A stretch of DNA of 39,738 nucleotides, taken from IMG/VR virus record IMGVR_UViG_3300038701_001473, positions 1 to 39,738 of that record. One strand, 5' to 3'. Shown here in pieces: positions 1 to 39,738 of this stretch. The notes beneath the pieces were generated by a model. That model saw only the letters and a program-made list of their open reading frames with translations, ran no database searches and was not told the origin of the DNA. Every line of letters starts with the position of its first letter. Position 1 is the stretch's first letter. Made by a program: the position numbers and the translations under genes. The DNA comes from a virus.

Positions 1-126
1 CCTACAGCGCATTGAGAACGCCAATGACCCCGCTTGAGTTCAAGCAGCACCGGGCGCGGCTCGGCCTAACACAGGCCGGGCTTGCTGCGCTTTGGAACAT
101 GGGTAGTAATGGCGGGCGCACTGTGC
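1..126. repeat. Terminal direct repeat (left copy), circular overlap
   Basis: The first 126 bases are repeated exactly at 39611-39736. The repeat lies inside two ordinary genes: the end of the 90-aa gene and the start of the HTH gene. This looks like the overlap left when a circular or circularly permuted genome is assembled linearly, rather than a dedicated packaging end. A real 126-bp terminal repeat cannot be excluded. Confidence 0.9.
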
Positions 127-263
127 GGCGTTGGGAAAGCGGCGAACGGTCAATCAACCCCATTGCCATCCGTTTGATGCGCTATGAAGCCGAACGAACC
201 CGCCTGCTAAACCCGTCGCCAGGTTCATCGTCAACCGCTGACAGTAAATCAACCACCTCATAG
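24..263 (+). CDS. Small XRE/Cro-like helix-turn-helix DNA-binding protein
   Basis: 79 aa. The fold resembles Cro/C1-type HTH proteins: an N-terminal helix (LEFKQHRARLGLT), then QAGLAALWNMG and a recognition region (GGRTVRRWESGER), followed by a final helix. The ATG at 24 is preferred over the TTG at 12 because it overlaps the end of the 90-aa gene across the genome junction (39634 in the right copy), which indicates translational coupling. The 39306 promoter probably drives both genes. The last 27 codons overlap the convergent 64-aa gene. A role as regulator is inferred from the fold; targets are unknown. Confidence 0.8.
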   Translation: MTPLEFKQHRARLGLTQAGLAALWNMGSNGGRTVRRWESGERSINPIAIRLMRYEAERTRLLNPSPGSSSTADSKSTTS

Positions 264-376
264 CATAGCTGCTCAAGCGCTGCCTCGACATCATCATTGT
301 TCGCAGCCAGCACCACGCTATGCAGGCGGATCGCCTTCTCTGATCTGGTGCTCGGCGTCTCGTTCTCTTTGCTCAT
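182..376 (-). CDS. Hypothetical small protein, 64 aa
   Basis: No family recognised. The start ATG at 376 is preceded by an AAAGGT-like ribosome binding site. The middle (EAALEQLCYEVVDLLSAVDDE) is acidic and probably helical, and the tail is basic (RRVRS). The 5' end overlaps the 61-aa gene by 59 nt in another frame, and the 3' end overlaps the convergent HTH gene by 82 nt. The reading frame may be real as the last gene of the late operon, but the double overlap leaves it uncertain. Confidence 0.45.
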   Translation of the reverse strand: MSKENETPSTRSEKAIRLHSVVLAANNDDVEAALEQLCYEVVDLLSAVDDEPGDGFSRRVRSAS

Positions 377-503
377 TGATCTTTGACCTTTTCAGGCTGG
401 GCTTCATACGTGGGCGAAACACTGGTGATGCCAGTGCCTTTGCCATGGGGTTGGATTTTCGGGGTTTGGGTTTGCCGTCTAGGCGCTTATGCTTGCGGGG
501 CAT
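318..503 (-). CDS. Small basic phage protein, 61 aa
   Basis: The N-terminal half is very basic (MPRKHKRLDGKPKPRKSNP) and is followed by MAKALASPVFRPRM. This arrangement, a Lys/Arg-rich start, an NP(M/V)A(K/R)AL-type motif, then an (F/Y)R.R.V-type motif, resembles a small conserved protein of unknown function found in many tailed phages. The ATG has a purine-rich GGGATGATAG leader. The operator-like palindromes at 511-570 lie directly upstream, so this gene may be separately controlled. Function unknown; nucleic-acid binding is only a guess from charge. Confidence 0.6.
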   Translation of the reverse strand: MPRKHKRLDGKPKPRKSNPMAKALASPVFRPRMKPSLKRSKINEQRERDAEHQIREGDPPA

Positions 504-510
504 CTATCAT

Positions 511-570
511 CCCGTTTGGGTTGATCTTGTAAGGATTGCTTACAGGTTGAGCGGTTTGATCCCGAACGGG
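511..570. promoter_or_regulatory. Operator-like cluster of three inverted repeats
   Basis: Two 10-bp palindromic sites lie exactly 50 bp apart: CCCGTTTGGG (511-520) and CCCGAACGGG (561-570, a perfect palindrome). Between them is TGTAAG-gattg-CTTACA (528-544), a perfect 6-bp inverted repeat with a 5-bp spacer. The two outer sites can also pair with each other. The cluster lies between the stop of the GIY-YIG/HTH gene and the start of the 61-aa gene. No T-tract follows, so a terminator is unlikely. It probably binds a dimeric regulator. Confidence 0.5.
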
Positions 571-604
571 ATTGCGCAGTGTGGCTGAGTATACGGCGCA
601 GCAT

Positions 605-1153
605 TCAAACCGTTAGTTTGAGGCCAAGCGCTCTTGCCAAAGCAATGACAGTCGTAAACTTCACGTCGCCACTCCCACGCTCAACAAGTGATACGGTGGC
701 CTGGCGGACGTTAGCGGCATCAGCCAATTCAGTTTGCGTCATACCGTTGTGAATCCGTGCGGTGCGAATAGCGCTGCCGAGGTCTTCGGCGCTTTCAATG
801 TTGGATGGCCGCGCAGTGTCAGCATAGGCGGCTAGAATGTCCTTAACGTTTGTCAGGAACCATTCACGCCCGTATGCCTCTAATTGCTGCGCCTTCAAGG
901 CGTTGTGAATTCTGGCCTCAAGGCCCTTGGCGTCATCTGTCCACAAGACCAGATCGACAAACGGTGTGTATTGCATCGAAGCCTGCTGGCTCTTGATGCG
1001 CTTATATGGGCAGCGTTGCGCACTGCCGATTTTGATGGGGTAACGATTTTCAGCCCGCGTACCATCATCAAACGAATAGCAGTAAACCGCTTGCGCGCCG
1101 TTGCCGATTTCTCGAAGTGCTTCCATGGCCTTAATATATGCGCCGTAGCGCAT
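605..1153 (-). CDS. GIY-YIG (T5orf172-like) nuclease domain fused to XRE HTH
   Basis: 182 aa with two parts. Residues ~20-115 match the T5orf172/GIY-YIG layout: AVYCYSF, then YPIKIGSA, a candidate catalytic Arg in the YKRIKSQQ segment, a candidate Glu in GLEARIHNAL, and the terminal GREWF motif. Residues ~125-182 are a HipB-like XRE HTH (IRTARIHNGMTQTELADAA, VRQATVSLVERG). It could be a DNA-cutting or DNA-binding regulator that finds its target through the HTH. The ATG at 1153 lies within the first of two direct repeats (TAGCGCATA), suggesting autoregulation. No strong ribosome site is seen, so the start is slightly uncertain. Confidence 0.75.
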   Translation of the reverse strand: MRYGAYIKAMEALREIGNGAQAVYCYSFDDGTRAENRYPIKIGSAQRCPYKRIKSQQASMQYTPFVDLVLWTDDAKGLEARIHNALKAQQLEAYGREWFLTNVKDILAAYADTARPSNIESAEDLGSAIRTARIHNGMTQTELADAANVRQATVSLVERGSGDVKFTTVIALARALGLKLTV

Positions 1154-1178
1154 AATTCAAGATGCGGTCTAGCGCATA
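1146..1178. promoter_or_regulatory. Direct-repeat pair at the start of the GIY-YIG/HTH gene
   Basis: The 9-mer TAGCGCATA occurs at 1146-1154 and again at 1170-1178, 24 bp apart. The first copy covers the start codon of the GIY-YIG/HTH gene. The second fills the short gap up to the stop codon of the metallophosphoesterase gene (1179). The placement suits an autoregulatory operator or a translational control element. Confidence 0.4.
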
Positions 1179-2324
1179 TCAAAACCCGTTCACCTTCACG
1201 CGGCTAACCTCGCCCTTTTCACGGTGAAAAGTTATCGCCTGCAATTGAGCGCGGGCTGTGTAGGCATGGGATACCGCATAGGCATCGCGGGCGGTTACAG
1301 CGCGTAGCTGTTCCCACTGTACGCCGCCAATGTCAGCGCTTTTGTGATGGTGAAGGTGGCCAGTGAATAGGAACCGGTGACGGGTCTTGCCCCATAGCTC
1401 GGCGTACTGGTCAGCGATGAAGTGGACCATGCGATCAGCCTTGGCCTTGTCGCCGTGGTGGGCTGCCAGCATCACCTTACCGTGTTGTTTAACAAACCAT
1501 TCACCCGGTGTCTTTTGAACCCGTATGCGTGGGTTATCGCGGTAGCGTTCACCAAGGGCAAACAGGACCGCCAAATATGCAAACGGGTCATGGTTGCCGG
1601 GAATAATGTGAACACGCACCTTAGCGTGCTTTTCCGCCGCACAATCAATTGCTGCAACCAGCGTTTCTATGGTAATGTCTATGGTCTTGAAGTGTCGCGT
1701 ATCAACGTCCAGAATGTGGCCGCTTCGGCGCGTCATATTGGTTTGATCATCCGCGTGGGTTAAATCGCCTGCGCTTAGAATAACAGCCGTTTCAGATGCC
1801 GGTGACGATGCCACGCATTGGGCCACCCACGACTTGACCCGCTCGGCTGCTTTGGCCGTGTCGTAATCCTCGCCAGTTTCCTTGCCCCACGCTTGAAGAC
1901 CCATGTGCACATCGCTCAAAGGATACAGCGTCAACAGGTCGGCTTCGCTGTGTTCTGGTGCTGATACCACCGGGGCTGCTGTAAGGCTCTCAAAAACGCC
2001 CCTGATGCGTTCTAACATGTCTTCTGCGGCAATGGCCTGCTTTGGCACCGACCAGCGCACCGTTTCCAGTTTGCGGCCCTCGTCGTCTAGGACGTACTTA
2101 TATCCGCCTTGAACCTCAACGCCATTCATGCCCGCTGCTTGCATAGAGCCGCGTGCGCCGTCTGACAAATGGTAGCCTAAGTCCCTGCCCCGCTTAAGGC
2201 GGTTGCGCATGGCGTTGGGACTTATGCCAAGGTGCCTAGCTGCGGCGCTGTTGTTATTGCCGCATTGCTCGTATGCTTCAACGGCTGCGCGGTATTGTTC
2301 TGGCGTCACAATGGCCGTCGCCAT
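1179..2324 (-). CDS. Calcineurin-like metallophosphoesterase with N-terminal HTH
   Basis: 381 aa. Residues ~5-45 form an HTH of the type used to sense DNA (AYEQCGNNNSAAARHLGIS, then NAMRNRLKRG). The remainder is a metallophosphoesterase with all metal-site motifs in order: SDVHMG, AGDLTHADD, IPGNHD, HHGDK and FTGHLHHH. It is expected to hydrolyse phosphodiesters or phosphomonoesters with two metal ions; the substrate is unknown. Related HTH-phosphoesterase fusions are known in phages. The start at 2324 is chosen because it forms a TGATG overlap with the upstream membrane protein gene; an upstream in-frame ATG (2399) would overlap that gene by 76 nt. Confidence 0.85.
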   Translation of the reverse strand: MATAIVTPEQYRAAVEAYEQCGNNNSAAARHLGISPNAMRNRLKRGRDLGYHLSDGARGSMQAAGMNGVEVQGGYKYVLDDEGRKLETVRWSVPKQAIAAEDMLERIRGVFESLTAAPVVSAPEHSEADLLTLYPLSDVHMGLQAWGKETGEDYDTAKAAERVKSWVAQCVASSPASETAVILSAGDLTHADDQTNMTRRSGHILDVDTRHFKTIDITIETLVAAIDCAAEKHAKVRVHIIPGNHDPFAYLAVLFALGERYRDNPRIRVQKTPGEWFVKQHGKVMLAAHHGDKAKADRMVHFIADQYAELWGKTRHRFLFTGHLHHHKSADIGGVQWEQLRAVTARDAYAVSHAYTARAQLQAITFHREKGEVSRVKVNGF

Positions 2325-2749
2325 CAGATTGGCTGCCCGTAAACAGCTTCCATGGCCTTGCCGTGTGCCACCGGCATGGTGCCAAGGCGGGGCGTGCAAG
2401 CAACGCCGTCGCGGATCATGTAAAGATAGGCGCCGCCACCGGCCTCAACCACAAGGGCCGACAGTCCGCGCGATGCTTCCGGTCGATTGTCAATCACCGC
2501 TGCGATGTAAAGGTCAGCTTCCAGCGGGGTTAGCATATAATAGGGTTCGCCCGCCTCGCCAGCAGCGTCAATCAATTCCTCCGGTGTGCCGAAGTCATCA
2601 TGACAAATCATGATGGTTTGCGCTTGCACCGGATCAATCCCGCGTGCAAAATAGAACGCTATCAACAAGGCCAAGAAAAGCGCAATCAATCCAAATTGCA
2701 GGCACAAAAAAACCGCCATACGGCGGCGGGTAACAGCATTACGGGCCAT
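2324..2749 (-). CDS. Single-pass membrane protein, 141 aa
   Basis: A basic N terminus (MARNAVTRRRM) precedes one strong hydrophobic segment (about residues 11-34), so the C-terminal domain is probably outside the cytoplasm (positive-inside rule). The rest has no recognised family. It is translationally coupled to the metallophosphoesterase by TGATG and follows the lysis genes. A role in lysis timing or superinfection exclusion is possible but unsupported. Confidence 0.7.
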   Translation of the reverse strand: MARNAVTRRRMAVFLCLQFGLIALFLALLIAFYFARGIDPVQAQTIMICHDDFGTPEELIDAAGEAGEPYYMLTPLEADLYIAAVIDNRPEASRGLSALVVEAGGGAYLYMIRDGVACTPRLGTMPVAHGKAMEAVYGQPI

Positions 2750-2780
2750 GGTGGCCTCCTGTGTGGTGTTGGGGTTAGGG

Positions 2781-3266
2781 TTAGTCCGTCACCTCGAAAA
2801 CATTGCTTTCATCCCAGAAAATGCGGGGTGTGTTGCCCTCGGCCCGCGTCATAGACCAAGCTGTAATCAGGCGATAAAGTCCCGGTTCGGTGATGCACTC
2901 TGCCATGTCCACGCCCGCATAGGTTGACAGGCGCATAGTCACTTCACCAGCTTCGGTGATGGCGTAAGGCGCAAGGCCGTCGCCTTGGCAAACCTCGACC
3001 CATTGGCCATCGCGGTTTTGCAAAACCTCAACCGTCCATCGGCCCTGCATGTTTTGTGTGATAGTGCGTTGGTAGGATATAATCGGGTCTTCACCCACAC
3101 GGTGAATTGGCACCTCAATATGCGCGTCAAACCAATCCGGCGAGGTCAAGTTTGCCAGCACAGTTGCACCCAACACAGCCCCGCCGCCGAACATGACCGA
3201 ACCGATAAGGGCAAGCATCAGGTTGCCATCATCCAGCGCCCACTTATGCCAAAAATCCAAGCGCAT
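2781..3266 (-). CDS. Membrane-anchored hypothetical protein, 161 aa
   Basis: Begins MRLDFWHKWALDDGN, followed by one hydrophobic segment (about residues 16-40) and a ~120-aa probably beta-rich domain containing two cysteines. The ATG at 3266 is chosen because GGAGG (3272-3276) lies six bases upstream; the alternative GTG at 3278 would include that ribosome site in its own coding sequence. The gene follows the small coiled-coil membrane protein with a TGA-TATG junction. Function unknown; located in the lysis region. Confidence 0.7.
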   Translation of the reverse strand: MRLDFWHKWALDDGNLMLALIGSVMFGGGAVLGATVLANLTSPDWFDAHIEVPIHRVGEDPIISYQRTITQNMQGRWTVEVLQNRDGQWVEVCQGDGLAPYAITEAGEVTMRLSTYAGVDMAECITEPGLYRLITAWSMTRAEGNTPRIFWDESNVFEVTD

Positions 3267-3267
3267 A

Positions 3268-3483
3268 TCAGCCTCCACTTATCAATTGCAAAAAGCCCTT
3301 GACCTGGGTTAAGCCCCAGCCTATTGCGGTTCCCATCGCCGTTAGCGCCAAGCCAACGCCGCCCATCTTGGCAAAGGTCAGGTTCATCTCAGTGACCTTT
3401 GTTTCCATGGCTTCCAGTTTTTTCATCATGGCGTCTTGCTTGGTTTCCACACGGGTCAAGCGGTCCCGTTCTTCTGGCGTCAC
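3268..3483 (-). CDS. Small coiled-coil/transmembrane protein (XhlA-like, holin-associated candidate)
   Basis: 71 aa. Residues 1-38 form an amphipathic heptad-type helix (MTPEERDRLTRVETKQDAM, then KKLEAMETKVTEM). Residues ~43-66 form one membrane helix, with a short tail. This layout is typical of XhlA-like and similar small phage lysis accessory proteins. It follows the Rz1 gene by only nine bases. It could be a holin partner or antiholin; the assignment is by architecture and position only. Confidence 0.6.
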   Translation of the reverse strand: MTPEERDRLTRVETKQDAMMKKLEAMETKVTEMNLTFAKMGGVGLALTAMGTAIGWGLTQVKGFLQLISGG

Positions 3484-3492
3484 GCGCGCCTC

Positions 3493-3702
3493 CTATCGTT
3501 GGCAGGCAGGCGATTGACGACAAACACGGTTATGCGTGGCCACGTCTTCGGCAAAGGCACGATCCATCCGCACGATGTAATCGGCTGTTTCTGGTGTTGG
3601 GGTTAGTGCCCGAAAGCCTGCGCCCGCCTCAGGGGCAACCGTCTGGCATCCCGCGAGAAAGCTCGCGGCTAAGACAATCGTTATCAAGCTCGCGTACTTC
3701 AT
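3493..3702 (-). CDS. Rz1: Outer-membrane spanin lipoprotein (Rz1-like)
   Basis: 69 aa. It has a lipoprotein signal peptide with lipobox LAGC, so lipidation is expected at Cys19 and the mature form begins CQTVAP. The start lies inside the inner-membrane spanin gene in another frame, the classic Rz/Rz1 overlapping arrangement, and the gene extends past the Rz stop. The o-spanin is expected to bind the i-spanin across the periplasm and fuse inner and outer membranes in the last lysis step. Primary homology is not needed for this call; it rests on lipobox plus architecture. Confidence 0.85.
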   Translation of the reverse strand: MKYASLITIVLAASFLAGCQTVAPEAGAGFRALTPTPETADYIVRMDRAFAEDVATHNRVCRQSPACQR

Positions 3703-3868
3703 CGCTGGCCTCGTTCGCTATTCTGTTTTGGGTTTGGGTGGATTGTGCCTGTGCAGCGGCTTGCCTGTTCCGCTCATAAGCCGCGCCATAGGAAAATCCG
3801 ATAACGCCCGCCACAAGAGCCGCTAGGCCCATATAGGCTATGGTCTTGATGCTTGGGATGCCGAACAT
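3629..3868 (-). CDS. Rz: Inner-membrane spanin (Rz-like)
   Basis: 79 aa. One N-terminal transmembrane helix (about residues 8-28, IAYMGLAALVAGVIGF) is followed by a charged, Gln/Glu-rich helix (YERNRQAAAQAQSTQTQNR) as in i-spanins, although it is short. The ATG at 3868 shares its A with the stop of the holin-like gene (TAATG). The Rz1 gene starts inside its 3' part in another frame. It is expected to bridge the periplasm with Rz1. The C-terminal cysteine pair (DNDC and DGCP) could form disulfides. Confidence 0.8.
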   Translation of the reverse strand: MFGIPSIKTIAYMGLAALVAGVIGFSYGAAYERNRQAAAQAQSTQTQNRIANEASDEVRELDNDCLSRELSRGMPDGCP

Positions 3869-4071
3869 TAGGTTGCCCAGCCCATGCGCTTGGCAAACCA
3901 ATACCAGCCTTCGGTGATGGCCATCAAAGCGCCGCCAATGCCCGTTTGAATGAGGAAGGCAATGTCAGGATCAGCACCAAGCTCGCGACCAATGACGGGA
4001 TCAAGAAACCCGCCAGCAACGAGCGCCCCGGCAAGATAGCGCGCAATAATGCGTGAAATTGGTCCGATCAT
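3868..4071 (-). CDS. Holin candidate, 67-aa two-helix membrane protein (Pam3-gp28-like)
   Basis: Two hydrophobic stretches, about residues 4-22 (ISRIIARYLAGALVAGGFL) and 38-56 (AFLIQTGIGGALMAITEGW), with a basic C terminus (FAKRMGWAT). The pattern ARYLxGALVAxG ... ITEGxYxxAKRMGWxT recalls a family of putative holins common in alphaproteobacterial phages. It sits between the lysozyme and spanin genes with 4-nt overlaps on both sides, the expected holin position. Holin activity is inferred. Confidence 0.7.
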   Translation of the reverse strand: MIGPISRIIARYLAGALVAGGFLDPVIGRELGADPDIAFLIQTGIGGALMAITEGWYWFAKRMGWAT

Positions 4072-4973
4072 GGCTTTTCACTCCGATCAATCATGTTCCG
4101 AAACTCTGGCCAGTAGCGCCAAATTGCAGCGCCCACACCAACCAAAACGATGGCCCCAATCACCCATGGCAACCATTCAAGGGGCGTGGATTGCGCGGCT
4201 GGGGCTGTTTCAACAGCGACGGTCGTGACACCCGTTGCGCCCGCGCCAGCACCAACACCAGCGGCTGCTTTGCGAGCGGCAATTTCACGGTCAATCTGCG
4301 CCTTGGTGGCTGGGCCAAGATCACCGTCATTTACAAGGTCGGGATGGCGTTTCTGAAAGGCCAGAACAGCCGCTTCGGTGCGCGCACCCCACAGGCCGTC
4401 AATTGGCCCTGGATCGTGCCCTAACGTCTTCAAGTGCCCCTGATAGTCGCGCAGTTCATCATCCATCACCGGAGCCAGTTTCACGTGGCCATAGTCGGCA
4501 TGTTCGATAACGCGCCCCTCTTCTTTACGGCGACGAACAAGGCCGGGAAGTGTGCGGCCCCCTGCTGTGTTATAGTTGTTGGAAAGGATGGACGCGGCAC
4601 CGGCAATATCGCCATCACGCAATGCCCTACCCCAGCGCCATTTCGCAGCGCCAGGACCAAGGTTAAAACAGGCGGATGTTGCGCCATCGTAATGGTGCTG
4701 TTTGGTGGGGCGGATGTCACGATTGACGGCTGCGCCATATTCTTCATCAGCAACTTTGGGCAAAATGTCCAAAGCCTCTTGGCGGGAAATCGTATCGCCC
4801 ATGCGCAGGGGCCGCCCACGGGTCTTGATCCAATACGCCTTGAACACAGCGGATCGGTTTGTATAACCAGTGCCAATGGTCACAACATTTACAGGGTCGC
4901 GGTATGCGCGGGTCACGTTGCCTTCATGGCTTGCCACGAATGCAGCGCCCTTCTTGGAAAGCGTTAGGCTCAT
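4068..4973 (-). CDS. Endolysin: GH24 lysozyme + peptidoglycan-binding domain + C-terminal membrane segment
   Basis: 301 aa. Residues ~5-155 are a T4-type (GH24) muramidase: Glu17 in ASHEG, Asp26 in YRDP and Thr32 before IGTGYT reproduce the E-8-D-5-T catalytic spacing. Residues ~180-240 are a PG_binding_1-type domain (LGHDPGPIDGLWGARTEAAV). A linker leads to a single hydrophobic helix (LEWLPWVIGAIVLVGVGAAI) and a short charged tail. Lysozymes usually have an N-terminal signal-anchor, so a C-terminal anchor is unusual and may delay release until holin action. The ATG at 4973 overlaps the upstream stop (TGATG) and has an AAAGGA ribosome site. Confidence 0.92.
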   Translation of the reverse strand: MSLTLSKKGAAFVASHEGNVTRAYRDPVNVVTIGTGYTNRSAVFKAYWIKTRGRPLRMGDTISRQEALDILPKVADEEYGAAVNRDIRPTKQHHYDGATSACFNLGPGAAKWRWGRALRDGDIAGAASILSNNYNTAGGRTLPGLVRRRKEEGRVIEHADYGHVKLAPVMDDELRDYQGHLKTLGHDPGPIDGLWGARTEAAVLAFQKRHPDLVNDGDLGPATKAQIDREIAARKAAAGVGAGAGATGVTTVAVETAPAAQSTPLEWLPWVIGAIVLVGVGAAIWRYWPEFRNMIDRSEKP

Positions 4974-5329
4974 CAGACTTTTCCTTTCAGCCAAGAAAAA
5001 ACCCGCCTGAAAAGACGGGTCGATGTGGTCCAGATATAAACGCCCGCGAAAGACGGGTAGATAAGCCATCGCCTGCGCGTTAGCCGTTCTTTGGCGTCTT
5101 CAAGAAAAGCCCATGCAGCCTTGCCAGCGGGCCAGCCATGCAGATGCAGGCGGGTATCGTGTCGGCGGGCTATCCATAGCCATTCATGGTCATGTGGGCT
5201 TATGAGCCATTCCAAGCAACGTGGCACGGATACCTGGAAGACAAAGCCCTTAGGCGCAGAGCCGGATGGCTGGGTCAGTATGTAGTCAGTGCGGCCTATC
5301 CGCTTCCAGGGGTATTCACTCACGGCCAA
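4973..5329 (-). CDS. Hypothetical protein, 118 aa, Trp/Arg-rich
   Basis: No family recognised. It is rich in Trp and Arg (EWLWIARRHDTRLHLHGWP, LTRRRWLIYP). It starts 10 nt before the end of the tail-fibre-associated gene, and its stop overlaps the lysozyme start (TGATG). An intrinsic terminator sits within its last codons, so the coding sequence doubles as a control point between the structural and lysis genes. Whether the protein is structural or involved in lysis is unknown. Confidence 0.65.
   Translation of the reverse strand: MAVSEYPWKRIGRTDYILTQPSGSAPKGFVFQVSVPRCLEWLISPHDHEWLWIARRHDTRLHLHGWPAGKAAWAFLEDAKERLTRRRWLIYPSFAGVYIWTTSTRLFRRVFSWLKGKV
4995..5020 (-). terminator. Intrinsic terminator inside the 118-aa gene, ahead of the lysis cassette
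   Basis: On the minus strand ACCCGTC-ttttca-GGCGGGT forms a 7-bp stem (one G-T pair) with a 6-nt loop, followed directly by six T residues. The canonical form lies 22-47 bases before the lysozyme start, inside the coding end of the preceding gene. It should reduce read-through from structural genes to lysozyme, holin and spanins unless antiterminated or covered by translating ribosomes. Confidence 0.8.
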
Positions 5330-5973
5330 TACTTATCGTCTACGTAGTCGGCGGGGATAGGGTCAGTGTCCTTGAGTGCCTTGGCAGCGAACACATGCAC
5401 GCTTTCCCAATTCGCCGCCGCCGCACCAAAAGCCAAGACCGTCTGCGCATCCATCCCGACCAAGCTATTGTCGGTAGCGATCCAAGCAAAGTCTGTTGAC
5501 CCGCCGTGCCATTTGGTGTCGGTTGGGGCCTTGCCGTTTACCGTGATTGCTTGATGAGCTAGAGCAGCCGCCCCTGTAATCCGCTTTTGAGCCAAGGCGT
5601 CTGACTGGTAGTGTGTGCCGTTGAAAACGAAACCAGCCGCCACGCGGCGTGTCGCTTCTGCATCCACATCGGCTTTGGTTGGTGGGGGTGCGGGCGGCTC
5701 TACACTGGTCAGTCCTTGATCGGCGGGATCGCCAAGCTCCTGAATTTGAACAGCCTCACCGTCAGCGTCCCACCACGTCTCGCCACGATGATCTAAAACA
5801 TGAACCCAAGCGGAGCCATTCCAGACGCGGGCCTTACCCGCCTGTTCAGCAGGTGCTGCGGTGTCCGTTGCGTTGGCGGGGATCAACAAGTTGCCCTTAT
5901 CCAACGGATCAGGGTCTGCCTGTCCTGCGCCAACAAACTCGCCACTGACAGGGTGATAGTGATAAATTTCCAT
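5320..5973 (-). CDS. Tail-fibre-associated protein with DUF4376-like domain
   Basis: 217 aa. The N-terminal part (MEIYHYHPVSGEFVGAG, then ADPDPLDKGNLLIPANAT) is typical of tail fibre assembly/structural proteins. The C-terminal ~110 residues (ADVDAEATRRVAAGFVFNG, HYQSDALAQKRI, then TDFAWIATDNSLVGMDA) match the DUF4376 pattern. The ATG at 5973 follows an AGGAG site; an in-frame start at 6000 would overlap the collar gene. Probably helps assemble or is part of the host-recognition fibre encoded next to it. Confidence 0.75.
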   Translation of the reverse strand: MEIYHYHPVSGEFVGAGQADPDPLDKGNLLIPANATDTAAPAEQAGKARVWNGSAWVHVLDHRGETWWDADGEAVQIQELGDPADQGLTSVEPPAPPPTKADVDAEATRRVAAGFVFNGTHYQSDALAQKRITGAAALAHQAITVNGKAPTDTKWHGGSTDFAWIATDNSLVGMDAQTVLAFGAAAANWESVHVFAAKALKDTDPIPADYVDDKYWP

Positions 5974-5984
5974 AGTCCTGTCTC

Positions 5985-7139
5985 CTAGTATTTGATACAC
6001 GCAAGAAGTGCGATATTGCGTGGGCGGGTTTCTGTACCGCCAGTGGCTCTCACACCTGCATTGTCGTTACCACCCCCGATTGATGTGTTGCTGCTATCGC
6101 CCACGAACTTTCCGCTGCTGCCACCGCCGCCAATCGCCCAAGTCCAAATCGCGTGATCGTGCGATTTAATCTCGTCTGTCTGCGCACTGCCAAAGCCTCG
6201 CCCACTATCTATACTGCGACCATCATCCCACCCACGAATGAACTCACCACGCAGATCGGGTATGTTAAAGGTGGTTGAACCGTCACCAGCACCGAAAGTG
6301 GTGCCAATAGCTGCGAACAGGTCCGCATAGGTCGTCCGAGAGATAGCTGCGCCGTTCGCCTTCAAATAGCCGGTTGGTGCCGCGTTTGCCGCAAACCAGA
6401 TGACCGTACCAGACGGAGTGCCCCCGCCTGACAATTTCCACGCGGCCCCATCATAAACCTGCGTCTCAGCAGCCGTGGTGTTGTAGATCGTGTACCCAGC
6501 CAGCGGGGACACGAGAGCATCGCGGGCAGTCTCCGTCATGCGCGGGGGAGTGAAGGGGCCTGTTGCGCCTTGGGGGAGGACCGCATCTATGCCAGTGTCT
6601 AGCTGATCAAGCGCCGCCGCTACATCGGCACCAGAAACGCCGCTATCGTTTGAAATGTCAGACGCAGCGAAGGTTGCGGCAACAATTACCGGGTTAAGCA
6701 CCAGCCATGCACCTGCCGCGCTGTCTGCGCTTGCGTCATAAACGCAATCAACGGGCTGGCCTGCTTTAATCTCACCAGCGGTCAAAACCGCGCTATCATG
6801 CAGCAGCTTCTTTGCGCCTAATGTATCTACGTTAAGCGTAGCTGCGCCCGTGTTATCAACATCTGGCAGCCATGTCAGGCGGATGCCATCAGCAAGGGCT
6901 GTAATCTGGCTGGTTGTGGCAAGAATATAAGCCGTGCCGCTTGCGCTGGCCGTTGAATTGGCCGCCGAAATATCTTCGCGGTATGCGCCAATGTCGCCGA
7001 CAATTCCGCGATCAGCGTTGTTACCACTCGCTACGGTCGTGACCCCCTCAGTGATAGACGTGCCGGTATTTCCCCCGCTTGTGCCAACCGTGCCCGCGCT
7101 TTGTGTCGGGTCGGTTGGGTATCCATATACGCCGCTCAT
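5985..7139 (-). CDS. Tail fibre / tail collar domain protein
   Basis: 384 aa. The N-terminal half is low-complexity, Ser/Thr/Gly/Ala-rich fibre sequence. Residues ~245-315 are a phage tail collar domain (GTVIWFAANAAPTGYLKANG, FGAGDGSTTFNIPDLRGEFI, RGWDDGR). The C-terminal end (KSHDHAI, ... ETRPRNIALLACIKY) is the usual terminus of collar-type receptor-binding fibres. It probably contacts the host surface. It lies downstream of the virion hydrolase and upstream of the DUF4376 gene, as expected for the adsorption module. Confidence 0.88.
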   Translation of the reverse strand: MSGVYGYPTDPTQSAGTVGTSGGNTGTSITEGVTTVASGNNADRGIVGDIGAYREDISAANSTASASGTAYILATTSQITALADGIRLTWLPDVDNTGAATLNVDTLGAKKLLHDSAVLTAGEIKAGQPVDCVYDASADSAAGAWLVLNPVIVAATFAASDISNDSGVSGADVAAALDQLDTGIDAVLPQGATGPFTPPRMTETARDALVSPLAGYTIYNTTAAETQVYDGAAWKLSGGGTPSGTVIWFAANAAPTGYLKANGAAISRTTYADLFAAIGTTFGAGDGSTTFNIPDLRGEFIRGWDDGRSIDSGRGFGSAQTDEIKSHDHAIWTWAIGGGGSSGKFVGDSSNTSIGGGNDNAGVRATGGTETRPRNIALLACIKY

Positions 7140-7150
7140 GTGCTAAATCC

Positions 7151-7741
7151 TTACCATAAAGACCAACCACCGCCACCACCCGTATAAGGGTTGCTGGATG
7201 AATTGGCATTGCTTGTAAAAGGTTGATCCGTACCGCCATAGGCCAGGCCGCTACCGCCTGAATTGCCGCTGTAAAGGCCATGGTTTGGCCCCCATTGCTG
7301 GCCTGCGCCGTCATAGCCATTAAGTTGGGTGGGCGATCCCGGTGATGTGTAGCCGATGACGTTGGCGGGGCCTTGTGGCGCATCGTAAACGGGCGTGGGC
7401 GCGCTTGCCGTATAGTTGCTATCGCCACCACTACTTTGCGGCAAAATCTGCGCTTGTGGCTGTTGCACTGGCGCTGTCGCGGCTATTTCCTCAATAGCAG
7501 CAACCACGTCTTGTTCTGTTAGGCCGTTGTAAGCTGGTGTGGGCATTGCCGTGGGCGTGTAAGCGCTGGCCTGCCTTGCTGGCGTTTGCGGCGTGTAAAG
7601 CGGCACCGGTTCTGGCGCGGGCACATAAAGCGGCTGTTCGGCTGGCACCCACTGCGCTTCTGTTGCCGGGTCAAAGAACCAGCGTGACCCTTGGGGGGCC
7701 TGTTGCTGGGCTGCCATCAGGCGCTCATAATAATCAATCAT
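7151..7741 (-). CDS. Pro/Gln/Gly-rich structural protein, 196 aa
   Basis: No family recognised. The N terminus (MIDYYERLMAAQQQAPQGSR) leads into proline-rich sequence and then a Gly/Ser/Asn-rich C terminus ending GGGGGWSLW. The composition and position between the virion hydrolase and the fibre suggest a flexible virion component or fibre linker. Only 11 bases separate it from the upstream gene stop. Confidence 0.65.
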   Translation of the reverse strand: MIDYYERLMAAQQQAPQGSRWFFDPATEAQWVPAEQPLYVPAPEPVPLYTPQTPARQASAYTPTAMPTPAYNGLTEQDVVAAIEEIAATAPVQQPQAQILPQSSGGDSNYTASAPTPVYDAPQGPANVIGYTSPGSPTQLNGYDGAGQQWGPNHGLYSGNSGGSGLAYGGTDQPFTSNANSSSNPYTGGGGGWSLW

Positions 7742-7752
7742 CGCAACCTCGT

Positions 7753-10095
7753 TTAATAGAAGGCACTGCCAAGGCTATCAGCCCATGCATCGTGGGCGCT
7801 TGCACCTGTACCGCCGCTGTTGCCCGTGACGCTGGCGTAGGTTGGTAGGCCGGTGTTATCCTGCCAATTCGGTGTGTTTTGCGTGGGCCGGTTTGAACCT
7901 TGCACGAAGCCTTGCCGCGCCGCCGCTGTTGGTGACAACGACATGGGCTGATTGGCCTGGTAATTGTTAAAGGCCATGCCACCTAGCCCACCTAGGGCCG
8001 CACCAATTGGCCCGCCAATCATGCCACCAAGGGCCGTTCCTGCCATAGGGGCGATGCGGTCGGTGCTGAACATGCCAGACAGAAAATCACTGATGCCATC
8101 CATGGGTGTTTGGCGTGGGTTGCGCGGCGCACTTGGCGGCTGTGCTGGCAACACTATCGCGCTATTATCCACCGGGCGGGCGACCGGGTTAGGCACGTTA
8201 CCAAACTGCGATGATGGGGCAGGAACCGATGGGCCGGGAATTGAAAACGGTGTTGCGGTCGGCGCTGCAAACGGGTCAACACCCTGCAAAGCCCGGTTGC
8301 CGTAATTGGTCAACATAGCCTGCTTGGACGGTCCAGCCGGTGCCGCTGGCGCTACTGGTACGGCAACCCGGTAGGTCTCTTGAATGGTGCGTGGTGGCGC
8401 TGGTGTTTGCGCTACCGGTGCCGGGGCAGGCGCGCGACCCATGGCCATTTCAGCCGCCGATTGATTGGCAAACGAACTATTCGTCACCGCTTGCCGGTTG
8501 CCGCGTTCCCATTGCTCATAGGCAGGGTTTGCCACCTGTCGTGTGCGGGTTTCATACTGGAATTGATCGGGTGAACGTGGTTGTGGTGATGAATAGGTGC
8601 TGGCCTGCGATACGCGAAACTGCGGTTGCGTGCGGCTGTCCGGCGAAAGGGCGGCGTTAAACGCCTGATTGATGCGAGCGCTATTGTCTGAGAAACTGCC
8701 ACCGGATGCGGTATTGCGGGATGCATCGCTAAAGGCTTGGTCTATGCGCTGGCTGCCCATGGATTGTGGGGCGGGTAAGGCTTGGCTTATAACGGGTGTA
8801 ATAGGGGCCGCGCGGGCGGCGTCCATAGATGACAAGGCCGCACGCTCATAGCTGGTCAGGTTGGCGTTTGGGCTGGCGAGCGGTGCCGGGTTTGACTGCA
8901 TGGCTGCGCTGCGGGGCATTGGCCCCGGCACCATCGTGGAAATGCGCGGCTGTTCACCGGCCTGCAAACGGTTAAACGTTGGTGACTGGCGGGCATAGTC
9001 TGGAATGGGGCCGGAAACGCTAAAACGACCGCTAGGCCGCGCGCCCATGTGCACATGCCCACCCGAGCTTTCGGGATAGAAAATAAGCTCGCGCCCACCA
9101 CCGGCTAAACCAGCTTCAAGCAGCGCTACGTTTTGTGCCTCTGTCAAATTTCGGCGGCGAACGTCTAAAGCATCACCGCTTTTGTGCAGGCTGTTTGCGG
9201 CTCCATACGTCGCGTTTTGTGGCCTGCGTCCTTCCGTGACGGTAAACTGACCTGCGTTAGAATTCGCCATCAGGTCCAGCATGTTTTGGGCGGCTGGTGA
9301 AAGGCCATCAACAGTAGCCCCAGGCTTAACTTCAAATCCGGGCTGGTTGGCGATGTAACCACCAAGGGTGCGCTCTTGCATAGGCGCGCCCGGTAGCGGT
9401 GCTGAAGGGGCTTGCGTCGGTGTGTTAGGGCGTGCCGTGGGGTTAGGCACTTGCGGCGTCATAGCCGCCGTCATCATAGATGGGGTTGCGGGTGTAGGCG
9501 GCGCGATGGCTTCCAATTCTTGCGCATTAAAATCATTCGCAGGATCGGGTCTTTGCGGGCCGCTTTGCCTCGTCATACCCGTGACATTGCCTAGTGTGAC
9601 TTCACCTGAACGCCAATTCCGTGACGGTTCGGTGCCATGGTAGTGGACGGCATCGCCCACACCGAAGCGTTGTGCGCCCGCTTCAATCATCGGGTTTATC
9701 CAACCCTCAAGATTGCGACGGTCGCTGTGGTTGGGGTTGGCGTAGTGCAAGCTATCGCCAACAATGGAAGGCGCGCCATCCAGTCGGGATTGCAGATGGC
9801 CGGTTACAATGTTCTGCACATAATCCGGGGCACTTGGCGCGCGATCAACTGAGCCGTAAGGGCTTAGCCGCGATGGTCCGGTAATTTTGGAAAACGCCCG
9901 GTTTTCGTTCAGTACACCTTCAACGGTTGATGGAAAATCTGGTGACGCGACCCTATTTAGGATAGTATCTGTGACCGCTGCCACCATTCTGGCGTATTCT
10001 TGCGGATGACTGCTTCGGATGTGATGCGGCACTTCTGTCGCCACCACTCGCCCGATATAGTCCACGTCCTGTTCTGTGAGGTTTAATTCAGACAT
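7753..10095 (-). CDS. Large virion protein with two peptidoglycan-hydrolase domains (SleB-like and M15-like)
   Basis: 780 aa. Residues ~8-150 resemble cell-wall hydrolase SleB/Hydrolase_2 (DYIGRVVATEVPHH, VTDTILNRVASPDFPSTVEG, RAFSKI). Residues ~270-365 resemble a zinc peptidase of the M15/DacB type (TEGRRP, SLHKSGDALDVRR, GGHVHMG), with the His/Asp/His-x-His residues needed for zinc. The remaining ~400 residues are low-complexity Pro/Ala/Gln/Ser-rich with a Gly-rich possible membrane-active stretch near residues 685-720. It probably drills the cell wall during DNA ejection. The ATG at 10095 (AAAGGG ribosome site) overlaps the divergent plus-strand ATG in a CATG. Confidence 0.85.
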   Translation of the reverse strand: MSELNLTEQDVDYIGRVVATEVPHHIRSSHPQEYARMVAAVTDTILNRVASPDFPSTVEGVLNENRAFSKITGPSRLSPYGSVDRAPSAPDYVQNIVTGHLQSRLDGAPSIVGDSLHYANPNHSDRRNLEGWINPMIEAGAQRFGVGDAVHYHGTEPSRNWRSGEVTLGNVTGMTRQSGPQRPDPANDFNAQELEAIAPPTPATPSMMTAAMTPQVPNPTARPNTPTQAPSAPLPGAPMQERTLGGYIANQPGFEVKPGATVDGLSPAAQNMLDLMANSNAGQFTVTEGRRPQNATYGAANSLHKSGDALDVRRRNLTEAQNVALLEAGLAGGGRELIFYPESSGGHVHMGARPSGRFSVSGPIPDYARQSPTFNRLQAGEQPRISTMVPGPMPRSAAMQSNPAPLASPNANLTSYERAALSSMDAARAAPITPVISQALPAPQSMGSQRIDQAFSDASRNTASGGSFSDNSARINQAFNAALSPDSRTQPQFRVSQASTYSSPQPRSPDQFQYETRTRQVANPAYEQWERGNRQAVTNSSFANQSAAEMAMGRAPAPAPVAQTPAPPRTIQETYRVAVPVAPAAPAGPSKQAMLTNYGNRALQGVDPFAAPTATPFSIPGPSVPAPSSQFGNVPNPVARPVDNSAIVLPAQPPSAPRNPRQTPMDGISDFLSGMFSTDRIAPMAGTALGGMIGGPIGAALGGLGGMAFNNYQANQPMSLSPTAAARQGFVQGSNRPTQNTPNWQDNTGLPTYASVTGNSGGTGASAHDAWADSLGSAFY
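10033..10061 (+). promoter_or_regulatory. Weak candidate promoter for the plus-strand island
   Basis: TTCTGT (10033-10038), 17 bases, then TATAGT (10056-10061), 33 bases ahead of the secreted-protein ATG at 10094. The -35 is a poor match to sigma70; a promoter is needed here if the two plus-strand genes are expressed independently of the late operon. Confidence 0.3.
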
Positions 10096-10429
10096 GAACA
10101 AAGCCCTTTGCGCATTATTGCTCGCTTCCATGCCCTTCGCTGCCATGGCTTCAGGCACGGGAACATCGCGGACGTGCCAGTTTGAAAACGGCGTCCAAGT
10201 AGACTTTTTTATTGGTTGGGATGGGTCTTCGGTTCTCGTTTATGACAACGAAACGGAAGTGGAGGCGGTGGCATTACGCCTCAACGGCGCAATGACCTTC
10301 GTTTCAGATGACGGTCAGCAAACTTGGCTGGCAACCATTGGCAACACTGGCGCAATAGCTGGCTTTAATGACGGTGAAGTAGTCAACGCCGATATAGGTC
10401 AAGGGCAATGTCAGGAACTAGACGTTTGA
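10094..10429 (+). CDS. Secreted/periplasmic protein in moron-like island, 111 aa
   Basis: A clear Sec signal peptide (MNKALCALLLASMPFAAMAS) with an AxA-type cleavage near residue 19. The mature protein is small, beta-rich in appearance, and has a Cys near each end (TCQFENG and QGQCQELDV) that could form one disulfide. The layout recalls small periplasmic inhibitors such as the MliC lysozyme-inhibitor fold, but similarity is weak and only suggestive. It runs opposite to the surrounding late genes and its ATG overlaps the ATG of the virion hydrolase. It may act in the host periplasm, for example superinfection exclusion or protection from lysozyme. Confidence 0.7.
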   Translation: MNKALCALLLASMPFAAMASGTGTSRTCQFENGVQVDFFIGWDGSSVLVYDNETEVEAVALRLNGAMTFVSDDGQQTWLATIGNTGAIAGFNDGEVVNADIGQGQCQELDV

Positions 10430-10434
10430 TGCTA

Positions 10435-10452
10435 ACCACCTGTCGTGGTGGT
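10435..10452 (+). other. Hairpin between the two plus-strand island genes
   Basis: ACCACC-tgtcgt-GGTGGT forms a perfect 6-bp stem with a 6-nt loop. It lies between the secreted-protein gene and the second membrane-protein gene. There is no T-tract, so it is more likely an mRNA-stabilising or translation-control hairpin, or an operator, than a terminator. Confidence 0.45.
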
Positions 10453-10479
10453 GTCGAGTGAAAACATGGAGATGAAGCA

Positions 10480-10680
10480 ATGTTTTTTGTAATAATTTAC
10501 TTCTTGGCCTTGGCATTTTTTTTGCTGGCCCTGCGTTTGCCCGAACCACGCCAATATAAGAACCGGTATTTGTCAGCGGAGCACCGCGACCTCGATTTTG
10601 GCTCCTATGATGAGGATTGGGAACAAAGGCATTTGATGGACAGAATTGAATTGCACCAATCAGCCCAAAAAGAAGCGTGA
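10480..10680 (+). CDS. Small membrane protein in moron-like island, 66 aa
   Basis: The first ~20 residues (MFFVIIYFLALAFFLLALRL) form one membrane helix; the remainder is charged and Tyr/Glu/Asp-rich and probably cytoplasmic. The purine-rich GGAGATGAAGCA leader supports the ATG at 10480. The stop lies two bases from the end of the opposing internal virion protein gene. No family recognised. With its secreted neighbour it forms a two-gene envelope-targeted cassette. Confidence 0.65.
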   Translation: MFFVIIYFLALAFFLLALRLPEPRQYKNRYLSAEHRDLDFGSYDEDWEQRHLMDRIELHQSAQKEA

Positions 10681-10682
10681 CA

Positions 10683-12740
10683 CTAGCCACCATAGGCTTG
10701 TGGGTTGGGTTGATAGGCAACAGCGGTTGATGCGCCAGCCGCATTGGATGCCATGCCTTGTGCGGCCTGCCTTGAGGCTGTGCGGGCCTGTTGTTTACCA
10801 ATCTCACCAAAGATAACCGCTAGTTTCTGCGGGTCTGTCTCGGTTAGCATATCGATCAAAATACGGCGTTCAGTGCCGCCAATACCGCCCGGCAAACGCC
10901 GAATGATGCGCGCTGCCGATTGCCTTAAAGCAGACAAAATACCCCCGCCGCCTGATGCAACATCTGCCCCAAGCTCCGCAAGCATCTGCATAGCCTCGCC
11001 ATCAGCTTGCGCCAGATTATAAGACGTTTGCGAGCCACCAGTAACAGCTTGCCTTGATGCAGCAATTTCGCGCTGTGCTGCGATGTGGCGGGCAAAATCG
11101 TCTGCTGCTTCCTCGCTACCAAACATGGCGCGGATGGCCTGTAAGCGGTTGCCGCCTGGGCGCAGTTGGGTGGTTGCATCCGCCATATCTTGGATACGCC
11201 CGCCGAAGCGGTTAGCCGCTGTGATGCGAGCCAAGGCGCGTTGAGGCGCTGTCGCGTTCTGCATCCAGTTGCGAAGCTGGTCTGCTGACATGCGGTCAAA
11301 CTCGCGACCTACCGGCATCCCATCAATCCCTGACATTAGGGTGGAATGCAAATTGTCCGCTTCGCGCAATGCGGGGTTTGCAGCTTTCATAATGCGATCA
11401 AGCGCCCCACGAAGTTGCCCCGGCCCATACGTGCCACGGGTAGCCCCGGCTCGCGACCCCATGTCTGCAATATCATCGAAGGCATAGCGCATGTAATGCA
11501 GCGCGCGGATATCAATGTCTGGCAAATCATCCAAAACCTTGCCCGCATCGTCAAAGACATCTGGAAAGCGAACGCCAGCCCTAATTAACTCCGGGTCGTT
11601 CCTCACCATTGTTTGTGCACGCCTCACCGCTTGCCGACCAGCCGGAGTATTGAAAACCATTTTTAGGGTGCGGTTCTGGCCGCTAACCGTTCCCTGTACC
11701 CGTTCGTAAAGCGGGCGCGTCTGCTGGCGTACTGCTTGCCTATATTGGCTTTCAATCTGGCTTGGCGGCGTAAGGCGGAACCGATCCGGCACAAGCCCTG
11801 CATCTGCTCGGCTGCGAATAGCGCGCGGGGCATCTTGCAGCCGGTTTTCGACAAAATCGTCAAGGCGACGGCCAGAACTAAGGCCTGTAGCAGTGCCTGG
11901 TGTGTCGCGCACGGCACGCGCTAGACCGCGCGTTGAATTTCCCGTTTCAAGCAATGACCCACTTACGCCATCGCGGCGCATTTGGTCCAAACGTCCGCGC
12001 GCCTGTTCTGCGGTTAGCCCGTCATCATCCAAACGCCTTGCAATGCGGCGCAAGGCACCTTGACGCGCGTTAACAGGTGTCACACCATCACGCATTGTGC
12101 CACGTGGGATTGCACGACTAACGCCCCTAGCTAGTCCTGAAATGCCCTCAACAGCGCCACCAATACCACCCCCAGCAACAGCACCAAGTGCCATGCCTCC
12201 AAGTGCATTTTGCGACCTTTCTTGTAAAGTGTCACCCTCACCAAATCCAACAACGCCGCCCGCAACGCCGCCTGTGCCCGCCGCTTGTGCAACGCGCCCC
12301 AAGCCCGTTGATGCGGTAGGCAACGCCACACCTAGCGAACGCGCCGCACCCATGGGGGCTAAAATGCTCGTTCCTAAGCCTAGCGTATCAGATGCAAGGC
12401 GCTCAATGGAACCTTGCCGCCTTTCTGCATCTTGTGAAGCGCCAGCATCCCGTGCCCGTGCCCGTTCCCAAGCGCCATCAATGCCGCCGCCCGTAGCAAT
12501 ATCTTGCACTGCATAGCCAGCCGCACGGACTTCATCTGCAAAGGGAACCATATCACCGGCACGCTGGAAAAAATCTGTGGCGACTTGAGAGATAGAGCGG
12601 TCTGCGTCACCTAGTGCTGAGCGCTGGCCTGATTGTCCACCGGCAACTTGCTGCCGCACCACACGTTGAATAACAGCCGGGTCTGTTCCTTCTGGGAAAT
12701 TCAAAACCGTCCCATCAGCAAGGCGCGCCTCAATCGTCAT
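10683..12740 (-). CDS. Internal virion/ejection protein, 685 aa
   Basis: Starts MTIEARLADGTVLNFPEG, an N-terminal motif (Ile-Glu-x-x-L-x-D-G-x-x-L-x-F-P) common in large phage internal virion proteins. Residues ~125-215 are Gly/Ala-rich and probably membrane-active (LGGMALGAVAGGGIGGAVEG). The rest is helical and charged, with long Arg-rich segments. It sits in the ejection-protein cluster just upstream of the hydrolase. It is expected to leave the capsid with the DNA and form part of a trans-envelope channel. No enzymatic motif seen. Confidence 0.75.
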   Translation of the reverse strand: MTIEARLADGTVLNFPEGTDPAVIQRVVRQQVAGGQSGQRSALGDADRSISQVATDFFQRAGDMVPFADEVRAAGYAVQDIATGGGIDGAWERARARDAGASQDAERRQGSIERLASDTLGLGTSILAPMGAARSLGVALPTASTGLGRVAQAAGTGGVAGGVVGFGEGDTLQERSQNALGGMALGAVAGGGIGGAVEGISGLARGVSRAIPRGTMRDGVTPVNARQGALRRIARRLDDDGLTAEQARGRLDQMRRDGVSGSLLETGNSTRGLARAVRDTPGTATGLSSGRRLDDFVENRLQDAPRAIRSRADAGLVPDRFRLTPPSQIESQYRQAVRQQTRPLYERVQGTVSGQNRTLKMVFNTPAGRQAVRRAQTMVRNDPELIRAGVRFPDVFDDAGKVLDDLPDIDIRALHYMRYAFDDIADMGSRAGATRGTYGPGQLRGALDRIMKAANPALREADNLHSTLMSGIDGMPVGREFDRMSADQLRNWMQNATAPQRALARITAANRFGGRIQDMADATTQLRPGGNRLQAIRAMFGSEEAADDFARHIAAQREIAASRQAVTGGSQTSYNLAQADGEAMQMLAELGADVASGGGGILSALRQSAARIIRRLPGGIGGTERRILIDMLTETDPQKLAVIFGEIGKQQARTASRQAAQGMASNAAGASTAVAYQPNPQAYGG

Positions 12741-13894
12741 TGGATTAGGTTTCCTTGCTCGTCAAAGTTAAGGACTTGCCGCCCACCACCTGTGCTGGGA
12801 ACTTGAACATCATCAGGGGGGCCTTGTTGGGTCATTTCACTGATGAACGCCTCAACCGCTTGTGGGGTTGGCTCAACGCCTTCCAACAGCAAGAAACCGC
12901 GCGCAACGTGCTCTTGGAAGTTGCGCAATTCACGCTGGAAGGACTCAGGGTCTTGCGTGGTAGCAAGGTTAGCCAATGCAGCTTCTGCACGCTGGCCTTC
13001 ATAGTCTGTAATCTGCCCGCCGCCCTTGAGCGCTTCACGGGCCTGCATGAACGCCTGCCCGCCTAGCCGTTCAATATCAGCGCGAACGTTCACCGCGCCT
13101 TGCACAGCGGATAAAGGAGATTGGCCACCACCGAACCATTCAACATAGTTTCGCGGGTTAACCTGTGGAGCCAAGGCACCTTCATAAGCCCCGGTTGCCC
13201 GTTCAAGGTTGGGGTCGTTCATAATTTCTTGCGCAAGCTGGATAGCTGGGCCAGCAGACGCGCGGGCGGTAGCAAGCGCCTGTTGCCGTTCTTGCGTTTC
13301 TTCGGCGTTGGGATCAAAGCCCGCCATATCTTGAAAAACAAACTCGCCTGTATCAACAAACCGTTGCCGCCCGTTGGCATCTTCCATGATGCGGCGTTCT
13401 TCCGGCTGCGCAGGCGGGCGCAAAGCCTCACTTAGCAGCGCCGTGTTGCCCGATGATACAAGCGCCTGGATTTGGTCCTCTGACATATCCGGGCGCATAT
13501 TGCGCAAAGCTGTAATCGTCGCGTTCTGGCGTTCGCTTTGCTGGCGCTGCTCTTGGTCCAACATGCGGCCCTGCATAGCCCCCGATGGGCCGCCTGCTAA
13601 GCCACGCTCAAGAATGCCAGCACCCATGCCCATAAGCATGTTGGAGTTATTGCCAAGAAAGTCGCCAACGCCGCTGAACATGCCCGGGGCGCGCGTCTGT
13701 GCGGCCTGTGCCTGTGGTGTGGGCTGTGGGGCCTGTTGCTGCAACACTTGGCTTAGGATGCCCTGTGGGGGCATATTTGGGCGCGGTGTAGGGTTGGGTG
13801 GCGGTGCGTTTCGATAACGGCCTAGCATGTCGTTATAAGGGCGGCCTGCATTGGCAAAGCCGCGATTGATGACCATATCAAGAATGCCTTGCAT
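12737..13894 (-). CDS. Internal virion protein, 385 aa
   Basis: Begins MQGILDMVINRG, then a Pro/Asn/Gln-rich section and a Gly/Met-rich stretch (NNSNMLMGMGAGILERGL), and finally a helical Gln/Glu-rich C-terminal half. The ATG at 13894 is preferred because a GGAGG site lies eight bases upstream; the TTG at 13909 would span that site. Its end overlaps the start of the 685-aa gene by four bases. Position and composition point to a second ejection protein. Confidence 0.7.
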   Translation of the reverse strand: MQGILDMVINRGFANAGRPYNDMLGRYRNAPPPNPTPRPNMPPQGILSQVLQQQAPQPTPQAQAAQTRAPGMFSGVGDFLGNNSNMLMGMGAGILERGLAGGPSGAMQGRMLDQEQRQQSERQNATITALRNMRPDMSEDQIQALVSSGNTALLSEALRPPAQPEERRIMEDANGRQRFVDTGEFVFQDMAGFDPNAEETQERQQALATARASAGPAIQLAQEIMNDPNLERATGAYEGALAPQVNPRNYVEWFGGGQSPLSAVQGAVNVRADIERLGGQAFMQAREALKGGGQITDYEGQRAEAALANLATTQDPESFQRELRNFQEHVARGFLLLEGVEPTPQAVEAFISEMTQQGPPDDVQVPSTGGGRQVLNFDEQGNLIQ

Positions 13895-13895
13895 C

Positions 13896-14906
13896 TTAGA
13901 AGCCTCCAAACAGGCCAGCAGCCGTTAGACCGTATCCCAAGCCCATTTCAAGCGGGGATTTGTAATTAGGGTTTGGTGCTGAAACTTGCGCCGTTGATGT
14001 GCCGTAATTGTTGACCACGCCCTGCAACAGGCCGCCAAAATTGTTAAGCTCTGACAGTGTGGCCGTGTGATCGGCGTTGAACTTGGCCAAATCCTCATCC
14101 AATTGACGGGCGGCCAAGTCTTCTTCCATCGAACCGACTTGCAGCATCGTGTCGTATGGGGCCAATTGCGCGGCATACATGGCCGGGGAAAGCTGGCCAC
14201 CGGTAAAGACGTTCTGATTGCCTGTCTGCATGGCATTGAAGGCCGAACCGGCTGCGTTGTTGGCCAAGCTGTCTTGTGCCTGCGCCCCGGAAAGCAGGGC
14301 GTTGGATGCGCTCATCTGGTTGGCGCGTTCCATGTTGTAATTCTGCGAGCGAATGCCGGATGCCATCTGGCCAATGCTATCGGCTAGGGTTTTCTGATGT
14401 GTACCAGAGCCGCCACGCCCTATTGTGCCCATCTGGTCAGTGATAGCCGTTCCCATTGTGGTGGCGTTGTCGCTGATCATCTGATCAATGTAGGGGTTAC
14501 CGTTAAGGTTGTTGCCCGCCGCTGTATTCATGTTTTGGGAAACGCCAATAGCCGCTTCTGGCCGGTAAGAACCATCAGCCGATCGAGCCAGGTTGCCGAT
14601 CATGCCTTGCTGCTGGCCGGTTAGACCGCCGCCCTGCAAGATGCCTTCAAGGCCCTGGTTGGCTAGGGATGCGCTTGCATTGCCCTGCGAGGCAACGTCA
14701 AACATGCCTGCCATGGCTTGCTGTGTTGGCTGGCTGTAGGGAACAACGGTGCTAAAGTCTGGCGTTTTGGGCTTTAGCGCGCCCTCGGCATAGGCCGTTT
14801 CAATATCCGCACCAAGCGTTTCCAAGCCACCCTGCGCCCATTCAGGCGGGGCGTTATTGTTGACCGTTGTGGTCGTGCTCGTTGGCCGGTTTGATCCACT
14901 AGACAT
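13896..14906 (-). CDS. Internal virion protein, 336 aa
   Basis: A Thr/Asn-rich N terminus (SNRPTSTTTTVNNNAPPEWA) is followed by an Ala/Gly/Gln/Asn-rich, mostly helical body and a C terminus with a short hydrophobic end (LEMGLGYGLTAAGLFGGF). No enzyme motif is present. It overlaps the GNAT-like gene stop by one base and lies in the internal-protein cluster, so it is probably a third ejection or inner-core component. Confidence 0.7.
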   Translation of the reverse strand: MSSGSNRPTSTTTTVNNNAPPEWAQGGLETLGADIETAYAEGALKPKTPDFSTVVPYSQPTQQAMAGMFDVASQGNASASLANQGLEGILQGGGLTGQQQGMIGNLARSADGSYRPEAAIGVSQNMNTAAGNNLNGNPYIDQMISDNATTMGTAITDQMGTIGRGGSGTHQKTLADSIGQMASGIRSQNYNMERANQMSASNALLSGAQAQDSLANNAAGSAFNAMQTGNQNVFTGGQLSPAMYAAQLAPYDTMLQVGSMEEDLAARQLDEDLAKFNADHTATLSELNNFGGLLQGVVNNYGTSTAQVSAPNPNYKSPLEMGLGYGLTAAGLFGGF

Positions 14907-15337
14907 TAGATAGCCCCCTCAAAGACTGTGTGCGTGGCCTTCAAGCCGTAATCGCGCAAAACACGCTCATAACCGCGCCGAAACTGCCCCTCGATCTGAG
15001 TGCAGCCGCGCCGTTTCATCCATTGCAAAAGGTAAGGAAAAAAACCGATCCACCGCTTGATGGTGCCGCGCTTGGCAACACACCAGACAATGTTTCCGCA
15101 TCGAATTTGTGTTTTGTTCAAGTCGTAAACTTCAATCGCCGCAAAGCAGATAATTTCGCCCGCATCCTTGACAAAGAAGCCCGTTAGCGAACCATCGCGA
15201 AGTCGTTCTGCCGTAACCTCAACAGGCCAGCGGCCATTGGTGTCTGTCTCGGCTTTCTTGAGCCAAGGCCAAACGGTTTTGAATGTATCGGAATCGTCGT
15301 AATCATCTGGCGCAGCTTCCCAAAGCCAAGCCGTCAA
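14906..15337 (-). CDS. GNAT-like protein (T7 gp13-like position)
   Basis: 143 aa. The segment VKDAGEIICFAAIEVYDLN followed by CVAKRGTIKRWIGFFPYLL and the C-terminal GYERVLRDYGLK suggests a small GNAT acyltransferase fold, but no clear acetyl-CoA loop (Q/RxxGxG/A) is seen, so it may be a structural version. Phages often have such a protein at this location beside the internal virion proteins. The TTG at 15337 is favoured: it overlaps the upstream stop (TTGA) and follows an AAAGGGATGGGG ribosome site. A more upstream TTG at 15370 is also possible. Confidence 0.55.
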   Translation of the reverse strand: MTAWLWEAAPDDYDDSDTFKTVWPWLKKAETDTNGRWPVEVTAERLRDGSLTGFFVKDAGEIICFAAIEVYDLNKTQIRCGNIVWCVAKRGTIKRWIGFFPYLLQWMKRRGCTQIEGQFRRGYERVLRDYGLKATHTVFEGAI

Positions 15338-15687
15338 ACCCCATCCCTTTGCGTAATGTAGGCGAAACAATCGACCGCATCAGCGGCGCTAACCGTGACG
15401 CGAATTTCGTCTTCGTCTTCCAGCAAGTGACCCGGCAAGGTTTTATCGACCTCACTGTTTGAGGCCACCGTCAAAGCGGCCCCGAAAAGCGGAACCGTGT
15501 CATCTTCTGCCTTGCGGTAATGACTTACCGTCACCGTGCGACTTGGTCCCGTTGCATTCACAAAGCGCAAGGCGTGAACCAAGACACGATTAGAACCAGC
15601 GGTTAAAAGCGCCGTTGCGTTGGTGCTGTCAGGTCTGACGTGGTAGTGACCACTTGCCCCAGTTGGGGCTTGGATGCGAACAGCCAT
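15334..15687 (-). CDS. Hypothetical virion-associated protein, 117 aa
   Basis: A beta-rich small protein (MAVRIQAPTGASGHYHV, LLTAGSNRVLVHALRFVNAT, RTVTVSHYRKAED), resembling a beta-sandwich of the kind seen in small head or tail accessory proteins. The ATG at 15687 forms TGATG with the preceding nozzle-like gene. No specific family recognised; possibly a head decoration or tail-knob protein. Confidence 0.65.
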   Translation of the reverse strand: MAVRIQAPTGASGHYHVRPDSTNATALLTAGSNRVLVHALRFVNATGPSRTVTVSHYRKAEDDTVPLFGAALTVASNSEVDKTLPGHLLEDEDEIRVTVSAADAVDCFAYITQRDGV

Positions 15688-17159
15688 CAGGCCCACCCGC
15701 TAGGACGTATGCCGTCCACCTCAATGGCGGTAAGCGCTGACCACGCCTCGCCTGCTGGAATGTTGATCTTGAACTTGTGCGACAACCCATCGCCGCGCTG
15801 TGTAATCATGCCGCCCCTGTTTGGGCTTGTGAGGGCGTTGAACGTGGTTGCGTCTGTTGGGGTGGCCTTGGTGCCAATTGCGCCCGTATAGGCGTTTGTG
15901 CCTTCCACAATGGGCCTAAACCCACTGACAAAAGCGCGCCGACCTTGTGCAAATTGAATGTTGGCCGTTTCAATCTCGGCTTCCATTGCGCCGCCACTAA
16001 AGAAACCGAAACGAAACTGGTTATCAAAGCCCGCAAGCTGTGGCCTGCCCCCGTCATAAACGCGGCTGTCGATTGATAGGTTTATTTCGTCTGATAGGTC
16101 AGAAATACCGTCTGAAAACTGGCTTGGTGCTGATGCCCGCATAAGATGACCGCTTTCCAGCGCCAGCGGAAACCACTTTTGCAAATCGTAATTGAAACCA
16201 ATGGCGCGGTCAGAATACCCAACACCAGCAAAGCCAGGGCGTGCATAGCGCCAGATGACCAGCTTGTTTGCCGGATCGTGCGCACCTTGCACCGACCATA
16301 GCTTGGTCAGGTCAACCTCTGAACCACCCATAAACCAGCTATCGACGATCTGCGCGCCAACCGACTGAATAGCCCCACCGGCACCGGCCAGGTAAAACCC
16401 ATCCTCTGACAAGAAAAAGGCCCCCGCCGGAGCCTCAACAATACTTTGACCGGATGGCGCACCAAACTTTTGCCGTAGTTCGCGCCGCGTTATCATCATA
16501 CCTTGGCGGGCAAAGCCTTGGATGGCATCAGTCTGGAACACATAAAGCAAGTCCCCGACAACAGCGCCGCCCGTTACCTCGCCACCGCTTTCAAAAACCT
16601 GGAAGTCTGCGCCCCGGTTTACATCGCCCCACACTGTGTGGTTGCGCGGCGCTGAATATTCCACACGGTTAGGCGTTGCCACCTGCCCTAGCGCCCATAC
16701 GCGATCTGCAAACGTCACCACATAGCGTGCGGTGGGGGCACCAGAAATGGTGCTAAACGTGCCCGATCCAATCGTTGCAACCTGCAAGCCCGGAAAGCCT
16801 GCATTGGCCGCGATCACCTTGTCCCCAAAAACGGTAAAGCTTACCGGGTCTTCGTCGCTTAGCGTGTAGCTGCCAAGGGCCGAATTGCTAACGTCCGTCC
16901 AAGACCAAGGCGATGTGGCAGTGTTAAGCCGATACATGCCGCTGGCCGTTGCGGCGTAAATGTGTGTCGTACCATCAGCCGGATCAATGGCCTCAATACC
17001 ACCTAGCACCGCACCGCCTAGCGCAGCGCTTTGGTGCACAAACTGGTTAAACTTACCCCAGCCATCACGCACCGGCTGCATACCACGCACTGTGTCAATC
17101 GCACCCCGATTGAACGATGAAGCAGCGGGGGCAAAATCGCCCAAAGCTATTGTTGTCAT
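15687..17159 (-). CDS. Tail nozzle / tail tubular protein B-like (beta-propeller)
   Basis: 490 aa. It has repeated beta-propeller blades rich in Gly and aromatic residues (THIYAATASGMYRLNTATSP, YVVTFADRVWALGQ, FLSEDGFYLAGAGGAIQSVG). The pattern resembles P22 gp10/T7 gp12-type nozzle or packaged-DNA-stabilisation proteins. It follows the adaptor gene (17159 overlap), the usual adaptor-nozzle order. The stop/start of the next gene overlap in TGATG. It is expected to form the lower part of the short tail tube. Confidence 0.78.
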   Translation of the reverse strand: MTTIALGDFAPAASSFNRGAIDTVRGMQPVRDGWGKFNQFVHQSAALGGAVLGGIEAIDPADGTTHIYAATASGMYRLNTATSPWSWTDVSNSALGSYTLSDEDPVSFTVFGDKVIAANAGFPGLQVATIGSGTFSTISGAPTARYVVTFADRVWALGQVATPNRVEYSAPRNHTVWGDVNRGADFQVFESGGEVTGGAVVGDLLYVFQTDAIQGFARQGMMITRRELRQKFGAPSGQSIVEAPAGAFFLSEDGFYLAGAGGAIQSVGAQIVDSWFMGGSEVDLTKLWSVQGAHDPANKLVIWRYARPGFAGVGYSDRAIGFNYDLQKWFPLALESGHLMRASAPSQFSDGISDLSDEINLSIDSRVYDGGRPQLAGFDNQFRFGFFSGGAMEAEIETANIQFAQGRRAFVSGFRPIVEGTNAYTGAIGTKATPTDATTFNALTSPNRGGMITQRGDGLSHKFKINIPAGEAWSALTAIEVDGIRPSGWA

Positions 17160-17764
17160 TAGGGTGTCGGCCCGCTTGGCCGTGACGCAATATTGGCATA
17201 CCTCGCGCCAAAATCATCTTGCCGTGCCGCCGCCACCTCGGCTTGGTATAGCGCGTTATAACCCGCAGCCGCTTGCATGTCCTGCGTGTAGGATGCCGCC
17301 TCGAGCAGGCAACCATAAAGGTAAATCCCAGGATGGCGGGTCAAAAGGTTGTTTGTGGTCTGACCATCCGCCAAAGCCGGGAACGAGGCATAATAATCCA
17401 GCGTGATAGTGTTGCTTGGGGTCGGGCGGACCGTGATATTATCACCCGCTATCGTAAAGTGACCCGCAATGCCCGTGTAATCAGCATAGGCACCAAAAAG
17501 CTGCGAGGGTGTCATATAGTCCAGCGTGGCCTTTGGGGCGCTATTCACGCGCACCGTTCGCCATTCCAGATAATCAGCGGGTAATGAACCCACGCCATCG
17601 GTCAGCGTAATGACGGCGCTGCTTTCCATTTCGCGCAGGCGTAGGTCGCGCTTAAACCGGGCTTCTGCCAAATCAATGAACGTATCAGCAGGCGCAGCCA
17701 AATCGGTGCGAGCGGTAAACGCGGTGATCTGGCCTTTAAGGTCGGCATAGGTCGCAATGCTCAT
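17159..17764 (-). CDS. Head-to-tail adaptor protein (gp4/gp11-like)
   Basis: 201 aa. The N-terminal helices (MSIATYADLKGQITAFTART, DTFIDLAEARFKRDLRLREM) followed by LPADYLEWRTVRVN and a beta-rich middle (ITLDYYASFPAL) are characteristic of phage adaptor proteins that add a ring below the portal. It ends with a long helical segment. Gene order adaptor to nozzle supports this. Four-base overlap with the glycosyltransferase gene. Confidence 0.8.
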   Translation of the reverse strand: MSIATYADLKGQITAFTARTDLAAPADTFIDLAEARFKRDLRLREMESSAVITLTDGVGSLPADYLEWRTVRVNSAPKATLDYMTPSQLFGAYADYTGIAGHFTIAGDNITVRPTPSNTITLDYYASFPALADGQTTNNLLTRHPGIYLYGCLLEAASYTQDMQAAAGYNALYQAEVAAARQDDFGARYANIASRPSGPTP

Positions 17765-18423
17765 GTGCTGCCTTCCCGCTGTTGCTTGATCATAAATGGC
17801 CGGTCGGTGATGGCGTCATCAAGGGCAAAAGAATGCTCGCCCAAATGGCGCACCTCTTTGCTTAAATCCATGTCGCAAAAGACTTTGTAGCCCGCCGCTG
17901 TGGCGTTGTAGCAAAAATAAAAGTCTTCCCCGATGCCCTTGCCGGTGTGCGGGTTGATGGCGAAATTGTGCCAAGGGGCGTCGATGTTTTTGAACACGTC
18001 CGCTTTCACCAGCATAAAGCCCATCCCCAGGGCCTCAACTTCAATCAATCCGCTATGCTCATCAGGATAGACCCAAGCTCCATCCTTACGCGCCGTGGGC
18101 ACACAGGGACGCCTGCGCCGGGAATAGTTGGCCCCCACAATGTCCTTGTCATGGGCAAGCAACCGCTCCAACGCATCGGCTGGAAACGTCATATCGCCGT
18201 CAATCCATAGAACGTGGGTTGCGTCATCCTTAACGGCCATTTCAGCCAGTGAATTGCGCTGTTCAAAGATGATCGTTCCCATATCGGTTAGGAACGATAA
18301 GGCATCCTCGCCTTTGGAAACGCGATCAATCGAAAAGGCGCAAAGCATTGGTATAAGGCTATGAACGGTTGGCGCTTTAATGTCGCCGTAAACCGGCATG
18401 GAAACCTGCACGCGAACACTCAT
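17761..18423 (-). CDS. GT-A fold glycosyltransferase in the head/tail gene cluster
   Basis: 220 aa. Begins SVRVQVSMPVYGD, typical of nucleotide-sugar binding in GT-A folds. The metal-binding DxD is D75-G-D77 in VLWIDGDMTFP, and a GEDFYFC motif near residue 170 resembles the (E/Q)D acceptor-site motif. The ATG at 18423 overlaps the upstream gene by ATGA; no signal or membrane segment is seen, so it acts in the cytoplasm. It could glycosylate virion proteins or a host surface sugar precursor; the substrate is unknown. Confidence 0.82.
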   Translation of the reverse strand: MSVRVQVSMPVYGDIKAPTVHSLIPMLCAFSIDRVSKGEDALSFLTDMGTIIFEQRNSLAEMAVKDDATHVLWIDGDMTFPADALERLLAHDKDIVGANYSRRRRPCVPTARKDGAWVYPDEHSGLIEVEALGMGFMLVKADVFKNIDAPWHNFAINPHTGKGIGEDFYFCYNATAAGYKVFCDMDLSKEVRHLGEHSFALDDAITDRPFMIKQQREGST

Positions 18424-18737
18424 AGGCGGCCATCCCGCGTGCGAAACTTGTCGTTGTCGGTGAACCACCGCTTGATGTATTTATCGTCTTTTTGCTTTTG
18501 CGCTTCGGCCAGTTCGTTCTGCCAAATGTTGATTGGAACAGAACCAATCTTGGCCATTTCACCCCACCGCGCATTGGTGTTGGCATTGCGCTCGATACGG
18601 GCGTTATCCATTACCGCCTGCACCATGTAGTGCTGCGTTTTGATCGTAAACGTGTCGCTTTCCGGGTTGTATTTGAAAAGCTCGCGTATGCCCGCTTGCG
18701 GATCATCGCTTAGCACGCGCCAATCGGTATCGCTCAT
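18420..18737 (-). CDS. Small conserved phage head/tail region protein, 105 aa
   Basis: Contains FKYNPESDTFTIKTQ, then VMDNARIERN and EMAKIGSVPINIWQNELAEA. This arrangement, a two-strand motif, then D/E-N-A-x-R, then a (A/G)SIP(L/I)xIxxxW helix, is found in small proteins next to capsid genes of many podoviruses; their function is unsettled. The gene overlaps both neighbours by four bases. Confidence 0.6.
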   Translation of the reverse strand: MSDTDWRVLSDDPQAGIRELFKYNPESDTFTIKTQHYMVQAVMDNARIERNANTNARWGEMAKIGSVPINIWQNELAEAQKQKDDKYIKRWFTDNDKFRTRDGRL

Positions 18738-18937
18738 GATGGCAGCGGGTCCGCGCGTTCGGCAATGCCAAGCTCAATGGTGCGCAAAGCCTCATCAGTG
18801 GGCAATGAAACGACAGTGCCCTTTACAATCTTTTTGCCGCCATCAGCAGGGAAATAGCCACGCACAATCTTAACGGGGAATGTGGCAGGCTTGGTTGATT
18901 TGGGGGGGCGTCCGGGTCCGCGTTTTGGGGTATCCAT
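18734..18937 (-). CDS. Hypothetical small protein with AT-hook-like N terminus, 67 aa
   Basis: The N terminus (MDTPKRGPGRPPKSTKPA) carries the KRGPGRPPK core of AT-hook motifs, which bind the DNA minor groove. The rest (VKIVRGYFPADGGKKIVKGT, VVSLPTDEALRTIELGIAER) resembles small phage proteins that follow the major capsid gene. It could bind packaged DNA; the function is not established. It is the first gene after the terminator downstream of the capsid gene. Confidence 0.65.
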   Translation of the reverse strand: MDTPKRGPGRPPKSTKPATFPVKIVRGYFPADGGKKIVKGTVVSLPTDEALRTIELGIAERADPLPS

Positions 18938-18965
18938 CTTGCACCTTTCTTAGGGTTGAAACGAC

Positions 18966-18987
18966 GAAAGGCCGCCCGTGGGCGACC
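18966..18987 (-). terminator. Hairpin/terminator after the major capsid gene
   Basis: On the minus strand GGTCGCC-cacg-GGCGGCC makes a 7-bp stem (one G-T pair), followed by a broken T-tract (TTTCGTCGTTT). It lies 31 bases past the capsid stop. It probably gives partial termination or protects the capsid mRNA 3' end, favouring capsid over downstream genes. Confidence 0.65.
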
Positions 18988-19017
18988 CTTCTTAGCGTTT
19001 GTCAGTCAGTGAGTGCC

Positions 19018-19989
19018 TTAGGCAGTCTCAAGGTCAGCGATGACGCCATGAGCGCCTTCGTTCTTCACGATAAGCGTGTATTCAGCCAAGATGACTTCCT
19101 TGTACGCGTCACCTGTTTCTGCAACCTTCTTGCGCTTAGGCGCGCGAAGCTCGCCAAGTGTTGCATATTCCGTATCAAGCACAAACGCATCGCGCTCGCG
19201 CTGGAAGCGGTTAGGAACAACCGCAAGGGTGCCAAAGTCGCTGATATAGGTATCAGCAGCACCGATGATGGTTGCCTGACCGGAACCACCTGCTTGGCGG
19301 CGAAGGTCAGCAATCCCTGAAAAGCTAGAGAACACGCCTTTGTTGTGCGGCCCCACCATTAGCATGGTTGGATTAGCACCCTCGGCAAAGCAAGACTGAA
19401 TAACAGACTTAAGCATTGCTTCGGTAAAGGTACGCTGACCAGCAGCGGTTTCATCCGTAGCAGCAACCGTAAGGCCAGTGCCGGTGGAATAACCGCCATC
19501 TGCACCAGCAGCGCCGCGATTGGTGTTTGTTTCCAGCCACGAAGGCAGGCCACCAAGTTCACGCGCCGTGGTGTCATCACCGGCAACCGAAGCGTTATTG
19601 TCCAACAAAGCGGTTTCCATGTTCCGCTTCATTTCCTTGCCGCGCTTGGCCATTTGATAGGCCACTTCCGACTTGCGACCAGCGGTGTCCACCGCCTCCT
19701 GCGTACCGGAAACGACAACCGTGCGCCGTGAGATTTGCGCAAAGTTGCCAACGCGAACCGTAGGCGATGCTGCATCAAAGGCAAATTCATCACCCTCAAT
19801 CTGAGCATCATTGCTGGCAGCGGCGAGCGCATCGGTCTGCCATTCGTGCTTTTTCGCCTTGATTTTCGTCTTGCCGATATTCGACATAAACGGGGTTTCT
19901 TCGGGCGAAATGTTATAAATAATGTCGGACAAGTCTTCGCGCTGGCCGACACTATCGTAGGTTGAGAAGGTATTTGCTACCTGTGCCAT
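19018..19989 (-). CDS. Major capsid protein (SU10-like, DUF5309 family)
   Basis: 323 aa. The sequence matches the SU10-type major capsid family: MAQVANTFSTYDSVGQREDL, then ISPEETPFMSNIGKTK, the middle GTQEAVDTAGRKSEVAYQM with EMKRNMETALLDNN, and the C-terminal ADTYISDFGTLAVVPNRF. Length is typical. An AGGAG site precedes the ATG at 19989. It is expected to assemble the HK97-fold icosahedral shell with the upstream scaffold protein. It lies 12 bases after the scaffold stop and is followed by a terminator-like hairpin. Confidence 0.93.
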   Translation of the reverse strand: MAQVANTFSTYDSVGQREDLSDIIYNISPEETPFMSNIGKTKIKAKKHEWQTDALAAASNDAQIEGDEFAFDAASPTVRVGNFAQISRRTVVVSGTQEAVDTAGRKSEVAYQMAKRGKEMKRNMETALLDNNASVAGDDTTARELGGLPSWLETNTNRGAAGADGGYSTGTGLTVAATDETAAGQRTFTEAMLKSVIQSCFAEGANPTMLMVGPHNKGVFSSFSGIADLRRQAGGSGQATIIGAADTYISDFGTLAVVPNRFQRERDAFVLDTEYATLGELRAPKRKKVAETGDAYKEVILAEYTLIVKNEGAHGVIADLETA

Positions 19990-20000
19990 TGTTTAGGCTC

Positions 20001-21053
20001 CTAGTCGATAATTTCGAGAAGGGCCGCTACTGCATCTTCCTCGCGGCCCGATTTACGGACACGCGCAACCTTTTCGCTGTAACGCTGTTCAGCCACCGAC
20101 CTTTGTGAACGCCGCTTTGTGGCTTTCATCGGCTTGGCTTTTTGGGTCTTCGCTTGAACCTTTGGCTTTTCGGCTTTCAGTGCCTGCTGCTGGGCAGCGA
20201 GGTTGATCATTGCCACCATGCGAGGGTCCAATTGACCTTGCGAGGCACCTTGCAGAATGTTGTTAACTTCCTGCTGGGTGTATCCCACGTTCTGCATGGC
20301 CTGTGATGCGTTGGTCTGGAATGCCGTCCAGCCTTCACGGCTAAACAGTTCCGGCGCAATGGCCTGCATGGTCGAAAGGTTGTCCTTGGCTTGGCGTTGT
20401 GACACCTGGGCCTGCATCTGCTGGGCAGATTGTTCACGCTGTTGGCGCTCACTCTTGATCTGCGCATCCAGTTGATGCGTTTTGGCGCGAAGTTGGTTCG
20501 CCGCTACCGGGTCAATCTGATCAAGCGTGTTTAACGCTTCCACCAGCACCGATGCGACGGCGTTACTTTCCTGTTGAACGGACTGGGCAAAGTTCTGGGC
20601 TTTTTCCCAAGATTGTTTTGCCTGGTTCTCTAGCTCAACACGTTGTTGATTTTTGCGCGTGTAATCAGCTTGGCGAAGGTTGCCCTTGTAAAGCTCTTCA
20701 ACAGTTGCCGTTTCGCCATTCGGTAGCGTTATCCGCGCTTGCGGGTCGCTAACCGGTTCGGGTTCGGCCTTGTCATCATCTGCCTCATCATCTGAGGCGG
20801 CTTCTGGGGCAGTGTCTTCATCCTCGTCGGGCTCGTCATCAGCTTCGGCGTCGTCTGGTTGTGCCTGGGCCTCTGGCTCATCGTCTGAGGGTGTTTCCGG
20901 TTCTGGCTGGGCTTTGGGCGTGTCCGCTTGTGGCGGGGCCTGTGGCTCATCTAACCGGGCTGCAATCGCAAGCGCTGCCGCGTCTTCCGTCAACGGGCCT
21001 GCAATAGCAGTATCGTCAACGGTGGCCGCTGTGGCCGTGTCGTTGTCGGTCAT
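20001..21053 (-). CDS. Scaffolding protein, acidic coiled-coil
   Basis: 350 aa. The N-terminal ~110 residues are extremely acidic and Pro/Ala-rich (DDEPEAQAQPDDAEADDEPD). Then a short conserved motif (ITLPNGETATVEELYKGNL), long Gln-rich coiled coil (VELENQAKQSWEKAQNFAQ), and a highly basic C terminus (KAKPMKATKRRSQRS), which in scaffolds contacts the capsid protein. It lies directly upstream of the capsid gene. The ATG at 21053 has a GGAAA-type site; the ATG at 21065 four codons upstream is an alternative. Confidence 0.85.
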   Translation of the reverse strand: MTDNDTATAATVDDTAIAGPLTEDAAALAIAARLDEPQAPPQADTPKAQPEPETPSDDEPEAQAQPDDAEADDEPDEDEDTAPEAASDDEADDDKAEPEPVSDPQARITLPNGETATVEELYKGNLRQADYTRKNQQRVELENQAKQSWEKAQNFAQSVQQESNAVASVLVEALNTLDQIDPVAANQLRAKTHQLDAQIKSERQQREQSAQQMQAQVSQRQAKDNLSTMQAIAPELFSREGWTAFQTNASQAMQNVGYTQQEVNNILQGASQGQLDPRMVAMINLAAQQQALKAEKPKVQAKTQKAKPMKATKRRSQRSVAEQRYSEKVARVRKSGREEDAVAALLEIID

Positions 21054-21107
21054 ATAAGTTTCCATCTATGGGATGCACCACATCACTGCGGGGCTAGTTG
21101 AACGGGC

Positions 21108-21353
21108 CTAGAGAATAGACCCGCTATTGCTGGACGTGCCGTTCATCACGGTGTCGAGCAATTCTTGTCGCAGCGAACGAACGGCTTTGACCTTTTCGGC
21201 CAATCCAGCGCGTTTACGGTGCTGCCAAAACTGGCATTTAAGCATGTTTTCAATGGCGCGGGCCTCAACGGCGTCTAGTGCGCCATTCAACGTGCCATCA
21301 TTGCGCAGGCGTTCGGCCTCTTGAGCTAGGTGGACTTGGTGATCAGTAGGCAC
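21108..21353 (-). CDS. Hypothetical helical protein between portal and scaffold, 81 aa
   Basis: Predicted all-helical (HQVHLAQEAERLRNDGTLNG, ALDAVEARAIENMLKC, AEKVKAVRSLRQELLDTVMN). Small helical proteins of this size between portal and scaffold occur in many P22/SU10-like phages; no defined function. The start shares a base with the portal stop (21353). Confidence 0.7.
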   Translation of the reverse strand: MPTDHQVHLAQEAERLRNDGTLNGALDAVEARAIENMLKCQFWQHRKRAGLAEKVKAVRSLRQELLDTVMNGTSSNSGSIL

Positions 21354-23407
21354 TAGGAAGCCCCGCGAATGTTCATATCGCCTGCGTTAAGCTCTTGCCC
21401 CATCTGCTGGGCCTTCATTGCCGCAAGCTCTGCCTCCAAGGCCATTTCCTCGCGCTTAAGCTGCAAGCGGGCCTGCATTTCCTCGCGCTTCAGAGCAATG
21501 TCAGCTTGCGCCTTTTCGCGCTGCAATTGCATATCGCCCTGCATCTTGGCCTGTTCCATCTGCATTTCGGCTTGCATTTTTGCCGCTTCTTCGCCACCGC
21601 CTTGTTCTTGCGGCTGGGCCAGTTGCGCCAACATCTGCGGATCAACTTCAGGGAAATACATATCAGGGTTCTTGAAGCCCGCTGCATTCACCAGCTTGGC
21701 CAGCGAATTGCGAATGAGCGGCACCATTTCCACCACAATTTGTCGTGCGCCAATCGCCTCTGCACGGTCCATCATAGCAATCTGCTGCTGCAAAATCACA
21801 TTAAGCATCGCCATATCACGGTCACGTGACCCGGTGCCCAGGCCGGTGTTGATGGAAACATCCATGTCAACATTCCAACCGCGCGGGTCCATTGGCACAA
21901 ACTGGTCGCGCAAGCGGATTATGCGGGGCGCGTCCTGGTTCTGCACCACAAGCTTTAGAAGGCATTTGAAAAGGCGCTTTAGACCATTCTCGGCAAAGTT
22001 GCGGGCCAGTAGCTCAATCTTACTGTGGGATGCGTTCTGTGCAGCATTTACAGCCGTTGCTGTCTGGTTTTGCAGTGCGTCGGGGTCAAGGGCCATTGTT
22101 GCCCGTGAAACGCCTGTGCGCTTTTCTATGACGCCATCGCAATAATCCAGCATTTGGAACGAGTTTGCTGCGACAAACGGTGTGGCAATTTCACGAATAG
22201 CGCCAGCGCTTCGCACACGGATCACATTACCCGGCGTCTTGCTGGTTAGCTCTTGTGGGTTGATCACCTCAGACGCCACAACCTCACGCTCTGGCGAGTT
22301 GGTCAGGTAAAGATTGTCCAATGTCTGGCGCAGAAGAACGGTCTTGATGCGCTGCTGATCAATCACCTCATCAGCCAGCGAGCGCCCCTCAAATCGGTGC
22401 GGGATCGGGTCGCCCACCAGCGGGGTAAAGGGCAGTTCATCGCCCCATTCTTCAACCTCTAGCGCGTCTAGCTGCTTGGAACCGGAACCGGTGACAACCT
22501 TTTGCCACATCGCAACGCCGCTGTCGTCTTTATCCGCCTTGATGTAGCATTCATAAATTTCAACCGTTTGCATTGCCTTATCGGCTGCTTGGTCGAAGCG
22601 ATCTGCGCCATCATTGTCGCGGGCAGTGTCCAACTCATCATCGGAAACACCGGCGTAGGTTGGCAGCGCATCAACAATAGAACGCTTATAGCCCTGTTCG
22701 ATCAGGTCTGACCGCGACGGATAAGACCGGTGCGCAATGAACCGCACATCATCAATGCTGGTCGCGTCGGAATTGTAAAAAATATCCTCTGGCGCGATGC
22801 ATTCAAGTTTAATTTTGCCCACCTCAACGGTGCGCTTAAGCTTGCAATCGTGTGTCGTGACGGGGATTAACTGACCTTCAGCGCCCGCAATTTCGATTGT
22901 CTGCTCATCGTGTTCTAGAACCTCAACATCATCATCTTTAACGATGCTGGTGTAAGCGTCATCCGTTTGCCCGGTGTAGCTTTCGATCTTTTCTTCGGTC
23001 TCTGTGTGCCACCAATGCTTAATCCAGCCGACGCGCAACAAGCAGCTATCGTGCATGGCATCGTAAAGAACCTTGTAGCCGTTGGCGTCCTTGTCGAAAA
23101 TGAAGTTGAGGTATTCCGTCGCCTGTTCGGCAAACGCCTCGTCATTAGGCTGCACTGGCTCTAGCTCGACAATCTTGTCTGACCCGCCAAAGATGCGCTG
23201 CAATCCAGGCATGGCCCAGCCGATCACATCGGCAATGTCGGTTGATACGGCAGACGACCGGCCTTTCTCGGCCTTGAAGTCGTTCATCTCGCCATTGAAA
23301 TACTCAATAACCCGCGAACGGTCGCCAGCTAGTTCGCTGCTGTCATAACGGCGAGCCTGCTCAATTTCCCGATGGCAAAGGGCAGCTAATTGCTTATCAC
23401 TGATCAA
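21353..23407 (-). CDS. Portal protein
   Basis: 684 aa. Portal-like sequence: an N-terminal helix (QLAALCHREIEQARRYDSSE), then SSAVSTDIADVIGWAMPGLQ, a wing region, the hallmark ITPQ-like VINPQELTSKTPGNVIRV and KRTGVSRATMALDPDALQNQ, and a C-terminal coiled coil rich in Gln/Met/Lys. Twelve copies are expected to form the DNA-entry vertex and bind the terminase. A TTG at 23407 overlapping the terminase stop (TTGA), with GGGGG seven bases upstream, is the most likely start; a GTG at 23437 lacks a ribosome site. Confidence 0.92.
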   Translation of the reverse strand: MISDKQLAALCHREIEQARRYDSSELAGDRSRVIEYFNGEMNDFKAEKGRSSAVSTDIADVIGWAMPGLQRIFGGSDKIVELEPVQPNDEAFAEQATEYLNFIFDKDANGYKVLYDAMHDSCLLRVGWIKHWWHTETEEKIESYTGQTDDAYTSIVKDDDVEVLEHDEQTIEIAGAEGQLIPVTTHDCKLKRTVEVGKIKLECIAPEDIFYNSDATSIDDVRFIAHRSYPSRSDLIEQGYKRSIVDALPTYAGVSDDELDTARDNDGADRFDQAADKAMQTVEIYECYIKADKDDSGVAMWQKVVTGSGSKQLDALEVEEWGDELPFTPLVGDPIPHRFEGRSLADEVIDQQRIKTVLLRQTLDNLYLTNSPEREVVASEVINPQELTSKTPGNVIRVRSAGAIREIATPFVAANSFQMLDYCDGVIEKRTGVSRATMALDPDALQNQTATAVNAAQNASHSKIELLARNFAENGLKRLFKCLLKLVVQNQDAPRIIRLRDQFVPMDPRGWNVDMDVSINTGLGTGSRDRDMAMLNVILQQQIAMMDRAEAIGARQIVVEMVPLIRNSLAKLVNAAGFKNPDMYFPEVDPQMLAQLAQPQEQGGGEEAAKMQAEMQMEQAKMQGDMQLQREKAQADIALKREEMQARLQLKREEMALEAELAAMKAQQMGQELNAGDMNIRGAS

Positions 23408-24660
23408 ACGATAGCCCCCATACGAAATTCTGGCCACTCTGTGGCCTGTGGTGTTTCTTGCGCGCCCATGACGCCATATCCAAACGCATCAGCGAAATGG
23501 CTGGACCAATCATGCAGCGGTCGTGTCTTGAGAACCTGGCGCTTTTCATCAAATTCAGCGCGATACATGCGCAGCGCCTCGATGCCGTCCTTGCAGCCTT
23601 CGGCGTTGAACCAGAACCGATTGAAACGAACCCTTGCAGCTTCAATGCGTTCATCAGCCGAATGCCTTGGAATGACCCTGCAACGGAACCCGCGATTTTC
23701 TAAAAACTCTTTGCGGGTCTTGCCTGTCTGCAATTCCCTTGCCTCGGCATCGTGTGGCAAAAGCAATTCGTGCACCGGGTATGGCAGCGCCTTTAGCCAA
23801 TCCACGTAATGGTCTAGCGCCTGCCCCGATGCTTCATAAGCGTCCAGCCAGTGCCATTCGTTGCCTATGATCTGGAAGCACCAAACGCTAGTTGCGTCAC
23901 CGATGCCCAAATCCATGGCCGCAAAAACATCAGCCGCCTTGTCATAGCGAACAGTGCTTGTGATGCGCTTGTCAGTATCAGCCTGGGCCAATTCCGCCGC
24001 ATAATAAGCGCCTTTGACGTTAGCCTCAAAAGAACACTCGTACTCTTGCGCGAAAGCCTCTGGCGTCATCTGCGCCTTCGCAGCCTTAAGTTCCGCTGGG
24101 TCAATGATGCCAGTTTCACTTGCCTTGAGTGTTAGGCTAAACCAATCCTCAGAAACCTGGGCGCGCTTGTGTATCTCATAGAAAGCGTTGCGGCCTTTAG
24201 GTGTACCAATGAAAGTTGCCCAACCTTTGCGATCCGATAGGGCGGGGCGGATCACCTCATCCCATGCCCTTGGATCAATGTCCCCGGCCTCATCAATCAC
24301 ACACCCATCCAGGTACGTGCCGCGAAGCCGGTCGTAATTTTCTGCACCGTAAAGCCTGATGCGCGCCTTGTTAGGCAAGATAACCGCAAGGTCGCTCTCA
24401 CGAACCTCAGTGCCCGGTATCGCCGCCACATAGCTTTTAAGGTAAGTCCAAGCCACGTCCTTGGCCTGGGCATAGGTTGGCGCGATATAAGCAAAGCGCG
24501 GCTCAAAGCCCTTGGCCCTAGCCGCTTGCCCCACCAAATCTTGAACGCAAGCCACCGTCTTACCAGCACGACGATGCGCGACAATACAAGCAAAGCGTTC
24601 TTCGCGGTTAAGGTATCCTAGAAACTGGTCGCGGCCTTCAATGTGCAGCCTAATTCGCAC
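23404..24660 (-). CDS. terL: Terminase large subunit
   Basis: 418 aa. The N-terminal ATPase has a Walker A-type motif AHRRAGKT (residues 28-35), Walker B CVIDEAGDI, and coupling motif FIGTPKGRN. The C-terminal RNase H-like nuclease has the three metal-binding acidic motifs (AMDLGIGDATS, LLPHDAEA, DWSSHFADAFGYG). It cuts concatemeric DNA and drives it into the procapsid through the portal. It overlaps the small subunit gene by 11 nt and the portal gene by 4 nt. Confidence 0.95.
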   Translation of the reverse strand: MRIRLHIEGRDQFLGYLNREERFACIVAHRRAGKTVACVQDLVGQAARAKGFEPRFAYIAPTYAQAKDVAWTYLKSYVAAIPGTEVRESDLAVILPNKARIRLYGAENYDRLRGTYLDGCVIDEAGDIDPRAWDEVIRPALSDRKGWATFIGTPKGRNAFYEIHKRAQVSEDWFSLTLKASETGIIDPAELKAAKAQMTPEAFAQEYECSFEANVKGAYYAAELAQADTDKRITSTVRYDKAADVFAAMDLGIGDATSVWCFQIIGNEWHWLDAYEASGQALDHYVDWLKALPYPVHELLLPHDAEARELQTGKTRKEFLENRGFRCRVIPRHSADERIEAARVRFNRFWFNAEGCKDGIEALRMYRAEFDEKRQVLKTRPLHDWSSHFADAFGYGVMGAQETPQATEWPEFRMGAIV

Positions 24661-24910
24661 TTGAGCCTTGGCCCCCGATTGTTACCGCAATCTCAACAGC
24701 GCCACCGTCTTGGCCAGTGAGCGCAACCGACTGGAGGTCAGGCAACACTTTTTTTAACAAACCTAAGCCCGCGCTAACTTGCGTTGGCGACATATCGCGC
24801 CGCCCTTCGGCGTGTTCAACAAGGGCGTTAAGAATGTTACTGTTTTGGATTTTAACCCGGTGTTCATCCGACATGCGGAAGCCTGGTTTTCTGCCTCTTT
24901 TTGCTGCCAT
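24650..24910 (-). CDS. terS: Terminase small subunit-like protein
   Basis: 86 aa. A basic N terminus (MAAKRGRKPGFRMSDEHRVK) is followed by a helical region (SNILNALVEHAEGRRDMSPT, QVSAGLGLLKKVLPDLQSVA) seen in small terminase-like proteins. It starts just ahead of terL and overlaps it. It is expected to recognise the packaging site. The N-terminal Lys/Arg cluster probably contacts DNA. Confidence 0.75.
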   Translation of the reverse strand: MAAKRGRKPGFRMSDEHRVKIQNSNILNALVEHAEGRRDMSPTQVSAGLGLLKKVLPDLQSVALTGQDGGAVEIAVTIGGQGSSAN

Positions 24911-24965
24911 AGCGGTAGCACTGCGCGAGTGAACAAACGTGTTCGCGCAGCCCTTTCTTGTTTTG

Positions 24966-25067
24966 TTAGATTAGGCCCATACCGTTTAGCACAGCACCGC
25001 CTACGGTGAATGCAATGAAAGACCATACCAGCAGGTTTACTATTGCGTGGTGCTGGTCTTTGGTCAT
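24966..25067 (-). CDS. 33-aa single-pass membrane miniprotein
   Basis: The sequence reads MTKDQHHAIVNLLVWSFIAF and continues TVGGAVLNGMGLI: a short polar N terminus and one ~22-residue hydrophobic helix. The start ATG (25067) overlaps the stop of the 73-aa gene as ATGA, the pattern of translationally coupled phage genes, which supports a real gene despite its length. No family recognised. Confidence 0.55.
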   Translation of the reverse strand: MTKDQHHAIVNLLVWSFIAFTVGGAVLNGMGLI

Positions 25068-25285
25068 TCGTCGTGGCCTTTGCGATAGTAAGCGTTCTGC
25101 CCGTCTAGCCACGTCTTCTCGCATTCGCCGCGCGCCCAAATGTTATCTAGGGCTTGGCGCATCGAATAGGTGTCGGGTGTGATAATCTGCCCGCCCGCCT
25201 CATCAAGAATATCGGATGCCCAACTCTCCAACTGTGGCCAGTCCTCTGCCTGTAGGAACGCTTCAACAACAACGTTATCTGTCAT
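25064..25285 (-). CDS. Hypothetical acidic protein, 73 aa
   Basis: Small, acidic and helical (VVVEAFLQAEDWPQLESWAS, DILDEAGGQIIT, ALDNIWARGECEKTWLDG). No family recognised. It lies at the start of the late operon just before the 33-aa miniprotein and the terminase genes and is coupled to the former by ATGA. Confidence 0.6.
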   Translation of the reverse strand: MTDNVVVEAFLQAEDWPQLESWASDILDEAGGQIITPDTYSMRQALDNIWARGECEKTWLDGQNAYYRKGHDE

Positions 25286-25303
25286 GTCAGAATATCCATG
25301 CTC

Positions 25304-25540
25304 CTAGGAGGAAGGCTCAGCGCGCCACTTGAGGTGATTGCGGGCGTAAACGATCCACAGCGCGATATTCATGGGGATCAGGCCCCAAGATGCCGACACA
25401 ATGATCCAAGTGAGCCAGAGGCCCTGGTTACCCAGCCCAACAAGCCATGTGTAAGACTTGCGGTCGCCTGCAATGAACATTGTGTAGATCGTGATCGCTG
25501 ACAGCAGCCACGGCAGATATGCAACGATAGCGGATGTCAT
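25304..25540 (-). CDS. Small polytopic membrane protein, 78 aa
   Basis: Three hydrophobic stretches: residues ~4-22, ~31-48 and ~51-66 (for example LPWLLSAITIYTMFIAG and GLWLTWIIVSASWGLIPM). A 3-TM protein with WLVGLGNQGLWLTWI followed by a Trp/Asn-rich end (YARNHLKW) recalls small phage membrane proteins of unknown role. Preceded by the 30-aa miniprotein gene by four bases. It could be a second holin-type or superinfection-exclusion protein. Confidence 0.65.
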   Translation of the reverse strand: MTSAIVAYLPWLLSAITIYTMFIAGDRKSYTWLVGLGNQGLWLTWIIVSASWGLIPMNIALWIVYARNHLKWRAEPSS

Positions 25541-25544
25541 CCCA

Positions 25545-25637
25545 TCACCTCATGAAAGACAGGGCGATAAGCACCGCGCCTGATACGTAAAACCAAGTCG
25601 CCGCTGATTGTATTCTTAGGTACGTGCGCTTTGTCAT
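25545..25637 (-). CDS. 30-aa single-pass membrane miniprotein
   Basis: It reads MTKRTYLRIQSAATWFYVSG followed by AVLIALSFMR: a basic N terminus and one hydrophobic helix. It is the first minus-strand gene after the control region and ends a few bases before the 78-aa membrane protein start. The purine-rich GGGGCCAAG leader is a modest ribosome site. No family recognised. Confidence 0.45.
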   Translation of the reverse strand: MTKRTYLRIQSAATWFYVSGAVLIALSFMR

Positions 25638-25686
25638 CTTGGCCCCATGAAAACGCAGAAAATCCGCCAAAAGCGCATTTAGGCCC

Positions 25687-25715
25687 TTGCATCATGTCCG
25701 CAGATTGCGTATATA
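25687..25715 (+). promoter_or_regulatory. Sigma70-type promoter for the HTH/small-gene unit
   Basis: TTGCAT (25687-25692), 17-bp spacer, TATATA (25710-25715). An AAGGAG ribosome site (25729-25734) and ATG at 25743 follow. The base C directly before the -35 gives CTTGCAT, a heptamer also found at the 32866 promoter. Confidence 0.75.
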
Positions 25716-25742
25716 TAAATCACCAACCAAGGAGACAGACAG

Positions 25743-25976
25743 ATGACCATTTATTACGCAGCACAATCACCGCGCGGCTTCTCAAACGAAGTTAATGTCT
25801 ACCGCTTCAGCGACAAGCAAAAGCGTGATGCATGGGTAGCAGAACATGGGCACGATGGTGACGTAAACGGCGCGGCGATGGGTGCCTACACGATAACCCA
25901 AAAAGAGGCGCGCAAATTAGTCGGCTGGCCGCTCAATAGCCAAGAGGCCGCAATGTTTATGGGTGACGTTCAATGA
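25743..25976 (+). CDS. Hypothetical protein, 77 aa
   Basis: No family recognised. The sequence (MTIYYAAQSPRGFSNEVNVY, RFSDKQKRDAWVAEHGHDGD, ITQKEARKLVGWPL) looks like a small globular alpha/beta protein. A strong AAGGAG site and promoter precede it, so it should be well expressed early. Coupled by ATGA to the following HTH gene, so the two probably work together or are co-regulated. Confidence 0.75.
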   Translation: MTIYYAAQSPRGFSNEVNVYRFSDKQKRDAWVAEHGHDGDVNGAAMGAYTITQKEARKLVGWPLNSQEAAMFMGDVQ

Positions 25977-26164
25977 CCCCCGCCCAATTCCACCAATGGC
26001 TCGCAGCTATGAAAGCTGCGGGCCTTGCCCGTTCCGACGCCGAATGTGGGCGCCTGCTAGGACGCTCTGCGGATCAGGTTGTGAGGTATAAGGACAAGGG
26101 CGCTGATCGCTCTATTGCCCTTGCCTGTCGTGCCTTGCTTCACAGGCTTGATCCGTATTCATGA
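25973..26164 (+). CDS. HTH protein, copy A of a duplicated unit, 63 aa
   Basis: Predicted small DNA-binding protein: MTPAQFHQWLAAMKAAGLAR, then SDAECGRLLGRSADQVVRYK with an HTH-like SDAECGRLLGRSADQV, and a C-terminal helix IALACRALLHRLD. It is about 73% identical to the 63-aa protein at 26534 by direct residue comparison. The ATG overlaps the upstream stop (ATGA). The gene is followed by a 30-bp block repeated after the second copy. Likely a regulator; no target known. Confidence 0.8.
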   Translation: MTPAQFHQWLAAMKAAGLARSDAECGRLLGRSADQVVRYKDKGADRSIALACRALLHRLDPYS

Positions 26165-26189
26165 AAAAGCCCGCTGGGCGAACCATGCG
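26160..26189 (+). repeat. 30-bp repeat block, copy 1
   Basis: Begins at the stop codon overlap of HTH copy A and is identical to 26721-26750 after HTH copy B. It contains CATG, AAAAAGCCCGCTGGGC and GAACCATGCG. On the minus strand the core is GCCC-agc-GGGC-TTTTT, terminator-like. On the plus strand the ATG could start small coupled reading frames (MKKPAGRTMR...). Confidence 0.85.
26164..26179 (-). terminator. Terminator-like element, copy 1
   Basis: Minus-strand GCCC-agc-GGGC followed by TTTTT. The stem is only 4 bp, though an alternative CCCGC/GCGGG pair (26170-26174 with 26187-26191) could extend it in this copy. It may end minus-strand early transcripts from the replication genes. Confidence 0.4.
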
Positions 26190-26198
26190 GGTGAGTTG

Positions 26199-26215
26199 TT
26201 TGCATAAAGTGCAAA
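26199..26215 (+). other. Variable hairpin after repeat block, copy 1
   Basis: TTTGCA-taaag-TGCAAA is a perfect 6-bp stem starting ten bases after the 30-bp repeat. At the equivalent place after copy 2 a different but also perfect stem exists (26758-26778), so the structure is kept while sequence differs. Confidence 0.5.
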
Positions 26216-26218
26216 GAA

Positions 26219-26241
26219 GTATTGCAGCGCCCCGGCAAGCC
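26219..26241 (+). repeat. Repeat block (GTATTGCAGCGCCCCGG...), copy 1
   Basis: A 23-bp block matching 26899-26921 with one mismatch. It ends the repeated unit that follows each HTH gene. Confidence 0.75.
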
Positions 26242-26278
26242 GAATGGCTACAACACACAACAGGAAAGATTGCCCAAT

Positions 26279-26512
26279 ATGCAAGAACGGAAGTGCTCTA
26301 TAAGCCATGTTAATGTAGTGGTTTGCGAAAGACGCGCCATTTACGTCAATGACACGAGAATAACAAACAGGGCCACAAAATGGGGGTTGCGCCATGTTTT
26401 GGCGTCGTTTTCATGCGCGCCAGACGAGGTTGTCAAAGAATGCCTAGCACGCGGCTTCAAGGATCACGTGGAGGCGATTGATGACCCAAAATATGCGCCA
26501 ACTAACAAGTAA
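26279..26512 (+). CDS. Hypothetical protein, 77 aa, between the duplicated HTH units
   Basis: No family recognised. It reads MQERKCSISHVNVVVCERRA and on to ITNRATKWGLRHVLASFSCA; three cysteines are present. The ATG at 26279 lies 11 bases after AGGAAAG. It sits between the two copies of the repeat as possible cargo. A competing small frame (26161-26313) beginning at the HTH stop overlaps its 5' end. Confidence 0.55.
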   Translation: MQERKCSISHVNVVVCERRAIYVNDTRITNRATKWGLRHVLASFSCAPDEVVKECLARGFKDHVEAIDDPKYAPTNK

Positions 26513-26533
26513 TCCTTGCCAGTTGAAAAGAAA

Positions 26534-26725
26534 ATGACTGCAACCCAGCTTCACCAATGGCTCGCTGACATGAAGGCTGCGGGCCTAGCCCGTTCCGACG
26601 CCGAATGTGCCAGATTGCTTGGCGTATCAGCCAACAGCGTGGTTTCGTTTAAGGCCCGTGGTGGTGATAGGCGACTGGCCCTTGCCTGCCGTGCTTTGCT
26701 TCACCGCCTTGAACCGTATCCATGA
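26534..26725 (+). CDS. HTH protein, copy B of a duplicated unit, 63 aa
   Basis: Paralogue of the 25973 protein with the same length: MTATQLHQWLADMKAAGLAR, then SDAECARLLGVSANSVVSFK and LALACRALLHRLE. About 46 of 63 residues are identical, and most differences lie in the presumed recognition region (RSADQVVRYKD versus VSANSVVSFKA), as if the copies bind different sites. The ATG at 26534 gives the same length as copy A; a TTG at 26516 is also in frame. The ribosome site is weak. Confidence 0.78.
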   Translation: MTATQLHQWLADMKAAGLARSDAECARLLGVSANSVVSFKARGGDRRLALACRALLHRLEPYP

Positions 26726-26750
26726 AAAAGCCCGCTGGGCGAACCATGCG
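26721..26750 (+). repeat. 30-bp repeat block, copy 2
   Basis: Identical to 26160-26189 and in the same position relative to the HTH gene stop. Confidence 0.85.
26725..26740 (-). terminator. Terminator-like element, copy 2
   Basis: Same minus-strand GCCC-agc-GGGC-TTTTT arrangement as copy 1. It is the first such element met by minus-strand transcription leaving the 27263 gene. Confidence 0.45.
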
Positions 26751-27141
26751 AACGACTTATGTGCGCTTTTTGCACATATGTACTGAGTGCGCCTTTTGGG
26801 CGGGAATTGGAGCGGGTGTGCCTTACCGTGGTGTACCGGCCCTAAGGGCGCACATGCTACGGCGACCCATAAGGGAAGTCCCGCTGTCCGTAGTGTCTGT
26901 ATTGCAGCGCCCCGGAAAGCCTTGAAACCGAGCCAAGCATACGAAAGCCACCTTACCCGGCGATGGCCAAGGCTCAGACTGCAATAAGGTTCAGGCGTGG
27001 GCGCATACCCATCTTTGGTTCCAGATTGGCTACTGGAGCGAGGATCAAAGCCGTTAGGCAGTGTCCGCCTGAATTGGTATCGCACGGGCCGGGCACCACC
27101 CCGGCTTCACCGATGCTAGCTTTCGGTTAAGCTTGGCCCTA
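26751..27141 (+). ncRNA. Candidate structured noncoding RNA region
   Basis: About 390 bases with no convincing gene but many nested inverted repeats: TATGTGC/GCACATA (26758-26778); imperfect GTGTGCCTTA/TAAGGGCGCAC (26816-26853); GGGCGC/GCGCCC (26846-26912) enclosing CTACGG/CCGTAG (26857-26893) and a GGG/CCC tip; a cloverleaf-like 84-nt fold (26990-27073); and GCCGGG/CCCGGC (27088-27105). The strand of transcription is not certain; plus is assumed because it follows the HTH gene. No known RNA family was recognised. The remaining 27142-27262 holds only GGCGC-aaa-GCGCC (27215-27227). Confidence 0.45.
26899..26921 (+). repeat. Repeat block (GTATTGCAGCGCCCCGG...), copy 2
   Basis: Matches 26219-26241 with one mismatch. 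Its GCGCCC can pair with GGGCGC at 26846-26851. Confidence 0.75.
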
Positions 27142-27262
27142 AAACATATTGTTTACAGCGCCGCCGTGCGAATTAGATGGGATAGCCGAAGCCACCCAAA
27201 CTGAATTTCATACCGGCGCAAAGCGCCAGCTTACCCCTTACTTGCACAAAAAGTTTAACCTG

Positions 27263-27778
27263 TCAAGCGGTTTCGCAATAAATGCCCCAGGCATCGCAAA
27301 GCTCTGTAAGCTTCTGCCGAACCATGAAACGGGCAACCGCCACGGCCTGCGCTTTGTTTGTCTCACCCATTAGCCGCCCAGCATCCTCAAGCGTCTGGTC
27401 ATCACACACAACGGCCTCAAACACAGCGCCATACCATTTACCCACCAAGCGGCTTGCTTTGCCGTATTCGGCCCAATGATAGGCCGCTGCTTCGCTTTCG
27501 TGCATACCATTGCCACCACCGCCTGTTGCGTTAAAATCCACGGTCTTTGCGTGACCGGATAGGCCAGCCTGGTATTTGTGCTGGGCATAGCGCTTTCCAG
27601 CCTCATGCATTCCTGCGCATATCTGGCCCTTGTCGCGCATGCGTTGCAATGGGCTTATGACCTTGGCCTTGCGTTCGGACTTACTCACACCGCTAATCAG
27701 CACAAAATCATGCTTGCGGCGTTCTTTGGTGCCTAAGTCATTGCGGGTAGGCTGCTGCTTGGTGGTTGGCTTGGTCAT
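27263..27778 (-). CDS. Hypothetical phage regulator-like protein, 171 aa
   Basis: A basic, Lys/Gln-rich N terminus is followed by ISPLQRMRDKGQICAGMHEA, GKRYAQHKYQAGLSGHAKTV, and a helical C-terminal half (LMGETNKAQAVAVARFMVRQ, KLTELCDAWGIY). The layout resembles DUF6456-like/late-regulator proteins of alphaproteobacterial phages, in which a C-terminal HTH-like region is present, but I cannot be sure. The ATG at 27778 overlaps the 30-aa gene stop (ATGA) and follows GGGGA; an upstream ATG (27814) lacks such a site. As the last gene of the early minus operon it could switch on late genes. Confidence 0.6.
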   Translation of the reverse strand: MTKPTTKQQPTRNDLGTKERRKHDFVLISGVSKSERKAKVISPLQRMRDKGQICAGMHEAGKRYAQHKYQAGLSGHAKTVDFNATGGGGNGMHESEAAAYHWAEYGKASRLVGKWYGAVFEAVVCDDQTLEDAGRLMGETNKAQAVAVARFMVRQKLTELCDAWGIYCETA

Positions 27779-27867
27779 GGGTTTAGCGGTCCCCAATTTA
27801 GCGCCAGAAGCCATGCAAGATTTGCGATCAGGCCCCCAACAAGCAAGCCATTAGAGAATTGCCGCAT
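27775..27867 (-). CDS. 30-aa single-pass membrane miniprotein
   Basis: Reads MRQFSNGLLVGGLIANLAWL then LALNWGPLNP: one hydrophobic helix. The start overlaps the stop of the 115-aa gene (TGATG) and the stop overlaps the start of the next gene (ATGA), so the frame is fixed at both ends by coupling. No family recognised. Confidence 0.55.
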   Translation of the reverse strand: MRQFSNGLLVGGLIANLAWLLALNWGPLNP

Positions 27868-28214
27868 CACTCGCACTCCTCTGGATGGGGGATGGGTGCC
27901 CATTTGGTGGCAGGCGCAAAAATCTGGTAATCAAATGTTGATCGCCATTCTTCAATATCACTGTCCCAAACCGCAGATGCTACGCTCCCGTCCCCACTGC
28001 CCATGACCAAAACAGCTGAGTTTTTGGGCGCTGCATCCATGTCAGTTGACCACATCGCAGCGAAGGCGGCTTCAATGGCAAACCGAGCGGCCTCTCGGTA
28101 GAAGTCCCGATCATATTCGTCGATTTCGTCCCATGCGCCCGTATGGTCGTCCTGATCAACCTTTCGCGCAAACTCTTTGGCCGCCGCCTCTATCATTTCT
28201 GGTGTGGGTTTCAT
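27867..28214 (-). CDS. DUF551-like small protein, 115 aa
   Basis: N-terminal helices (MKPTPEMIEAAAKEFARKVD) and a C-terminal DUF551-type motif: MDAAPKNSAVLVMGSGDG, VWDSDIEEW and FAPATKWAPIPHPEE, matching the W..I.TAPK-G..vL ... W ... PTHW.PLP pattern. The same motif occurs in the 69-aa protein at 32552. Function unknown; common in phages. Four-base overlap with the zinc-motif gene. Confidence 0.65.
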   Translation of the reverse strand: MKPTPEMIEAAAKEFARKVDQDDHTGAWDEIDEYDRDFYREAARFAIEAAFAAMWSTDMDAAPKNSAVLVMGSGDGSVASAVWDSDIEEWRSTFDYQIFAPATKWAPIPHPEECE

Positions 28215-28432
28215 GGGGTGGTCTCCAAGCGCAATTCACTTGGATGCCAGCAACTAGCACAGATACGCTTTCGCGGGTCTGCATTAAGTTCGGCAATTCT
28301 ATCAACAAGCCGGTCTGTGTTCCGTGACACCTTAGCACTGACAGTGCACCCACAACTTGTGCATTCATACTCAATGAACGGACCTCTTACACCCCGCGCG
28401 CGTGGTTCTTTTATTTTTGAAAATTGTGTCAT
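28211..28432 (-). CDS. Small zinc-finger-like protein, 73 aa
   Basis: Two CxxC pairs (YECTSCGCTVSA and RICASCWHPSEL) about 35 residues apart form a likely zinc ribbon. The ATG at 28432 is six bases after AGGAGG (28439-28444), which also overlaps the ssb stop. It may bind DNA or protein. No specific family recognised. Confidence 0.65.
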   Translation of the reverse strand: MTQFSKIKEPRARGVRGPFIEYECTSCGCTVSAKVSRNTDRLVDRIAELNADPRKRICASCWHPSELRLETTP

Positions 28433-28441
28433 ATCCACCTC

Positions 28442-28876
28442 CTAAAACGGGATGTCGTCATCAAGATCAGCGGGCGCATGGCCGCTTCCTTGGCCGGTTT
28501 GCTGCTGTCCGCCCTGGCCTTCTGACCGCCCGTCAAGCATGGTGAGTTCGCCGCGATACTTTTGCAACACGATTTCGGTTGAGTACCGATCTTGGCCGTT
28601 TTGATCCTGGTATTTGCGGGTCTGTAGCTGGCCTTCCAGATACACCTTACTGCCCTTCTTGAGGTACTGCTCGGCGACCTTAGCTAGGTTCTCATTAAAG
28701 ATAACCACGCGGTGCCATTCGGACTTTTCGCGGCGCTCGCCAGTGTTCTTGTCTTTCCATGTCTCAGACGTAGCGATGGAAAGGTTCACCAGCTTGTCGC
28801 CAGACTGCATGGTTTTGACTTCAGGGTCAGCGCCTAGGTTGCCGACCAAAATCACTTTGTTGACGGAACCAGCCAT
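28442..28876 (-). CDS. ssb: Single-stranded DNA-binding protein
   Basis: 144 aa. A classic bacterial-type OB-fold [83 protein letters not shown], and a Gly/Gln-rich linker ending in the acidic tail DDDIPF that recruits replication and repair proteins. It covers single-stranded DNA during phage replication and recombination with the Rad52-like and NinB-like proteins. TGATG junction with the upstream membrane protein. Confidence 0.97.
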
Positions 28877-29133
28877 CAGTTCGCACCTCGCTCAAGTTCG
28901 TCAAGCTTGGCGCGTGCCTCTGCCAGCGTGTAGCGCGATTTAACCGTGGTCGCTGTGACGCGGCTAATCATGAATAAGACGGCAAACAACCCGCCGATCC
29001 ATTGAAGCGCTGTGCTGCCCACCCACCAGCCAAGCATCGTAAGCCCACCTAAAACGATGGCCGTCCAAGCATCGCGAGCAACCGACTTCCAAAGCCGATC
29101 ATCGGCCAGCACGATAATTTCAATCTTAGCCAT
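28876..29133 (-). CDS. Small membrane protein, 85 aa
   Basis: Two hydrophobic helices (about residues 23-39 and 44-60; [16 protein letters not shown] and [15 protein letters not shown]) in a hairpin, then a helical charged tail ([17 protein letters not shown]). No family recognised. Stop overlaps the ssb start. Confidence 0.7.
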
Positions 29134-29403
29134 CTATACGGCCTCCACAGGTTCATAGGTTGCTTCAAAAATGTCAGGCTTGCAGGGGTACAGTTCACCC
29201 TGCACGCCCCTAATGATCCAGTCGCCGGGGCTGGCAGTCATTTCACCTTCGAGTGTTTTAATAGCTATCTTATTCCCCAAGAAATACCACACGTCCTCAG
29301 GTATCGAATAAAGGAAATCTAATAACTCGTCCGAAAAGTCGCCGCCCGCTTCGGGAAGTTGGTGGGCTTCAATTACGATTGGTTTTTTGCGATAATGGCC
29401 CAT
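29134..29403 (-). CDS. Hypothetical conserved phage protein, 89 aa
   Basis: Starts MGHYRKKPIVIEAHQ and ends in the conserved GDWIIRGVQGELYPCKPDIF, EATYEPVEAV. This YRKKPv.IEA ... PGDWIIrGVqGElYpckpdiFe.tYepv pattern is found in a widespread small phage protein of unknown function. Confidence 0.8.
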   Translation of the reverse strand: MGHYRKKPIVIEAHQLPEAGGDFSDELLDFLYSIPEDVWYFLGNKIAIKTLEGEMTASPGDWIIRGVQGELYPCKPDIFEATYEPVEAV

Positions 29404-29678
29404 CAGACGGCCTCCTGTGTGGTGAGTTTCGAGAAATATTCACGGGCTTTTAGTGCGGGTGCAGCGGCTGCTTTCACAGTGCGGAAATTCAATCCAATGC
29501 CATTACCTTCATTTTCAAAACGCACCGGAACAAGCGGCGCAAAACCTCTATCCAAAGCCTCAAGTGCCCACGCACTTTCAGGGTTTTTGCTTTTGACAGT
29601 GATGCCATGGCCGGTTGCTACCCACACTTCACCAGCTGGGGTTTTGTGTGAAACGCGCATTTTAACGAGGCAGCTCAT
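29403..29678 (-). CDS. Hypothetical protein, 91 aa
   Basis: No family recognised (MSCLVKMRVSHKTPAGEVWV, ATGHGITVKSKNPESAWALE). It overlaps its neighbours by one and four bases, which supports it as a real gene in the early operon. Confidence 0.6.
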   Translation of the reverse strand: MSCLVKMRVSHKTPAGEVWVATGHGITVKSKNPESAWALEALDRGFAPLVPVRFENEGNGIGLNFRTVKAAAAPALKAREYFSKLTTQEAV

Positions 29679-30301
29679 GACGCAACCTGTGTGGTGTGTA
29701 CGGGTGGGGTAACGCCAATGTGCAATGACGTTTCATCGTCGCGCGCTTGCATTTTTCGGCCCATGTCAATCAGGCCCAAACGCACGTGGTTAGGGATGGA
29801 AACAACGCGGCCCATGTTCTCGTTGAAAACCTGGTCGGCTTCCAAGTCGCGGATTAGCTGATCGTTCCTGCCACCGCGCGACGCCATGCGTCGAATTTTG
29901 AACGCATCACCGGGCAAGCGATGGTTGGCCTGTACGTAGTCGTATAAATCACCAATCCACCGTTCGCGCGCCGCTTGCCTGCCTAAGTCGCAATGCAGGA
30001 CGCGCATCACCTCATCGTGGGTTAGGTCGCGCTTTTCAGGCTCAGTACGCTTGTCCTCGACAACCTGGCCTTTATTGACCTGAAGAGCAACCTTGCGAAT
30101 TTTCGCAGGCACAGGCCAGTAGTTAGCCTCCCAATGGCGACGAAACCAAAGGCGCGCCGGTTCAAGGGCATCTGGTGAAATGTCGCCAAGCTCACCAACT
30201 ACATCCTCATAAAACGCGGTTGCATCCCTGCCCTTTGGCACACCAAGGCGGCGTTCCATCGGCGTTATGAACCGGTCAAATATTTCGTCTCTGGTTGCCA
30301 T
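29675..30301 (-). CDS. Replication accessory-like protein, 208 aa
   Basis: Starts MATRDEIFDRFITPMERRLG, with a conserved-looking WFRRHWEANYWPVPAKIRKV segment, then a helical region. The position directly after the replication-initiator-like gene suggests a helicase-loader or similar role, as in lambda O/P pairs, but no Walker motif is visible. Unsure. Overlaps the initiator-like gene by 37 nt. Confidence 0.5.
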   Translation of the reverse strand: MATRDEIFDRFITPMERRLGVPKGRDATAFYEDVVGELGDISPDALEPARLWFRRHWEANYWPVPAKIRKVALQVNKGQVVEDKRTEPEKRDLTHDEVMRVLHCDLGRQAARERWIGDLYDYVQANHRLPGDAFKIRRMASRGGRNDQLIRDLEADQVFNENMGRVVSIPNHVRLGLIDMGRKMQARDDETSLHIGVTPPVHTTQVAS

Positions 30302-31116
30302 TCGTTCAAATCTTCCGGGGGTTGTGATTGGTTGCGCATCTGGTCGGCTAGGGAAACGTAGCCGTTATCAGGCGGTCCTGCGCCTTGCGGTGGCCGATTG
30401 TCGTAAGCGCCTTCAATCAGCTTATTGAATCTGCTGGGCTGAAGCATAAAATCCAGATTGGCGATCCAGCCACGGTCATTTTGGCCGTTGCAAAAATCGC
30501 TAACCGCGAGCTTGTCGCACGCCAGCTTCCACTTGTCGAAGCCGCTTTCATTCAGTCGCGCCGCTATTTTGGTTTTTCGGTCTTTGGAAAGCTGATGAGG
30601 CGTTGGAATGTTCCGCCCCTTCACATTCACCGCCCAAACAAAATAATCGAAAGCACCTTGCGGGGAAGGCTCGCGCGCTTGCGCGCTACCACCTTCTTTA
30701 GAAGGTTCTGTATCTTTATCTGTATCTTTATCTGGTGCGTTACCTTGCGTTACACCTGCGTTACGCTGCCCAGCCTTGCGTTTCCGATGGGCTTTGACGC
30801 GTTCGGCTGAGTTATCCTCGCGTTTGGGTTGATGCTTTTCCCAAGCGCTTACAGCGTGGCCCTCAATCATGCCCTTGTCGCGCATGGCAGACACAACAGC
30901 GTCTATGTCTTCTGCATCACAGCCCATGACGTATGCCAATTCTTCAGGATCATACCCGTCGATGGAACCGCGTTCTTCAGCTTGTGACGCGCGGTCAAAC
31001 AGTGCCCAAGCGATGGCAAACACCATCCCATGAGGCAGGTTTACCTTGCGCCCTATGAGACCCCATTTTGGGTTTGTCGGCGCACCATGCCATGAGCGGA
31101 ACCATTGGTTAGCCAT
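30265..31116 (-). CDS. Replication-initiator-like protein (phage O-type), 283 aa
   Basis: N-terminal ~90 residues resemble a winged-helix (MANQWFRSWHGAPTNPKWGL, YDPEELAYVMGCDAEDIDAV, VSAMRDKGMIEGH). A charged linker (KDTDKDTEPSKEG) leads to a C-terminal region with KWKLACDKLAVSDFCNGQND, RGWIANLDFMLQPSRFNKLI, a motif seen in phage replication proteins. It probably recognises the phage origin. The ATG at 31116 overlaps the 22-aa leader stop (TAATG). Confidence 0.75.
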   Translation of the reverse strand: MANQWFRSWHGAPTNPKWGLIGRKVNLPHGMVFAIAWALFDRASQAEERGSIDGYDPEELAYVMGCDAEDIDAVVSAMRDKGMIEGHAVSAWEKHQPKREDNSAERVKAHRKRKAGQRNAGVTQGNAPDKDTDKDTEPSKEGGSAQAREPSPQGAFDYFVWAVNVKGRNIPTPHQLSKDRKTKIAARLNESGFDKWKLACDKLAVSDFCNGQNDRGWIANLDFMLQPSRFNKLIEGAYDNRPPQGAGPPDNGYVSLADQMRNQSQPPEDLNEWQPETKYLTGS

Positions 31117-31184
31117 TACCCTGCCCTTTCCGCTGCGGTGGCAAGGCGCTTGCACTGGCACGGTAGTCTTGCTATATTCTGCAT
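31116..31184 (-). CDS. 22-aa leader peptide upstream of the replication-initiator-like gene
   Basis: AAGGAG eight bases before ATG 31184; the frame reads MQNIARLPCQCKRLATAAER then AG and stops as TAATG overlapping the next start. The strong site and exact overlap suggest real translation and translational coupling. The CxC sequence could bind metal. No family known for so short a peptide. Confidence 0.4.
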   Translation of the reverse strand: MQNIARLPCQCKRLATAAERAG

Positions 31185-31251
31185 GGCGGTGGCTCCTTGG
31201 GGGATTTGGCCTTAAATTGCCGTGGCGTCTACAACACGCCTAGCAGGCCGC

Positions 31252-31686
31252 TTATAGCACTTTTGATGGTTGGGGTAAAGGATTACTATCCCCGTCTACT
31301 GTACGGGCCTGGATGCGTGCTATAGTGACTATGCAGCCTTTTTGGTCTCTGGCCCCAGCTTCGACTGTTATCTCTTGAATGGTGCTCATACGGTCGCTGG
31401 AAAGCATCTGAGAGGACACCAGCACGTCACCTATGGCTTTGAGGCAGTTGTCTAGGTCGCGGCGTCCGTTGAATGGTGGAATGACGCGAATGCGCACTGG
31501 TTCTTTGCCAAAGCGAACACCCTTCCAAACATGTTCCAAAAGCACGCCCTCTGCCTGCTGTATCCAAGCCTTGTATTTGTTCGTCTTTGCTCGCCCGCCT
31601 GTCTTGCGGTTGAAATACAGGGCGTTCGTGCTTGGAGGCACTGGCAGGGTTATGGTGAACGTGTCAGGGCCTTCTGTCTTACGCAT
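31252..31686 (-). CDS. rusA: RusA-like Holliday-junction resolvase
   Basis: 144 aa. The RusA family pattern is clear: FTITLPVPPSTNALYFNRKT at the N terminus, YKAWIQQAEGVL, and the catalytic RRDLDNCLKAIGDVLVSS followed by DRMSTIQEITVEAG, giving the conserved Asp residues. It should cut Holliday junctions formed during recombination or branched DNA before packaging. The ATG at 31686 fits family length; the GTG at 31746 would add about 20 residues. Confidence 0.85.
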   Translation of the reverse strand: MRKTEGPDTFTITLPVPPSTNALYFNRKTGGRAKTNKYKAWIQQAEGVLLEHVWKGVRFGKEPVRIRVIPPFNGRRDLDNCLKAIGDVLVSSQMLSSDRMSTIQEITVEAGARDQKGCIVTIARIQARTVDGDSNPLPQPSKVL

Positions 31687-31815
31687 TGAGGTGCCCAAAT
31701 AAAAAGCGGTGAAGGCGTGCACGCAATGCAGCAGCACAGCCCTCACCTAGTTGCCGGGATCGGGAGGGATGGCCCCCGGTGGCCAAACAGATGTAAATGA
31801 TTGCAGGCGGGCAGG
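31687..31815. other. Short intergenic stretch with hairpin
   Basis: Contains TGGCC-cccggt-GGCCA (31770-31785), a 5-bp stem with 6-nt loop, between the DnaA-like and RusA-like genes. No T-tract, promoter or gene is convincing here. Confidence 0.35.
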
Positions 31816-32358
31816 TCATGCGCTCGCCTTTGGCTTGACAAGAGGTGGAAGGCCGTTGCGCTCTGCATGTGCACGAACACCGTGCAACGCTGTGGTATGG
31901 TCACGCCCACCAAGCGCCGCGCCGATCTGTGGCAGTGAAAAAGACGTTTCGGCATAAAGCCTATACATCGCCTCTTGACGTGCCACCACTAAGCCTTTTT
32001 TGCGACGTATGGAAAGCATTTCAACAACGGTGACGTTGTGTTTGCGCGCGCATTCTTGAATGATGCGATGGGCTTTATTTGGCGGAGCCTTCGCCGTCAT
32101 AAGAGCAATATCACTATCAAATACATCGGTTGCGCGCGTGACCTTATCAATCAGGCGCTCAAGATGGTTTTCAATGGTGGGAAGCTTCACCAGCAGCGCA
32201 GGCTCGCCCTGTTGCGTCGATGCGCGCTTTGCCTTTTGTGCAAGCTCACGCGCTGTATCGGGATACGCGCGGCTTAATGCACGCAGAAACTCACGGTTAG
32301 CGTCGATGAGCGCCGCGCGGTCAATCTCACGGTCAGCGGGGTAAACATTGGCTGCCAT
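31816..32358 (-). CDS. Stand-alone DnaA domain IV-like DNA-binding protein
   Basis: 180 aa. Residues ~100-170 match the C-terminal DNA-binding domain of DnaA: IIQECARKHNVTVVEMLSIR, then RKKGLVVARQEAMYRLYAET, SFSLPQIGAALGGRDHTTAL and HGVRAHAE. The GGRDHTT(A/V)LH signature binds DnaA boxes. The AAA+ domain is absent, and the N-terminal ~100 residues are helical. It could compete with or redirect host DnaA, or recognise the phage origin. Overlaps the Cro-like gene by one base. Confidence 0.85.
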   Translation of the reverse strand: MAANVYPADREIDRAALIDANREFLRALSRAYPDTARELAQKAKRASTQQGEPALLVKLPTIENHLERLIDKVTRATDVFDSDIALMTAKAPPNKAHRIIQECARKHNVTVVEMLSIRRKKGLVVARQEAMYRLYAETSFSLPQIGAALGGRDHTTALHGVRAHAERNGLPPLVKPKASA

Positions 32359-32555
32359 TATTTTTGCCCCTTTGGTTTGAAAATATCAGGCCGCAAATCC
32401 GACGCGGCGATGCCGGTCACGCGCGACACATCATGCACGTGATCAATCGGCACGCGCTTCCATTGCGATAATGCGCTGGGGGTTATGCCAAGCGCTTTGG
32501 CCAGTTCAAACCGGCGACCGCGCTGTTCATTGAGATATGAGAGAAGGTGTTTCAT
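32358..32555 (-). CDS. Cro/YdaS-like HTH regulator
   Basis: 65 aa. A short HTH protein: LLSYLNEQRGRRFELAKALG, ITPSALSQWKRVPIDHVHDV, SRVTGIAASDLRPDIF. The ALSQWKRVPxxxVxxVSRxTGIxxxxLRPDIF pattern is typical of Cro/YdaS antitoxin-like proteins. It probably binds the palindromes in the adjacent divergent control region and sets early expression. Confidence 0.85.
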   Translation of the reverse strand: MKHLLSYLNEQRGRRFELAKALGITPSALSQWKRVPIDHVHDVSRVTGIAASDLRPDIFKPKGQK

Positions 32556-32761
32556 GCTGCGGGCGGCTTTGGAAGGGGCATCCAGTGGGTGGGCCGCGCT
32601 GTTACTATTCGCAACTCGTCATCACCAGTGCGGCCCGCCCATTCTTTATCGGGCTTTGACCAATAAATAATGCTTGCCCTTCGCGCATCTTGACCGATGC
32701 GCAATGCTATGATTGCCCTGCCATCCTTGGGCGCGGTGCTTATGTCTTGCCATTCGTCCAT
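32552..32761 (-). CDS. DUF551-like protein, 69 aa
   Basis: MDEWQDISTAPKDGRAIIAL, then YWSKPDKEWAGRTGDDELR and TARPTHWMPLPKPPAA, the full DUF551 pattern. The ATG at 32761 has GAGG six bases upstream; ATGs at 32773 and 32821 are other options. First gene of the minus early operon. Function unknown. Confidence 0.75.
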   Translation of the reverse strand: MDEWQDISTAPKDGRAIIALRIGQDARRASIIYWSKPDKEWAGRTGDDELRIVTARPTHWMPLPKPPAA

Positions 32762-32856
32762 TTCTTGCCTCATTGCTGAATTGCTATGCCCCTTTCTAAC
32801 CGCCACCAGGATCAAGCGCAAGCAATTTTTTTAAGCTGGCCTAATCTTTTTTTGCA

Positions 32857-32894
32857 GCAAGGGGCTTGCATTGGTGTTTAAGACCGTCTAAAGA
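32857..32894 (+). promoter_or_regulatory. Rightward early promoter with overlapping operator-like palindrome
   Basis: TTGCAT (32866-32871), 17-bp spacer, TAAAGA (32889-32894). The palindrome GCAAG-ggg-CTTGC (32857-32869) overlaps the -35, so a bound regulator would block transcription. The heptamer CTTGCAT is shared with the 25687 promoter. It drives the plus early operon starting at 32928. Confidence 0.6.
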
Positions 32895-32927
32895 TATTGG
32901 ACGCAATAACACACCCAAGAGGTAGCA

Positions 32928-33332
32928 ATGACCACTACAGCACTCACCCTTGAAACCATTGGCCATTTTGTCGTAACCGGCGCTGAATGTCGCGGTGACC
33001 TGATCGACTTTATGACTTGGGAAACAGACGCGGACGAAACACTGTCCGACGCGCTAAGCGGCTTGGATGATTACCATAATGCCAAAATCCGCTGGACTAT
33101 CTTCGATCGCGCGTCTGGCCGCATCCAAGACATCGACATCACCAAGCAGGCTGCACAGCTTTTCCTAAACCGCATCCTTGCCGATTGTGATGATATGACA
33201 AGCCTGCCTGCTTGGCTGGAAAGCATCATTGAAGACGCTGGCGACCAGTTGGATGCCACGCTTAACGGTTGTGCTTACGAAGCCGCCCACACTGCTGAGG
33301 TATCCAGCCCTTATCTGTCAGGGAGGGTCTAG
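32928..33332 (+). CDS. Hypothetical protein, 134 aa
   Basis: First gene of the plus early operon (AGAGGT leader). Acidic, helical (TLETIGHFVVTGAECRGDLI, SDALSGLDDYHNAKIRWTIF, AWLESIIEDAGDQLDATLNG). No family recognised. Being acidic and first expressed, it could act on host proteins, but there is no direct evidence. Confidence 0.65.
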   Translation: MTTTALTLETIGHFVVTGAECRGDLIDFMTWETDADETLSDALSGLDDYHNAKIRWTIFDRASGRIQDIDITKQAAQLFLNRILADCDDMTSLPAWLESIIEDAGDQLDATLNGCAYEAAHTAEVSSPYLSGRV

Positions 33333-33334
33333 GG

Positions 33335-33439
33335 ATGACCCGCAAGCAGCTTTTCAAAGACTTCTGCGCACTGATAGCAATCACGCTTCTTGTGTGTGCA
33401 GCACCGGCCTTCGGGCTTCTCATTGGATATTGGAGTTAG
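33335..33439 (+). CDS. 34-aa single-pass membrane miniprotein
   Basis: Reads MTRKQLFKDFCALIAITLLV then CAAPAFGLLIGYWS: a basic N terminus and one hydrophobic helix, like a short signal anchor. A GGGAGGGTCTAGGG leader precedes it; the next ATG follows its stop by two bases. No family recognised. Confidence 0.6.
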   Translation: MTRKQLFKDFCALIAITLLVCAAPAFGLLIGYWS

Positions 33440-33441
33440 TG

Positions 33442-33798
33442 ATGACCGACCTTACCAAAATAACCACACCCTTCGGCCTGCTGGACAAGGAAACGCAAGA
33501 GGCGCTTGTTGCAGCCCCTTTAGTCACCGTTCAGTTTTGGGACGGGCCGTATGGTTGGAAGGATCACGACAACAGCGAATTTTTTTCGCGTAACGTCTAC
33601 CGCGTCAAACCACAGCCCCGCAAGGCACGTGTCTTGGGGTGGGCGTCGCTTCACAGCGACGGCAATCTTTCTGGCCTTTATTGGTGTCGAGAAGACGCGC
33701 GCAAAGATGCGGCCCGCTGGAGCGGTGTTCCGGTAGTGCCTCTTATAGAGTGGCGCGAAAAAGCCCCACTTCCAACATTACCGGAGGATGAAGAATGA
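33442..33798 (+). CDS. Hypothetical protein, 118 aa
   Basis: No family recognised. It has a mixed alpha/beta composition (TDLTKITTPFGLLDKETQEA, VTVQFWDGPYGWKDHDNSEF, KARVLGWASLHSDGNLSGLY, WCREDARKDAARWSG). Four-base overlap with the next gene. The TKxTTPFGLLxxETxEAL start occurs in small phage proteins of unknown role. Confidence 0.65.
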   Translation: MTDLTKITTPFGLLDKETQEALVAAPLVTVQFWDGPYGWKDHDNSEFFSRNVYRVKPQPRKARVLGWASLHSDGNLSGLYWCREDARKDAARWSGVPVVPLIEWREKAPLPTLPEDEE

Positions 33799-34115
33799 CC
33801 GGCCCTGTAGCCCTACACCACAAACGGCAGCTAGAGCGGACAACCGCCAACTTGCGCAAGGATGCGAAACGCAAGCGCTTTGCCCCCGGTGACTATTATA
33901 ACAACCGCGCTGGTGACATTATCCGCATTGATGATGTGAACACGTTTAGCATATGGGGCACGCTTTGGAAGCGCTACAACAGCGGCAAGTGGGTTTGCTA
34001 TGGCACTCGCACGTGGCGTCCAGACGGACGTTACTTTGACGCCTCTTTTGACAGCCTCGAAGACCTGACAACTCGCACCAGAAAACCGGCTTGGCTGGAA
34101 GGGGTGGCGGCATGA
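33795..34115 (+). CDS. Hypothetical basic protein, 106 aa
   Basis: Basic N-terminal half (ALHHKRQLERTTANLRKDAK, RKRFAPGDYYNN) and aromatic middle (SIWGTLWKRYNSGKWVCYG). Overlaps its neighbours by ATGA at both ends. No family recognised. Confidence 0.6.
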   Translation: MTGPVALHHKRQLERTTANLRKDAKRKRFAPGDYYNNRAGDIIRIDDVNTFSIWGTLWKRYNSGKWVCYGTRTWRPDGRYFDASFDSLEDLTTRTRKPAWLEGVAA

Positions 34116-34600
34116 ACCTTGGCGCAGTCATTCTTGAGATTGATCGTTTGCTTGAAGACTTCCCGGAGCTTCAAGACGACGACGCCCTAAAGCTGGACAT
34201 GATTGAAGGTGAAACCGATGCGCTGGAAATAGCAGCCCGTCTTACTCGCCTGCATGTTCGCGCTAAGCACATGGTGGACGCGGTAAAGGCAGAAAAGGCC
34301 GCGTTGGCTACTCGGCAGGAACGCTACGCCCATCAAGCCGAACGGGCCTCACAGAGCCTGCAAACGCTATTGAACGCCATTGGTGAGCGCAAGTTAGAGC
34401 TAGGCCCCGGCACAGTGTCTCTGCGCAAGTCGCCTGATAGCGTGGTTGTGCGTGACGTGGATGAACTGCCTCAGGGCTATTTCAAGGTCACACGCCAAGC
34501 CGACAAAGCCGCAATCAAAGCCGCGATTAAAGGCGGGGATACCATACCCGGTGCCGAATTGGTGACTGGTGGTGAAACTATAGCCGTAAGGGTTTTATGA
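34112..34600 (+). CDS. Siphovirus Gp157-like protein
   Basis: 162 aa. A long coiled coil (AARLTRLHVRAKHMVDAVKA, ATRQERYAHQAERASQSLQT) followed by the Gp157 C-terminal pattern: GPGTVSLRKSPDSVVVRDVD, ELPQGYFKVTRQADKAAIKA and AIKGGDTIPGAELVTGGETI. Gp157-family proteins are linked to phage resistance/nuclease control and usually lie beside recombination genes, as here. The precise role is not certain. Confidence 0.85.
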   Translation: MNLGAVILEIDRLLEDFPELQDDDALKLDMIEGETDALEIAARLTRLHVRAKHMVDAVKAEKAALATRQERYAHQAERASQSLQTLLNAIGERKLELGPGTVSLRKSPDSVVVRDVDELPQGYFKVTRQADKAAIKAAIKGGDTIPGAELVTGGETIAVRVL

Positions 34601-35289
34601 TGGATTTACAGCAGCTATCAGCACCGTTTGACCCGTCTAAGGTCTCTTGGCGTGTGGGCGCGACCACAAAGAACAAATCAAAGGGCATGGCCCTCGCCTA
34701 TATCGACGCGCGCGATGTAATGGAGCGCCTAGACGACGTTTGCGGGATTGGAAATTGGCAGTGCAAATATTCACACGCTGGCCAGAAAACCATTTGTGAC
34801 ATTGGAATACGCATTAACAACGAATGGGTGTGGAAGGCCAACGGTGCCGGTGACAGTGATGTGGAAGCTGAAAAGGGCGCTGCCTCTGATGCGTTCAAAC
34901 GTGCCGCCGTGGTTTGGGGTGTCGGTCGCTATCTTTACGACATCAAAAGCCCTTGGGTAGAACTGAACCAATACAAGCAGTTTGCCAACCCAAACGACCC
35001 CGCATTTGCTCGCGCCTTAGGGCAGAACCCAGCCTCACAACGCACAACCAGCAACCCGCAAACCCAAGAAGAAGTGGGCGAGGTATTAGACTGGGCGCAA
35101 GTTGCCGCCGACCTCATACTCAAGATCAAGCAAACCGACCATGGCCCTGATCTAGGCACGCTCAAGGAAACCGGCCAGTATGTCGATTTCAAAAACCGCG
35201 CGCCGCAAGACCTAGTTAACCAGGTAGTGTTGGCATTGAAGGAACGCGCCAATGATTTGGTCGAGGCGTCCAAGGCGCGCGCGGCATGA
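34597..35289 (+). CDS. Rad52/22-family single-strand annealing protein
   Basis: 230 aa. The N-terminal ~130 residues match the Rad52/22 fold: VSWRVGATTKNKSKGMALAY, IDARDVMERLDDVCGIGNWQ, GAGDSDVEAEKGAASDAFKR, and AAVVWGVGRYLYDIKSPWVE. It should bind and anneal complementary single strands as a ring and act with SSB and NinB-like protein. The C-terminal ~70 residues are a separate helical region. Start at 34597 or the adjacent ATG 34600; both overlap the upstream stop. Confidence 0.88.
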   Translation: MMDLQQLSAPFDPSKVSWRVGATTKNKSKGMALAYIDARDVMERLDDVCGIGNWQCKYSHAGQKTICDIGIRINNEWVWKANGAGDSDVEAEKGAASDAFKRAAVVWGVGRYLYDIKSPWVELNQYKQFANPNDPAFARALGQNPASQRTTSNPQTQEEVGEVLDWAQVAADLILKIKQTDHGPDLGTLKETGQYVDFKNRAPQDLVNQVVLALKERANDLVEASKARAA

Positions 35290-35690
35290 ACGCGCAACCC
35301 ACCATCATTAGAGACGACCGGACGCGCAGCCATGCTGTAGCGCAGGTGTTGCAAGCCCCTATCGGGTCTAAGGTCACGGTTAAAGAAGCCAAGCGCTCCG
35401 ATGAGCAAAACGCCAAAATGTGGGCGATGCTCAATGACATTTCCAAGCACCAGCCTATGGGCCAAGAGCGCAGCGCCGACGATTGGAAGGTTCTGGCCAT
35501 GCACATGTGCGGCCATGAATGCCAGTTTATTCACGGCCTTGAGGGCGAGGTAATCCCAACCGGGTTTCGATCCTCTCAATTGAGTGTCCGCCAGATGGCG
35601 ACACTCATCACATGGCTATACGCTTTCGGCGCAGAGCACAGCGTGGTTTGGTCCGAAACGGTCCCTGAAGAATATCTGGGGGCAGCATAA
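35286..35690 (+). CDS. ninB: NinB-like recombination protein
   Basis: 134 aa. The NinB pattern is seen: SDEQNAKMWAMLNDISKHQP, ADDWKVLAMHMCGHECQFIH, GLEGEVIPTGFRSSQLSVRQ, and LITWLYAFGAEHSVVWSE. In lambda the homologue (Orf) mediates loading on SSB-coated DNA. Direct neighbour of the Rad52-like gene, overlapping by four bases. Confidence 0.88.
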   Translation: MNAQPTIIRDDRTRSHAVAQVLQAPIGSKVTVKEAKRSDEQNAKMWAMLNDISKHQPMGQERSADDWKVLAMHMCGHECQFIHGLEGEVIPTGFRSSQLSVRQMATLITWLYAFGAEHSVVWSETVPEEYLGAA

Positions 35691-36088
35691 TGGCCCGCAA
35701 GCCGATACCACTAAAAACACAACTTCGGGCCGCTATCATCCAGCTTGGCCTAGACCCTGACAACGTAGAGTTAGACCACGACCCGGCGCTACGGTTGCGC
35801 CCTAAGTGCCCTGAGACTGGCGACACAATCCCGCCCGCCAATGACCCTGAATTTCTGGTGTGGCGAACGGTTGAAGACCACAAGGACAAGACGCGCGGCG
35901 ATGCAAAGCGGATCGCTGCCGACCGGCGAAAAATGCGAGCCGAAGTGGACAAGGCTGCACGATTGGCCAAGGCGCAAGAGGCCCTCAGGGCAGCATCAGA
36001 ACGGACAAGTCAACCCAAGCCCAAAAAGCAAAAGGGATGGGGTGGCAAATACCGCAAGAAAATGGACGGAACGGTGGTGCTGCGATGA
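35690..36088 (+). CDS. Degenerate HNH-nuclease-like protein, 132 aa
   Basis: Contains VELDHDPALRLRPKCPETGD, a DPEFLVWRTVEDHKDKTRGD segment and then RIAADRRKMRAEVDKAARLA: the order DHDPAL ... H-x-x-KT ... resembles phage HNH endonucleases that act on recombination or packaging substrates. The metal-binding His/Asn pair is not fully clear, so activity is uncertain. The C terminus is Lys/Gln/Pro-rich (KPKKQKGWGGKYRKKM). Confidence 0.7.
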   Translation: MARKPIPLKTQLRAAIIQLGLDPDNVELDHDPALRLRPKCPETGDTIPPANDPEFLVWRTVEDHKDKTRGDAKRIAADRRKMRAEVDKAARLAKAQEALRAASERTSQPKPKKQKGWGGKYRKKMDGTVVLR

Positions 36089-36243
36089 ACAGGAAACCCT
36101 CAAAATACGACCGTCGCTTTAGCCCATTTCATTGGTCGATGGACCGCTCCGGAGGCGGGCGCATCGGCTACGGGTTTTCTTCATTTCTGGAAGCAAAGCC
36201 AACCGTCAATCGCCCAATTAACCGTAGGAGCATGAAACGATGA
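36085..36243 (+). CDS. Hypothetical small basic protein, 52 aa
   Basis: Reads MNRKPSKYDRRFSPFHWSMD and RSGGGRIGYGFSSFLEAKPT. Overlaps both neighbours by ATGA, supporting it as a real coupled gene. The Arg/Lys content suggests a nucleic-acid or protein contact. No family recognised. Confidence 0.6.
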   Translation: MNRKPSKYDRRFSPFHWSMDRSGGGRIGYGFSSFLEAKPTVNRPINRRSMKR

Positions 36244-36854
36244 ACACACACTTTCACTCATCCATTAAATTGAAATCAGGTTCTCACAAACTGCCCTCGG
36301 AAGGCAGTTGCGCCATGGAGGTGGCAATCTTGGCCGCTGGATACGAATGGAGTAGCGTCAAAAGCGCTTCAGACCTACCACCCTGCATGTCCCGCGTCAT
36401 TGGAGCTTACGTAATTAGCCTTAACGACGCGATGCCTGATGATGAACGGCAAAGGCTCATGCAATTCGTCACTCGCATGTCCGGCACAGCGGGATCGCCA
36501 GAAACTGAGCTAGACCGCGCTAAGCACCTCGTTGTGCACGCGGCAAAGCCCGCTGCCATTGCTGCCCTCAAATCCGCAGGGCTTCACGATTATGCAGAGC
36601 AAATTGCAGCTTCCGACACATTAGAAGAACTGGAAAAGGCTGCTGATGCTGCTGCTGATGCTGCTGCTGCTGCTGCTGCTGCTGCTAGGGCTGCTGCTGC
36701 TGCTAGGGCTGCTGCTGATGTTGCTAGGGCTGCACCATTCGGCTGGCATCCCTATCTGGACGCGCTCGAAGGTGCGCTGGCCATCGGACCGCAAGCCGAT
36801 CCGATTGAAGTGGCAGACATCCAGAAGCGCACCCGCGTGTTGGTGTCAGCATGA
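36240..36854 (+). CDS. Hypothetical phage protein with expanded Ala repeat, 204 aa
   Basis: N-terminal ~95 residues (EGSCAMEVAILAAGYEWSSV, LPPCMSRVIGAYVISLNDAM, PDDERQRLMQFVTRMSGTAG) form a domain common in phage proteins of unknown function. Residues ~134-165 are a run of Ala with some Asp/Arg encoded almost only by GCT codons. After it the protein resumes HPYLDALEGALAIGPQADPI. The repeat length probably varies by slippage. Confidence 0.75.
   Translation: MNTHFHSSIKLKSGSHKLPSEGSCAMEVAILAAGYEWSSVKSASDLPPCMSRVIGAYVISLNDAMPDDERQRLMQFVTRMSGTAGSPETELDRAKHLVVHAAKPAAIAALKSAGLHDYAEQIAASDTLEELEKAADAAADAAAAAAAAARAAAAARAAADVARAAPFGWHPYLDALEGALAIGPQADPIEVADIQKRTRVLVSA
36639..36734 (+). repeat. GCT trinucleotide microsatellite (Ala tract)
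   Basis: 32 codons, 24 of them Ala, nearly all GCT (one GCA at the end), interrupted by GAT, AGG and GTT codons. Elsewhere in the genome Ala uses mostly GCC/GCG/GCA, so this single-codon run shows recent slippage expansion inside a gene. In-frame changes keep the frame. Confidence 0.9.
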
Positions 36855-37147
36855 CCCGCCCCAAAGATAACAGCCGCTTGGAAGCATTGCGTGACCAAGT
36901 TGCTATGGAGCACCTAGTGCGCACGCTCGACAACAATGCGTTTTTCTGCGCAGCGCAATACGGTACGACACCAGAAATACGTCAAACTTATATCCGCCAG
37001 TACGCGGACAATGCTTTCAGGGCCGCTGACCAATTTATGGCGGCACGTGAACGCACGGAACAAGAGCGCGTTCCGATTGACTATAGGCCGTCGAAACAGG
37101 GGCCATGGAAGCCCGGGGAAGCCAGCACACAGGAGCCATCATCATGA
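36851..37147 (+). CDS. Hypothetical protein, 98 aa
   Basis: No family recognised. Helical N-terminal two-thirds (SRLEALRDQVAMEHLVRTLD, IRQTYIRQYADNAFRAADQF) and a Pro/Gln-rich tail. Overlaps both neighbours by four bases. Confidence 0.6.
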   Translation: MTRPKDNSRLEALRDQVAMEHLVRTLDNNAFFCAAQYGTTPEIRQTYIRQYADNAFRAADQFMAARERTEQERVPIDYRPSKQGPWKPGEASTQEPSS

Positions 37148-37428
37148 CACTAGCAGATAAAGCGCGTGAGGCGCTAAAAGAAGACAGCGTCACCGTTTTA
37201 ATGGAGTACGGCATAGAGTTCGCACGCACAGTCATAGCAGCGGAAGCGTTGGCGGATGCACTGGACGAGGAACGGGTAAGGCATCGCGAGCACAACCACC
37301 TTATAACATCCGGCGTTAAGGTGGGTCGGGCTGTTGAGATATCCGCGCGGGCGTCATGGATAGAGGCGCAGAAAATCACAGACAAGGCCCTAGACGCCTA
37401 CCGCAAAGCAACGGAGCCATTATCATGA
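37144..37428 (+). CDS. Hypothetical helical protein, 94 aa
   Basis: No family recognised. Almost all helix (TLADKAREALKEDSVTVLME, ARTVIAAEALADALDEERVR, IEAQKITDKALDAYRKATEP). ATGA overlaps fix the frame. Confidence 0.6.
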   Translation: MTLADKAREALKEDSVTVLMEYGIEFARTVIAAEALADALDEERVRHREHNHLITSGVKVGRAVEISARASWIEAQKITDKALDAYRKATEPLS

Positions 37429-37907
37429 ACGATGTAACGGAAGCAGTGTTTCAGGCTGCGGTTGATCAGGCAAAGAAGGATTTCCCCTACTCCATCGGCA
37501 TGCACGAAATGATGATCATCCGGTCCGCCCTTTCAGCCTCCTCCCATGCAGAACGGGTGAAGGAGATGCAAGCCGAACGCGACGAAGCCCTAGCCCACAT
37601 CAAGGTGCTGGAAAAACAGCTCCAGTCTATAGTTTATTCAGCCTCAAACGCACCAAAAAAACACGGCTTTTACGGAGTTGTGAAGCATGTGGCCTTCAAT
37701 GAACCACACCTGTCTAGGCTTAAGGAAGCCCTCTCTCGATCCCCCAGCCAATCCCTAGCAGAGCACGACAAGCGTGTGAGGGCTGAGGAACGGGAAAGGT
37801 GCGCACAGGTAGCGGATGAAATGGCCATGCACTCAATGAACGACGATGTGATTGAAGCTGCGCAGATGATTGCAGCAGGCATCCGCCAATCAAAGGAGGG
37901 TCAGTGA
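37425..37907 (+). CDS. Hypothetical coiled-coil protein, 160 aa
   Basis: A central heptad-like helix (ERVKEMQAERDEALAHIKVL) and a C-terminal pattern VRAEERERCAQVADEMAMHS ... IAAGIRQS that is common in phage proteins of unknown function. Overlaps neighbours by ATGA and TGATG. Confidence 0.65.
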   Translation: MNDVTEAVFQAAVDQAKKDFPYSIGMHEMMIIRSALSASSHAERVKEMQAERDEALAHIKVLEKQLQSIVYSASNAPKKHGFYGVVKHVAFNEPHLSRLKEALSRSPSQSLAEHDKRVRAEERERCAQVADEMAMHSMNDDVIEAAQMIAAGIRQSKEGQ

Positions 37908-38725
37908 TGGTGGATGTTGAAACCTTGGTTTCCGCAGCAGCCGAAAAAGCAGCCTTGGCCATCGACATTTTTAATCCACAAGCCATTGTGACAATGGTTT
38001 CAGGCGGGCGCGATAGCGCTGCAACCCACGCGCTGGCTGTGGAGCTAGGCTTGCCAGTTACACTATCCATCCACGGGCGGACGGGTTGCGGCATCCAGCA
38101 AACAACCGATTGGGTTCAGGCCAACTATGGCACCGATGCACCCTTAATAGTCGCTGATGCTGGTGACGCATACGAAAAATATGTTCTGCGGAAAGGTTTT
38201 TTCGGGAAGGGCATAGATGCACACGCATTCGCTTATCGCGTGCTAAAGGCGCAGCCCTTTCGGAAAGCCGTTTCCGCTAACCTGCGGAATGGCAAGAGGG
38301 GCGTGCGTGTAATGCTTTTGAATGGTGCTCGCAAAAGCGAAAGCGAAAACCGTCGCAAGCATTTGCGCCGTGCTCGCCCCGATCCAGCGCAACAAGGCAA
38401 TGTTTGGTTCAACCTCATACACGATTGGACCGCCGAGGACCGGGACGCCTACCTTGCCAGCCGCAACGTGCCGATCAATCCAGTAGCGCAACAACTTTGC
38501 CGATCTGGTGAGTGTATGTGCGGCACAATGCAAACACACGGTGAACGCCTAGAAGCCGCCGCGTTGTACCCCGAATGGAACAAGTGGCTCACCGACCTAG
38601 AGACAGAAGCCCGTCGCTTGCACGGTTGGGGCTGGGGCGAAATGATGCCTAAACCAACAGACAAAAACCAAGGCGAATTGTTTATGCCGATGTGTGTAGA
38701 TTGTGGAGGCCAGGATGCAGCGTGA
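37907..38725 (+). CDS. PP-loop ATPase, PAPS-reductase/DndC-like, with Cys cluster
   Basis: 272 aa. PP-loop SGGRDSAA at residues ~32-39 (SGGxDS), followed by ALAVELGLPVTLSIHG. Later LLNGARKSESENRRKHLRRA matches the R-x-x-E-S/R-x-R region of PAPS reductase-like enzymes. Cysteines in LCRSGECMCGTMQ and MCVDCGG could hold an iron-sulphur cluster. The family adenylates or reduces sulphur substrates; some members modify DNA or tRNA. The phage substrate is unknown. AAGGAGGG lies six bases before the ATG at 37907. Confidence 0.82.
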   Translation: MVDVETLVSAAAEKAALAIDIFNPQAIVTMVSGGRDSAATHALAVELGLPVTLSIHGRTGCGIQQTTDWVQANYGTDAPLIVADAGDAYEKYVLRKGFFGKGIDAHAFAYRVLKAQPFRKAVSANLRNGKRGVRVMLLNGARKSESENRRKHLRRARPDPAQQGNVWFNLIHDWTAEDRDAYLASRNVPINPVAQQLCRSGECMCGTMQTHGERLEAAALYPEWNKWLTDLETEARRLHGWGWGEMMPKPTDKNQGELFMPMCVDCGGQDAA

Positions 38726-39059
38726 AGAAGCACCAACTTATTGGGCTGAGATTTGTCTTGCGGGCGATCTTTCGCAGGCCAAACACGCCTGTCGTGAGTT
38801 TTGCGAGCGCGGTCTATGCGTGACGGTCACTCCCACGAGCTACATCTACACGGGCGGCGAAGAATTGGGCGTGATCGTTCGGCTGATCAATTATCCGCGC
38901 TTTCCAATGGAGGCGGATGAGATTGCGACGACAGCGCTTGAATTGGCCGAGCATCTAAAGGTGGCACTTTATCAAGATAGCGTGAGCGTTGTATTGCCAG
39001 ATCGAACTGTTTGGATGAGCCGCCGCGCCCCCACCCAACCCCATAAGAGAGAGGAATAG
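38715..39059 (+). CDS. Hypothetical conserved phage protein, 114 aa
   Basis: Reads MQREEAPTYWAEICLAGDLS, then QAKHACREFCERGLCVTVTP, TSYIYTGGEELGVIVRLINY, PRFPMEADEIATTALELAEH. The pattern is recognised from many phages as a small protein of unknown function. Overlaps the PP-loop gene by 11 nt, with GGAGG before its ATG. Last gene of the plus early operon. Confidence 0.8.
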   Translation: MQREEAPTYWAEICLAGDLSQAKHACREFCERGLCVTVTPTSYIYTGGEELGVIVRLINYPRFPMEADEIATTALELAEHLKVALYQDSVSVVLPDRTVWMSRRAPTQPHKREE

Positions 39060-39065
39060 CGCCGC

Positions 39066-39293
39066 CTAGGTCAGCGTGTGTGAGGTCTTGACGGGCTTAT
39101 CCTCTTTGGGCTGGTAGACTTCTTCCATGCCAAGGCCAAAGAGGCGTTCAAAACATGCGCGGCCAAGCCATAGCACTTCCTCTGTGCTCATGTGGTGCAG
39201 CCGTCCGTCGCGGGTTTTAAGCCATAGCGAACCGTTTTCGCGGAACACGTGGGGCTTGGGATCGGCGCAGCGATTGCCGTTTTCATCAATCAT
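39066..39293 (-). CDS. Hypothetical protein, 75 aa
   Basis: No family recognised (IDENGNRCADPKPHVFRENG, SLWLKTRDGRLHHMSTEEVL, WLGRACFERLFGLGMEEV). It is divergent from the next gene and convergent with the last early gene, with an AGGTCA leader. Small single-gene transcript. Confidence 0.6.
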   Translation of the reverse strand: MIDENGNRCADPKPHVFRENGSLWLKTRDGRLHHMSTEEVLWLGRACFERLFGLGMEEVYQPKEDKPVKTSHTLT

Positions 39294-39305
39294 TGGTTTG
39301 ACCTG

Positions 39306-39333
39306 TTGACTTAAGGGTCATTAGCCCTATATT
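39306..39333 (+). promoter_or_regulatory. Strong sigma70-like promoter at the junction
   Basis: TTGACT (39306-39311), 16-bp spacer, TATATT (39328-39333). It drives the 39375 gene and, across the circular junction, the HTH gene at 24. AGGG-tcattag-CCCT between the boxes is a candidate operator. Confidence 0.8.
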
Positions 39334-39337
39334 GAGA

Positions 39338-39363
39338 CTATGGGCAAGGAAGCCCGCTCATAG
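39338..39363 (+). promoter_or_regulatory. 5' UTR hairpin
   Basis: CTATGGGC (39338-39345) pairs with GCCC (39352-39355) and CATAG (39359-39363) around an AAGGAA loop, ending at the AGGAG ribosome site for ATG 39375. It could control translation. Confidence 0.5.
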
Positions 39364-39374
39364 GAGATAGACGG

Positions 39375-39647
39375 ATGAATAAGCTAACCGACCGCCACAA
39401 GGCCGCCCTTGTTGCAATCGCATCTATGCCAAATCAAATAACAACCGGATACGATTTAAAGTGTAAAGGGCTAGGCCACACCGGCACCTTGCGACAACTC
39501 GCCAGCAGAGGTCTGGTCGCACCAATCGGACGTGGCCACATGGCCTTCCCTCAGAACGGCACCTATGCACTGACTAAAAATGGCAAAAAGCTTGCATCCA
39601 ACATTGCCAGCCTACAGCGCATTGAGAACGCCAATGACCCCGCTTGA
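39375..39647 (+). CDS. Winged-helix-like small protein, 90 aa
   Basis: The pattern TDRHKAALVAIASMPNQITT, GYDLKCKGLGHTGTLRQLAS, RGLVAPIGRGHMAFPQNGTY and ALTKNGKKLA is that of a small winged-helix DNA-binding protein: three helices and a beta-hairpin wing. Overlaps the HTH gene across the junction. Likely a regulator; target unknown. Confidence 0.7.
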   Translation: MNKLTDRHKAALVAIASMPNQITTGYDLKCKGLGHTGTLRQLASRGLVAPIGRGHMAFPQNGTYALTKNGKKLASNIASLQRIENANDPA

Positions 39648-39736
39648 GTTCAAGCAGCACCGGGCGCGGCTCGGCCTAACACAGGCCGGGCTTGCTGCGC
39701 TTTGGAACATGGGTAGTAATGGCGGGCGCACTGTGC
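39611..39736. repeat. Terminal direct repeat (right copy)
   Basis: Identical to 1-126. Bases 39737-39738 (tt) differ from 127-128 (gg). Unique genome length is therefore about 39,610 bp. Confidence 0.9.
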
Positions 39737-39738
39737 TT
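39634..39738 (+). CDS. Partial second copy of the HTH gene (assembly overlap)
   Basis: The first 105 bases of the HTH gene at 24-263, cut off by the window end. It is the same gene, not a duplicate. Confidence 0.85.
   Translation, partial: MTPLEFKQHRARLGLTQAGLAALWNMGSNGGRTVL

Follow-up and report, generated by a model that had tools for sequence, protein, structure and literature searches.

What is the element that follows each of two paralogous HTH genes in this phage DNA, and does it belong with them? The window (the whole 39,738-nt stretch of an IMG/VR virus record, whose phage character is seen in portal and terminase matches) had been proposed, in a first-pass annotation, to hold a duplicated unit in which protein and hairpin are cognate, each HTH protein binding the RNA or DNA hairpin next to it. 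The parts of that unit are present. HTH1 and HTH2 share 46/63 residues (73%), the start codon of HTH2 being the ATG at 26534, not the TTG at 26516, and its end 26725(+); both are contained in a direct repeat of 253 nt at 73% DNA identity. An identical 30-bp block, CATGAAAAAGCCCGCTGGGCGAACCATGCG, follows each gene (26160-26189 and 26721-26750), and two perfect hairpins of differing sequence are found, TTTGCA/TGCAAA at 26199-26215 and TATGTGC/GCACATA at 26758-26778. A second repeated block, the 17-mer GTATTGCAGCGCCCCGG, occurs at 26219-26235 and 26899-26915. The matching position ascribed to these elements applies to the hairpins but not to the second block, which lies 3 nt past hairpin 1 and 120 nt past hairpin 2. 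The features of the locus are given below, L058 being a contig related to the window (homologous SSB and neighbouring genes).

25973-26164, plus strand: HTH1, 63 aa, convergent neighbour of the minus-strand RNA region
26164-26192, minus strand: predicted terminator 1, the first 30-bp block, found by terminator scan; its 24-mer is in 17 other contigs
26199-26241, minus strand: hairpin 1 and remnant of the module C 3' end; the hairpin and its flank recur in L058 at 92% over 71 nt
26279-26512, plus strand: probable small gene lying between the repeat copies, without family match
26534-26725, plus strand: HTH2, 63 aa, convergent neighbour of the minus-strand RNA region
26725-26753, minus strand: predicted terminator 2, the second 30-bp block, found by terminator scan; the inner stem and T-run are kept but the outer stem is broken
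26758-26778, minus strand: hairpin 2, seen in the sequence just upstream of terminator 2
26811-26908, minus strand: module D, almost certainly a member of a new pseudoknotted RNA family (core about 26893-26812, covariance model R1)
26899-26987, minus strand: module C, an RNA domain whose closing pair is TATTGCAG/CTGCAATA; conserved with L058
26990-27074, minus strand: module B, stem TTCAGGCG/CGCCTGAA enclosing a variable domain; stem kept in the window and L058
27077-27172, minus strand: module A, stem CGCACGG/CCGTGCG, in L058 CGCACAG/CTGTGCG
27263-27814, minus strand: gene for a 183-aa protein without family match, upstream of the RNA region

The minus-strand noncoding region

The hairpins and the 17-mer belong to a noncoding region of the minus strand that runs from 27255 down to 26729 and has several blocks in common with L058. 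Read on this strand, the 30-bp block is a predicted intrinsic terminator: copy 1 reads ACCCGC ATGGTTCGCCCA GCGGGC TTTTTCATG, a GC-rich stem followed by a T-run, and the terminator scan flags both copies, the outer stem being complete in copy 1 and broken in copy 2. An exact 24-mer of the block recurs in 17 other phage contigs of IMG/VR, of which about nine resemble one related group and the remainder are separate contexts, and a near-exact copy is present in a Limnohabitans phage. Preservation of a terminator with the loop ATGGTTCGCCCA near letter-for-letter in many phage contigs (L002, L054-L070) is unusual for a terminator loop. Other 16-mer matches (L071-L077) show no wider similarity and were dismissed as chance.

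Does this element travel with the HTH genes? The 63-aa HTH protein represents a widespread phage family of about 50 relatives (L004-L053), and neither the family nor HTH1 and HTH2 themselves have a Pfam or PHROG match. The block 24-mer was found in 0 of the approximately 50 loci retrieved by the HTH protein, the covariance model gave no significant match to the module D RNA in the loci of these relatives, and L058 has its HTH gene about 5.5 kb away from the block and the first hairpin. Besides, third codon positions of HTH1 and HTH2 are only 55.6% identical whereas the adjoining 30-bp block is identical; the block is thus far more alike than the genes, and the two do not have one simple common history. 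That gene and element are duplicated in the same order is what speaks for a cognate pairing of each HTH protein with its hairpin. However, gene and element are unlinked in other contigs, and the element, read on the opposite strand, is a predicted terminator together with the 3' end of an RNA, so that we regard such a pairing as very improbable. The diverged hairpins, which had been taken for a covarying element, stand just upstream of a minus-strand terminator. By themselves hairpins 1 and 2 are unremarkable; what rises above chance is the 30-bp block and the stretch from hairpin 2 to 27172.

Within this stretch, module C has the closing pair TTGCAG/CTGCAA and its 3' end is the 17-mer, while copy 1 of the repeat retains only the last bases of module C, the hairpin and the terminator. 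The stem of module A shows a compensatory change between two sequences, those of the window and L058. Folding energies of the minus-strand region are only mildly better than those of shuffles (z -1.6 and -1.9). Pattern scans for a third relative of modules A-C returned L058 and chance matches only, and a plasmid search with the L058 region gave no match. The large structured noncoding region (window 26990-27172, L058 10554-10860) is common to two phage contigs only and has no Rfam match. In L058 a tRNA-Gly(TCC) on the minus strand (10364-10435(-)) precedes the terminator and the first hairpin; the RNA region of that contig also holds a degenerate tRNA-like sequence (10925-10991(-)) and follows a NusG-family gene (11146-11835(-)). 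In the window, ARAGORN found no tRNA or tmRNA genes, with relaxed settings yielding noise only, and no known RNA family was detected.

The module D RNA family

The segment 26908-26811(-) is almost certainly, judging from sequence comparison, a member of a new RNA family of about 85 nt that occurs in Alphaproteobacteria. It scores 88.8 bits (E 7e-20) against covariance model R1, of whose 30 rows the window is one. Independently of that model, blastn on plasmids matched module D at 84.7% over 85 nt (E 4e-15), the matches to 26893-26812 lying at unannotated sites in Rhizobium, Agrobacterium and Aestuarium. A degenerate pattern then located many more sites in alphaproteobacterial genomes and, in viral records, two additional genuine copies, L085 and L086; two other pattern matches, L083 and L084, were discarded as chance because their sequences lack the helices. 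Since most members were retrieved with one pattern, only the sampled searches give unbiased frequencies.

The pseudoknot of this family is supported by covariation. Alignment of 30 members gives five helices, the pseudoknot included, with 95.2% of cells paired compared with 31–39% in slid controls, and 72 double-change cells compared with 25.7 in shuffles; the shuffle control leaves relatedness in, whereas the slid control removes it. The P2 pseudoknot shows compensatory changes, and a rerun of the covariation test added another two viral copies and a further host copy. An unpaired core, CACGGTAAGGC, is strongly conserved throughout the family. In Rfam the window region matched no family even at E 10, and the host and viral loci none at gathering score. 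Searches of open-access papers turned up neither the RNA nor the protein described below, a prior description elsewhere being possible; the main text of an R. etli tiling-array paper, searched by terms, gave no coordinates for the RNA site.

The partner protein and its co-occurrence with the RNA

What accompanies the RNA in bacteria? It repeatedly has as its neighbour a convergent gene for a protein of about 176 aa. Of the bacterial RNA loci, 27 have 500 nt or more of sequence downstream; the protein is present in 22 of these, either intact or as its C-terminal part, and convergent in all 22; its reading frame ends 27-52 nt after the RNA. We found no Pfam (four members searched), NCBIfam, PADLOC or PDB-sequence match of note, and an AlphaFold model (pLDDT 90) matched no PDB or viral fold at E <= 0.001. 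The protein alignment contains 20 invariant positions, among them histidine, serines, arginines, aspartate and asparagine.

Model R1, when run on the loci of distant homologues of the partner, gave a clear match in L157, a weak one at the expected place in L154 and no match in the others. Near several such homologues (L145-L148, L150-L152, L158), other RNA-like sequences and terminators occupy the same convergent place; comparison by eye hints that these are other structured RNAs, and it is possible that they represent co-diversified RNA families. Some bacterial copies (L081, L097, L101, L108, L078) lie near toxin-antitoxin (TA) genes, the neighbours having been picked by hand: HipA, Zeta, RES, Xre/MbcA, Fic and AbiEii.

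Starting from the protein, in the order and family samples, 7/7 intact close homologues had the RNA adjacent, L154 being counted among the seven on its weak RNA match at the right place. Starting from the RNA, the outcome was mixed: 690 genomes (297 Rhizobiales and 393 Rhodobacterales) contained 13 copies, with an intact protein beside five, a truncated or fragmentary one beside five (including L180, which has only a short match in a long frame) and none beside three. Dozens of Rhizobium plasmids keep the RNA intact with only the C-terminal part of the protein left, and the RNA is found without the protein in the bacterial loci L080, L081, L097, L104, L179, L182 and L183. In L179 an apparent serine recombinase gene (2104-3096(+)) lies beside the protein-less RNA, a hint of mobile-element carriage. 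Overall the distribution of the RNA is sparse, a few percent of genomes at most.

It is highly probable that RNA and protein work together. In the sampled genomes the RNA is kept without the protein, and the reverse was not seen. This asymmetry, read from distribution, would be expected if the protein were harmful without the RNA, and the contrast between the two sampling directions fits a toxin and its antitoxin. We therefore lean slightly towards a protein held in check by its RNA. The first-pass annotation had also called the locus an undescribed protein-RNA system; there is indeed a new structured RNA that is tied elsewhere to a protein in a TA-like arrangement, but the RNA lies on the other strand and the partner is not the HTH protein, so that this call is supported by accident only.

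Viral copies, possible roles and known systems

Why would phages carry the RNA alone? Four viral records contain it, namely the window, L085 (39.8 kb), L086 (83 kb) and L175 (6.4 kb), and no match to the partner protein was found in any of these records. RusA, primosomal, HNH and terminase matches support the phage character of L085, L086 and L175. All helices and the conserved core are kept in the viral copies. In L085, where the protein is absent, the core is 97.6% identical to a Nioella copy; the similarity reaches 26 nt upstream and 32 nt downstream of the modelled segment and takes in the terminator, and a TTGACA motif lies upstream of the RNA in both. A complete RNA-protein pair adjoins a prohead protease gene in L174, a 44-kb prophage-like record. 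In L175 a TTGACA-bearing block before the RNA (about 233-272) recurs 600 nt downstream (847-886), and is possibly a phage promoter used twice.

Our preferred reading, which we hold tentatively, is that the RNA of the window is a phage copy of a bacterial RNA from a TA-like two-gene module, captured alone and keeping the effector bound. The protein of about 176 aa would be a toxin or abortive-infection effector inhibited by its RNA; phages would have captured the RNA alone and would express it during infection; and the RNA so supplied would keep the host effector bound and inactive, as PhiTE does with pseudo-ToxI. That the phage RNA acts as a mimic is, on the sequence comparisons, plausible though somewhat less than an even call. 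The repeated blocks are read as the 3' end and terminator of a predicted minus-strand transcript, with the HTH genes as convergent neighbours only. Several facts count against mimicry: the window copy sits in a longer predicted transcript together with modules A-C; the RNA-only viral records are four, one of them a 6.4-kb fragment; repeats, co-directional order and fold, as type III systems have them, are missing from the bacterial module; and RNA-only loci occur in bacteria too, so that carrying the RNA alone is not special to phages and is by itself no proof of counter-defence.

The same RNA-only and protein-truncated bacterial copies could mean that the phage copies are leftovers with no phage role, the protein gene having been lost from a whole module or the RNA picked up by chance. 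Retention of all helices and of the conserved core, the four separate viral contexts and the lack of any protein remnant past the terminator in L085 argue otherwise, and we consider leftovers quite unlikely. Alternatively, RNA and protein could form a ribonucleoprotein with a non-toxic role, such as regulation, the host protein being recruited or redirected by phages through the RNA. That the unpaired core CACGGTAAGGC is so strongly conserved suggests a binding site, and the partner has no recognisable toxin or nuclease fold; yet the sparse distribution, the carriage on plasmids and in a prophage and the decay of the protein while the RNA stays look more like a conflict module, which leaves a non-toxic role rather unlikely. 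The wider picture that extends the mimic reading is speculative and, in our judgement, doubtful: a new alphaproteobacterial RNA-protein conflict module, made of a single pseudoknot RNA convergent with a new-fold effector, would be countered by several phages with RNA-only copies, and modules A-D of the window, with the tRNA-Gly of L058, would form a series of RNA counter-defences of which D alone has been recognised so far.

Whatever its role, an RNA family absent from Rfam, with covariation that includes a pseudoknot, is linked here to a protein family without Pfam, NCBIfam, PADLOC or PDB fold match. If the proposed function is true, this would be a new protein-RNA TA-like module, and nature would offer one more example of phages overcoming such a module by means of RNA only. 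The case also shows that a noncoding RNA standing alone in a phage can point to an unrecognised host system.

How does the module compare with known ones? The strand order P1, P2, hairpin, P1', hairpin, P2' is that of the nested pseudoknot of HDV-like ribozymes, a candidate that was dropped because Rfam gave no match; neither P1.1 nor the J4/2 consensus was recognised in the RNA. With AbiF and its RCd22 RNA (PMC12373285) it shares a noncoding RNA that has a terminator of its own and lies next to an effector, in a prophage; the AbiF RNA consists of two hairpin motifs whereas here there is one pseudoknot, and four partner-protein members showed no Abi_2 Pfam match. Type III toxin-antitoxin systems (ToxIN, TenpIN, CptIN, AbiQ; feature list from PMC12373285) likewise place a structured pseudoknot RNA, as P2 with its compensatory changes is here, beside one protein gene on mobile elements. 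Their RNA is arranged in tandem repeats and lies upstream of the protein gene on the same strand with a terminator between; here there is one RNA copy per genome or record, a single unit in every aligned locus, and a convergent order in 22/22 loci. As to the ToxN/AbiQ fold, the pLDDT 90 model gave no PDB fold match at E <= 0.001 and the protein no PDB sequence match. Because of repeats, gene order and fold, we do not claim membership in type III systems.

The closest parallel is pseudo-ToxI of phage PhiTE, an RNA mimic of the ToxI antitoxin whose evolution proceeds through expansion of its repeats or recombination with the host locus (PMC3475682). The RNA and protein families differ, PhiTE has 36-nt repeats where we find one long pseudoknot, and the present case is known from sequence. 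In both, an intergenic phage RNA resembles, and in this case is a homologue of, the RNA that belongs to a bacterial RNA-protein module, while the protein is absent from the phage (here the window, L085, L086 and L175), and in both it may have been captured from a host copy, as L085 suggests.
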